Shown here: positions 1 through 64,000 of the stretch, piece after piece
Layout: every line of letters starts with the position of its first letter
Position numbering within the stretch: the first letter of the stretch is position 1
Assembly: GCF_964355755.1 (NCBI RefSeq)
Contig: NC_092672.1
Location: 30,004,501-30,068,500 of the forward strand
DNA: 64,000 nucleotides
Reading direction: 5' to 3'
Source: Antedon mediterranea
Lineage: Eukaryota; Echinodermata; Crinoidea; Comatulida; Antedonidae
Notes under the pieces: generated by a model
What the model was told of the DNA's origin: nothing
The model's database searches: none
The model's input: only the letters and a program-made list of their open reading frames with translations
Translations under genes and position numbers: made by a program

Positions 1-1157
1 TCGGATGTATCAACTTGGGAAGATGCTGAAGAAGGCTGGGGATGGAATGTTGATGGTGGTAGTGCTGCCTTGCCTGCTGATGGTGAAGATGTAATGATCC
101 CTGAAGGTTCTGTCATAAATCACTTTGTGTTTATAGAATCCCTCACTGCAACACTTGAATTAATTTAACTGTGGTCTTTATGCTATATTATACAAATAAT
201 GAATAATTTATGAGTGCAACGGTACAAATAATCTCATTAGTTGATAATAAAACAAATTTTCATCTTTCACCGAATGAAATTATTTGTTTGCACGAAGATA
301 TAACATTACATTTAATGAGAAAGAAAGCAAGAACATCCATTGTCCATTCGGCAGACTATAAGTCTTTTATCAGAGTCTAGTAAGTAATATAAATTAAAAT
401 TTGTTTATTGATTATAAGGATATATGTTTTTTTATCCTAGAAATCTAGAGAAATTGCATTTTAATGGGAGAGCAGGAATTGGGAGAGAGTTGAGACATCT
501 GCAGCACTTTCTTGGAAGGCATATTAAATATTGATGACTTTTCATTTCAGATAAATATGTTTTTGTAGACACAGAAACGCCAGTTATGAATAAATTATAC
601 ATCTATGGAGCGCTAGAACTTCAAGCAGGTCAATCACATAGAATTGAAGCAAAATATATTTTTGTCACCGGTGCACTTATCATTGGAAGAGAAACGACGC
701 CATTTGAGGATAGCGTTGAAATCATCTTGCATGGCAACCATTTTACTCAAGACCTTCCTCTTCCAAGTGGGCCAAATATGGGATCAAAAGTCTTAGGTTT
801 GTTTCTACTGTTTCGTATAGAGTGCTAAGATGTGACTCTCGGCAGCTTAAGAGATCTAATTTAGATATGTGGTATGATAAGGTGTAGTAAAGTGCTACAT
901 TTTGTTTCTAGGTGTTTTTGGACGTTTGGATTTGCACGGTCAAGCACCAAATGTACCCTGGACAAAACTAGCATCAACAGCAGATGTTGGTAGTGACACT
1001 ATTACTCTGGTTCATGATGTCGATTGGGCTGTTGAGCAAGAGATAGTTATAACAGCTACTTCATACGAGGCATGGGAAACTGAGACGTTTAAAATAACTG
1101 AGGTCATCGATGCAAAAACATTAAGACTTAACGACACAGTGAGATTCAAACATATAG
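1..1157 (+). other. G8 domain exons of the fibrocystin-L-like gene
   Basis: The three exons 1-106, 551-796 and 912-1157 join in phase 1. The translation starts with a tryptophan-rich stretch (EEGWGWNVDGG), continues with a DVMIPE strand and an NKLYIYGALEL strand, and ends with VFGRLDLHG followed by PWTKL. This spacing is the G8 pattern found in PKHD1, PKHD1L1, CEMIP and TMEM2. Because the protein continues for about 1590 residues beyond it, it most likely corresponds to the second G8 of fibrocystin-L. The domain's first few residues may lie before the window. Confidence 0.85.
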
Positions 1158-4100
1158 GTTGGTTTTACTTTTTAGTTCTCTCTCTCTCCTTTTATTAGAT
1201 TATCGTATCAGTTCAGTAGTGCAAAGGGAGCTCATAGTATAAACTTATTTCCAGGCTATCCTGTGGTCTAGTGTTTAAGGCAGAGGCATCACAAAACTTA
1301 ATCATAAAATTGGCACAGTACATTCAAGAGTTAACCTGCGGTTGACTGCAATAAAGGTCTTAAGCCAGGCCTTAATCCCAAGAATGGTCGTACAATTAAA
1401 ATATGAAATCTGAGCCTAATCAGCAGCGTGGTCATAGTCTAAGCCTCCTCTAGACCGCATTCTGGTCCCCTGGGAGATGGAATTTGTTGCATGTGTCGTT
1501 TACACTTGTGAGGAGTGGAGTCTCGTAGACTGCAAAGCACAGATAATATTTCCCACATTTAAAATAGCCAAATAAGGGCTGCATGTCATATACAGTAGGG
1601 TTTCAACATCTTTTTCTGATAGCTTCGCATTCTATTTAAAGCTGAAAGTGCTTTCCACTGAGCTTACCACATCAAATATATAACATAATTGACTTTAATT
1701 TGTAGTTATTTATTTATAACGTAAAAATACAATTTGTACTTTATGTTGAATGTAGCTGAAACAACCACTATCGAAGATGGACTAACGTACACAGAAGCTG
1801 CTGAGGTTGGTCTCCTGTCGAGAAACATCAAGATTATTGGGGCTGACTATAATGATTTATATGAAGAATCCTTTGGAGCTAGAGTACTTATTGGCAAATT
1901 TCAACAGGATGGTAATGAATACAAAGGTAAGGAGTTGTCCATATATTCCATAATTAGTTTTATTTTATCATGAATTTAAATTCTGTTTAATGTAATTAAT
2001 ACAAGGTATTATGTTGCACAGTTATGTTGAATATGAAAAGAAGTGACAGAATGTTTAGGAAACTGCTTTTTAATTGCGCAGTGCATAGCCTAATCTAAGG
2101 TAGAATTAACTTCCCTTTTTAAAAGGTGAAAAAAAAAGATAAATTGACCTCAGAAAAGGTTTTATTTGTTCCTCCCTTCTACCCAACACCCTCCACCTAC
2201 ATCATGAATTCCGACCCAAAAATTTACTTAACCGAAAAATACTTCCCATTTCAACAAAGATATTTTGTTCTGTTTGTGTATAATGTACAGTTTACATTAC
2301 ACGTATTCCTTATCTTTGTTTTCTTTCCTAGGCTATGCCCGAATCTCGAATGTAGAGTTCTACCATACAGGGCAAGAAGGTTGGCCAGACAACTACGATC
2401 CGCGGTACTCTGTTGCTTTTCTTGATACTGGAGAGGTTACTGTAGCGAACCCTTCGTATGTACGTGAATGCGCCTTCCATCATGGATTCAGTCCTGCTAT
2501 TGGTGTGTTTGGTGCTTTTGGTGTCCATATTGAAGACAACGTCATTCACCACACAGTTGGAGCAGGTGAGGTTATATGCCCAGAAAAAACATTTACTCAG
2601 TCTCTGTAAAATTATCTTGATCTCTCACCATGTATGATTTGTAGTATAAATATATATCCTATTTTTTGTGGTCATGAAACACTTGCATCGATATTGTATG
2701 TAAACCTTCATCATCACGATCGCTGAACATCTTGTACATAGCACACTCAACACGATTTTCCCAATAAGAGCAATTATTGGCCAAAGTGTGCATAGACTTT
2801 TTCTCATCGTATCATTCTCTATAGTTTTTATCAATGTGCTATGTATGCAAATGAGGCAGTAACAACAAATATTAACTAAACCTGAATTTTTTCTTAGGTA
2901 TTTCTGCTTGGGGTTCAAGGCATGTCATTGCAGGAAATCTAGTATCTTTAACGGTGTTCCCCGGTACGTATCAAGAACGCTTCTTGAAAGAAGACAAAAC
3001 ATGGCCAGCTGGTATCGAAATACAAAACGCCTTTAGCACAGTCATCGCTAACAACACTGTTGCGGGATCAGAAAGACTCCTGTACCGAGTGGGTGGAGAA
3101 GACTGTTTTGAAGATGCGTTATGGGTAAACAACGAGGGCCACTCTGCATTAGCAGGAGTTATGATATTACCAACTGATTCTCAACATCGCTGCTCAAGAA
3201 TTAACGGCTTCTTCCTCTGGAAGAATTACTACTATGGGATTTATTTAGAGACTACTTCTTCTCTTGTGGTGTCGGATGTAACTCTGGCTGATAACAAGAT
3301 AGGAATATTACCATACATTTATAGACCACCTGCACTCAGTCATGAACCTTCATCAAAGACTTTTACAATGGAGAGCTCTACTATTATTGGCACAAGCCCG
3401 TCATTCAGCTGTTCAGAGTTGCAGGTAAAACAAACTATTTTGCGCAGTATGCCTTGTTAAATGTTTGAGGCTGAATCCAGGGAAGAATTTTAATAGGATT
3501 AAAGTCGATATAATGGTTAATAGCTCATACAGCCCACTGAAACTTATGAAAGTGTGGTTAAAACTAGTTTGAACTTGTTTATTTGTAATTTTGTGTTTAT
3601 GGTAGCATTATGTTTTAACTTAACAGCATTTATGATTTAATTTTCAGAATGCACCGGAGAATGAAGACCAGTGTAATCCTGTACACTCGCCTCCAAATCC
3701 CCCTGGTGGGGGCAAGATTGGATTTATGATGACAAATTTTATGTCAGGGTCAAACAATGCTCCAATTAAAGCGTTCCATGGTATAAAAAACTACCCTGCC
3801 ATTGCTGGTCTAACCCAACTACAAGGTATGTTGTATTATCAGTGGTTGTGGGAGAGTGTTATGCTTTCCATGGTGTCAACAATGTTTAGTACAAATGGCT
3901 CCGGCAACCTTTGTCAGCAGTGGTTATTCAGACTTTTATAGTATGGTTAATTTATTAGTACTTTTACATGTTCAAATCACTTGGTAAATATCATATATAA
4001 AACACAGTAAACTAAACTTTAAGGTTAATTGATTTGTTTTTCTTTTATTTCAACCTAGATGTTAAATTTGCATATTTCCAAGAAGGCTGCTCCAGTTCTC

Positions 4101-7100
4101 GTGATTATGCCATGGTACCTAACCCTGGCAACCAAGATGGTATTCATCCAACAACGGTGGAGGAAACAAGTTTTGCTAATGTTGATGAAACTAATAAACT
4201 CTTCATCTTTAACCCTAGTGTTGGGTGAGTTGGTATTTGATAACTTGGTAGGCCATTCTCAAGTAACTGTTCTAATTTTCGGTAGAACAACCTAGCGCTC
4301 AAAAGACCAAAGAAAGTTATTAGAAATGTCATAAGATCAAGTTAGTTCAAGGGTCATGGAATAAATTTTAACGATATGGTCAATGTATGAGTACAACTGA
4401 AGTACAAGCCTATTATATGTATCCTTGCCATTTGATTGGTTGAGTACGCTGTCTATTAGTGGTGTACACATTCAAAGCACCATATTTTTTATGAGCCTTT
4501 AAGTTTGTTTCAAGATGGAAGCAGAGAAGTAATTGTTGAATAGACCAATCTAATTTTTCAGGTCATGACAACATAATAATAATAATAAAAATAATATATA
4601 CGAATTTGTAAAGCGCCATTTCCAGCAACAATTAGGGATCAAAGGTGCTGTGGACTTAGATGTTACATGTTTTCAACAACATTCTTCTCCCCTAAGGGTC
4701 ACATCGTGTCATCGGCAGCCAACTACGGCGCCATCACGACAGTGTGTATGTATGAACTAGTACACCGGGGTAACCCCCTACTCATCTCGAAAGATGTACT
4801 AGGTTCTTTGAAGTGCACACGAGCCAGATGTACACTGGACCTACGGTTTATAGTTCTTATCCGAGAAGACTTGTTCTACCACCGCGAGTGAGCCTCGAAC
4901 CCTTGCCGATGTTATGGCTATGGGTTACGGTTCCACTGTCTTAATCGCTCGGCCACACTCACTCACATTCTAGTCTCCATTATTTTGTGTAATGACCCAT
5001 GAAATAGAGTTTACCATCGGAGTACAAAAATAATTTTAATGTGTTTATTATAACAACTTAAACGGTTATTAATTTGAAATGAGGAAAATACCTGGATTAT
5101 AAATACGTACTAAAAATATTCAGGTATAAAACCATGCATAAACAAATTTATATTTCCATTTACAGTAAAGCAAACCCAGCTGATTGTGTTGATATGTCAT
5201 GTGATGCGATGCGGAAAATAATGATTACAGACAAAGATGGATCATTTGTTGGTAATGGACCGGGAACAATCATAGCTAATTCTGGTTACGAATGGGATGG
5301 CGATCCAAGGTATGGTCTTGGAGATTACAGAATTCCAAAGATGGCGCTAACAAACACGGATGGTTCGAGAATTTCGGCCAGAGAAAAGTTTCCAAAGAAA
5401 GGTAACATAGATAAAATTGTATAAAAATTCTATCTAATATTTATTATATTTTTTTTGTACTGTATTTTAATTTTGGGAAACCGTAGAGGTCCTTCTCCAT
5501 GGTGTATATTTCTTTTTGAACTGTGATTGTGTTGAAGTTGACCCTACTGTAGTTATTAATAATATAGTTTGTTAAATACTGTACCCTCTTGCATAAAAAG
5601 GGCGTTTTCGATTTGCGACTACCTAAATCAGGGTCAATCAATGTGTCGGTCGGACAAAGAAATAATTTTAATTTTTTTTTGTTTATTAAAATATTTCCAC
5701 TGGATAACAATATCAACGTTGTCCCACAAAGGGGAGACATTGTTGTTTTTCAAAAGGTCCAGCATAAAACATTACAGCATACATATAATACATAGTTTCT
5801 TAAAAATAGTTTTAAAAAAATGTTAACTGTGTCGATTCAATGCGTAATTATTTTTAATAATTAAACAGTCTAAAATAATACTAAAATGTGAGAACCATAT
5901 ATTAAAAATACTATATAACGATTAGAAATCAAAGTTAGCAAAAATGTTCAATAAAATAGAAAACACCACATAAAAATATACATTGAACAGACTTAAAATT
6001 AAATAAAAGTATTTCCCTAGAAATTAAATTTTAAATTTCAAAATGTATGTTATTATTTAATAATCCGATATCGAGGTTGTCAGAGAGGAAACATGTCCTT
6101 CGTAAGCATGCAAACAATGGATAAACATGACTTACTTTAGTTAAATCGTGGTTATCGCAAATCAAAAGCTCCTCAATTATTAAAATGTAATATTTTAATA
6201 TTTTGAATGTAAATATTACATTGTACCATAGTAAATGTTGAGCTTTTTTCCTTTGTCAATATTTATTTTTTTTATTTTTTTTTTTTTTATTTATTTTTCA
6301 AGTGTATGATAATCTGGACATGGATAGTCATTTGTTAACAACCTTTTAACAAATTTTTGTCATTCATTTTCCTGGGGCGTAAACATTTACATTTTGTAAA
6401 GTAAAATGTTTTTGTATGTGTGTATGGGATTAACTTTGGTTGGCGCTTGCTTTGTAGGTATTGTAGGAGTAGGAACGGACAAGTGTGAATGGAATGCAGA
6501 TTGGAATGCGTATAAATGCCACCAGTTGGATCATGCTATGATGATCATAGAGAGCATGGACCCAGATACTGAGGTACGTCGTCTGTCACCAATCGCCATG
6601 TGTTCAGAAGACACTGTAGATCTCATCAATGGACCACAGGATCACGGATGGTGCCACGGCTACACATGTCAGGAACGTATCAGTACGTTCATGTCCATCG
6701 TGGCAACAGGGAAGACTTACGAGATGTATATGAGCAGTACGAACCCTCAACATCTTCGCTTGCATCTTCTGAACTCTAATGATGATCAAAAGGTTGTTGT
6801 CGGTATCTGGTATGCCAATCCTCAACGTTTAGATGTATATCATCAAGGCCGCTATGTGATGCCAAACAATGGTGGAACTGACAGGTCTGGTTCCTTTATT
6901 TGGGTGGATAAGGATCCAAACCTTCCCGATGACCAATTTCAGCCCAAGCCAACATCAAATATTTACGGGGGAAACTATTTTGACCGTGAGCGCCAAACCC
7001 TCTGGGTTCTAGTACGTGGTGGAGATTCTGTTGACATTATCACGACTCCTGTAGTCATGGTTGCTATTGGAGTTCCGGCAGTCTCTGTTGATGATTTCTT

Positions 7101-10100
7101 TGAGGAGAATCTTGTACAGAATCTGGCAAATCTTCTGGGAATTTCTAGTGACAGGATACGGGTTGTGGATGTCATCAGAGAGGGAAGTACTCGTCGTAGA
7201 AGGCGTTCAGATGAGGTAACGGTAGAAATTGAAATCGGTGACCAACCTGCGACTAACATAGACGTAGGCAATTCTACTTCCAACAGCAATCTTACAGACA
7301 CATCATATGGTAAGTTAAACACCTGAGGGCACACCTCGGGAGCCAACACAATGTCTTCTTTAATAAGGGTGTCTCCCAAAACCATATAAGGTGGACACTT
7401 TCCTGTTGAATGAGAAATCAAATGAATCAAAAGTCAATGTGTTTTCACACAAGGCCAACCCCTATACAGGGGACACCCTATTAAGAGGACACTTTGTTAG
7501 ATCCCAGAAGCTCTTCTACTCTAGTACTTGTTTTATATTCAGCTCCTTTAAATTAAAACATGTTTACATGACTTTATTTATTTAAAACATCTATTCATTT
7601 TTTTCTAAAACAGGAAACTATACAGCGGGCAATTCGTCTCTTGGTTATGATGACCTGCTTGATATCCAGTCACAAATTGCTGATGCTGCCCAAACTGGAG
7701 AGCTATCTGAAAGTCTTGATGTGGAAGTTCAATCATTAGCTATGTCTGATCCTGTGGAACCAGCTACCGATCCCACAGGAGGTGAAAGAGCAACTAATGA
7801 AACGGGTGGACCAGACAGCGGTGACATGCCGTGAGTAGTCCTTGCTAGTTACATAGTCTTCAACTCTGTCTACACTATCAAACTAGTGTGATGTGTCCAA
7901 ATATGGTAGTAATGATGTCATCATGCTCATATATAAGCACATTCTTTTGTCACATTGCTAGTGTAGACAGAGTTTACATTTACGATGTAATAGTCTACAG
8001 TAAAGTATCTGGTTTTTTATACACAGTTATGGTGAAGTTGATAGTGAGGAAGAGGAACCAGTTGTAGAAGTTGTTTACCAGTTTCCTAGCTACTTAATGG
8101 TTTCACAACAACCGTCTGACGCCAGTAGAGCATGGCCATTTGTCGTTGAAGTATCTGTTCTTGATGCACAGGTAAAGAAAGATAGAAAATCTTAATCTAA
8201 TGTGGTTATAAATAGGTTGAGGTCACAAAAGGTCAGTGGTCACAAAAGGTCATGGTTAAAGAGAAACTCTAAATGTCGTAAAATAAATTAAAAGGAGAAA
8301 GTCTTACAGTTTTTAACTGTTTCATCCTATTTTAATATTTATCCAGTATGTCTATGAGTAGGTTAAGGTCACAAAATGTCAATGGTTGAGATCACAAACT
8401 TTAAAAATGGTTATTTCACGACAGTCATTATGCTTTACCGATACTGAAAAATAAGTAGGGTTATTATTAATGTTGCAAATGGTTATATTTTATAATACAC
8501 AATAGAAATTGTGTACCTAGAGCTATACCTTTTAAATTAAAGTTCAACAAACTTATATTTTCTTTTAATAGGGTGAGCTTGTACTGAATCTTGGACATTC
8601 ATCAAATCCTTGGAAGATGGAAGTAAGTCTGAGATCGGGAACTGGACCAGAAGGATCTATGCTTACTGGCAACACAACCATTGGCATTGTCAATGGCGTT
8701 GCCAGCTTTACAGAAGCAATGCTAGACACAACAGGATCAGGATACATCTTGGACTTTGCCATCGTCTATCCAAACACTTCGACTCTAGCACCTGTTAGTA
8801 GCCAGTCATTCTCGGTTGCAGAACGAGAATTTGAAGTCGTCGTTGGTTCCCAACCTAATGTCAGTGTAACAGTTGGAGAGAGGTTTACTGTAGGATTTAG
8901 CCTGGCTGATGTTTTAAGTGGATTGCAGCTTGCAGATCTTGATTCTTATGTAAGTACTGTTATGCACACCGTACTCAATCAAATCAAAAGTAGGCTTTAG
9001 GCCTAGCCTGGGCCTGCCTATTTAGCATCTGCAGCCTACTATTAGAGGTTTCATGTACCCTCTCAATGCTATCGTGTAGCTCATGTTGCAGGTGGTACCA
9101 AACCGGGAAAGCTTTAAACACTCAAAATGTTTAAGTCCCCAAGCCATTGAAAAACATATTTTAACCTTGATACAAGATAGTTTATCGAAGTAATTTTATA
9201 TTTGTTAATTTTGAGCTTTTAATTATTGGAACTTTAATGAAATTGTGAAGTAATTCGAAGTATAACATTAATTTGTGTGTTAATTTTGCTTTTAGGGCTA
9301 CAATTGGACCGCAAGTATTGAGTTGTATGAACCTGATAATTACTTTGGGTCTCTGACAGGCAACAAAACTACTGTAATCGATTTAGCACTTGCAAATGGC
9401 ATGTTTACAGACCTCTCCATTGACGGAACTGGCTTTCAGTACATTATGGAGATCACACTGACAACCACAACTTCCAGCTCCTACATGTTAACAAAGCAAC
9501 TGACTGCGTTTGATGTTGTCCCTGCCTCGATAGTTGTCCACACGGGAGAACCAATGGAAGTTACTTTAAGTTTCTTAGCGAATTACGCCTCATATGCATC
9601 CGGCAAGGAAGAAAATGTGAAAATCAACTTTCTTAACAAATTTTCAAATATGTACACAAATGTCACATTTACCGTTGAGAGTATATATGAAGGTTAGATT
9701 ATATCAATTTCTATAATTTCTAATAATTCGCAATATTTTTTAATAATCATAAAACCAAAGACAATTAGTAAAATTAAAGTAATTTTTTACAATAGACCTT
9801 TTAAAACACACCTGACTGTATTTTTTCCAATTTGATTGGTTAATTAAGCATTACATGTCATTCGGAATTTAGCCCTACCTAACAACAGAAAAGTGATATT
9901 TAATGGTAATAATTAACGTGCTCCGGACTAATGCATGTTCAACTTTTTGTTAAAAAAAGAAGTACAATGTCTTTAATTTTTAATGTAGTGATCATGTTGC
10001 ATTTCCCATCCCATGTTTTTTCTCAACCTTGAAAAACCCTTTTTAGGTCATATTCATTTACATAATTATATTTAATTCTTATAGGTTCAATTAGAATTGA

Positions 10101-13100
10101 CTTCACCATGGTTGGGGATGTGGATAACACTGTGGCTACTATGTACAATGATCTACAAGCTGGACGTATTACCTTGTTCATTGATGGCACCATTATTGAA
10201 GCTGACAAGTACTACATGAAAGTGAATGGAGAGTCGTATGGCCCATCCGATGTAAGTAGCCTACCCCCTTTTCATTCCTATTTTGGATTAAATTTCAATA
10301 TTTTTTCTGGTGCGATTGTAGTTTTTTTTTCAATAATTGAAAAAAGAAAAGTACATCACTTGCGGACACTACAACATCTAATTGTATTAATGTAATTTTA
10401 TTTGTATTTAAACATTATACAAATAAAGTCAGGCTTTTAAAAAAGGGAAATTTTCTGCCTATGCAACAAATACAAAACAGTCAGTATTTGTTTTTATAAC
10501 AAACTTACTCCGCTTTTATCTTTAATTAATGTTGAAAATCAGATGGGAAGCTAGATCATTTAAAAAATCAATGCTCAGATTTTGGTAGAAGACTAGCCTT
10601 ATATGTCCACAATGATACAGAACCATTCTAATACAGTCATCTCTCCCAATACCTGACACCTATGGGCTAGCCGAATATGTCTGGTTTTCTTGATAGTCTG
10701 GTATTTGGAATGAGTTTTTAATGGTAAAAACACATTTTTGGACCTTTTGAGCCTCAAGAAAAGTCTTGTTTTGGGAGAGTTTACTGTATAACCATTAAAA
10801 TAGAATATTAGAATCAAAATTATTATTATTTCCACAAATTAGCGAAGAAAAATCATCATAAGCTAGGCTTATTCTCCTCCAAACCCAAACTCAAAAAAGT
10901 TTTAAATTTATTCAAATATTTTAAATGTTTTTGTTGTTTGTCTATGTGTACATATGGTGTCCGAAATGATCGAGAATGGACTGTACTGTTGTTCCAAAAT
11001 TGAAACAAAAAATGTTCTTTTTTATATTTTACATGGTTGTCCATCGGAACTGACCATTTTAATTTTTAGTTACCCTACATACATTTTTGGTTGCCCCTGG
11101 ACTGAGGGCAACTGATTATATCGAGACGGGACTGTTGTGTTCCACAATTGATGCAAAACATTGTTGTAATATTTTTTTATATTTTATGTGGTTGTCCATT
11201 GGGACTAGCAATTAACATTTTAGATTTAGTCCTACATACATTTTTGGATTCCCTGATGTTGAGGGCAACTATTTTTGCAAGCCCATCTAGTGTTTTCAAT
11301 TAGTTGTATGTACCAATCTCATGATGCAAACTTTTAAATGTATTGTAAGCCAATACGAGGACTGCCTTTAATAACTCTTATATAAATCTACTTGAAAAAC
11401 TTTTTTTTATAAGGATGAAGAGGATTCTGGGATACCTGTGTGGGCTATAGTTCTACTGGTATTAATTTTACTGATTTTGCTCATCGTCATGGTTTTCACC
11501 ATTCACAAATTCTTCAGCAACAAACAAAGTAAGTTCAATTTAAGTTTAACTGATAAAAATATGATATCTTCATACATCTATACCGAAAACGCATAAAACA
11601 CTTGCCTGTATTAGGGAAGAGTGAGTTACAAATAGATGCCTGTATTCACCAAAATATACCACCGTTAACTTAGAAAAAACACCCCCCAAATGAAAAATGG
11701 GATAGTTACAAAATATATCAAATACGTATATAGTGTTAGTACTCGTATTTTATGAGCAAGATATATACTTCTTATATACAGTAAATCAAAATATACATCT
11801 TTGAATTGATGGGACAGTCCAAGTCTAAGATGGTTTTTTTTTAAACAAATTGATTAAAAATTTGTGTTTATTTCAGACAACAAACTGGCAGCAGTTGAAA
11901 CGATGCATTTGACAGAGAAGGAAGAAGCACCAAGAATATCTAGTCGTGCTGATTTACATGGTAGAAACACACCAGTGTTCACTATAGAAACTCCAGAAGG
12001 AGAGTAAGTTAATTTTTCATTATGTATGGAGACCCATAAATGCCAAAAGAGAATACCCAACTGGATTTCCACTTGTTTAAATGGATTATAGAATGTTGCA
12101 CATCCATGGCACCTTTATGTTCTCATATATTTTCAATGTAATTATACACCTTTTTTTTAAACACACTATAATAATTGGCCTTTATAAATTAAATAACTTA
12201 ATAATAATTTACTTGCCTGTAGATAATACAGGTAGATTGTAGACAATATAAGGTTTAATTTTAAAATGTTTTACTTATTAATATGATTAACATATTATTA
12301 TAATCGCTGCTTCATTTTTGTCACATTTCAGCTTTGATGAAACCAAACCGTTGAAGGATGACACATCTCGTCCATCGTCCAGTCGAAGTAAGTCACCTGG
12401 CTTCAACCATCCAAGCAGGACACCAGAGATTGTCTCCACAGCCTTGCCACCTGGATTTGCACAGGGTTCGGAAGAACATTGTAAGTAAAAAGAAAGTGTA
12501 TCCAAGATAAGATAAGATAAGATAAGATAACTTTTATTGATCCTCAAAAAGGAAATTCATTGCTCGTCATAAAACAAAGAAAACACTATAAAAACAAAAA
12601 TAGCATAAAACCATTCATATAAAAACATCTAAAAAATTACAATATAAAATTATCTTCTTGACTTCCTGTTGTACTGGATGATACCAAGCCCTTTTCAAGT
12701 AGAGATCAGCAGAGAAACTATAGGCCTAACTAGCCTCTCATGAGGAAAATGAACCCTCTGTACAAATCCCAGCTATAGGCTAAAATGAATCTTAGCCCAG
12801 GATGTTGTGTTATTTTTAACAGATATAACCGAAACAGAAGTATAGGAACCACTTCAAAAAAACCTTGTAAACTTACGATAAATAGAATACAATAATAGAA
12901 ATTTTTTTTAAAGTGCTATTATTTATTATGATAATTATTATAATAAAGCTGACCTGAAATATCGTTACTTTTGAAGTATTGACTGCAAGATGACATTAAA
13001 AAAAAAAATTCTTGTTTTGCCAACAGTGAAAGAAGACCGCGCTACCATGTTCATTATGCAGCTAATGCCAAACAGAAGTTTCTCAAAGTTGGGTGAAATG

Positions 13101-14461
13101 GACGTAAATCTCGTTGGACCGCTCAGTAACATGCGTGCTGAGCTTAAACCGAAACTTGCCAGCCTCCAGTTAGACCAGCCGTTCGTGTTACTCACAGAAA
13201 CTTTGAAAGACATCGACGGAGCAAGTGAAAAGAGACAGATCGTACACGAGGTGTATGCCTCCGATAGCATCCTCCTTCGTTTCCTAGATGATAAAGGTAA
13301 TACACTTGCACCCCCGAATACAAAGCCAGATTTTGTATATTTTAAACGGGATGGTGATGATAAACTTGTGAAAAAAGCTGTTTCCTTTAATAGTCCACCT
13401 CCAAAATGAAAAACTAAAAAATATTAGTAAGAATTATAATTCTCAAATTTTAATAAACTGGAGTTTGGATATACCATATTACTTTATGAAACACATTTTT
13501 CTATATTTCTTTTTTCATTTTTTTTTATTGATTACATATTTAAATGTATGTAGTTAAAGACGTTTTTTTTTCTCAATACATGAGAACAATTAAACATTGA
13601 ATGTGCCATTTTGTAATTTTAATAGTTAGTTATTCGCTTTTGCTGAAAAAAAATAGGATTTCATTGCTTTCACAAAAAAGAACAAAATTTTACAAAAATC
13701 ATGTTGTGGCCAGGTTTCCACAGCAAAAAATATAAATTAAATTAAAAAATAACCTATAAAGTTCATGTGGAAACGGGGTTTAACCGATTAAGCTCGAGAA
13801 AATTAACCGATAATTATCTCTTTCAAATCAGATAAAGGAGATAATTTTTAACCTTTGACCTAAAGAATAACTTATTGCGTTGTGATTGGGCACTTGGTTG
13901 TTCGGTAATAACTGATCGTGCACACTTTATTTTGTATTGATTATCTGATTGGTTAAAAAATTAACTGATAGTAACTGTTGTTATGGCTGCGGAAACATGG
14001 CATATTACTAATCTACAATATTGCTTATTGTTTCCATCATAGTCAATTATTGACTATTTTTTCATCTGTGTGTTTTCAAATGGAAAGCTCGCTATTGCAT
14101 GTTATATCTAACAACTTTTTCACACACATATCTAGATCTGCTATCAATTCGCTAAAAAATTGTACAAGTTTTGATGTAATTAAATATAATATATAACAAT
14201 AACAATTGTATTTGTATATACTAACGCTTTCCATGTCTTTTTTTATTGGCAGATATTGATAAGCTTTGCGTTTGTGGTCTGGTCGGTCAGTTCGAATGTT
14301 CGCTTTGTCATGCACAAGTCTATTGCAGTCCTCAATGCCAGTCGGGTGATTGGGCGAAACATATTCAAACGTGCAACAGTGGGAAACACCAATCACCAGA
14401 TTCCAGTTTGCTTTATAATGAGAAAGAACAAAAGGATTCCCCTCCGATTAGTTATCCATAA
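1..14461 (+). CDS. PKHD1L1-like: Fibrocystin-L (PKHD1L1)-like membrane protein, C-terminal 1711 residues, 5' partial
   Basis: Exons read from splice sites: 1-106, 551-796, 912-1157, 1756-1926, 2332-2565, 2898-3424, 3648-3825, 4059-4224, 5166-5401, 6458-7309, 7614-7830, 8027-8171, 8572-8949, 9296-9692, 10085-10251, 11414-11528, 11877-12003, 12332-12480, 13027-13296, 14253-14461. Every junction is AG/GT with matching phase, and the total is 5136 nt with no stop until the end. Visible order: G8 domain (about residues 1-120), beta-helix-type region (about 257-510), a long ectodomain including the family-typical DHGWC and YTCQ motifs near residues 760-770, one TM helix (about 1431-1452), then a ~260-residue cytoplasmic tail ending in a MYND finger. 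The family comprises large single-pass surface receptors; vertebrate PKHD1L1 is a hair-cell stereocilia coat protein and PKHD1 is ciliary. The 5' part of the gene lies outside the window. The family call is from recognition of motifs, not a search. It differs from CEMIP/TMEM2 proteins, which share G8, in having this extended ectodomain and a C-terminal TM. Confidence 0.88.
1258..1560. other. Possible SINE-like segment in intron
   Basis: The intron between exons 912-1157 and 1756-1926 contains GTCTAGTGTTTAAGGC at about 1267-1282, which resembles a Pol III A box, but no clear B box follows. The composition is less AT-rich than the surrounding intron. I cannot class it further. Confidence 0.25.
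2332..3424 (+). other. Parallel beta-helix (PbH1-like) exons
   Basis: Exons 2332-2565 and 2898-3424 encode short repeats of the type ISNVEFYHTG, VRECAFHHGF, VHIEDNVIHHTVGAG, RHVIAGNLV and TVIANNTV, each about 22-25 residues apart with asparagine or histidine at the turns. This is the right-handed beta-helix pattern that follows G8 in fibrocystin-L and TMEM2. Whether it binds or cleaves polysaccharide cannot be told from the sequence. Confidence 0.7.
4560..4975 (-). mobile_element. tRNA-derived SINE in a fibrocystin-L-like intron
   Basis: Read on the minus strand, the element starts with a tRNA-like head: A box GTGGCCGAGCGATTAAG (rc of 4940-4956) and B box GGGTTCGAGG (rc of 4893-4902), about 40 bases apart as in tRNA-Leu/Ser. 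It ends with GGCGCTTTACAAATTCGTATAT and a (TTATT/ATT)n tail (rc of 4569-4610), a tail type shared by many SINEs and L2-like LINEs. It lies in the intron between exons 4059-4224 and 5166-5401. Confidence 0.75.
6458..7309 (+). other. Large conserved ectodomain exon with basic cleavage-like site
   Basis: This 852-nt exon is the longest of the gene and gives the clearest family match: motifs NAYKCHQLDHAMMIIESMD, LINGPQDHGWCHGYTCQ and LVRGGDSVDI. Near its end, bases 7192-7206 encode five consecutive arginines followed by serine, in the context EGSTRRRRRSDE. That satisfies the R-X-R/K-R consensus of furin-type proprotein convertases. Fibrocystin is reported to be cleaved by a convertase, so this may be a processing site that leaves a C-terminal stalk plus TM; that is an inference. 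Confidence 0.8.
7860..7975. mobile_element. Palindromic MITE family A, copy 1
   Basis: Inverted ends CTCTGTCTACACTATCAAAC ... GTGTAGACAGAG enclose a short interior with ATATGGTAGTAATGATGTCAT. It lies in the intron between exons 7614-7830 and 8027-8171. Other copies are at 28161, 37377, 44230, 46744, 56049 and 61587. Confidence 0.75.
10940..11290. repeat. Degenerate ~160-bp tandem duplication in intron
   Basis: Two similar blocks, about 10960-11105 and 11122-11280, share ATATTTTA..TGGTTGTCCAT.GGRACT, CCTACATACATTTTTGG and GGGCAACT in the same order. They lie in the 1.16-kb intron before the TM exon and have no coding potential. Confidence 0.55.
11414..11528 (+). other. Transmembrane-segment exon of the fibrocystin-L-like gene
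   Basis: The exon starts in phase 0 with an acidic lead (DEEDSG) and then encodes about 22 hydrophobic residues, VWAIVLLVLILLILLIVMV, followed by HKFF and lysine. Acidic outside and basic inside fits a type I membrane protein with the preceding 1.4 kb of coding sequence extracellular. It is the only convincing TM in the traced protein. Confidence 0.88.
12503..12585 (-). mobile_element. 3' end of a non-LTR retroelement with (TTATC)n tail
   Basis: The plus strand shows about six GATAA units followed by CTTTTATTGATCCTCAAAAAGGAAATTCA. Read on the minus strand this is the GATCAATAAAAG(TTATC)n terminus common at the 3' ends of L2/CR1-type LINEs and their SINEs. It begins about 20 bases after the donor of exon 12332-12480. 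No RT sequence is attached. Confidence 0.55.
13027..13409 (+). CDS. Cytoplasmic-tail exon with internal donor and alternative composite 3' end
   Basis: The acceptor at 13025-13026 joins exon 12332-12480 in phase 1. The exon encodes a compact-looking segment (KLGEMDVNLVGPLSN, LDQPFVLLTETL, VHEVYASDSILLRFL) that I do not recognise; its alternating strands and helix are reminiscent of a ubiquitin-like fold, which is only a guess. A consensus donor (AAAG/GTAATA) lies at 13297. If it is not used, the frame stays open for 37 more residues and stops at 13407-13409, with AATAAA at 13452-13457. This predicts a 1679-residue isoform lacking the zinc finger. Confidence 0.7.
13709..14001. mobile_element. 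MITE with GCCAKGTTTCCRCAGC terminal inverted repeats
   Basis: The left end GCCAGGTTTCCACAGC (13709) and the inverse of the right end GCTGCGGAAACATGGC (to 14001) match at 14 of 16 bases. The ~290-bp interior contains short inverted segments (AACCGATTAA, AACTGAT) and no ORF of interest. This non-autonomous DNA element lies between the two alternative 3' ends of the fibrocystin-L-like gene. Confidence 0.7.
14253..14461 (+). CDS. Terminal exon encoding a MYND-type zinc finger
   Basis: The acceptor TTGGCAG at 14246-14252 joins donor 13297 in phase 1, giving the junction LDDK-D-IDKL. The exon encodes a finger with ligands spaced C-x-C-x8-C-x2-C-x5-C-x3-C-x6-H-x3-C and the typical YCSPQCQSGDWAKH core. 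MYND fingers bind proline-rich partner peptides and appear in SMYD, DEAF1 and ankyrin/MYND proteins. After the finger comes a ~28-residue polar tail. The first pair is C-x-C rather than the more usual C-x2-C, a spacing seen in some MYND proteins. The nearest AATAAA downstream is at about 14984. It could instead belong to a separate gene, but it has no convincing own start and the phase match favours inclusion. Confidence 0.7.
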
Positions 14462-16290
14462 GTTGAAAAAGGTGGTGGTAGATTGATCACAATATAAGGT
14501 GACCTTTTAAAGTAATTCTTATTTCTATTCTAACTAAATTTTTAGATAATATTTACGAATATGCATATAAGGCGATTTTTCACCCAAAAAAAACTCCAAA
14601 ACTAATTTTCAATTTATCTTAAACTACCATACTAGTGAATCATTTATCAACTAGTTTTTATTCCAAATTCTTTTCATTTTATGGAAAATATTCCACAAAC
14701 ATACATGGAAGCTATACTGTAGTAGACTGGTTGCAATGTGATTTGATTATACTCATTTTTAATGATTTTGATATAGTGGTGTATTTTACTGAAATATTGT
14801 AAATTAAGTATTTTATGTGACATGTGATAGCGGATTACATTGTTTTGTTTTATATTATATTGTAAAAAAAAGCAGAGAAGAAATTTAATATGTATTTTAG
14901 GTTTGTTTTTTGTGACAAAGTCCTCCAATAGAAAGTAACTCGCCAAATATAAACGGAGTCTCATTTGAGGTTTAGTGAGAGTGGAATAAAAACAGTTGTG
15001 AATTTCCAATCAGAATTAAACTTTATAGTCATTGAGATAAACAAATTTCAGGTTAATAAAAAAAAACTAACTTAAACGAAAAAAATTTGATATAATGAAG
15101 AAAATTGAATATATTTTTTAAATGATTTATAAAGTAAAAAAATTTTAGAACATAGATATAAAATATAATATTTGTAAAAATAATGTAATCTATATCACTT
15201 TGAAGATTTTATTATGCTTTTTTTTTGACATTGTCATTGAAGAATTTTATTTTTCGTGTTTTTGGTGTATATTGGTATAAATTAATATAAAATGTATATT
15301 AGTATAATATTATATTGTAGTAGGATAGTGTGTTCTGTAAATTTATATACCTTTTCTTTAGTCTTTCGTCTTATAGGCGCAAACATTTCTTTGCTAGTTT
15401 TTTGTTTGTTTTGGAAATCATTCTAGTAGAAATAATTATTACGGGTATAGTATAATAATTTAGTTCAAGAAGTATGTGTAAATCCGCATAAAACATATCC
15501 AAATGTAATTTTTACACGCACAACCATGTAATAATAAACTTCTTTACTCGATATCAAAGCCATTAATGGTTAAAATTATACTCAAAATTACAGTATACCT
15601 AAGGTAATGGAATGAGAGATGTACATTTATATTAACGTTGTGCTTCGTCTTGTCGATAATCCAATCACTGTGCTTCTCTGGTATATTATTCTACCATCAT
15701 TAGTTTAGTGATATAAAGGAGAGATACTTTTTTTTTTCAGACGAATAGTATTATTGTGGAATTCTCATCTTTAAATAAATAGTATCTTGTTGCTCTTTTA
15801 AGCAGCCAGTCCACTTGCCTCAAATCGAACAAGTCACCAATCCATATCAATACCAACACAGGGAGTTTATTTTGAGAATGTTCTCAACACAGTATTATCA
15901 TGCGCTATAAAACTTCCCATAATTCAACGGGTCCTGACTACTGTAGTATGTTAGTTTTACCATGGTTTTACTTACAATTGTATTTACACGGACTAATAGG
16001 CCTAGTTAAACCAGTTCTATGCACGCTTCTTAAGCTGAATTACATCCATTAATTCCTCGTGTGATCGTTCTTCCTTCCTTCGGCGCGCCTACATAACATA
16101 CAGAGTTGAACCTTTTTCTATTCTTCTAGACAAACAAACAAATGATACAGTTTAAGTTCTTAATACTCAATTCTGCTATTACCTCCTTGTCGTTAACTCC
16201 GATATCTCCAATTACCTCTAATATACCTCCGATGTGTTTTAGAAGTACATTCGTTTTAGAATTTAACATAAGCTAAGCCCAGTGAGTTCC
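14462..16290. other. 3' flank of the fibrocystin-L-like gene, no gene seen
   Basis: AT-rich, stop-dense sequence. It contains AATAAA candidates (for example near 14984) that could serve the MYND-ending transcript. No splice-linked coding segment or RNA gene was recognised. Confidence 0.5.
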
Positions 16291-16415
16291 GTCCAATCAG
16301 TGATTTCTACGTGCAATCGGAGATTTCCGTCCAATCAGTGATTTCTCCACGTGCAATCGGCGATTTCCGTCCAATCAAGTGATTTCCGTCCAATCAGTGA
16401 TTTCCGTCCATTACG
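16290..16415. repeat. Short minisatellite, GTCCAATCAGTGATTTC units
   Basis: About six imperfect units of 20-30 bp, alternating GTCCAATCAGTGATTTC and ACGTGCAATCGGAGATTTCC. Non-coding. Confidence 0.7.
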
Positions 16416-16879
16416 TTTATTAAGATAAATTTGGTGTTTTGTATTTACATGATTATATATTCTTTCTTTAAAACAATTATACTACAGGGTTTCTGTATCG
16501 TATATATATTATTGATGAACATTGTGTAATACTAGTTTGGTACTTTTGTGTGTAAAAATGGTATAAACCTAACAAGATTGATCTAGTTGTTTGTTTTGAA
16601 GGAATTTTAGCAATATTATCATAGGGAACAATGATACGGTATTTTGTTTTTAAATTCAATTTTTATGAGAAATATTGCGTGTCATATATTATCTGCGAAA
16701 ATCATATAATGTGGATGGTCTGCGCTCAAAAGTTTGAAAATGGAAACAATTTCGACCCTTTTATATTTACTTAGGGTAAGGGTTACTTGGGTTGTCCTGA
16801 ATTCATCAAATGTTTTTCGTGTTTTTTCTCTGATGTTTTTATTTGACTGTCTTTATGTATGATGGATTCGAAATAAAAC

Positions 16880-18430
16880 CAAACAAATATATATGATCAT
16901 ATATAGCAATATTATCGCATAATAAATGAATTTTAAAAACTTGAATATTTTGGGCATTTTTCGAAAAAATCCCTGAACTATTATTTTAGGATTTTTTTCT
17001 AAAAATGACAAAATTTCGACCTTTTAATTTTTCGACAAAACTGGTTAACATGGCTCTATAAGATAATACAACGCAATATATGCGCATATATAGCCATATT
17101 ATCGCATAATAATTGAATTTTAAAATATCGATATTTTGGAAATTTTTCGAGATTTTTTTCCAAAGATGGCAACATTTCGACCCTTCTATTTTTCGACAAA
17201 ACTGGTTAATATGGTTATAGACAAAATATGCGCATATATAGGCATATTATCTCATATTAATTGAATTGAAAAAATCGATATTTTGGGTGTTGTTCGAAAA
17301 AAAACCTGTGCTTTAGTACAGGGATTTTTTCACCAAAAAAGGCAAAATTTCTACTATTTTATTTTTCGACAAAACAGGTTAATATGGCTCTACTATAATA
17401 GTACAGTGATTTTTTCAAAAAATAGAAAAATGTCTACCTTTTTATTTTTTCGACAAGCTGGTTAATATGACTCTAGAAGATGATATAAATGGATGCGCAT
17501 ATATAGGCATATTATCGCATAATAATTTAATTTAAAATATCGATATTTTGGGCATTTTTCGAAAAAAAATCACTATTTATTATAGGGATTTTTTTCCAAA
17601 ATAAAAAAATGTCTACCTTTTTTTTTTTTTTTTTTTTTTTTTTTGAGAAAAAAAATCCTGTAGGCGCGCCTATAGGGACTTTTTTTTTTTAATTGAAAAA
17701 TGTCTACCTTTTTATTTTTTTTTTACAAAACTGGTTAATATGGCTCTATAAAATTATATAAAGCAATAATATGCGCATATATAGCCATATTATCTCATAA
17801 TAATTGAATTTTAAAAACTTGATATTTTTACCCTGTGTACAGGATATCATAATTGACATGCACATAATCGTATAATGGGTTTTGCTCGTGTTACCTCAAC
17901 ATATTTTAAATTGTCTATATGTTGTGATTTTTCGAACAATTTTCAACAAATATTTATATTTTGACATAACTGGTTAGGATATCATAATTCGAAAAACAAT
18001 CCCTGTACTATAGCAGAGACATTTTTGAAAAATAGGCAACTTTTGATCCTTTTACATTTTTAGTTACTGTGCATGTTACCTCAACATATTTTAAATTGTC
18101 TATATTTTTCCAATTTTCATGAAAAAATCCTTGTAGAAATTGTCCAAAAATAACCATATTTTGACGTAAAGGTAGGATGTCATAATTGACATTCACATAA
18201 TCGTATAATGTTTTCTGCGCATGTTACCTCAACATATTTTGCCTAGGCCTATATTTTGCGAACTACGTATAGTACAGAGAAAATTGCTAAAAAATAGCCA
18301 AATTTTGACCCTTTAGTATTTTGTCATAACTGGGTAGGATATCATAATTGACATGTGCTGTGTTCTTCGCATGTTACCTAAACGTATTTTAAAATGTCAA
18401 TACTTTGGCATTTTTCGAGAAAAAAAAATT
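16880..18430. repeat. Degenerate tandem array, related to the 38.4-kb array
   Basis: Repeated modules occur in the order TTTTTCGAAAAAAATCCCTG, CCCTTTTATTTTTCGACAAAACTGG, TTAATATGGCTCTA and ATGCGCATATATAGCCATAT, then ATCGCATAATAATTGAATTT. Starts are near 17040, 17200, 17460 and 17730, so spacing is irregular (about 160-270 bp). A 25-base T run sits at about 17619-17644. A later subarray (17840-18400) repeats GGATATCATAATTGACATG and GTTACCTCAACATATTTTAAATTGTC. No coding potential. Confidence 0.75.
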
Positions 18431-18609
18431 ACGCAAGAATGAAACTTTTGAGACGGTGCTTTAGGAAAATGTTAAAATGTAATACACATGATACTACACA
18501 GAAGGCACAAGGCGAAGAAAATAATGAATAATGAAAAAAGTATATTTGAATGGCAGATGGCAAGATTTCATGCCGTAAAAGTTTTTAAACGCATAAACAT
18601 ATTTCTAAT

Positions 18610-21600
18610 TTAAGCATCTATTCCTTCTGTTGACAAGAGTGGCCGAGTTTCTTCATCTTCAAATCGACATGATTTCTGTGTCTTGACTAACGCTGGCAGA
18701 GATTTCTCTTCAGGAATATATAGTTGTTTCCAGGACACAAATGTCATAATCTCCAAAGACAAAATAATGTATTGTTAATTTCTAAAATAAGGTAAACTTA
18801 TGGATATGGTTCCACTACTAAATACATAAATCAGTAGAGTATTCTTCTTTTTGTAAAATTAAGATTCCATACTCCTCATGAAAATTAAACAATTCCTCAA
18901 AACCATCATTTTCAATCAATTTACAAGTCTACTTTTATATCCCAATAGGAATAATATAATGAATGAAAAAAACCTTTCCAAAGGTGAATGTAAATTTAGA
19001 ATCAACATGTGGAAAAGTTTAATACAAATGATAGTATGTTATACTATACTCACCAAGCATAACACAAGAATTGCAAGTAGAACAGACACCAAAATATATG
19101 GTTTATTTAAGGCACCGCCTGACCACAGAGGTCCAATCATGGTTGCTGTGTTACCAACAGCTCTGCGAATACCTTGACCAAATCCTGCAACAATTTATAA
19201 AACTTTCTATAGATTATCTACTTTTTGAAAAATGTTACAAGCGATAAAAATATTAATTAAGGATATTCCATATCCTACAATGGCAATATATCTGCCTAGG
19301 AGATATAGTGTAGGCCACTATGTAATTTCGTGTCATTTTTTTGTTAAAAGCAAAATTCCAGCTGATTTAGTGTCTTTAGGATGTAAAGTAATAAAAAAAA
19401 TATGTTGCCATTTTTTTAAAAAAGCTTAAAGGTGTCAAATCCAAGATGGCCACCAATACGTAAAATATCCAATAAATGTACCATATTGGACAAAGTAACA
19501 CCCATTATGAATAATATTTTAAGTTAAAATTAATGCTATATGGGTTCTCTGCTATATAAAAATTATTATAAACCTATATTCATTAGTATTTTGACATTTT
19601 CAATTTCAAAATGGCCGCCATTTTTAAAAAATGGATTAAATTTCTTATTAAAACATGTGCAAGTTATGACGTTGATTGAAATCACAAAATGATAGGCCTA
19701 TGACAACAACACGGTTATTAACACAAAATGGTGGCCATTTTGAATTTCAAAATGGCCACCATTTTTTAAAAAGGGGTTAAATTTCTTATTAAAACGTGTG
19801 TAAGTTAAATTAAATTAGATTGAAATGACACAAAATGATATGCCTACAACAACATGGTGATTAACTAACTCTGCCAAATGAAATATTTCTAATCAGTGCA
19901 CTGTCTTGAATGCATATATTATGCATGCAATATAGTAAGTTGACCTTCCTTCGTTCTCTACTATTGTATCCATCAAACTTCAACAGACTGATCTGTGATC
20001 CCAACAAGCTTTTTCAGAAACAAATTGGCAAAAGTACTGCAATCAATACCTCATTTGACCCCCAAATGCTCATACGTTCTTATATACAGTACTGTACCAG
20101 CTGACTATGTGATACGACAAAGAATCTCTATTGGAGTCCTCTTTTACTTTGATAAGTTTGTCACCTGTATTCACCGTCATATATATTTTTTGCCAATATT
20201 CATCCTTTTCTTAGGATCCCATAATACAGTTTGCCTTCTACAAAACTTTTACCAATGCCTCAAACATTTTCTGTCCAATGTCATCAGGCCATGACAAACA
20301 CCTCTGTGAGATTTGCAGCATTCTTCATTAATCAAGATATCATCTCTCTTTAAATGTTGGCTTTCAAACTCATCAACTAGATTTGCCAGCTCTGATGAAA
20401 TTATTAATTTGTGTTATTCCAATGATACCATGCTCAATGACCTTGATCAATTGATGTAAATCCAGCAATTCCCTTTGTCACACATACATGTCGTCTCATA
20501 AATTCCAATATCAGTAATCTGTTGAAAGTGATACAGTGGAAGTAACCGGCCATAGTTCAGGTGGTCATGAGCAAAGAAATATTTTATAAAAGCATGTGTA
20601 CTTTCCATGTGTGCAGATATCGTTGTCTTGTGTCTCTGACATATATAGGAATAGTTTAACCACATCTCTCTGTATTCAAGTTAATATCTTTATGATCAGC
20701 GTTTTTCAAACAAAATGATACGTCACTTAGAATCATTTTCTCTGTCTGAATTATTTAGAGAAAAGTGTCAGAAGTTGTAGAGAGAAAGCAGAGTTTTTAA
20801 GATATTTGTGTCACTGTTGTATAGGTAATACAATACAACAAAAGCACTGGCCGCAACACTATTTTCACAATGCTACATGTTTAAAAGCCATATAATTCAC
20901 CAGGTCGAAATAATTGCTTCTTGATGTCATCTCTGTCCACCTACACTCATCTCGGGCAAGAGTCATCACCAGGCATTATCTTGTATTTCCCTAGTACATG
21001 AGTTTTTATACCACAACCATGTGCACTCATCAAACCAGTGTATAATGGTGGTCAACTTTAAGGTACATCTAATGAAATCGGTTGAGATTGTAGAAGATGA
21101 GAAGTGGAAGTTAATGCTGCCCATGAAGCTTGTGAATGAGCTGTATCTTTCTTCAAGCTTCTGCCAAAAGTTGACAGGTTGAAAACTTACCAACCATACT
21201 GGTGACCATGGCCTTGAAGTTTCAGACATAGAATTACATGGCAATAACGCATTTATTATTGAACACCATATTTATACAGGATTTCACAATCTATATTATA
21301 AGTTAGAGAGTTTGTACGTTTGTTTGTTTGTTCGTTATACAAATTTTTGTTACTGCACATAACCTTACATATTGGGTATCAAAATGACCAGAATTGTACC
21401 GGGAAAGTTCTAATTTGAACATCATCCGCCATCTAGGATCTAAGTTAAGCTTGGTTCCCACTAGGACGCAATGCAAGGACGTAGACGCAACGCAAACCAG
21501 TTGACCAATGACAAGCGACCGTCAAATAAATCCATCGCTTGTGATTGGTCAAATCTCTTACGTTGCGTTACGTCGTTTTGTTGCGTCTCTAGTGGGAACC

Positions 21601-24600
21601 AAGCATTAGGGGCCAAAATGTGGTCAAAATGGCCCACTTTTCCTCACTTTCGATTTAATTTTGCTTAGGCTAGGGGTAGTAAGCTATCAAATTGACCAGA
21701 ACTGTGTGGTAGGAAATTGTTATAAAGTATTTTAATTAGCCCTGGAAAGGGGGTGGGGATGTATGCCTGTCACCAAGACCGAAACTGTACTGGGAATGTT
21801 TTAAACTACATCTGAAAACAGGTACTGAGGGATTATGAGTTAGTAGTGATGGCTAACATAATTTGTACTGGAAACGTCTTAAACACAATCACCCAGTATC
21901 TGGGATGTTTTGGGAGGGAGGAAGAGGGGCGGAAATACTGGCGTAATGAAGTATAACGTAATTGGAATTGTACTAGGAAAAGTTACTACATTTGAACTGT
22001 CCATGGGAGGAGTTTGTTTTTGTGGCTGGGATGGTGATAGGAGAAAGAAGGCTGGGGGCCGCAGTATCTAAATTATATATATCAGCCAATATGACACCTA
22101 TTCATTTACACAGTTTACAACGTACTTAAAACATAGGCCTATCATAGCTATGTATACCCCTAACCCTAAAGTTGAATTGACATTTGTCCTGGGAAGAATT
22201 TGTTTTTAAAAAAGAGTGTGGGATGTTATTGAAGAGGGGTGGAGGTTGGCGGGTATAGGGACACTGGGGTCTGAGAAGGCTTTAAACTCATTTAGAAAGC
22301 CGCCCTGTGGCGGGTATAATTGCCAGTAAGGTATAAATACACTTGTTTTATATTGTGGTCCTGTCTGAGATACAAACATTGAAATACAAGTTTCACTTTT
22401 ATGAAAAGAAATGAGATCTATAATTTAGATTTAGAATTAATTGTTGCTGAATATTTGATATCAATGTAAGTTGTTCCATACTTTTACAACTCCGACTTTG
22501 AACGATTAGGTAATTCAAGGGTCATAGTAGGGGTATTATATATCTATTATATAGAGAACATTGACAACTTTAGACAGCCTTATATTTAGACAATCCTATG
22601 AGAAATGACTATTTTAGAACATTGTGTTGAAACAACAAAAAGTATTTAAATTTATTTTTTAGTGGCGGCCATTTTGAAATCCAAGATGGCCGACAGATTT
22701 TCGCTATACATAGTTAAGATTGTATAATGTGTAATACTATCAAAACGGACTTGTTCCACATTCATAATTTGTGTTATTGGTGATATTCTGGTTTTAAATA
22801 GGGTTATTTGAGTATTGGCGGCCATCTTGAATTTGGTCCTTTAAATTTCTTTAGAAAAAATGACAACATATTTTTTTTCATTCCTTATATTATCAAGATA
22901 TGAAATAAAGTCAAAGTTTGCTTTTAACAAAAAATATACACGACATTCATATAAACGACATACCAGCCTACATTAATATTGATAATGGTGTTATCAGCCT
23001 ACAGTTACAAATGCTGCCTTGGTTGAGGAACATAGTTTAGAGTAATTAAGTAAAAAAAATTGCTTTCCATCTTTGGTAAAACTGACTATTTATGAGGAAA
23101 ATTAGTGTGCTAGAAGAAAATGTTAAAATGCAATACACATATGAACATAAAATAAGCAATTTTTAGTCGCGTGGACGCCACTCTATAGTTCACTATGTCG
23201 GTCGGTCTGTCGGTCTGTCTGTCTGTCGGTCCGGTATCACTATGCGTTTTATCGCTTTCTGACCTTATTTTGATAACAGTTTAATCTAGCTAAGTCAATT
23301 TTTCACAGTATATTCCTTATTGCCATGAGTGCGCAGATTTTTGCGTGCGCACTGCGCGTTAAATGTTATTGCGCACTCTTTTTGCCCGATTTCTGTTTTC
23401 TTGACTTACTTTTCAACTCGAAATTACGTTATACGAGCACGTCAAAAGTGACTACGCACGTGTAAATTAAAAAAATATTAATGTTTTTAAGCATTTCAAC
23501 ATTTTTAAACATGTTCAGTAATTTCGGTCAGTTGGTAGGTCGGTCGGTCGGTCGGTAAACACTAATGAGCACGCGACTGCAGCCATCTATATGGCCTTGT
23601 TTAATCAAATAGTCCCTACAATTGTTGCTGCAGGGAGTACTATTACTACTAATTAATTTAAATACCTTGTATTTTAAGAGGCGTCTTTTTGGAAAATGAT
23701 GCTATGGATGCCACAGCAATAAATGGAAATCCCAAAGTTTGTATAAAGAGACATGAGATGAACCAAGCAACATTGCCATCAAAATCACCTGAAAATAAAT
23801 AGAAAAAAAAAGTGTGATGTGCTCATCATTGTGTTTTTTTGTAACATAAAGTTTGATAGTATAGACATATTATTGGTAGTAACTTTAATAATCTATCTGC
23901 AATTCTATCTTGAACCTTATAAAGGTTTTGTTTTTGAGAGGACTCTATTATACTACAACAAATATATTTGTATACGTTTTGGCCTATATTGAAAACTCTT
24001 CAAATTAAATATATTGTTTATATAATTTAATCACCATTTTATACATTATGATTTATTACATTTAAGGACATCTCATAATGTATAATGTATTAATTCTATA
24101 ACGAAATAAATAATGTTTATTTGAATTGAACAACTGTGGCATTTACCTGGTATTGCCCTTGGTAAAAAATATAGCAAGATAACTAATGGTAGAATTTCTG
24201 TAAGTAACCCAATAATTGATAAAGTTCTATCTTGACAATGTTTGCTCATCCATCGAACAAAGAAATATCCAATAATCAACTGCAGAATATTAATAATATG
24301 CAAGTTACATTTAACGACACACATAAGAAATTACACAACAAATAAAAAGAAAAAATGTAAATCCTACCAGGAACATAAATAATCTATTTAGAAAAAAATA
24401 CTTTCAGTAAGCTGTCAATTATCCAGTAAAACAGTCTTTTGACCAGTTCTTTGATCAAGGAAACCAGAGTATTGAATTTAGTAAACCATTCTTAATTCTA
24501 GTAAACTGGTTGTTAAACTGGTTGTTAATCTAGTTAACCGCGGTCTTTATTGGACCAGTTTTTATTGTTGTAAACCAGTTTTTATTCTAGTAAACCAGTC

Positions 24601-24620
24601 TTTAATCTAGTAACCCAGTC

Positions 24621-24675
<55 letters not shown>

Positions 24676-27600
24676 GTAAACCAGTCATTCTAGTATGCCA
24701 GTTTGTATTCCAGAACCAGTGTTTAAACTAGTCTAGTATTCATGTCTTTAATCTAGTAATTCTCTACCTCAAATCCAGCTCCACAGTACAGCAGACTATT
24801 TGGTATTTCTCCAAATGAAAGAAATCTTTCTGCAAGTGGCGTGATTGAAGCCTATAAGAAACAATATTTGACATGGTTTTAGCACATTATCTTGGTTTAA
24901 AATCAGATCGAGTAAGCTTACACTTAGCGAAGAGTTTATACAGTAGCTCAGGATTTAGTAAGGAGTGGGCTTACAACTACCAGGTGTGGGCTTACAACCA
25001 CCAGGTGTGGCCTTATATGACAGGATGGCCTTACCGAGTCACAGCAGCCTACATTAAATGTTTCACACTTACCTCAAGAGCTGTTTGGTTGAACAAAAAA
25101 ACAAACTGAGCAAATAAAATTACTACGATTTCTTCCCTTACCAATTCTAAGCAAAGAAAACAATTGATAGATAAAAATGACCACCAGCAAATAAAAAAAA
25201 AAGGAACAAACTGGGAAGTAAATTTCATGAAAGGTTATGAGATGCAAGAATTACAAATAATTTACCATTTATCTTTTGAAAAAATGTCATATCCTTGTAT
25301 CTCATTTTAAGTATAAGTGAGAATTCCATGTCTTCTTCATTTTTATTCTTTACTTCTTCCTCATTATTTACAGTAACTGTTCCGTAATCTGAACTTTGAA
25401 CCTCTACGTTTTTATAAACACCATTTGAATTTGAAAACAATTTATTTTCATCAATATCACATCTTGTAGAACGAACTGGTTGCCTTCTCATTTTACCCGA
25501 TTCTTCAATTCTCTCATACAAATCAGTATTAAGTCTTTTATTAGCCACGCCATTGGTTGATGATTGACCTTTGACCTGTTCATCAACATTTGATTCATCA
25601 CTGACCAATGGAAGATCGAAGTAAATAAAAATCATTAGTATCTGCAGTAGGATCCACATGATCATCATAAACAACTAAAAAGAAATGAAAAAAAAATTGC
25701 TTCAAAATTGTCAATAGTTTCAGGATTTTCTTCTAGCCTCTAATTGTTGGTAATAACATCCACATGTAAATCAGACATAAAATCAATAATCCTTACCCCT
25801 GGTGATGTAAAATCATTGACCTCAAATGGGCCAATCTTGAAATCAATCTTAGATAAAAATAAGTTAAATCCAGGACCAAAGACAATTCCAAACTCACGCG
25901 AAGCCATGGCCATTGATATCACTGCTGTACGTTTATTGGCGGGTGTGGTTCGTGAAATCTGCGAAAAGATAGTTGCTGTTACGCCTGCACCCACACCTAA
26001 AAAGTAAAATAAAGAAACACAATGTAAGTACTGGAATTAAAAGTTCTACATATACAAAAATGAAAAATTATCCGATTTTCAAAAATTGTCAATGAATGTA
26101 GAAAATAACAGCTAAAACAAAATTACCTGCTAAGAATCTAGCCGCTAACAAAAAATACTGACTTCTACCAACAAAGTATAAGAAGTTACCTGAAAAAATG
26201 TCAAACAAATTATTTTTAAATTATTAAGATTTAAAAATAATATGAACATTGAATTTTATTGAATTATTTAAAAAATGAAGATTTTTTTATTACTAAAAAT
26301 TGTATTGGAATCTGGTCCATACTTTTAGAAGCAGAATTAAAATTTACAATCTGCAGATTTACATCCATACAGACAAAATAATTGAATTTATTAATTTGAC
26401 CCAGTTAAGGAATCAAGATCAACAAGTTCTATCTTTTACAAATAATGTAGGGTCGATCACTTATATTTATTTAAGAGAGTTCTTTCACAATACATGTGAG
26501 AAAAATAGGTGACATTATTTATTGCAATGTTTGAAGTTTCATCAGCACTAGACATGTTAAACTGGACTCAAGGGTACTGGATTAAAAATAAATTGTCTAA
26601 CAGTCTGTGACGTTTGATTGTGTTTACAGGTAGAAATGTTTGTTTACTCAGTCTGGAGTCAAAATTAGTGTAGTCTAGACTACGCTCATTCAGACAACTA
26701 ACTTTGCAGTTTGTCCAAGTTTGTCACCTAGTCAACTTACACAGTCATCCCAGTCTACACAATTAACCAACCCCACTTTGGAATTGAGGAAAGTACCTTA
26801 TGGAAATGATGTGAAACTTGTTTGTAAAAAAAGGTGCTTGCTTGCTGCAGTTTGCCGAAGTGTGTCAGCTGGACAACATTGTCAAATTTTAGAACATTTT
26901 TCTTGCCAAACTAGGAGTTTTCTCATTTTTGCAAACAAATGTTTGCTAACTATAACTTATAGTGTAGACTACACTTAAATTTAGACTATATTTTGCAGTT
27001 TGTCACCTGGTCTATTTACACAGTCAAACTTTAGAAAGCTTTTCTCGCCAAACTATGATTTTGCTCACGATTTAAAAGGAAACTTTGGTCTCTGGTTGTC
27101 GGTGACTACACAGATAAGTCAAGTTTGGTCTTAATGTGTACTAAAAATGTAATTTCGTATGAAATTACATTTTACACACAATATAAAATGGAGTGAAAAT
27201 TGTAAGCTTAAATAGTCATGCCTGTTTTTTTACAGACATCTTTGCTCAAAAAGTACCTGTAGGCCTAACTCTTTGTATATTTAATAGTTTTTTTACTATA
27301 CCGCCCACTATTTCCGGTAACACAAATTTTCAAATTTAAGAATAGATAAAAAAGTTATAAAAAAGAATATTATAATAAAATGTTACAAATAAAGAAAAAA
27401 AATGCGCAGAAAACTTACCAACAATTTCAAACATATTTGCAAAAAGAATAAGTGATTTTGTCTTTGATGTTCTGTCCTGCACTATTCCAAATATCGGAGC
27501 TGCAACAAGTCCAGCGAAACTGAATGCAGATATAACCATTCCAAGAAAATATTGCGGAGCTCCCAGATCCAAAAGGAATAGGTTCAGTGTTGGAATGATG

Positions 27601-27918
27601 ACAGCTGTAGAAGGAAAAAAAGTCTACAGAGAGAGGTACTGTAAAATATTTGGTATATGGCCTTATATCGATGTTTGATTTATCACCCAATTCATACATA
27701 AATAATTCAAAACTTTAACTTATACCGTAGCTTCCCACATTCCTCCTCACTTTAAAAAAGCAAAAATAAGCCTAGCTAGAAGCTAATAGTAGAGTATTAT
27801 TGTGTCATATGGCACCACTGGGCCCTCGTTTACTGTACCTACCGTATTCAATACCACCAAATAAAAAGATCAACCAACTGGCCACAGTTGTCAGTTTCTT
27901 TTTTGTATCCAGCTCCAT
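18610..27918 (-). CDS. MFSD8/CLN7-like major facilitator transporter, tandem copy 1 (539 aa)
   Basis: Exons in transcript order: 27918-27843, 27604-27419, 26189-26127, 25996-25797, 25674-25266, 25146-25073, 24851-24768, 24279-24147, 23788-23666, 19184-19054, 18750-18610. All junctions are GT-AG with matching phase, and the total is 1620 nt. The start is the ATG of MELDTKKKLTTVASWL. Twelve hydrophobic segments are visible: six before and six after a ~110-residue acidic loop in exon 5. The TM2-3 loop has GIVQDRTSKTK, an MFS-type G-x3-D-R motif. The C-terminal tail carries EDEETRPLL, an acidic dileucine lysosomal signal. MFSD8/CLN7 is a lysosomal membrane transporter, and the closeness to it is judged by eye. 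Intron 9 (19185-23665) is 4.5 kb against 0.3 kb in copy 2, because of inserted repeats. The gene looks intact. Confidence 0.85.
20330..20665 (-). pseudogene. Transposon-associated protein fragment (FFAHDHLNYGR motif)
   Basis: The minus-strand frame 20665-20447 contains STHAFIKYFFAHDHLNYGRL followed by LPLYHFQQI. A shifted frame downstream continues with LDLHQLIKVIEHGIIGITQINN. Similar YFFAYDHQNYARW-type proteins occur as high-copy, transposon-linked genes in several animal genomes, to my knowledge without a settled function. Here the copy is broken by frameshifts and stops. Confidence 0.4.
21449..21605. mobile_element. Palindromic MITE family B (CTTGGTTCCCACT ends), copy 1
   Basis: The left end CTTGGTTCCCACTAGGACGCAA is inverted at the right end as TTGCGTCTCTAGTGGGAACCAAG. 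The interior carries TTGACCAATGACAAGC and its partial inverse GCTTGTGATTGGTCAA. Copies B2 and B3 are at about 52125 and 61371. Confidence 0.75.
23165..23578. mobile_element. DNA element with AGTCGCGTG inverted ends and CGGT/CTGT tetramers
   Basis: AGTCGCGTG (23165-23173) and CACGCGACT (23570-23578) form a 9-bp perfect terminal inverted repeat. Inside each end lie (CGGT/CTGT)n runs, at about 23196-23233 and 23540-23558. The interior is moderately GC-rich with GCGCACTGCGCG-type words. It lies within the expanded intron 9 of transporter copy 1. Confidence 0.5.
24420..24760. repeat. Minisatellite (AGTAAACCAGTCTTTAATCT) with (AAT)n expansion in intron 7, copy 1
   Basis: Imperfect ~20-bp units built on TCTAGTAAACCAGT(C/T)TTTAAT fill the intron between exons 7 and 8. 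About 18 AAT trinucleotides are inserted at 24621-24675. The homologous copy 2 intron has only a few AAT units. Confidence 0.8.
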
Positions 27919-27984
27919 CTTCAAAATTTTAAATTATGTGTTATTTTAAATATACGTAACAATTTAAAAATAAATTTTGCTTGC

Positions 27985-28160
27985 CTCTGAAAAGTTGGTG
28001 CACCTAGGAAAACAATGGTTAATCTATTGTTTTGTAATAACCAGGGCTACATTGACAAGTGACAACTATGCAAATAGTCAGGAGGTATCTGTGATTACAG
28101 ATAATGTGCGACTTCAGTGGAGCTACAGTACATGTTACATGTTGGTTGTTTTCTTATAGC
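27985..28160 (-). promoter_or_regulatory. Conserved upstream region of transporter copy 1 (putative promoter/5' UTR)
   Basis: This stretch, 70-240 bases upstream of the copy 1 ATG, is almost the same as 37185-37375 upstream of copy 2 (shared words TTGGTGCACCTAGGAAAACA and GACAACTATGCAAATAGTCA). It includes an ATGCAAAT octamer-like word and then runs into a MITE A copy. Because it was duplicated together with the gene, conservation alone does not prove function. Confidence 0.35.
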
Positions 28161-28230
28161 CTAAAGCTCTGTCTACACTATCAAACTAACAAAGTGTGAT
28201 ATGCGCAAATATGGTAGTGATATGCCATAT
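28161..28230. mobile_element. MITE family A, copy 2 (left half only)
   Basis: CTAAAGCTCTGTCTACACTATCAAAC begins the element, which then loses similarity after ATATGGTAGTGATATG. It occupies the same position relative to transporter copy 1 as the full element at 37377 does to copy 2. Confidence 0.7.
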
Positions 28231-28774
28231 ATTTATTGATAATTATGTAATCATAATCTGGAAGTGACTGTTATAGTTTATTTGTGTCTTATATAGCAAC
28301 GAAAGTGAAAGATTGCGATTGCAAATCCTTTTTTTCTATCATCTAAGAGACAAATATGTAACAATATCATGTATATTTGCATGTAATACTACTAGTCAGG
28401 TTAAAAGAGTGTGCAATTTGTGGTGAAAGTTGGCAACTTGTCTAAATATCTTAAGTGGGGGGGGGGGGGGGTGGGCTTTATGTGCATGAAACCGACTTAA
28501 TTTGTTTTTACTAGTAGTAAGGATGTGCTTTCTGAACACATGATTCCATAATTATATTTCTGAACAAATGAAAGGCCAAAATTTAACCAAAATTGTTTAA
28601 TTGGAAAAAGACATTGCTGCAAGTTATTCTATAGACTTGACAAAATGAATGACTACAGACAAATGAAGGATGACACTGCCTGGAATTTTGTTTCAATGAA
28701 ACATAAAAATAAATTTGGATTTGGAAAACTAGGGCTCATAATGCTTAAAGCATCTATGCGTGTTACAAACGCTA

Positions 28775-29170
28775 ATGTAGAAAACACCAGCTAATGTAGA
28801 ACGGTCACCAGCTTATGTAGTAACGAAAATTGCCTCTCAGCTTATGTAGTTACTATCGCAAGCTAATGTAGAAAATGGTATATTTGTTTAAACGAGTCTA
28901 AATCATGTGCAATGCATCGATCTTTACTTAGTTATCAGTCTTTCTAATTATTTAGAGATAAAGAGGTAGTGGTCCCTTAAAAAAAGTGGTCACTTACGAG
29001 AGGTGTGGTCGTTGAGAGGCGTGGTCGCTTACTAGGGGTGTTCGATTATGAGAAGCGGGCCTTTATGAGAGGGGGCGATCCCTTACGAGAGGTGGTCGAT
29101 TAGAAGCAGTTCCTTAAACAGAGATGGTTGCTTCCGATGTGTGGTCGTTTTAGAAAGTTGGTTGCTTAGA
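28775..29170. repeat. Two short minisatellites between transporter copies 1 and 2
   Basis: 28775-28870 has five degenerate units around CAGCTAATGTAGAAA. 28960-29170 has about ten degenerate units around GTGGTCGCTTACGAGAG. A 15-base G run lies just upstream at about 28457-28472. Non-coding. Confidence 0.65.
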
Positions 29171-29984
29171 AGATGTGGAAAAAGAGTGATAGTCATTTTT
29201 TAATTTCTATAATCAGCCGTTTTTTAAACAGTACGAGTCAAGGTCAAGGGTCAATAGTACAGAAAAATATATATTTACGTGTTTAATGCAATATTTTAGA
29301 ATGTTTATAAGGATAATATAATATAATATAAAGCATATAAATGGACAATGACAAATTAAACAGAAAATAAAAATATCTCCAACGATACCAAACAGTACAG
29401 TATTTGGTAAAATTGCATGTTGACCTTTTTGACCTTTATTGGTCACGTGATTTGTTTAATTGCGCAATTTCTATGTAACTATGCGTTTATTGATATGGGT
29501 GTAATGGAATGAAATGATCAGTATCACATTATTATATAGTATTTTATTTGTATTTATACGTATTGTATGAATTCGTATACGTTTACCGTCTGAGATAAGA
29601 CACGCGCGCCTGTCTGCACAGCTCCAGATACGCAGATAGAAGGTAAAAATCAGCACTGGTATAAGACAAATTGATCAATTTAATGCAATAATACAGTCAA
29701 TCTAAAGATAATTGAAGTATTCCTAAAGCAGTAAAATCTACAAACTTACATAAATTGTGCTGACTTTCTCTGATACGTTTTCTTTGACGATTTCGTATCC
29801 GCAACTGCTTAACACTCCCTTTGTAAACTTTGTCACAAAAAAAAACTCTTCCACGGTCCATGCACTTAATTTCTATAGATGCACAGTATAATTGTTCTAT
29901 TGAATTTCCTTTTGAAACCTAATTGTTAGATATTTATCCAGGGTATAAATAACAAAGTACAACAACTAACTACAAATAACGGGA

Positions 29985-30075
29985 GGAAGACATGATTCGA
30001 CGTTTTATCTTTATTTGATGATTTGACCATCATCAGGAAATGAACTAAATTTGAAAAGCAGACAATAACTACACG
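29985..30075 (-). mobile_element. Possible retroelement fragment (TGATGATGG ... GTCGAATC)
   Basis: The minus strand reads CATTTCCTGATGATGGTCAAATCATCAAATAAAGATAAAACGTCGAATCATG. Strings with CTGATGATGG...AAACGTCGAATC are frequent next to GIY-YIG-bearing retroelements in animal genomes. No RT sequence is adjacent, and the assignment is tentative. Confidence 0.3.
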
Positions 30076-30744
30076 CATAAATATGTAAATGAGGTATGAA
30101 TAATAATTGTAGCCATACAGGGTATTTCCATGGCTAAGACCTCACCAATTATAATTCCATTTTAATCAATTCTTATATAAAACAGGATAGAAGTTGTTGT
30201 GTATTCCGACGTAGGCGAATGCGAATCTAAAAACTCAGATTTGTGAATTAAAAAATACCGTATTTACCCTGCTAGGCCTCAGCTAAGAGGTACAGCGTGG
30301 CGGTGAATTGTTCACTCAAATTGTTTACTGGTATTTTCTTAAACACACCTACAATCCTAATACACGCAATACAAAGTATTTCACATCAATTACAGTAGTA
30401 ATATTCTATTAAGTATCTCACTCAAATTGTATACCGTTAATTGTTCTGGTATTTTTGAAAACACATCTCAATCTGAATACACAATACATGGCGTTATACA
30501 ATTTATAACTCCATGCACAATACAAGGATTTTGCATCAATTAGCGCAGCGATGCGTATTGTATTGTATTCATATTAGAAAGTATTATTATTGCAACTGTC
30601 GAAGACTAGAGGTTTATTTGCCACTTTCTTTTCCATTTTCTAAAACACATTTTATTTAATGAATGCCCTAATACTGTAAAACTATTCAATTTTTGATTCA
30701 TATAAGTTTAACGTCGGTCAGCTAATAAACCGGGCGCCCAGAAG

Positions 30745-31615
30745 ATTTATTCATGTGAAAAGCCACAAAAGGTCTGATGGTCTGATTATGTAGATATTAT
30801 GGCCAAGATTCAATAATCAATATTGCTGCCGGGTCCTATCCTGTAAATTTTCCCTTGGGACACCAAATAAGAGGGGTAAAAAAATGGATGTATTCATGTG
30901 AAAAGCCACACGGATAAAAGTTGTTGGACATTGTTCCCATATGTGTATACAATGCTAAAACAGCAATGACAGCAATTTTTTTCCTGTAAGTTGCCCGAGA
31001 CAGTAGCCCCAAGTGACCACTAAAAAATGATGTTATTCATGTCAAGAGCCACACGGCTAATTCCTTTCCATTGTAACTGTTACACATTGGGGTGCACAAA
31101 AATATCATTGACAGCAACTTCATCCTGTAAGTTGCCCCAAACAGTAGCCCCAGACAGTAGCCCCAGACAGTAGCCCAGAAATTTCCGTTGGGCCATACAA
31201 AATTTAATCACACGAATAGCCACACGGTCAATTCCTTTTTTATTGGTACTGTTACGTCTTGGGATAGACGAAAATACTCATGACAGCAACTTTATTCTGT
31301 AAGTTGCCCCATACAGTAGCCCAGAAATGCTCGTTGGGTCCGGGCCTACAAGATTTAATCACACGAAGAGCCACATGGCCAATTCCTTTTTTATCGGAAC
31401 TGTTACGTTTTGGGATTGACGAAAAATACTCATGACAGCAACTTTATCCTGTAGGTTGCCCCAGAGAGTAGCCCCAGACAGTTGGGTCCGGGCCTTCAAG
31501 ATTTAATCACACGAAGAGCCACACGGCCAATTTCGTTTTTATTGGAACTTTTATGACTTGAAATATACGAATGTATTCACGACAGGAACTTTATTCTGAA
31601 CTAAAAAGTGGAGGG
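30745..31615. repeat. ~150-160-bp tandem repeat, about six degenerate units
   Basis: The block AGCCACACGG...ATTGGAACTGTTACG...GACAGCAACTTTATCCTGTAAGTTGCCCCAGACAGTAGCCCC recurs with AGCCACA(C/A) starts near 30757, 30904, 31050, 31210, 31370 and 31518. The unit CAGACAGTAGCCC is further repeated locally at 31140-31175. It ends near the 3' flank of transporter copy 2. Confidence 0.75.
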
Positions 31616-31739
31616 AAACACTAAATAAAGAAGTATGGAAAAAGACTGTTGGAATGGCAGATGACAAGATTTCATGCCGTAAAGCTGTTTGAATCAGGAG
31701 AAGATTGGCAATATGACGCATAAACATAATATTCCTGGT

Positions 31740-34700
31740 TTATGCGTCTGTTCCTTCTGTTGACAAGAGTGGCCGAGTTTCTTCATCTTCAAATCGACAT
31801 GATTTCGGTTTGTTGACGACTAACGATTGCAGAGATTTCTCTTCAGGAATATATAGTTGTTTCCAGGATACAAATGTCATAATCTTCAAGAAGATAAAAG
31901 AATGTATTGTTAATTTCTAAAATAAGGTAAAATGATATGGCTCCACTACCAAATACTTAAAACAGTAGAAAATTCTCCTTGAAACGTTGTGTACATTTAA
32001 GATACCATACTCCTCTTGAAAATCAAAAAATTCCTCAAAACCATCATTTTCAATCAATTTACAAGTCTACATTTATATCCCAATAGGAATAATATGATGA
32101 ATGAAAAAATCTTTCCAAACGTGAATGTAAATTTAGAATCAACCTGTGGAAGATTAATACAAATTATAGTATGTTATACTATACTCACCAAGCATAACAC
32201 AAGAATTGCAAGTAGAACAGACACCAAAATATATGGTTTATTTAAGGCACCGCCTGACCACAGAGGTCCAATGATGGTTGCTGTGTTACCAACAGCTCTG
32301 CGAATACCTTGACCAAAGCCTGCAATAATAAATAAAATCTTCGATAGATTACCTATAGGCTACTTTAAAAAAAATGCAAGTCACAAGTTAATTTTTTCAA
32401 GAAATGTAAGTTTACAGATAAGGACATCGGCCTATATGATAAAATAATAGATGTTGCGATGTGTGGATGTGAACCACTGGGGACAGTGAAAGAATAAGCA
32501 AGAATGAAACTTTTGAGACGGTGCTGGAGGAAAATGTGAAAATGCAATACACATGAACATGAATTGTCACTACAATTGTTGCTACACTACTATTACTACT
32601 AATTAATTTAAATACCTTGTATTTTAAGAGGCGTCTTTTTGGAAAATGATGCTATGGATGCCACAGCAATAAATGGAAATCCCAAAATTTGTATAAAGAG
32701 ACATGAGATGAACCAAGCAACATTGCCATCAAAATCACCTGAAAATAAATAGACATCGTCGTGTTTTTTGTCAAATAAAATTTGATAGTATAGACAGAGC
32801 TTTATATTAGTAGTAACTTTATCTGCAATTCTATCTTGAACCTTATAAAGGTTTTGTTTTTGAGAGGACGACTCTATACTTCAAAAAATATATTTGTAAA
32901 CGTTTTGGCCTATATTGGAAACTCTTCGAATTGAATAAAAAAAAAGGGGGTGGGGATGGAGAATAAAAATAGTATCTGATAGTAAATTATTATTATTATT
33001 AGATGGCTTCTCAAAATACAAAATATTATTTTCTTAAATTATACTTCTTGAGTTTTTTGCCTCTTTCAGTTTTTATATAATTTAATCCTTATCTTGGTGA
33101 AAAGGGAGGATACTACATTTTCCTCCCCTGAGTTTATAGCCTCTCTACTCGAACACAAATAAGAACACAAATAAGATAGTTTACCAAGAAAATTTTAATC
33201 ATGTATTTTACCGCCATTTTTCATTTCTACATTTTAATTAACATCGTATCTAAAATTTTAAAAGGTAAAATGTATGGTTAATACTGGATTCTGGCATCTT
33301 ATTATGTAAATATACCGGTATTTTAAGTACTCTAAACACTTACTTTTAATTGTCACAAATGTACTTACATGTATATGTATATAATATATTCATCAATGAG
33401 AATTTAAATAAACGTGAGAAGAACTCACACAAGACAACAACAAAATGTAATCCCCATTTGATACATTATGATTTATTGTATTTTTTTTTCAAAAAGAAAA
33501 TCTCAGACTTTATAATGTATTCATTTTATAATGAAAGAAATAAATGTTAATTTGAATTGAACAACTAAACAGTGGCACTTACCTGGTATTGCCCTTGGTA
33601 AAAAATATAGCAAGATAATTAATGGTAGAATTTCTGTAAGTAACCCAATAATTGATAAAGTTCTATCTTGACAACGTTTGCTCATCCATCGAACAAAGAA
33701 ATATCCAATAATCAACTGCAGAATATTAATAATATGCAAGTTATATTTAACGACAAACATCAGAAATTACACAACAAAGAAAAAAAATTTAATCCTACCA
33801 AGAACAGAAAATAGTCTAATCAGGAAAAAACATTTCCATGTTATGAATGGTGATTGCAGTAGTAAGTCTGTCAATTACTCAGTAAACAGTATTTAATTCA
33901 GTAAACCAGTTTTTTAATCAAGGAAACCACAGTGTATTGAATTCAGTAAACCATTCTTAATTCTAGTAAACCGGTTTTTAATCTAGTAAACCGGTCTTTA
34001 TTAAACCAGTTTTATTCTAGTGAACCAGTCTTTAATCTAGTAACCCAGTCAATAATAATAGTAAACCAGTCATTTTAGTATGCCAGTTTGTAATCCAGTG
34101 AACCAGTTATTAATCCAGTAAGCCAGTCTAGTATTACTGTCTTTAATCTAGTAATTCTCTACCTCAAATCCAGCTCCACAGTACAGAAGACTATTTGGTA
34201 TTTCTCCAAATGAAAGAAATGTTTCTGCAAGTGGAGTGAGTGAAGCCTATAAGAAACAATATTTGACATAATTTTAGCACATTATCTTGGTTTAAGATTA
34301 GATCGAGTAAGCTTACACTTAGCGATGAGTTTATACAGTAGCTTAGAATTGAGTAAGGAGTGGGCTTCTTACAACAACCAGGTGTGGGGTTATATCAGGT
34401 GTGGCTTACACGACAGGATGGCCTTACCGAGTCACAGCAGCCTACATTAAATGTTTCACACTTACCTCAAGAGCTGTTTGGTTGAACAAAAAAACAAACT
34501 GAGCAAATAAAATTACTACGATTTCTTCCCTTATCAATTCTAAGCAAAGAAAACAATTGTTAGATAAAAATGAACACCAGCAAATAAAAAACAGCAACAA
34601 ACTGGAAAGTAAATTGAAAGGTTATGAGATGCAAGAATTATAAAATAATTTACCATTTATCTTTTGAAAAAATGTCATATCCTTGTATCTTATTTTAAGT

Positions 34701-37126
34701 ATAAGTGAGAATTCCATGTCTTCTTCATTTTTATTCTTTACTTCCTCCTCATTATTCACAGTAACTGTTCCGTAATCTGAACTTTGAACCTCTACGTTTT
34801 TATAAACACCATTTGAATTTGAAATCGATTTATTTTCATCAATATCACATCTTGTAGAACGAACTGGTTGCCTTCTCATTTCATCAGATTCTTCAATTCT
34901 CTCATACAAATCATTATTTGTAAGTGTTTCATTAGTCACGCCATTGGTTGATGATTGACCTTTAACCTGTTCATCAAAATTTGACTCATCACTGACCAAT
35001 GGAAGATCGAAGTAAATAAAAATCATTAGTATCTGCAGTAGGATCCACATGATCATCATAAACAACTAAAAAGAAATGAAAAAAAATGGGTTCCAAATTG
35101 TCCAAAATTTCAGGATTTTCCTCTAGCCTATAATTGTTGGTAGTAACATGCTCAGGTAAATCAGATATCAAATCAATAATCCTTACCCCTGGTGATGTAA
35201 AATCATTGACCTCAAATGGGCCAATCTTGAAATCAATCTTAGATAAAAATAAGTTAAATCCCGGACCGAAAACAATTCCAAATTGACGCGAAGCCATGGC
35301 CATTGATATCACTGCTGTACGTTTATTGGCGGGTGTGGTGCGTGAAATCTGCGAAAAGATAGTTGCTGTCACGCCTGCACCCACACCTAAAAAGGATCGA
35401 TAAACACAGAAACACAATGTAAGGACTGGAATTGAAAGTTCTACAATTACAAAAATGATAATTATCCAATTTTCAAAATTTGACATTAAATGTCCAAAAA
35501 AATCAATAAAAACAATACTTTACCTGCTAACAATCTAGCAGCTAACAGAATATACTGACTTCTACCAACAAAGTATAAGAAGTTACCTTAAAAAATATAA
35601 AGAAAACAAATTAATATTAAGATTTTAAAATATACGAAAATTGATTTTTATTAAATTACTAAAAATTAATTGGAATCTGTTCCATATTTCCAGAGGAAGC
35701 AAACGAAAATTTACAATCCTGTAGATTTCCATCATCCATGCAGACAAAATAATTGAATTTATTATTTTGACCCAGTTAAGGAATCAAGATCAACAAGTCC
35801 TATCTTTTACAAATAATGTAGCGTCACTTATATTTATTTAAACGAAATCATTTCACAATACATGTCAGAAAAATAGGTGAACATTATTTATTGCAAATGT
35901 TAAATTCATCAGTACTAGATATGTTAAACTGATACAAGTAGCAATGTTTGTTTAGTCAGTCTGGGGTCAAAATTAGTGTTAGAGAGAAAGACTACGCTGA
36001 CATTCAGACAACTAATTTTGCAGTTTATCCAAGTCCACACAATTAACCATCCCTTATGGAAATGATGTGTAAAAAAAAGAAGTTTCCTCATTTTTGCAAA
36101 CTAAAGTTTGCTAACTATAACTGTAGTGTAGACTACGCTTAAATTCAGATTATTTTTTTAGGTTTGTCACCTGGTCTATTTACAGTCAAACTTTAGAAAG
36201 TTTTTCTTGCCAAACTATGATTTTGCTCACGATTTAAAAAATGAAACTGTTAGGCCCTATCTGATTGTCGTAGACTACACAGATAAGTCAAGTTTGGTCT
36301 TAAAGTGTACTAAAAATGTAATTGCATATGAAATTACATTTTCTTTTACACACAACATAAAAGGGAGTGAAAAATTGTAAGGTTCAACAGTCATGCCTGT
36401 TTTTTTTTCAGCTAGAAACTACAAATGCAGACATCTTTGCTCAAAAAGTACCCGTAGGTCTAACTATTTGTATATTTAAAAGTTGTTACTATACTGCCCA
36501 CTATTTCCGGTAATACAAATTTTTAAATGTAATAGATAAAATAGTTATAAAAAAGAATATTATTTTATAATAAAATGTTACAAATAAGAAAAAAAAAATG
36601 CGCAGAAAACTTACCACCAATTTCAAACATATTTGCAAAAAGAATAAGTGATTTTGTCTTTGATGTTCTGTCCTGCCATATTCCGAATATTGGAGCTGCA
36701 AAAAGTCCAGAGAAACTGAATGCAGATATAACCATTCCAAGGAAATATTGCGGAGCTCCCAGATCCAAAAGGAATAGGTTCAGTGTTGGAATGATGACAG
36801 CTGTAGAAAAAAAAATCTACAGGGAAAGGTACTGTAAAATATTTGACTTTCTTTTTATAGGTATTGCCTTTTACCGATGTTTGATTTATCACCCAATGCA
36901 TACATAAATTATTAAAAGCTTTACCTTATAACGTAGGTTTCTCCAAAATCCCCCTCACTTTATAAAAGCAAAAATAAGCCTAGCTAGAACCTAATAGTAG
37001 AGTATTATTATGTCATATGGCACCACTGGGCCCTCGTTTACTGTACCTACCGTATTCAATACCACCAAATAAAAAGATCAACCAACTAGCCACAGTTGTC
37101 AGTTTCTTTTTTGTATCCAACTCCAT
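31740..37126 (-). CDS. MFSD8/CLN7-like major facilitator transporter, tandem copy 2 (541 aa)
   Basis: Exons in transcript order: 37126-37051, 36800-36615, 35586-35524, 35386-35187, 35065-34654, 34539-34466, 34246-34163, 33715-33583, 32738-32616, 32319-32189, 31883-31740. Phases are identical to copy 1 and the total is 1626 nt. The protein starts MELDTKKKLTTVASWLIFLF and ends with the same acidic dileucine tail (ETRPLL at 31764-31781) before TEGTDA. Introns and 1-kb stretches around exons 4-6 are nearly identical to copy 1, so the two arose by recent duplication. The central loop differs by a few codons, for example TNETLTNND against ANKRLNTD. It is transcribed toward copy 1, and 3.8 kb separate the two genes. 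No disabling change was seen. Confidence 0.86.
33880..34160. repeat. Same intron-7 minisatellite in transporter copy 2
   Basis: Units of TCTAGTAAACCAGTCTTTAAT occur at the position equivalent to 24420-24760, with only AATAATAATAG instead of the long trinucleotide run. This shows the minisatellite predates the copy 1/2 duplication and the AAT run expanded or contracted later. Confidence 0.8.
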
Positions 37127-37184
37127 TTTGGAGTGTTATTTTAAATATACGCAACAATTTAAAAATCCCTTTGCTTGCCTTTGA

Positions 37185-37375
37185 AAAGTTGGTGCACCTA
37201 GGAAAACAATGGTTAATCTATTGTTTTGTAATAATCAGGGCTACATTGACAAGTGACAACTATGCAAATAGTCAGGAGGTATCTGTGATTACAGGTAAGA
37301 TAATGTGCGACTTCAGCGGCGCTTCAGTACATGTTAAATATAACAGTGTAGTCCAATTGGTTGTTTTCTTATAGC
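37185..37375 (-). promoter_or_regulatory. Conserved upstream region of transporter copy 2 (putative promoter/5' UTR)
   Basis: Counterpart of 27985-28160, with the same ATGCAAAT word and the same MITE A boundary (TTGTTTTCTTATAGCCTAAAGC). Small indels separate the two copies. A regulatory role is inferred from position only. Confidence 0.35.
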
Positions 37376-37376
37376 C

Positions 37377-37528
37377 TAAAGCTCTGTCTACACTATCAAA
37401 CTAGTTTGACAACAAAAGTGTGATGTGCGCAAATATGGTAGTGATATGCCCAAATATGATAGTGATATGACATCATTACATATGGGCACATCATGTCACA
37501 TAAAGTGTGATAGTGTAGACAGAGCTTA
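37377..37528. mobile_element. MITE family A, copy 3 (complete)
   Basis: Near-perfect inverted ends AAGCTCTGTCTACACTATCA ... TGATAGTGTAGACAGAGCTT, with an inner repeat of CAAATATGGTAGTGATATG. The whole ~150 bp could fold into one hairpin. It lies about 250 bp upstream of the transporter copy 2 ATG. Confidence 0.8.
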
Positions 37529-38399
37529 ATTGTTATTAGTATCTATATATAAATTTACGTAAGGGCAAAATTCGATAAATCTCGGTTTATTTCTAGAAGT
37601 TTTACTCGATGGTATATAAAGTTGGTTCGTACTTTCGGTACTGATTTTAACCATCTGATGTAATCCTGTTTACTAATTAAATGTATTTAGGTAATTAGTT
37701 ATTGACGATTAAAACGAATTTAGGTTCAACGATTTGCCCCAAATAGGGGTGTTTTCCAATCGTGGTATACACTGTCTCATGAATGTCCATGGAAAAATAC
37801 CCGCACACAACAATAGGTTGATGCTTCGCATTTTCCTATCTCCTCCTACGATAATTATTTTTAATAGCTGAAAACCGGTTGAACAGCTCGAGTACAGCAT
37901 CATAATGTTGAAGTGGAGTGAAGTGGTTACTGTTAGATATATAAACAAAATATACAAAGAACATTTATTACTGTGACTGTGGGTAGATTACTGACAGTTG
38001 CTTCTCATCAACGTTTGTATTAATTAATAATTATAAAAAATTTAAACGTCGTAGTGGTGTATCGTTATACTTTACTATTTCAATCGACTATAACAGGGAC
38101 AGTTTTAAAAAAGTATTATAAATCGTAAATGTTTTACTGTGTTTAGTGGTATATTATTGATAGGCCTATAAAACATTTTAAACAATATTTCGTTACTGAG
38201 TGGATAGAGAATATATTTAAAAGTTGTTCTTTCCATCCTCTTTCCCATCCCTCAACTCTAATTTTATGTACAAAACACAAATTGGGTTTGTTTAAATGAG
38301 TTCAAATAAAAAAATTGAACTCATTTTTAAGACAAGGTCTAATTCCCAGGGTGCTAATTTTACATAAATCATCGTGTCTATTTATTCGTTTCTGTAAAC

Positions 38400-40335
38400 G
38401 ACAATGTACTATTAGTACAGGGAAATTTTCGAAAAATAGCCGATTTTCGACCCTTTTATTTTTTGACATAAATGGTTACTATTGCAAAATAAACATGCGC
38501 AGAGACGAATAATGGGTTCTGCGCATGTTAATTGTGCTATAGTAACCAGTTTTATCGCAAAATAAAAAGGTCGAAAATTGGCCATTTGTTGAAAAAATCC
38601 CTTTAATCCCAGGGAAATTTTCGAAAAATGGCCGATTTTCGACCCTTTTATTTTTTGACATAAATGGTTACTATTGCATAATAAACATGCGCAGAACCCG
38701 TTATTCGTCTCTGTTTATTATGCTATAGTAACCATTTATGTCAAAAACTGGTTACTATAGCAATAACGAATAATGGGTTCTGCGCATGTCAATTGTGCTA
38801 TAGTAACCAGTTGTATCGAAAAATAAAAAGGTCGAAAATTTGCCATTTTTACAGGAAAATTTTCGAAAAATGGCCGATTTTCGACCCTTTTATTTTTTGA
38901 CATAAATGGTTACTATTACATGACGTCACGTGACGGTAAAAATGTACTAATTATTAAGTGGTTTTTTACACTTTTATTTTTTGACATAAATGGTTACAAT
39001 TGCATAATAAACATTCGCATATTCGAATAATGGGTTCTGCGCATGTCAATTGTGCTATCATAACCATATTTGACATAAATATAGCACAATTGACATGCGC
39101 AGAACCCATTATTCGACTCTGCGCATGTCAATTGTGCTATAGTAACAAGTTTCGACATAAATGGTTACTATAGCATAATAAACATGCGCAGAGTCGACTA
39201 ATGGGTTCTGCGCATGTCAATTGTGCTATAGTAACCAGTTTTATTGAAAAATAAAAAGGCCGAAAATTTGGCATTTTTTGGAAAAAATCCCTGTAGGCCT
39301 ACTTACTATAGTACAGGAAAATTTTCGAAAAATGTCCGATTTTCGACCCTTTTATTTTTTGACATAAATGGTTACTATTGCAAAATAAACATGCGCAGAG
39401 ACGAATAATGGGTTCTGCGCATGTTAATTGTGCTATAGTAACCAGTTTTATCGCAAAATAAAAAGGTCGAAAATTGGCCATTTGTTGAAAAAATCCCTTT
39501 AATCCCAGGGAAATTTTCGAAAAATGGCCGATTTTCGACCCTTTTATTTTTTGACATAAATGGTTACTATTGCATAATAAACATGCGCAGAACCCGTTAT
39601 TCGTCTCTGTTTATTATGCTATAGTAACCATTTATGTCAAAAACTGGTTACTATAGCAATAACGAATAATGGGTTCTGCGCATGTCAATTGTGCTATAGT
39701 AACCAGTTGTATCGAAAAATAAAAAGGTCGAAAATTTGCCATTTTTAAAAAAAATCCTTGTACAGGAAAATTTTCGAAAAATGGCCGATTTTCGACCCTT
39801 TTATTTTTTGACATAAATGGTTACTATTACATGACGTCACGTGACGGTAAAAATGTACTAATTATTAAGTGGTTTTTTACACTTTTATTTTTTGACATAA
39901 ATGGTTACAATTGCATAATAAACATTCGCATATTCGAATAATGGGTTCTGCGCATGTCAATTGTGCTATCATAACCATATTTGACATAAATATAGCACAA
40001 TTGACATGCGCAGAACCCATTATTCGACTCTGCGCATGTCAATTGTGCTATAGTAACAAGTTTCGACATAAATGGTTACTATAGCATAATAAACATGCGC
40101 AGAGTCGACTAATGGGTTCTGCGCATGTCAATTGTGCTATAGTAACCAGTTTTATTGAAAAATAAAAAGGCCGAAAATTTGGCATTTTTTGGAAAAAATC
40201 CCTGTAGGCCTACTTACTATAGTACAGGAAAATTTTCGAAAAATGTCCGATTTTCGACCCTTTTATTTTTTGACATAAATGGTTACTATTACATGACGTC
40301 ACGTGACGGTAAAAATGTACTAATTATTAAGTGGC
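38400..40335. repeat. Array of two near-identical ~900-bp units plus a partial third
   Basis: Sequence from about 38410 recurs from about 39306 (offset 896 bp, 911 bp after a 15-bp indel), and a third unit starts near 40216 and breaks off at about 40335. Each unit is built from inverted modules: ATTTTCGAAAAATGGCCGATTTTCGACC, TTGACATAAATGGTTACTAT, and the palindrome formed by ATAGCACAATTGACATGCGC and GCGCATGTCAATTGTGCTAT. Short reading frames inside are repeated identically at the 896-bp offset and are not genes. Confidence 0.85.
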
Positions 40336-40806
40336 GCGCGGCCGCCAGATAATGAAGTGGCGGCCGCCAGATAATTGAGTGGCGGCCGCAAGATAATTAA
40401 GTGGCGGCTGCCAGATAACAGCTTTTAAAATATAGTTAACTTGTGGCCCGAACGGGCTTCCGTACTTCTAGATAGACCTACGCATAGAACATGTTATCTT
40501 TGTGAGCGGACATATTAGACAATTTTTTATTATAGAGGGCGCTAAACTAAAAGAGAGCCGTAACAACCTTTTCCAATGTTTAGGCAACCTGCCGTCGTAG
40601 CATGTGCATAATCATGATTGCATTGCCTGCTTTTTATTGCATGCAACATCGCCTCTGATCCAATGCACGTACATGTCACGTGATGCCAGATAATTAAGTA
40701 GCGGCCGCAAGATAATTAAGTGGCGGCCGCAAGATAATTAAGCGACGGCCACCAGATAACAGCTTTTAAAATATAGTTAACTTGTGGCCCGAACGGGCTT
40801 CCGTAA
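40330..40806. repeat. NotI-rich 20-bp repeats in two clusters joined by a spacer
   Basis: Units of AGATAATTAAGTGGCGGCCGC occur about four times at 40333-40420 and about three times at 40683-40765. Each cluster is followed by AACAGCTTTTAAAATATAGT and TAACTTGTGGCCCGAACGGG. The direct repeat flanks a ~215-bp unrelated spacer. These are GC-rich islands in AT-rich DNA. Confidence 0.75.
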
Positions 40807-41737
40807 AATATGCATGTTATGGCGGTATATAATACATCAATGCATTATTCAACCCTTGTACGCCAATTATATCAATGTTATCAATATGTAATGTAATTAG
40901 TCAGATGTTTTGCCCTACTCTGATGTAATTTGTACTTCATACTAAGTACACTTGAGAATACTTGCGAAAACAATCGCATGTAATGTTTAAGAAAACAATA
41001 CAAATACTGTAGAAAGTTTAAATTATCATTTTTATTTCATTTGTAAAAAAAACATCTATATTATAAAATTGTATAAAATAAATCTATGTGTAGCAATAAC
41101 ATACACTTAATCTTTAATATAGAATGAAAATTATTCAAAATAAAAACAAATGAAGAATTAATTAAGAGAATGATTAATCTCTTTTTTTCTCATATATTTA
41201 AATTTAAAAAATGTATGTATATAATAATAATATAATATATAAATGTATTATAATAGTGTAACATTTTTAACACATTTGTTTATATATTCAAGGTGTTAAA
41301 TAAAAGCACACATATATATTATAAATTTCTTCAATCAATCTTTTTAACAGTTTGAGCATATATTACACATTTAATTTAAACTGAAATTTGTACAAATATT
41401 TTGTCTGTCCAATAAAAATGAAAAAAATTTATGATGAGCCTATAAAATTACTGTAATAAAATCTTTAGTGAGTACTTAATTTTATTGTGATATTTTTAAG
41501 TTTCTGTACATGTAATTATTTTCTTAACTACAGAAGAAATCTGAAACCTAATTTCCTTTTTATAAATAGTCAAGAAAGATTATTTAGAGGGTGAAAAGGG
41601 TTATGTTCAGTTATATTAAAAAGGACACTTCTTCATGCTCCACAATCATACTATAATGCTTGATTTTATGCCGTAAAGGCTTTCACACTACATAAATGGT
41701 GAATATACATATTCTGTATTAGTCCTGACTGATTTAC
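40807..41737. other. Intergenic, 3' flank of transporter copy 3
   Basis: Very AT-rich sequence without a recognisable gene. The part nearest the stop codon shares the phrase TTTATGCCGTAAAG (about 41667) with the 3' flanks of copies 1 and 2, which suggests 3' UTR sequence. Confidence 0.4.
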
Positions 41738-44700
41738 TTAAGCATCTATTCCTTCACCGGATAAAAGCGGCCGAGTTTCTTCATCTTCAAACTGACATGA
41801 TTTCTGTGTCTTGACCAACGATGGTAGAGTTGACTCTTCGGGCATTTTAAGTTGTTTCCACGATAAAAATGTCATGCCCTAAAGAAAGACAATGTAATAT
41901 AATTGAATTAATTAATTTTGGTTCCATTCGAATCTGACATACTGAACCAATAGAGACATCCTTGGGAAAGCCAGTGGCCAACTGTCAGTGAGTGTTCATT
42001 GATAAAAAATGTTAATATTCAATTCTTCAATTTGCATTCAAAACACAGTATCGGAAGTACAGGGTCGAAAGGTCAAACTGGGCGACGGCATTTCACAGCA
42101 TAGAGTAGTGCCCTCTCCAAACTAGGAAGTCAAAACTATTAATTCCTATAGAGGGCTCAGTCAATTATTATATCCCCCTATAGTATAGCAGATCCCCTCT
42201 AAAGATTTTGCCTTTCTACTCCATGGCTCACAATGGCACCACCCATTAGCTCTATTCTATCCTACAATGCCTTTCGAAATTGTTACACGCTTCGGACGAA
42301 CAGGAGATTCTTGTGTTCTTTGATATTACCTAAAATCAAACATCAAAACTCCTACAGTAGTTGACTCAAGGTCAATTAAATAACCAACATTTTTGGGTTT
42401 ATAGTACTTACCAAGCATAACACAAGAATTACAAGTAAAACGGACAACAAAATGTACGGTTTGTTTACAGCGCCACCTGACCATAAAGGTCCCATGATGG
42501 TTGCTATGTTACCAACAGCTCTACGAATACCTTGACCAAAGCCTACAATAATTTAAGAAGAATAAAAACTTTGTCAATATTCACAAGACACAATATTACT
42601 ATAGGAACTGTGTAAACAGGTAGTGGGCAAATGGCAAAATCAGCACTGTGGTCGTATTAAAAAGTTGTCAAAACAATAAACACTTTCCGATAACTTAACC
42701 ACATTAAACTCCCCTGACTTTCTTTTATTTGTAAATAATTTGACTGTAATATTAAATACCATGAAGTAACAATACCTTGTATTTTTAAAGGAGTCTTTTT
42801 GGAAAATGATGCTACGGATGCTACAGCAATAAATGGAAGTCCAAAGACTTGGATAAAGAGGCATATGCTCATCCAAACCACATTGCCATCAAAATCACCT
42901 GAAACAGACAATAGAAATGATGAATTATTAATTATTATTATTAATTAATAGTTCAATTAAAAGGTGACAATAGACAATGCCAAAGGGCATCAAGAATAGT
43001 GGTTTTAAATACATTTAAATGGTAAGGTACTCGAATAAAAAAGCCGAGTCTTTTCAATACAAGTATGAATACTGAATAGATTTGGACCAAAAACCTTCAG
43101 GTTAAAAGCTTGGGTATCCATCTACTGTCATTAGCTTCCAAAAAATTGAAATAAAAATGCAAGTATAGATAGCCCATAGATTTGAATCAAAAACCTTCTG
43201 GATAAAAGTTTGGCCAACCATTTAATGTGCCATTCATTAACTTCCAAAAATTGAAATAACTTACCTGGTATTGCCCTCGGTAAAAAATATAGCAAGATAA
43301 CAAGGGGAACGATTTCATTGAGTAAGCCAATAACCGACAAAGTTCTATCTTGACAACGTCGACTCAAGTATCGAACAAGAAAGAATCCAGCAATCACCTG
43401 TAGAATATTAATATGCAAAGTAGACAATTTATGCAAATCACAATAAGTAATAATAGAGATGCAGATCCTAACTAGAAACAGAAATCACAATGTTTTATAC
43501 ATGATTGACCAATTAGTATAATAATACTATTTAATTTTGCTGATTTGTGAGCAATCTTCTCATTTGTATACAATGTTCTTATTGTATTATTACAGAAACC
43601 AGTATTTATTCTAGTAATATATATAAGCACTGTACCTCAATACCAGCTCCACAGTATAAGAGGCTGTTGGCTATTTCTCCAAATGACAAATATTTCTGTG
43701 TAAGTGGTGTAAGGGCAGCCTATAAGAAACAATTATGACATTTATATTACTTTGCTTTAAAATCGTACCAAATAGGGACTCAGAATGGCCTCATATCACA
43801 AGATTAGAGTGCCCTTATAATTTAGAGTAGGTTTAATGTATGGTAGTGTGGTTATACCTCAGTAAACTAAACTCTTAAAGATGTATTGTCCTGGCCCCCT
43901 GAACAATCATTTTTTAAAGATTTTTTGGTTGAATATGCCATTTTATTGTCACATAATAGTTATTGACTTCGACCAAAAATTGGATCGAAAAAAAATTATT
44001 TGCCTAAAAAAAATGTTATTTAAAGCAAAAATGGTCAAATTGGCTTCAAGCAAATGGATTTTTGGTTAATTTAACCATTTATAATGTTATTTTATAAGTG
44101 AAAACATTATGTTTTTCCATTTCTTTTTCTACGGAATTGATTCACTTTATTAAAACTACAAAATAACCTATTCAAAATCTGATTTAATTAATCTTCATTT
44201 TTCATGTTTTTGGGGGACAATACATCTTTTAAGCTTTGTCTACACTATCAAACCATATATGGACATGATGATGTCATATCACTACCATATTTAAGCATAG
44301 CACTACCATTATAGGCACATCAAACTTTTTTGACACATACAGTTTGATAGTGTAGACAAGGCTTAGTATTGCACTTACCTCTAGAGCTGTTTGATTGAAC
44401 AGAAACACAAACTGAGCAAACAAAATTACTACGATATCTTCCCGTATCAATTCTAAGAAAAAAAACAAAGCAATAACATTGTTGTTAGATAAAACCAACA
44501 ATTAAAATAAATTAAATCCTTAACATAAATTAACTATTTTATGTGAAAGTGAATTTCACAAATTAGCTTCATAGCCAGGATTAGATGGTTCTTTTTTTTT
44601 CCTCAAAAGGGGCATCGTCAACTGAGATGAAGCCTATTTACAATCACTTTTGAAAGAAATAAAAAATAAATTACCATTTAACTTTTGAAAAAATGTCATA

Positions 44701-47700
44701 TCCTTGTATCTCATTTTAAGTATAATTGAGAATTCCATGTCTTCTTTTTCATTCTTTATTTCTTCCTCATTATTCTCAGTAACTGTTCCGTAATCTGAAC
44801 TTTGAACACCTCCATTTCTTAAAACACCATTTGAATCTGAAATCGATTTAATTTCATCAATATCGGATCTTTTTTCATCGTCAGAACGTGGAGACATCGA
44901 GCTTGTAGAACCAACTGGTGATACGACCAGTCGCCTTCTCTTTGCAGCGGATAATTGCGCTTTTATTGCGTCCGATTCTTCATAGCTGCCGCTAACAGTG
45001 ATTGACATGTGCTCGATGGCAGAGTCTAATTTAGTGGGTGTTTGAGTTCTCTCATACAAATCATTATTTGTAAGTGTTCCATTGGCTACGTCATTGGTTG
45101 ATGATTGACCTTTGACCGGTTCATCAAAATTTGACTCATCACTGACCAAAGGAAGATCAAAGTAAATAAAAATCATTAATATCTGCAGTAGAATCCACAT
45201 GATCATCATAAACAACTGAAAAGAAATGGTAATAAATTTACTTTTGATGTTTGATAAAAATAAAATTTTTAATCAGGGCATTTTGTTTTTGGAATAAAAC
45301 TGCACAGGAATTATAGATTATTCATTTAATCTTAGTTTATAGAAACATTTGGACACATTCTAATTTCATAGACAAACTTCGTGCTACGGTCAATCTTTTA
45401 AGAACATTTTACAGTAATGTTTTTTCATTCAAGAGGTAACATTTTTAAAATTAATATGGTGTCCTGAAATCCTCTGAAAACGCTATGTTATTTCTGTTAG
45501 TCACGATTGTTTTTCATCTCTCTGCAAGATGGCTTCCATAGAACGAAAATCGTCTAATAAAAGATCAAGGCAATAGAGAGAGCATACCAGGTCCCAATTA
45601 AACACCATTCGGTATTGTGCTCGATAGCCTCTAAATGTTGATGGTATTGGTAAAGATATAAATAATCCTTACTCCTGGCGATGTAAAATCATTGACTTCA
45701 AATGGACCAATCTTGAAATCAAGCTTAGATAAAAATATGTTAAATCCAGGACCGAAAAGAAGACCAAACTGACGAGAAGCCATGGCCATTGATATCACTG
45801 CTGTACGTTTATTGACGGGTGTAGTGCGAGAAATTTGCGCAAAGATAGTAGACATTACTCCTCCACCAACACCTAAAAAAAGGATACAAAATTAACCATC
45901 ATTGTAATAGACTTGGCTTAGGCATTTGGATAATTAACAGGCATGCTTGTGGTAGCTTGCGTTAGAGAAGACAACATTCGATGATTTGAAAATTACCGTT
46001 AAAAATGTTCAATTTTAAAAGCAAATAATATTCAGATTCAGTGTGTGTGTGGTACTAAGTGGTACATTGTGTGGCAGTTTTGGCGTTCCATAGATATTGT
46101 ATGTGGCCGATGTGATCATACTCCAGTACATCTTGCCTATTAGCTCATTAATGCTAAATTTCTCTAGCAGGGTGAAATCTTCTGCACCGTGGGTAGGAGA
46201 CTTTTCTAAAAACAGTAGTTGTTCTTAGGGGTAATTGGGATGGAGTAGGTTGTAATTGCCCCAAGGAGGAGTGTAATTTTCTTTTGTCCAATGGGTAGGT
46301 TTTCTTAGGATTGCAAAGAGACATAAACAAACAAACAGTAGTAGTAGTACTACTACTGTATGGAATAATTGACAGGGTTAAAGGGTTAATTGTTGTTGAA
46401 GGGCTATTTGCCCATGATGAGAGGACTTGTCCAGGAGTGCTATAACTACAATTCTGTATATGAGTGGCTCTCAATGTTTTTTTAAAAAGAAACACATTTT
46501 CCTTGTTTCATTTCTGAAGGTACTTTAAAGCAAAGGAGTGTATGTATTAAACAATTGACAATGAAAATGCATACTTTACCTGCTAATAATCTACCAGCTA
46601 ACAGAAAATACTCATTTCTACCAACAAAGTATAGGAAGTTACCTAAAAAAAATAACATTATTATTATGGTTTATTTAAGTTTTAATATATAAACAAAAAC
46701 ACAGGCTGTCTTTTTTTACAATTATTTTCTCACGCACCTTTTCTAAAGCTCTGTCTACACTATCAAACTAGTTTGACAAAAATGGTATGGTATACCCAAA
46801 TATGGTAGTGATATATCATCATGTCCATATATGAGCACATCACATGTGTCAAAGTTTTATAGTGTAGACAAAGCTTAATACCTCAGCTACAACCTAAACT
46901 TTTTCTGTTACATCTCTGTATTTCTAGATAATATCTCGGCATCAAATTAATATTGAATCTCTGGCAGGTTTAAGTAATTAAATATCATTACATTTCCTAT
47001 CCAAGATATAGCAATATTAAAGCCCCATTCCCTACGTTTTTTAGATCTATTTTAAGATCACAAACTATATTTAATGTAAAAATAATACTATATGGTCCTA
47101 TTGCGATAACTTTTTTCGTCTTTAAACGGTTAAAAAAGTGAAAAATAAATCGATTCTAATAATTATAGAGGCCCGCTATAAATCCCAAAATGCATTGCGC
47201 GCGGATTGATATTTTTGTTTTTCACCTGTAATTCGCCCACTTTTCAATCGATCGTGAAGCCAAAACAAATGGAAGACTCCTAACTTTTCAGCGAAAATAC
47301 CGGGTTTTCCCCAATTTGTATCAACGGAGTCTGACAAAAATAGAAAGACAATTAATGCAGCAACTATACAACGTCAGGCTAGGTATATAGCTAGCGTACG
47401 ATGTTCGTACGTTATCGATGTTTACCAGCTAGGCCTACAAAACTAAGCCTAGCTAGGCTAGGCCTAAGACCGTCCACGAGAGGTCGATCGCCGCGAGCTA
47501 CTTAGGTAGTGCATTGTTTCTCACTTTTTATCATAATTTACCATAAAACGTACATTTAAGACAAGGAATGACATGGTTTAATGTTTTTAAAGTGATATAT
47601 ACTGTATGTATTATTTTCCAAAAAACGTCCAAAATTGCAGGGAAGGGGTCTTTAAGTGTACCATCACTTTTGAATCAAAGTTTTATAGTGTTTTAAGCTT

Positions 47701-50107
47701 AATACCTAAGCTACCACCTAAACTTTTTCAGTTACATCTCTGTATTTCTAAATAATATCTCGGCATCAAATTAATATTGAATCTCTGGCAGGTTTAAGTC
47801 ATTAAATATCATTACATTTCCTATCCAAGATTTAGCAATATTACAAAGGTTGTTCTGCTTCAGTGGGCATCAGAAAGAGAATAGGTTATTAATTAGGTTA
47901 ATCAATTAAAGTAATTGAAATAATGTCGGATATTTTTAATAGTTAAGAGTTTAATACACTGAACGTATCATTTTTATCTTATCAAGAAAGGCATACCAGG
48001 CCTAGTATCTAACCATCTATACATCTACAGTAATGTGTTTATTCAAGCTGGGGGTCAAAAGTCATCCTTAGTGGATGGATACTAAATAATCATGATTCCA
48101 CTAGACTTTGGAATACAGTACCATAGAAATAAAAATATAGGCAGGTAGCTATAGTTTTTAATATAAACCTTTGAAACCCAACAAAATTTCATTTTAAAGG
48201 AATGTCCCTGACTCTATATTGCCCCCACAGGCAGATGTGAAAAGTGAAGGGTGGTGTTAAAAAGAAAGTTGACTATGGTTGCAACCTAGTCAATAGAAAG
48301 TTGACTATGGTTGCAACCATCTCCATATATCAGGACATACAATGTGATACACAACTAATACATTTAAATTAAGCACTTTATGTTTAAGCTGAAGACAATA
48401 TTCAGATTGTACTGTAGACATCATATGACTGCATCATTTCCTAAAACAGCCATACCAATCTGACCTTCAGCAATATATAATACAACAACAATTGTCTGTG
48501 GCCTTTATTTCAAAACTTTTCTATTCATTAATCAATATATCATCACAAACAACATTTAGAAACCTGACATGTGTAGCCAATAAAATAAAACCATCACGCT
48601 CGTATTATAAACTAAATTTTCTCCTTTTTTATGATGAAATTGTTTTTACGAAATATATCAAAATGGCACAGCTAAACTTGAATCAATAGAACAAAGGCAT
48701 TTTATAGCACTTATAACAATGTTTAGAAGACTGATCATTTTGTGAAGGTATTTAAAAACGATTTAATAACGTTTGTTAAAATTGCATTTTCATTGCAGAT
48801 TAATTTAAAAATAAAAACGCTATGGTAAGGAAAAACCAGTAACGAACATAATTATTGTAACTATATTTGCACCAATTCTCATTGTAATTCTATTTAATAT
48901 GAAATGTATAAAAAATTATGATGATGTCAACATATTTAAAAGTGTCCGTTAACTGAAAAACCGTCATACCACGATCTACAACATTTATAATTTATACTGA
49001 GATCACTTATGTATTTTAAAAATAGCAAAGGAGAGGTAAGTTAAATAACTTTTAATGTTTGTTGTCTTAATGCATTAACAAGAATATGTAGTTAAATACC
49101 ATAGGCCTAAACTGAAACTGAAACTAAATGACCTCTTGAGTGTGGAACACAAACAATGGTGTAGTGGCCATTACTGCCCTAATTACGTTAGATACTGTAT
49201 ATAGTATTTCACTATTAAATCATGGTTTGGTAGGCTCTTCATTTTATTTGTATCGCAGATCTGTGCATTGGCCGGGTACAAGAACAAAATTCTAGTTTTA
49301 GAAGGGTTGCTTGTTTAAGTTGTTGTCCAGAGAGTCTGGTAGTGGTAAGCCCTACACCACTTGAGGACTATAATAAATAGGTCACAAAAAGAATAGATAT
49401 TTTTTATGTTGTAATATTATTCCAGTCAGCATTTTGATATTTGATCTGTAAACTATATAGTTACAGTACTGGTATATTATATGTTTATTTTGCCAACCTT
49501 TTATATCACAACACAAAATGTAAGATATACATTAGTGAAAAGATGAAAACTGTGAAGTACACATACCAACAATTTCAAACATATTTGCAAAAAGAATAAT
49601 TGACTTGGTCTTTGATGTTCTGTCCTGCCATATCCCGAATATTGGAGCTGCAAACAGTCCAGAGAAACTGAAGGCAGACAAAACGATTCCAAGGAAATAT
49701 TGCGGAGCTCCCAGATCCTCAAGGAATAGGTTCAGTGTTGGAATGATGACCGCTGGAAACAAGAAAAAAAAAGTGAAGGAGTGATTTTTTGGGACGGTCA
49801 GCCACATGCCATGCTATAAAAGTATAAGTTTTCTCCAAAATCATTGTTTTATTTCAGGTCATAAGTAACTCTAGGGCTCAAAGATTACCCAGTTTGTACA
49901 AACCAAGAACACATATGCCTGGCTAGGGCTAGGCCTAGAGCTAAGCCTACACAACACTGTATGTAATCCCACCCACACACAACCGGACCAAAGTCACTCC
50001 CTAGCCTAGGCCTAGTACCTACCGTATTCAATACCACCAAATAAACAAAACAACCAAGTAGCTACAGTTGTCAGTTTCTTTTGTGTATCCAACTCAAAGC
50101 TCAACAT
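41738..50107 (-). CDS. MFSD8/CLN7-like major facilitator transporter, tandem copy 3 (586 aa)
   Basis: Exons in transcript order: 50107-50023, 49752-49567, 46642-46580, 45872-45673, 45215-44675, 44452-44379, 43719-43636, 43397-43265, 42898-42776, 42542-42412, 41878-41738. Phases match copies 1 and 2, and the total is 1761 nt. The N terminus is MLSFELDTQKKLTTVATWL. Conserved segments include GIWQDRTSKTK, FLLAGRLLAGVGGGV and GFGQGIRRAVGN. Exon 5 is 541 nt instead of about 410. Its extra ~43 residues contain AKRRRLVVSP and a serine-rich stretch, so the cytoplasmic loop between TM6 and TM7 is longer. The tail keeps EDEETRPLL. Intron sequence shows little resemblance to copies 1 and 2, so this is the older paralogue. 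Intron 2 (2.9 kb) holds MITEs. Confidence 0.86.
44230..44365. mobile_element. MITE family A, copy 4, beside a splice donor
   Basis: AAGCTTTGTCTACACTATCAAAC ... TTTGATAGTGTAGACAAGGCTT. It lies in intron 6 of transporter copy 3 and ends about 13 bases from the exon 6 donor at 44378. Confidence 0.75.
46744..46876. mobile_element. MITE family A, copy 5
   Basis: CTAAAGCTCTGTCTACACTATCAAAC ... TATAGTGTAGACAAAGCTTA in intron 2 of transporter copy 3. Its right end is duplicated again at about 47674-47700 as part of a larger tandem duplication. Confidence 0.7.
46848..47845. repeat. ~826-bp-period direct duplication in intron 2 of transporter copy 3
   Basis: Sequence 46848-47017 (from TCAAAGTTTTATAGTGT through CTATCCAAGATATAGCAATA) recurs at 47674-47845 with a few changes. 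The interval between contains the TTAA element. A tandem duplication with a truncated second unit explains the layout. Confidence 0.7.
47022..47651. mobile_element. Non-autonomous DNA transposon with TTAA target duplication
   Basis: The left end AGCCCCATTCCCTACG and the inverse of the right end (AGACCCCTTCCCTGCA) match closely. Each is flanked by TTAA (47018-47021 and 47652-47655). TTAA duplication is typical of piggyBac- and Kolobok-type elements. The 630-bp interior contains CGATCGTGAAGCC and CTAGGCTAGGCC words and no transposase. Confidence 0.7.
47846..49566. other. Intron 2 of transporter copy 3, remainder
   Basis: AT-rich intron sequence with a short local duplication of GTTGACTATGGTTGCAACC (48264-48320). 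No gene or RNA was recognised. Confidence 0.4.
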
Positions 50108-51480
50108 TTTAATATATGTGCTATTTTAAATCTTGCAACAGAATAAAATAATGAAAATACAATTTATAAACCATTATTTTTGCCAGCAAAAATCCATGGA
50201 AAATCGATCCATGTGTCAGCTCGGTTTGTTTTGATGGAGGTACATAAAATATACCAAATTGGTAGGTAGGGCAAGATTGTTTTTCACCATATAACGTCTG
50301 TAAAAGAAGAAAATTCGTATGTTTATCGTTAACTTAGGGGGCTCATATCATTATGGAATCCTGATTGGACGGTAGAGTTTTTAATTGATGAATAAATTAC
50401 AATAAAATATGGAGTTTTCACTATTCAGTCTGCTAAAATATAAGTCGGCAAGTTCTGACTGTGAACTGATATTTTAATTTAGGACCTAGATTTTCATTAA
50501 GACCAGCTGCTTCTAGTCCGGGTCATAACAATGAACGGTATTATATACATCACGTAAGGAAAAAATGTAGTAAAATCTGGAGACGTAAAACTTCTAGAAT
50601 CTTTAGTGACTAGTATAGAAAGAATTGGCACAATCAAATATATTTCAGTAATTTTAAATTCATACAAAATACAAAATAACCAAAAAATAAGCGTATATAA
50701 TTATGTTTATTCAAATTATAAGCAACCATTACTGGATGGTCAGTACGTCATCTTTTCAGTATTGTACTATACATATAATAAAGAACAATTACATTGAATT
50801 ATTGAAGAGACATTTTTTTTCGATCCAACAAATGTCAGAAATAGGCCTATGTGTGTAAAATCATCAAAATGAATGTTATTTTATAAAAATTTAAGTAATA
50901 TTGTGTACACAATGTTTTGTCCTCTTCATCAATTCAATTATACAAACAATAGAAACCGTTAAATTGAATTCACTTTTATTTATTTTAAATCAAATCATGA
51001 AATTCAAATATTTATTATAAAAATGCATTCTTTAAATTTCAAATCCATAAATCCGGTTTCCCTGTCGACGTTATTCGACGCCATCGTTAACAATAATCGG
51101 CAATCTTCTACGTACACATTGAAATTAACGATTTACAGGAAAAGGTACTCGCTGTCGTTATTATTAACTTGATCATTTCCAAACAATCGTCGTTGAACAA
51201 CGCCGATAGCGTCGACAGGAAAACAGGCTTAAGAAGTAACCATTTAAAATATAGACGGCAGGTAAATGTGTTTCGCCCTCTTTTCAGTAATGCAATTATG
51301 ACCAAATAAAGAACAATACATGCAGTAGTAATATTTAAAGTAAATGGAATAATATTTTGTATCGAGATATGAAACTTATATGAAATGAAACGAAGTGCAC
51401 AGTAAAATATTAGTTAGAAGCAAAAAGTACAATGCAGTTATACATTAAGAATAAACAGGCATGCAATGGCAGCGTGGTCT
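50108..51480. other. 5' flank of transporter copy 3, no further gene seen
   Basis: This is the upstream side of the copy 3 ATG. It does not obviously match the region conserved upstream of copies 1 and 2. The remainder is AT-rich and stop-dense. Confidence 0.4.
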
Positions 51481-51489
51481 CTCACCTTC

Positions 51490-51840
51490 TAACCTATTAC
51501 CCACCCACCCGACTTACACCAAACTTATATACCTGGCCTACTTACATACCACCTTACACCAAACTTTGGGATACTTATATACCTTACACCAAACTTATAT
51601 ACACCTGGCCTACTTACATACCTTACACCACCAAACTTTGGGATACTTATATACCTGGCCTACTTACATACCTTACACCATCAAACTTTGGGATACTTAT
51701 ATACCTTACACCAAACTTATATACACCTGGCCTACTTACATACCTTACACCACCAAACTTTGGGATACTTATATACCTTACACCAAACTATAAGTGGGTA
51801 CTTATTTATCTTACACCAAACTTACATACCACTACGTACT
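51490..51840. repeat. Minisatellite, TTACACCAAACTTATATAC units
   Basis: Units of TACCTTACACCAAACTTATATA, CCTGGCCTACTTACATACC and CACCAAACTTTGGGATACTT alternate in higher-order blocks of about 60 and 120 bp. The array has few stops in two + frames, giving repetitive WDTYIPYTKL-type peptides that are best read as repeat artefacts. Confidence 0.85.
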
Positions 51841-52124
51841 AAGGGATGACCTAGTTAAGAGGGGATGCGAGGAATAGGGAAAGGTACATAGTTGCCATCA
51901 CATGCCAGTCGACACAAATATAGAAGTAGAATAGATTGAAATGATGTTTTTAGATTAGTTATAATTTATTATTACAGGTAGTTAGTATTATATAAACGAA
52001 TAATAATGGTAACTTTATTTATTTTAAATTGAAATCAGATAATTAGTATTGTCAATATTTTATCATAGTTGCATAACTGAATTTAATTCGTCCAGTCCTT
52101 TCGTCGTCGTAATCGTCTTGCTCG

Positions 52125-52280
52125 TAGTTCCCACTTGGACACAATACAATGACGTAAGCCCACCGGAAGCAATTTGACCAATCATGACGCAATGGATTAT
52201 TCGAACTGTTGCTTGTGATTGGTGAACTCACTTGCGTAACACCTATGTCGTTGCGTTGCGTCCGATTGGGAACCAAGTTT
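52125..52280. mobile_element. MITE family B, copy 2
   Basis: GTTCCCACTTGGACACAATACAATGACGTAAG on the left and its inverse TTGCGTTGCGTCCGATTGGGAACCAAG on the right, with the internal GACCAATCATGACGC / TTGTGATTGGTGAA pair. Confidence 0.7.
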
Positions 52281-52289
52281 TAGAGTCCC

Positions 52290-52700
52290 TTCCTTCTACT
52301 GGAATACTGGTAGCAGCTGGTGAGATGTTCCGTAACTCTTGCATGATGGTAGCAGCTGCCTAGTTCCACGTCGTCTGGTCCTGGTGGTTGTCTGGTTCCT
52401 GAACACTGCCGTAGTAGTAACCATACACACTCCTGCATGTCCTGGTGGCTGTCTGGTCCTGGTGGCTGTCTGATTCCTGTCCGCCGCGCGCCGTAGTTGT
52501 AGCCATACACTCCTGCATGTTGTCTGGTCCTGCTGGCTGTCGGATTCCTGACCACCGCCGTAGTAGTAGCCATACACTCCTGCATGTTGTCTGGTCCTGC
52601 TGGCTGTCTGATTCCTGGCCACCGCCGAAGTAGTAGCCATACACGCACATGTTGTCTGGTCCTGGTGGCGGTCTGATTCCACGTCGTTATAGTGATAGCC
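52290..52700. repeat. ~63-66-bp minisatellite, CTGGTCCTGCTGGCTGTCTGATTCC units
   Basis: About six units of TGCATGTTGTCTGGTCCTGCTGGCTGTC..ATTCCTG.CC.CCGCCGTAGTAGTAGCCATACACTCC. The unit length near a multiple of three keeps several frames open on both strands, producing long repetitive translations that lack codon constraint. Confidence 0.85.
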
Positions 52701-52710
52701 ATCAATCTAT

Positions 52711-53307
52711 ATGTTGTCTTGTAGAGTGTCCGGTGACATCTTTGCTGTTTTCTCTTGTGTTCTAGATATCTGCTCGAACGTACGTACTTGTTTTGTTGTC
52801 TGGTTCGGACGTTATAGGTTCGGACGTTATAGGTTGGTGCCAGGTGGTGCACTTTGTGTTACTGGTGTACGTCCACAAACTTATGGAATTGATGGTATTG
52901 AACCTGAAACAAAATTTGATTACAATAAAAATGATATTTTATTGGATGGACTAGTAATCTTTTTTTTTTTGTTGCTTTGGACTATTGGAATGAGTGAGGG
53001 GAGGATTATAAAAGCAACATACGACCTCCTAGATATCCCGCTTCAAGACGCAACATTAGAGCCTAAAATATCAAGTCCTCATTGCGAATTATACTCTATA
53101 ATTCACCTACTTAATTTGATTGGATTTATTTGTGTTGTCATTGGGGGCAGTATCCGTTTGTCTTCTCTCTCTGTACCATTTCGTTATCTACCGCAACGTT
53201 TAGCAAAGTTTCGCAAATTTCAATCTGGAAAAATAAAATTCAATAAAATGTTTGGTGTTGGTCCTACCATAACGAATGTAATAAAATGCATAATAGGGAT
53301 GAGATAG
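52711..53307 (+). CDS. Uncharacterised two-TM ORF (up to 198 aa)
   Basis: I do not recognise this protein. The first ~45 residues arise from the edge of the adjacent minisatellite and a GTTCGGACGTTATAG duplication, so the first ATG is doubtful. The more gene-like part begins near VTGVRPQTYG (about 52855). It then shows an acidic stretch, a hydrophobic segment LLDGLVIFFFLLLWTIGM, a ~45-residue polar loop, a second hydrophobic segment IIHLLNLIGFICVVIGGSI and a basic tail (RYLPQRLAKFRKFQSGK) ending IIGMR. An AG-type acceptor before the conserved-looking part would make it an exon of a spliced gene. No neighbouring coding exon was found, and it could be a fossil. Confidence 0.35.
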   Translation: MLSCRVSGDIFAVFSCVLDICSNVRTCFVVWFGRYRFGRYRLVPGGALCVTGVRPQTYGIDGIEPETKFDYNKNDILLDGLVIFFFLLLWTIGMSEGRIIKATYDLLDIPLQDATLEPKISSPHCELYSIIHLLNLIGFICVVIGGSIRLSSLSVPFRYLPQRLAKFRKFQSGKIKFNKMFGVGPTITNVIKCIIGMR

Positions 53308-53309
53308 AT

Positions 53310-54715
53310 TGCTCTATACAGACATTTATCTGGTAACAAAATTTAACAAATATTGCTTTTTTCCCTGTAAAGGTTCGCTGTTGTCTACCAATGACCGGTC
53401 TAAATTATAAAGTCCCGCAATACGAAACCTGAACTATAAGCTAGGCTATATCACCTAGTTAGTTTATCCAAGGCAATCTAATAGAAATTCTGAGCTCCGG
53501 AGATCAAATGGTTTATGACCAGTTCCCTCAACATAATGTGTAGTACAGTTCTGTTGGTATTTGTCACAGTCAGACAGATCAAAGGACTGTTACTAGTTCC
53601 TGTGTTGGTAAGGCAAACTCAGTGTCCTGTTGCTAGACTGCCTTGGTTCATCATGGTTCGTAATTGGAGGCATTATCATGTCCTCTATGCAGTCAACACG
53701 GAGCAACATTGAACAAAATCGGCAGCACAAATTTGAATCTGTAAAATAAAATTTTTTTTTTTTTCATAATGCAACAAACATTTTATTCGGTAACAATGTA
53801 TTTGAGTTAGTGTATCTAATTGTCGTTTTTACCTATATACAGAAAGCCGGTGTCCTCTTATAATTTACAAATGGTAATTCCGCAGGAATGATGCTATCAG
53901 GTAGTGATGTCGATGTGATGATGTTCAAGAGTTTGCAGATACGGTAGATCTTGATCTCGGAGAAGATACAAATAAAAAATGGTTACCAGTATGACAACAA
54001 ATGATTTAAGGGCAGATATGGAATTTCGTACGATTTACTGGATATGGGATATAAGAGGGTGGTTGCAATCCAGTCGAGTGACAGGTGGGGAAACGCCAAA
54101 GCTCTTCTCGACCATATGTCTGGCTGCGCTCGTGTACACTTTAAATAACGCTGCATTAAGAGTATAGATGGTGTACTGGGCCATCTAAGCTCTCGCTGTG
54201 GAAAGAGAAAATCTTGAAGATCATTAGGGCAGATGAAACTAGTAGCACGTGACGTTCACACTTTGCCCAATCAGCACATGTTATTCATCTAACTTTACAT
54301 TTACATCCGTGGTATCATAATTGTAATAGAGGCATACTTACCTTGTATGTGATGTTACATCGGTATCTCACCGTGTGCCTTACAATCTAAATTTGCTTTG
54401 CTAAAATCGGATCACCACTTTGTCGAAACCACATCAGGTGATCTCTCAGTACAAGAATATGGCCATACTCAATCTATGAGAAAAATAATACAATTCAATA
54501 AATGCACAAGGTTCAGTGAGGATATGATCAATATATTATACCTAAAACTAGCCAACTAACTTGTAGATAGACAATGCAAATATTGCTAGTTCTTTTAGTT
54601 CTTTAATGTGGTAGCAGCCAATTGGTACTTCACGCGGTATAGAGATTAAACTTAGATTAATACAATTATTTCTAATAATAATAATAACTATTCATTGTTA
54701 TTCTTACTTTTGTTT

Positions 54716-54773
<58 letters not shown>

Positions 54774-56040
54774 TTTTTTTATTTTATCAACGTTACTGTT
54801 CTTGGAATCAGAGCATTATTTCTTTTCTGTTATCCACCTTTTTTCATAATTTTCTAGTATTTTTTTTGTTCTATAATTCTCAACATCTAAAATTGTGAAC
54901 ACTTAACTAATAAATGTACTGTACTGTACTGCTGGTGTGAAACTTTACTAATCTATTAATATAGTTTCTGTAGGCATTTTACAGTAACCGTATCGGCGTG
55001 TATTAGACGTTCTACTTTTGTTCCTAGTTTTTTTATTTACAACATACGATACTGGTGTGAACACGTTGATACAATAGTCACAAATCTATTTAAAAATTAT
55101 TTCTAGACTTTTATGATTTAGTATTCTCTTACAGTTAGCAGTTAAATATCGCGTGCATTCGTCTGAAGACGGGCTTTCATATACAATATCGATTCGTCAT
55201 GCGCAGCTCACGAGCAAAGTTGACATGTGAACATGAATTGAAAAACAATCATATTTAATTGCCGACTTCCGTCTCCCTCCGAGTTTAATTCAATTATGCA
55301 AAATGTGAAAAAAATGAACGCGCGTTTGCTGTCTTCCGAACCTGAAAACAAAACAGAAAATTTAGTTTCTGATGAGTGTTATGGTAGGCCTACCGGTGTT
55401 TATGAAATGTTAAATTAAAATACGTTATTGGAAATAAACCTCAGAGGGTACGGAAGCCATCCAACTAAATACTACTTTCGTGTCAAAACACGCGCCGTTT
55501 TTTTGTGCGCCATATATTCACGCGGATACTTATATTTACAGTATCGTTTACTTATATTTACAGTATCATATCCGTAACACCCTAAGTACATTCTTTACCG
55601 GTATTTGTAAAATAATGATTTATCTTTGAATTAAACAAGGTACAGGGGTTTAGCCATGCATTACCACAGACATAAATTAGAACAATTTTACCGTTTGTAC
55701 GTAAGGTATGTACGTACGATTACATTGCATTTAAATTCATGTATTTGCAGTACCCTAATATTTATACTTATTATTTAAACAACAACTATGTTTTTCTAGA
55801 GAGGTGACAATCCATTTCAAAGGAACAAACACAAGATGATCTGCACAAATTAAGTGGAGTGAGGGCAACAGGTCGTGAACAAATCAAGACATTAATTGAC
55901 TGGATTTAATCCCACTGTACAAACCACCAAGCTACAAATTCACTACTCCATAAGGATAACCGGTACTGCGGAAAATAAAAACAGAAAATTTTAATTCATT
56001 ACTAAAATAAGAGCCAGAGGAGCAAGTTCATACACGGAGT
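53310..56040. other. Intergenic, no gene seen
   Basis: AT-rich sequence with a TATA microsatellite followed by a long T run (54720-54780) and a 20-bp local duplication of ACTTATATTTACAGTATC (55528-55567). Only short unrelated reading frames occur. Confidence 0.45.
54720..54781. repeat. (TA)n followed by poly-T
   Basis: About 18 TA dinucleotides run directly into 24 T residues. Simple sequence, likely the tail of an old insertion or slippage product. Confidence 0.9.
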
Positions 56041-56048
56041 TTTCAGTT

Positions 56049-56157
56049 AGGCTCTGTCTACACTATTTATGTGACAAAAGTTGTGATTTGCCCACATGGA
56101 CACAATGACATCACTACCATATTTGTACATCACACTGAAATTGTAGACAGAGCTTTA
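56049..56157. mobile_element. MITE family A, copy 6
   Basis: GGCTCTGTCTACACTAT ... ATTGTAGACAGAGCTTTA with the inner ACAATGACATCACTACCATATTTG. It is shorter than the other copies because of internal deletion. Confidence 0.7.
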
Positions 56158-56999
56158 GGACCTACTCTAAAATCGTACTGCACAGTTCGTATTCATTGCG
56201 AGTAGGCATACAATTAAACATGCGTTAAAACTGGAGACAATTATATAATAATCCTATTAGGCCTAATAATTAATAAAAAGAGGAGAGACAACTGTATTTT
56301 AGTATAATAGATAGGACTAACGTTAGAATACAATTACCAGTACCGTACCGTAATACTGTACTGCAAAGAACATATGTTTTATAAATTATTACCCCCTCCC
56401 TTCGCATATGGAAGGTTATATTTTTGTTTAAGATATCTGTGCGTGTGCTAAAAGATGGATTTTTACCAAATTTAAACCACATAGATGTGTTGACGGACGA
56501 CTCCATTAAATATGGAAGCAATCCGGACTAGGATCCCAATTCTGGACCACTCTTATTATTTACTAGCTTTAGGCCATACGTCAAAACTACAAGACGGATA
56601 GTTTTAGATTCTTAGTATTTGCCACCTTATGAAGTATTTTCCAATGATATTAATTTTGTATGTATTTTATAAATTCAAAAGCAAATCACTGGAAAAATAA
56701 CAATACTATGGTATCAATGTCTGGATCTAAATAATATAGAAATACAAATAAAATATGCGAAAAGCTAAATGAAAATGTTAAAAAAATAAATTGCAGAGTA
56801 GAGAATTCCTTGGTGCAGAGAGTGTAAAAGTTATTTAGAATATAAGCAGCCTGAGAATAAATTGGAATAAAACATAGTATAATAGAGGATGCACAGGCTT
56901 GGTGGAGAGTTTTTGATAGAAAACCAAAAACAGTTGGCATAGGCCTAGAGACGATCAATTTTGGGGTCAAATTTAGAAGAATATCAAACATGGAATAAA

Positions 57000-58200
57000 T
57001 TTACCGATTTGGAAGTATGTTTCTAATGTTAAAAGGAACGAGTTCTCCATCAACATAAGGACATTGTTCATCAGTAAGTCTAAAATGTTTTAGGATTTCT
57101 TACACAAAAAAGTAATTTCTATTGGTTTTCTTTGTCTTTGCAAATTTTGTCGCTCCATTCGACATCTATTAAAACTATGAAATTTGCATCAAAGTGACTA
57201 GCTGAGTTAGCATTTTGGGCAGCAGGTTGATCAAGCATCAATTATTTAATTGCTGATTGTTATGTTTCCAATCATTCTAATAGGGAGTGTTTTTTTGGTT
57301 TCTCCGATGTACTGTTTACCATAAATATTACTGTATACGAGATAAACAACTTTAACTATAAACATGTGGCCAATTTGTTAACTTTTTTTTTTTAGTAGAG
57401 TCGACTAATGAACACGTTTTGCAAGATTTACCAAACGAGTTACAGGCCAAATGAATGTTGGATGTCATTAAAGTCAGTAAATCTAGGAAGTTCAACAATG
57501 GGTAGTCCTTGAGATGTCCAGTGGATGGTAGAATGGGCATGTGTTTTTCTGTTATAGCATCTAATGGAGCCAACCTAAAGTGATATATTGTGACCAATGG
57601 CAATCAATTTGGCTGACGTGGTTTGTCAGAACAAGAAGATTTTATAAAACCTTCTTTGAGTTTAAAAGCGATGAATAATATATGCTTTCTTTTTATCAGT
57701 TTGGATGTATTCTCGCCCGTAATTTTCTTAGAGTTGTCCGGTTAGTTCTTCTGTGCGACTCTAAAAATCTAAATTTGAAGAACAACGTCTGATACTAAAT
57801 GTGGGGATGGCAGTTATGTTTATCCGTGGGTTTACGGAATATGTCAGTTTCAAGTATACCATTTTCCATGATCACTTTAATGTACAAATTTAAAATATGA
57901 TTTAGTCAGAACTGTGTTATGTAAATTTTAAATTTAGTTAATTTTGCGGATAAAGTCCGTATAGTCCTGAATATATGAGAGGAGATCACATATGGTTTAA
58001 GTAATAATCCAAATTATTAGGTTTTGTAGCAGTGCCGATGCCCGAAATTGATGGGTCAACCAGAATTGCCTGCTTTGTGGATTTACATATAATAATCTAT
58101 GAACATTAAAACCTGCCTAGAACTGGATCACCGGTGACTGGATTGTGTCAAATGAGGTCAAATCTTTAGATCGATATTGTTTTTCACCATTTTTATTCGC
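57000..58200 (-). pseudogene. Degenerate Penelope-like retroelement (RT plus GIY-YIG)
   Basis: Minus-strand fragments lie in the right order across several frames. They are SISGIGTATKPNNLDYYLNH (about 58055-57995), then LYIKVIMENGILETDIFRKPTDKH (about 57895-57820), then CNSFGKSCKTCSLVD (about 57445-57400), then KVVYLVYSNIYGKQYIGET (about 57355-57300), and lastly HFDANFIVLIDVEWSDKICK (about 57190-57130). The lYRKPTD motif, the cysteine-rich linker and the YIGET of GIY-YIG are diagnostic of Penelope-like elements. Stops and frameshifts interrupt every segment, so it is inactive. Confidence 0.7.
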
Positions 58201-58759
58201 AATTTCCGGAGTCGGATCGGTTTACGATAAGGAAAACGTTTAGTTGTCTTAGGGACTCCTCTTCATAAAATTTGATGTCCATGGCGGCAACAGCAGAACC
58301 CTTATTTAGCTCTATTTTTAGAGATTGTCGCATTGATCTGGACAAGGAACGAATTGTACGTTCTCAATAGCCTGAATTATGTTTTTGTGCATCTATAATA
58401 GCCTGAATAAATGCATTTAAATATTATTTGTTTGCACGATAACGTTTACAATTTTCAAGTTATCGGAGGAAAAAAAATGTTGGTGACCCGAGTTATCTGT
58501 CTTTAATATGGGCGAAAATATAAAATAGGAGGCCCCTCTACAAGTCTCTTGGTAACATTTGGTAAGAGAGATCCAGTTCTGCAAAAAAACAAGATGTGAT
58601 TATAAAGGAAAAGGGTTGTTTCATTACTCTAAAACCAGACGGTCGTCAATTTTAGTAGACGTAATAATGAAGAATGCCAAGTTTCCAAAATGGTACGTTT
58701 ACAGAAATGCACAGTTCAATTCTGAAAAAAATAAAAAATAAAATAATGTTTTCAACAAA

Positions 58760-59040
58760 GTCAATAGTTTTATTTTATTTTTTTAATTTATTATTTTCTA
58801 TTTCTATACGGCCGAATTGGGAAGACTTATCTTAATATGGAAAATATTTTGCCATTTTACGCGCATAATTACAATAACACTTTTTTTACATAAAAGCAAA
58901 TGATAAATAAATATCTGAAAGACAAAAAAGAAAGGGTTAATCTTCTAACTCTGAAAAGATAAAAATACATTCATTACCCTGAAAAAGAAAGTATTTTGTT
59001 AGAGCATATAATTATTTTTGGGTGGAGTTCATTTTTCGGG
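58760..59040. other. Intergenic, nothing recognised
   Basis: AT-rich sequence without repeats or coding segments that I can support. Confidence 0.4.
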
Positions 59041-59054
59041 TGGTTATTGATGAA

Positions 59055-59400
59055 ACTGCACAAATGTCTCCGAATAGACGATGTCTCTTTCGAGACAACG
59101 TCTCTTCAGAGACATACTGACCACTACATCCTATCAGAATGAGAAGATCTAGATACTAGAAGGAAAACGACAACAAAACTGCCCACATACAAATGTCTCC
59201 GAAGAGACGATGTCTCTTTGAAATATCATCTCTTCAGAGCCATTATAATGATCACGAAATCTAATCAGAATTGATTATAATATGAGACAAACAGCAACAA
59301 CTTCACACATACAATCTGTTTCCAAAGAGACGATGTCTCTTCCGAGACATTGTCTCTTCAGAACATAGTATCAACGAACTGTTCTCGGTCTCTTTGAAAC
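59055..59400. repeat. ~120-bp tandem repeat with nested GTCTCT/AGAGAC palindromes
   Basis: Three units begin near 59061, 59181 and 59310 with ACA(A/C)..TCTCCGAAGAGACGATGTCTCT. Each contains GTCTCTTTCGAGAC-like palindromes and a downstream GTCTCTTCAGAGAC. Confidence 0.75.
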
Positions 59401-59944
59401 CGAAAACAGTAAGCAGATACTGTACACTACATCTGACCAACATAACTGCATTCTAAGGTATTTCGTGGTAGTGACGTGACGTTGATGATGTGTCTGGTTG
59501 TGGCAATCACCCGAGTACTGAATGATATCAATGCCACGGGTTTTTTTTACATGGTACGTCTGTATAAAGTGACAGACAGATAAACCAGTTAGTTGATACT
59601 TTCCACTACATCAGATCAACATAACTGTACTCTTATGCAACCTACTCTAACCGCGTCCTAAATCCTGACTACGCGATCCTACGACTTACTTTGTTTTTGC
59701 CTCTTGAGTCTTGACGTGTTAGTATATTTACCTACCTTGGACTGATCATATCCATTTGGACTGGCCGATACGCTCAAACAAATTCTACGCATCAACGCTA
59801 ATCGCGCCACCACAATTAACGAAAACTCGTAGAAAAATGTTCATGCGCACCAACCATAATAAAACCAGTGCGCATCAGGATACTTAAGTTGCACACTGGC
59901 GGTTGTATCATGCATACCTAAGTGTTAAAACAATACTAAAAATA

Positions 59945-60185
59945 ACGATCTAAACTAACTTACAATTGTATTTATACAATAATTACGCCATATTATATTT
60001 GTATAATGACGACGTTATGATGACGTAAGGCCAACTTAAGTACTATTCACGTGATATGATGATGTTCTAAACGAACTTACAGTTGTGTTTTTATACAATA
60101 ATTACGCCATATTATATTTGTATAATGACGACGTTGTGATGACGTAAGGCCAACTTAAGTACTATTCACGTGATATGATGATGTT
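59945..60185. repeat. ~118-bp direct duplication
   Basis: The segment from CTAACTTACA.TTGTATTTATACAATAATTACGCC to TTCACGTGATATGATGATGTTC occurs twice in tandem with few differences. Confidence 0.85.
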
Positions 60186-60724
60186 CGTAAAGATATACTG
60201 TATTCTTGTGACGTGATGATGTTCTTACTACTAGTACTACTGTTCACACGGTGGTACGATGATCTGTAAAAAATTAGTTAGTATGGAGAAAAAACACATA
60301 ATATATACAGTACGTTCGAAAAATTACAATCGTATTGTACAGCTCCAATAGTATCTTAACTACATCTTACATGTTCTTATTTACAGACTTAATTAATGAC
60401 CAAAAATGTGGTCGCAAACGGAGCTGTACTGATTACGTAATAATCATCACGTGATATTAACTCATCCTCGTTCCAGAAGATTGCAATATAATTAAATACC
60501 TAAAATAGCATAGAAATTGTATAAACACAATAAAAACTATTAATGCATGACACAACCTAATATAATTGGGATAATTATATAAACTGAAAGAAAATGGCGT
60601 TGACATATTTAAGGCTGCCCCTGTTATTAGTATGTTAATAATTTGAACCAAAAAATAAATATATAATTCTATATCATTTTTTTGGTTCCATGTTAGCTCT
60701 TACTATGTTTGATGACAACGGTAC

Positions 60725-61140
60725 ATCCAAAATCTTGATATCAAAAATATATATCCAAGGCAAAAATCTTGCTATCAAAAATAATATATCCAAGGCAAAA
60801 ATCTTGATATCAAAAATAATATTATATCCAAGGCAAAAATCTTGATGTAGAAAAATCCAAAACAAAAATGTTGATAAAAAAATATCCTAGTCAAAAATCT
60901 TGATATTCAAATCAAAATCATGATATAAATTAAAATCCACAAACCATGATATCATAAATTAAAATCCACAAATCATGATATAAATTAAAATCCAAAAATC
61001 TTGATATAATTTGAAATCCACAAATCGTGACAATATAAATTAATTATCAAAAGATCATTTTATAAATTAATTTGTATAAATAAATTAATTTGAAAATCTT
61101 TGATATACGATATACAAGAATCCACAAATCTTGATGTAGT
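60725..61140. repeat. Minisatellite, ATCCAAGGCAAAAATCTTGATATCAAAA units
   Basis: About five 33-38-bp units of ATATCCAAGGCAAAAATCTTGATATCAAAAATA grade into about eight 26-bp units of AAATCCACAAATCATGATATAAATT. Non-coding. Confidence 0.85.
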
Positions 61141-61370
61141 TAATTAAACGCAATAACTCTTGAAAGGTTTCAAAGCGTTTGGTCATAAAAGTTGAAATTG
61201 AATCAATAAGATACAGATGAAAATCAGTAAGGCTTTACAGTAGGATGTAAAATTTGGATATTTTAAATTTTGTTTTGATTAATTTCATTGAATTAAGAAT
61301 CGATCACTAACCCCCACCCACCAGCTACCTGAAAAGAAGAAGAGAAAGTAATTAATTGTCGTCTATGTGT

Positions 61371-61545
61371 GGGGAACGTTATATCGTAAGGATAAGGAAC
61401 AGTGAAACAGAGTGAAAGACCCTTATTGGCTGACCAATGACAAGCAGCAGTTCGGTTAATCCATCGCTTGTGATTGGTTAAATTTCTTGCGTTGTGCTGC
61501 TTACGTCTTAGCATTGTGTCCAAGTGGTGGAAACAAAGCTTAAAT
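61371..61545. mobile_element. MITE family B, copy 3 (diverged)
   Basis: The interior TTGGCTGACCAATGACAAGC ... CCATCGCTTGTGATTGGTTAAAT and the right end TGTGTCCAAGTGGTGGAAACAAAGC match the other family B copies. The left terminus is poorly preserved. Confidence 0.6.
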
Positions 61546-61586
61546 AAACGACTAACGTATCGTAATGTTTTTGTGAGACTTTATAA

Positions 61587-61714
61587 GCTAAAGCTCTGTT
61601 TACACTTAAAAAAAATGTTATGTGCCCATATGGACACGATGACGTCATATTACTACCATATTTGGGCACATACCATTTTTTTTGTCAAACTAATTTGATA
61701 GTGTAGACAGAGGT
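61587..61714. mobile_element. MITE family A, copy 7
   Basis: GCTAAAGCTCTGTTTACACT ... TTTGATAGTGTAGACAGAGG with the inner CATATGGACACGATGACGTCATATTACTACCATATTTGG. Confidence 0.7.
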
Positions 61715-61719
61715 TTTTC

Positions 61720-64000
61720 TATATGTCTAAATAAATGTTGCCTAATTGGATTACTGAAAACATAAAACCTGCAAATGGTATAAAGAAAACATAGTCTTAT
61801 GTATAGCCTACAATATACACTAATTTTTACATTATACATTTTTTTTTTCGGAAATATAGGACAGCAAAATAAATGTATCGAACTTTGCTTTATTAAGCCA
61901 ACAGGTAGTTGTTTATTAACATAAGTTAAACTAAAGTACCGTAATTTGATAAATAATGTAATAAATTAATATTCTAGCCGCACTAAAAACAAACTTGCAT
62001 CGTGATGGGAAACTTATTCTACAGCTGCGCGCGGCCATGGTTGGTCATTACAAACTTACAGTAGGGCCTACATCAATAACGTATCAAATTTGTTTGTGCG
62101 GAGGTACAGCCCGCGACTTTTAAGCTAAGTACAATTATTAACAAATACGAAATTAATTGTATTAATGATAGCGGAGTTCTTAAAATACTTTACCTACTGC
62201 AAAACCCTGTATAAATCGACAAAGGCTCGTTTCTTCTCCACATCCGGCAAACACCAACTGAGGTATGAAACAACTAATTGGTATGCAACTAATGCCATAT
62301 CTTTGGTATGCATTGAACCACATTCACATTTTCATTTAAATTAAAAACGTGTTAATGACGACGAGAATACAATTTGATTGGATCATTCGCTAATGATATG
62401 CAAATGATTTGTGTTGCCCTGTGTATAACTGGCATACCTTTGTTCCTGCTTTTCTGATTTAGGGAACAATATTGTTTTCATCACCAAAACAATATTATAT
62501 ATAAATTCAAAAATGGATTATCATGAATAATTATGATACTTTTCTCTGGCTTTTAAATTGGTGAAACGTTGAAAAGTTTTAATTCAGTCCAGATCAATTA
62601 GTGTTCATTGTGGTATAGATTTATTGTATGGGAGAGTTTCGTTTTTAATGTATCCCCTAAATGGGTACCACTATTCATGGGACACGCTAAGGAGACAATT
62701 ATAATGGGTGTCTTCCCATCTTAATAGGGGTTCTACTGTGGTAAATGCCATAGACATCAGTTATATTATTGTCAATAGAATCCATATTAAAGGAACATCC
62801 TAGTCTCGAATATGTACAGACCTCCTGTGTGTGATCGGGTGTGGTCGTGTTAAAAAACTCCCAATCTGTCCTTTGAATTACGAGTGTCCCAAAGTAGGAG
62901 CTGTACTAGGCCTATATCGTTTATGTTTTATTAAAAAATATTATATAAATGTACAGTTATTTATGCCTATTTTGTGATCCACTTCTGTAATCATGACAGT
63001 AGGCCTATGATCTGAAGGATTTGATATCAGTGCACACAACGGGTAGAAATAAATACGTCATTCTATAACGTCAGTTAAACACAGTACTACTTAATAATAA
63101 AAATATTAGTTCATTTATATAAAGCAGGCCTCTCAATGCACTGCACATTATTATTACTTATTGATAGTCGGGGACACGGTGTATACTTTATATTCTTTGT
63201 CGTATTACTTGAAACCATAGTCGATATAAAGTAAAATTGACATGTTTACACTCATTATTTATTTACGTCTAAACGTTCTTTACTGAAACTCTTGATTTGC
63301 TAATTGAAAGCCCCGCCTCCATTCCAAACTTTCCACCTCCAAGGTCTCCCTAGCTTTCTATCAAAGATATTTGAAGTACCCACTATGCTCGATACACGGA
63401 AGTCTTAGTATTGCATACAGCACACAAAAACTTATGACTGTATTGTATCAGTAACATTTTAATTGAATACAATTTACACATAACTAAGATTACAAGAATT
63501 CATGCAAGTGTGTTATGTGTTTGTGTTTGTTAATAATAGTGGAAATTTACCACATAAAACAATAGTGCAGTAGTCATTCGACCATGCTCGACCTACTGAA
63601 AACAGCAAATTAATATGTGTCGAGTAAAATGTTTTGTATAATTGAGTGTAAAATACATGAATAGATAGGATTATCATTAACACACTGTGGATGTGTGAAT
63701 GAATTCCTCAAAACATGGCAAGGAACCTCTTCCACTTTTTATATTGTTTTATATTATTTGGATATATTTACACTTTTAAATAACATATATTTGACACTAG
63801 GCCTAGCCTATAGCTACTGCACTGTCATACAAAAGAAAAATCAAAATTAATGGAAAAGGTTTTAAAGCAAACAGTAGGCTACTCATTTGTGAATTGTTAC
63901 AAAATACAACTATGACCGTCCTTTATTTCATTGCCATCCATTCTTCCCATGGCCGTCTTTTAATATTTACCATCTCATGACTCGATTGCGTTAACTGGTA
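61720..64000. other. Intergenic, no gene seen
   Basis: AT-rich sequence with scattered TAGGCCTA words. The phrase TCTTAATAGGGGTTCTACTGTGGT near 62720 resembles ends of common repeats but was not resolved. No coding exon was recognised. Confidence 0.4.

Follow-up and report, generated by a model that had tools for sequence, protein, structure and literature searches.

A predicted PKHD1L1-type receptor of the crinoid Antedon mediterranea whose long cytoplasmic tail ends in a MYND finger

Within the fibrocystin family, PKHD1L1 (fibrocystin-L) has been described as the ancestral member (PMC13424714). The vertebrate protein carries IPT/TIG repeats, two G8 domains, a beta-helix stretch and a single C-terminal transmembrane (TM) segment. 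Its cytoplasmic tail is given as 8 residues (PMC6707252, PMC11043200) or 9 residues (PMC13424714), in agreement with the short tail that the sequence-only reading of this locus had ascribed to it. PKHD1, or fibrocystin-polyductin (FPC), has a long cytoplasmic tail after the TM segment and a convertase-like site near the membrane. The FPC tail of 192 residues is called unique among vertebrate proteins in a review whose main text does not contain the word MYND, and the same review reports Notch-like cutting of vertebrate FPC with release of the tail (PMC13424714). In echinoderms, sea urchin Fibrocystin L was reported among the apical-tuft cilia proteins by LC-MS/MS (PMC3812683), and fibrocystin among the humoral proteins of the coelomic fluid of the sea cucumber Holothuria (PMC12119288). 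Among the papers listed from the open-licence literature, judged by titles, we found no published account of a MYND finger in the PKHD1L1/fibrocystin family. A MYND-tailed receptor may already stand among the predicted proteins recorded for other echinoderms.

The DNA analyzed here, a whole stretch of 64,000 nucleotides (hereafter the window), corresponds to C3:30004501-30068500 in a genome searched over 354 Mb in 18 contigs. Judged from sequence matches, an echinoderm source is likely: one tektin exon matched chain 8snb_8D, of sea urchin, at 290 bits, compared with 156 bits for the best Tektin-4, and a second exon, of tektin-3 type, had its best match in the vertebrate Tektin-3 of 7rro (207 bits), the 8snb tektins reaching 121 bits at most. 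COX1 gave no match. The exon list was derived from an automatic locus model of 57 exons with two internal stops. This model overran some splice sites and swallowed repeat-derived stretches upstream; the boundaries were corrected by hand, and only exons in the window were used. The 20 exons in the window, whose frame the sequence-only reading had called open, were translated without internal stop into 1,749 residues ending at a TAA, with the acceptors at 2332, 5166 and 8027 picked by eye; the frame alone does not fix these three boundaries, and 16 of the 126 combinations tried, including the chosen one, keep it open. The six terminal exons have GT/AG splice sites and matching phases. The exon at 13027-13296 is preceded by the acceptor gccaacag and followed by the donor gtaata, and the exon at 14253-14461 is preceded by the acceptor attggcag and ends in the TAA. 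The in-phase joining of these two exons, proposed earlier, is borne out by the consensus sites, by a phase-1 junction at 13296/14253 (G/AT, giving Asp) and by the open spliced frame. The features of the window, by position, are as follows.

1..82 (+): first exon in the window, extracellular, beginning at -139 outside it (open chain, paralogue match)
550..801 (+): second G8 domain of the gene, in an exon of about 551-796 (Pfam G8, 62 bits)
2898..3424 (+): beta-helix-like exon (Beta_helix below cut-off, 20.6 against 25.9 bits; matches in paralogues A, B and C)
6458..7309 (+): extracellular exon with a CEMIP_X-like stretch (CEMIP_X below cut-off; about 67-70% identity to A, B and C)
from about 7087 (+): SEA-like stretch in the exon 6458..7309 (reading by eye)
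7192..7209 (+): furin-like convertase motif RRRRR/S (equivalent site in A, B and C)
10085..10251 (+): final exon of the extracellular part, followed by the TM exon (splice sites; matches in A, B and C)
11414..11528 (+): TM exon, with the hydrophobic run at 11438-11503 (conserved in all four genes)
11877..12003 (+): first cytoplasmic linker exon (in all four genes, phases conserved)
12332..12480 (+): second cytoplasmic linker exon (in all four genes, phases conserved)
12381..12431 (+): near-invariant linear motif SRSKSPGFN-x-P-x-RTPE (aligned in all four genes)
12441..12461 (+): invariant motif ALPPGFA (all four genes)
13027..13296 (+): tail-domain exon, 89 full codons (47-55% identity to the three paralogues)
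13297..13409 (+): possible alternative end by read-through into the intron, stop at 13407-13409 (hypothetical)
14253..14461 (+): final coding exon, carrying the MYND finger and the TAA stop at 14459-14461 (splice acceptor, Pfam, paralogues)
14267..14374 (+): MYND finger (ligand-type residues, alignments to solved structures)
C14267, C14273, C14297, C14306, C14324, C14336, H14360, C14372 (+): MYND ligand-type residues, by first codon base
14985..14990 (+): first AATAAA 3' of the stop, candidate poly(A) signal

Degenerate direct repeats were also seen by eye in the 3' flank (about 16700-18000), where stretches around catatta-t-cgcataataatt recur.

The ectodomain resembles that of vertebrate PKHD1L1. 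Five TIG stretches were found by Pfam in one exon (3e-75), and a second exon also matched (7.8e-14). Two G8 domains were detected, at C3:30000704 (80 bits, upstream of the window) and C3:30005050 (62 bits), with G8 at 1.6e-20 in the ectodomain. The first is followed by a CEMIP_beta-hel match (1.3e-56), and the second by beta-helix matches below the cut-off only. A single C-terminal TM segment is indicated by the hydrophobic run in the TM exon. Of the signal peptide and PA14 domain that also belong to the family, PA14 gave no match among the 10 exons of the gene that were scanned, the 5' end of the gene lying outside the resolved model. In contrast to the very short tail of vertebrate PKHD1L1, the cytoplasmic tail of the window gene has about 260 residues and ends in the MYND finger, and we therefore use the name PKHD1L1-type, not PKHD1L1. 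As read from the DNA, the encoded protein is almost certainly a PKHD1L1-type receptor in which a long cytoplasmic tail leads to a MYND finger at the C terminus.

Four genes of this type lie on the same chromosome. Besides the window gene these are A (about 28.69-28.72 Mb), B (about 28.75-28.77 Mb) and C (about 28.81-28.83 Mb), all more than 1 Mb from the window gene. A genome-wide G8 search returned at least 12 matches, of which 8 strong ones correspond to two per gene and 4 weaker ones adjoin each first G8. The four are the G8 genes of this genome as far as the G8 search reaches, the counts being lower bounds. When the genome was searched with the tail and finger, three further tail-domain places and two further finger places were found, all on this chromosome. 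In the stretches compared, B is colinear with the window gene from the IPT region, and A and C from the beta-helix region, by way of the second G8 and the juxtamembrane exons to the tail; the TM exon, masked by filtering in this comparison, was recovered in separate ones. All four genes share the TM exon, both linker exons and the tail-domain exon, in identical phases (1, 2, 1). Three of the four, namely the window gene, A and B, also have the MYND exon, joined in each by an identical phase-1 junction to a tail exon of exactly 270 bases with a phase-1 end; the intervening intron measures 956 bases in the window gene, 341 in A and 316 in B. The pairing of the two exons is more than chance, since it recurs, with order, strand and phase unchanged, in two further genes of PKHD1L1 type.

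In gene C the donor is gone, and the frame ends in KWRR-stop directly after the tail domain. Within 12 kb 3' of its tail no credible MYND match was present among the matches listed, and the genome-wide searches list none there. In a permissive tblastn over 40 kb around gene C, the best listed matches had E 0.64 with the window query and E 1.0 with the A query, and each lay upstream of the tail exon. About 1 kb 3' of the gene C stop, reading frames resembling those of a non-LTR retrotransposon were noticed by eye. The finger would thus seem dispensable in some copies, as copy C lacks it. Gene C differs less from A and B (dS 0.31-0.44) than the window gene does, for which dS is saturated; on four sequences with no outgroup, the simplest account would therefore be that the finger predates the four-gene split and was lost in C.

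The coding sequence of the tail bears marks of constraint. Compared with the other genes, the window gene shows saturation of synonymous differences (pS 0.82 to 1.02), while the non-synonymous values (pN) are 0.29-0.34 for the tail domain against A, B and C, 0.19-0.21 for the finger against A and B, where the MYND exon is 67-68% identical, and 0.18-0.19 for one extracellular exon against the others. Identity between the window gene and A at the three codon positions is 0.67/0.81/0.40 in the finger and 0.70/0.69/0.29 in the 13027 exon. Between A and B, omega is 0.105 for the tail domain and 0.086 for the extracellular exon; for the finger alone it is 0.43 on 43 codons with few changes, which does not indicate strong constraint. 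For A or B against C, omega is 0.28-0.29 in the tail domain and 0.14 in the extracellular exon. In blastn of the window gene against A, the intron between the tail and MYND exons went unmatched, and the MYND exon matched at 70% over 89 bases; the intron comparison says little, because the 13027 exon was likewise unmatched at that threshold. Whether the tail of C evolved faster once the finger was lost was also considered. Changes in C only against changes shared by A and B only number 7:2 over 85 columns of the tail domain, 7:3 over 254 columns of one extracellular exon and 15:8 over 182 columns of the tail after the TM segment, and are not significant.

The finger itself was assigned with the Pfam zf-MYND profile (PF01753, cut-off 22.7 bits), the comparison that the sequence-only reading had put forward as a check. 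The spliced tail scored 26.3 bits (E 7.5e-6) and the window exon alone 31.0 bits (E 2.7e-7); in the three copies that have the exon the scores are 31.0, 29.9 and 30.5 bits, all above the cut-off. The Pfam match begins at profile position 4 or 5. Eight Cys/His residues of ligand type (C4-C2HC), which would bind zinc, are present in all three copies; since the first pair is C-x1-C instead of C-x2-C, zinc site 1 may be altered. In a profile search against solved structures, the nearest MYND fingers were those of DEAF1 (E 6.8e-6 and 2.4e-5), CBFA2T1/ETO (2.1e-4) and ZMYND10 (0.0024), with SMYD proteins at E 0.15 and above among 35 sequences up to E 10. DEAF1 and CBFA2T1/ETO are transcription regulators, whereas here the finger terminates a membrane receptor, and its first Cys pair differs from theirs. 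In DEAF1, the corepressor-binding residues have been given as Met512, Glu514, Thr516, Gln529 and Trp533 (PMC3555993). By our own placement on the alignment, the window finger has Gln, Glu, Ser, Gln and Trp at these places: the Glu, Gln and Trp contacts are the same as in DEAF1, Ser at the Thr516 place is as in the ETO match, and Gln stands at the Met512 place. The earlier proposal of a receptor with an intracellular finger of peptide-binding type stands in its architecture and MYND class, strengthened by three of the four paralogues. The C-x1-C spacing of the first Cys pair had not been noted in it. An AlphaFold prediction of the MYND exon (pLDDT 49) was too poor for use.

The next-best relative of the finger in this genome is a DEAF1-like gene (54% over 37 residues, E 0.005), recognized from its MYND sequence together with a SAND domain encoded on the same strand at a distance of about 9 kb. 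By our reading its MYND exon begins in phase 0, whereas the exon here begins in phase 1. These phases differ, as do the exon starts, and a fresh copy of the MYND exon from that gene is therefore not supported. In a prokaryote genome collection, 45 pattern matches were obtained, none of which was confirmed. Further zf-MYND matches form clusters at C3:26057762-26081053, C9:19482951-19487550 and C11:6635154-6647624. Eight matches in these clusters lie in frames of 548-577 codons, three of them with one stop inside the match, and the clusters resemble tandem arrays expanded from a MYND gene with few introns.

The finger may instead be a degenerate or purely structural MYND that does not bind peptides and, for example, packs on the tail domain. 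The C-x1-C spacing in all three copies would suit this explanation, as would the different residue at the Met512 position and the lack of a finger in copy C. However, the eight ligand-type residues and the Glu, Gln and Trp contacts are invariant in the three copies although A and B have each diverged from the window gene to saturation at silent sites. We regard a purely structural finger as unlikely; a finger that would bind peptides is the reading we retain.

Between the TM segment and the finger, the best-conserved linker stretches are SRSKSPGFN-x-P-x-RTPE, which carries SP and TP sites, and ALPPGFA. Because both are conserved in gene C, which has no finger, they may have a role of their own. 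The tail domain encoded by the 13027 exon gave no Pfam match in any of the four members and, up to E 10, none among PDB sequences, and in a single-protein search it matched only these four genes. With low confidence, AlphaFold placed its secondary structure in the order b-b-a-b-b-b (pLDDT 61, pTM 0.49, from a shallow alignment of 4 sequences). This predicted order would suit a beta-grasp (ubiquitin-like; b-b-a-b-b) domain, while neither Foldseek (best E 0.28, 708 matches up to E 10) nor VIA (best Z 4.1) supports any particular fold; the structural matches listed include transthyretin and other unrelated folds.

The convertase element of the sequence-only reading was recovered in every copy: a polybasic furin-like motif lies at the same place in all four genes (RRRRR/S in the window gene, RRKR/S in A, RRRR/S in B and RRKR/S in C). 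Together with the reports from echinoderm cilia and coelomic fluid, this motif would fit a ciliary receptor with a sheddable ectodomain. In a further-reaching explanation, a convertase, a sheddase and an intramembrane protease would act as on Notch, and the freed MYND tail would act on transcription via corepressors of the NCoR/SMRT type. Such release would be in line with the motif in the four genes, with the nearness of the finger to corepressor-binding MYNDs, with the reported processing of the FPC tail in vertebrates (PMC13424714) and with fibrocystin in sea cucumber coelomic fluid, which fits shedding (PMC12119288). On the other hand, no basic nuclear-localization cluster was seen by eye in the tail. 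We consider release of this kind quite unlikely. Its furthest extension, in which echinoderm fibrocystin-L would be a Notch-like sensor that sheds its ectodomain, captures corepressors with its MYND tail and turns a ciliary event into transcription, with gene C as a decoy, appears more doubtful still. A tethered finger at the membrane, rather than a freed tail, is what we favor.

Read-through of the tail exon over 13297-13452 would give a short alternative C terminus, with AATAAA at 13452, and possibly a finger-less isoform. It could be argued that this is the usual product, and that the MYND exon is a separate gene or is rarely spliced in. The window stop at 13407 with the AATAAA behind it speaks for this, and the frames of A and B also stop soon, with AATAAA or ATTAAA within 300 bases. 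However, the window read-through peptide is unlike those of A and B. A separate MYND gene was rejected, because the window MYND frame has no ATG and the junction, identical also in phase, is common to three genes; A and B each have one upstream ATG, which lies inside the intron. An end by read-through as the usual product, or a rarely spliced MYND exon, is thus judged highly improbable, and the spliced, MYND-tailed form is retained as the predicted product. That the tail arrangement is an artefact of assembly or duplication is hardly credible: all the sequence evidence comes from one genome, but relative to A and B the window gene is saturated at silent sites, lies more than 1 Mb away and has introns of different length.

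The explanation that we consider probable is a PKHD1L1-type receptor whose MYND finger would serve as a membrane-tethered adaptor docking proline-rich peptides. By sequence, a giant ectodomain (IPT/TIG, two G8 domains, beta-helix, juxtamembrane convertase-like site) is followed by one TM segment and the tail of about 260 residues, in which the SP/TP motif, a small domain and the terminal finger, nearest to the DEAF1/ETO class, are successive modules. At the receptor, probably on ciliary or epithelial surfaces, the finger would dock PPxLI-like proline-rich peptides belonging to a cytoplasmic scaffold or co-regulator, and the SP/TP motif and cleavage of the ectodomain would tune this docking. 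The MYND-tailed form represents a variant among receptors of a family already known and does not amount to a system of a new kind.

A long tail with a MYND finger would offer a plausible signaling route for a receptor thought to be almost tail-less. A constrained tail with a recognizable module of peptide-binding type is also a testable handle: which peptide is bound, which partner carries it, and whether the receptor acts cut or uncut. Paralogue C, which has the tail domain and no finger, would be a natural control. For the family, the finding raises the question of whether the vertebrate form lost a signaling tail or this lineage gained one.
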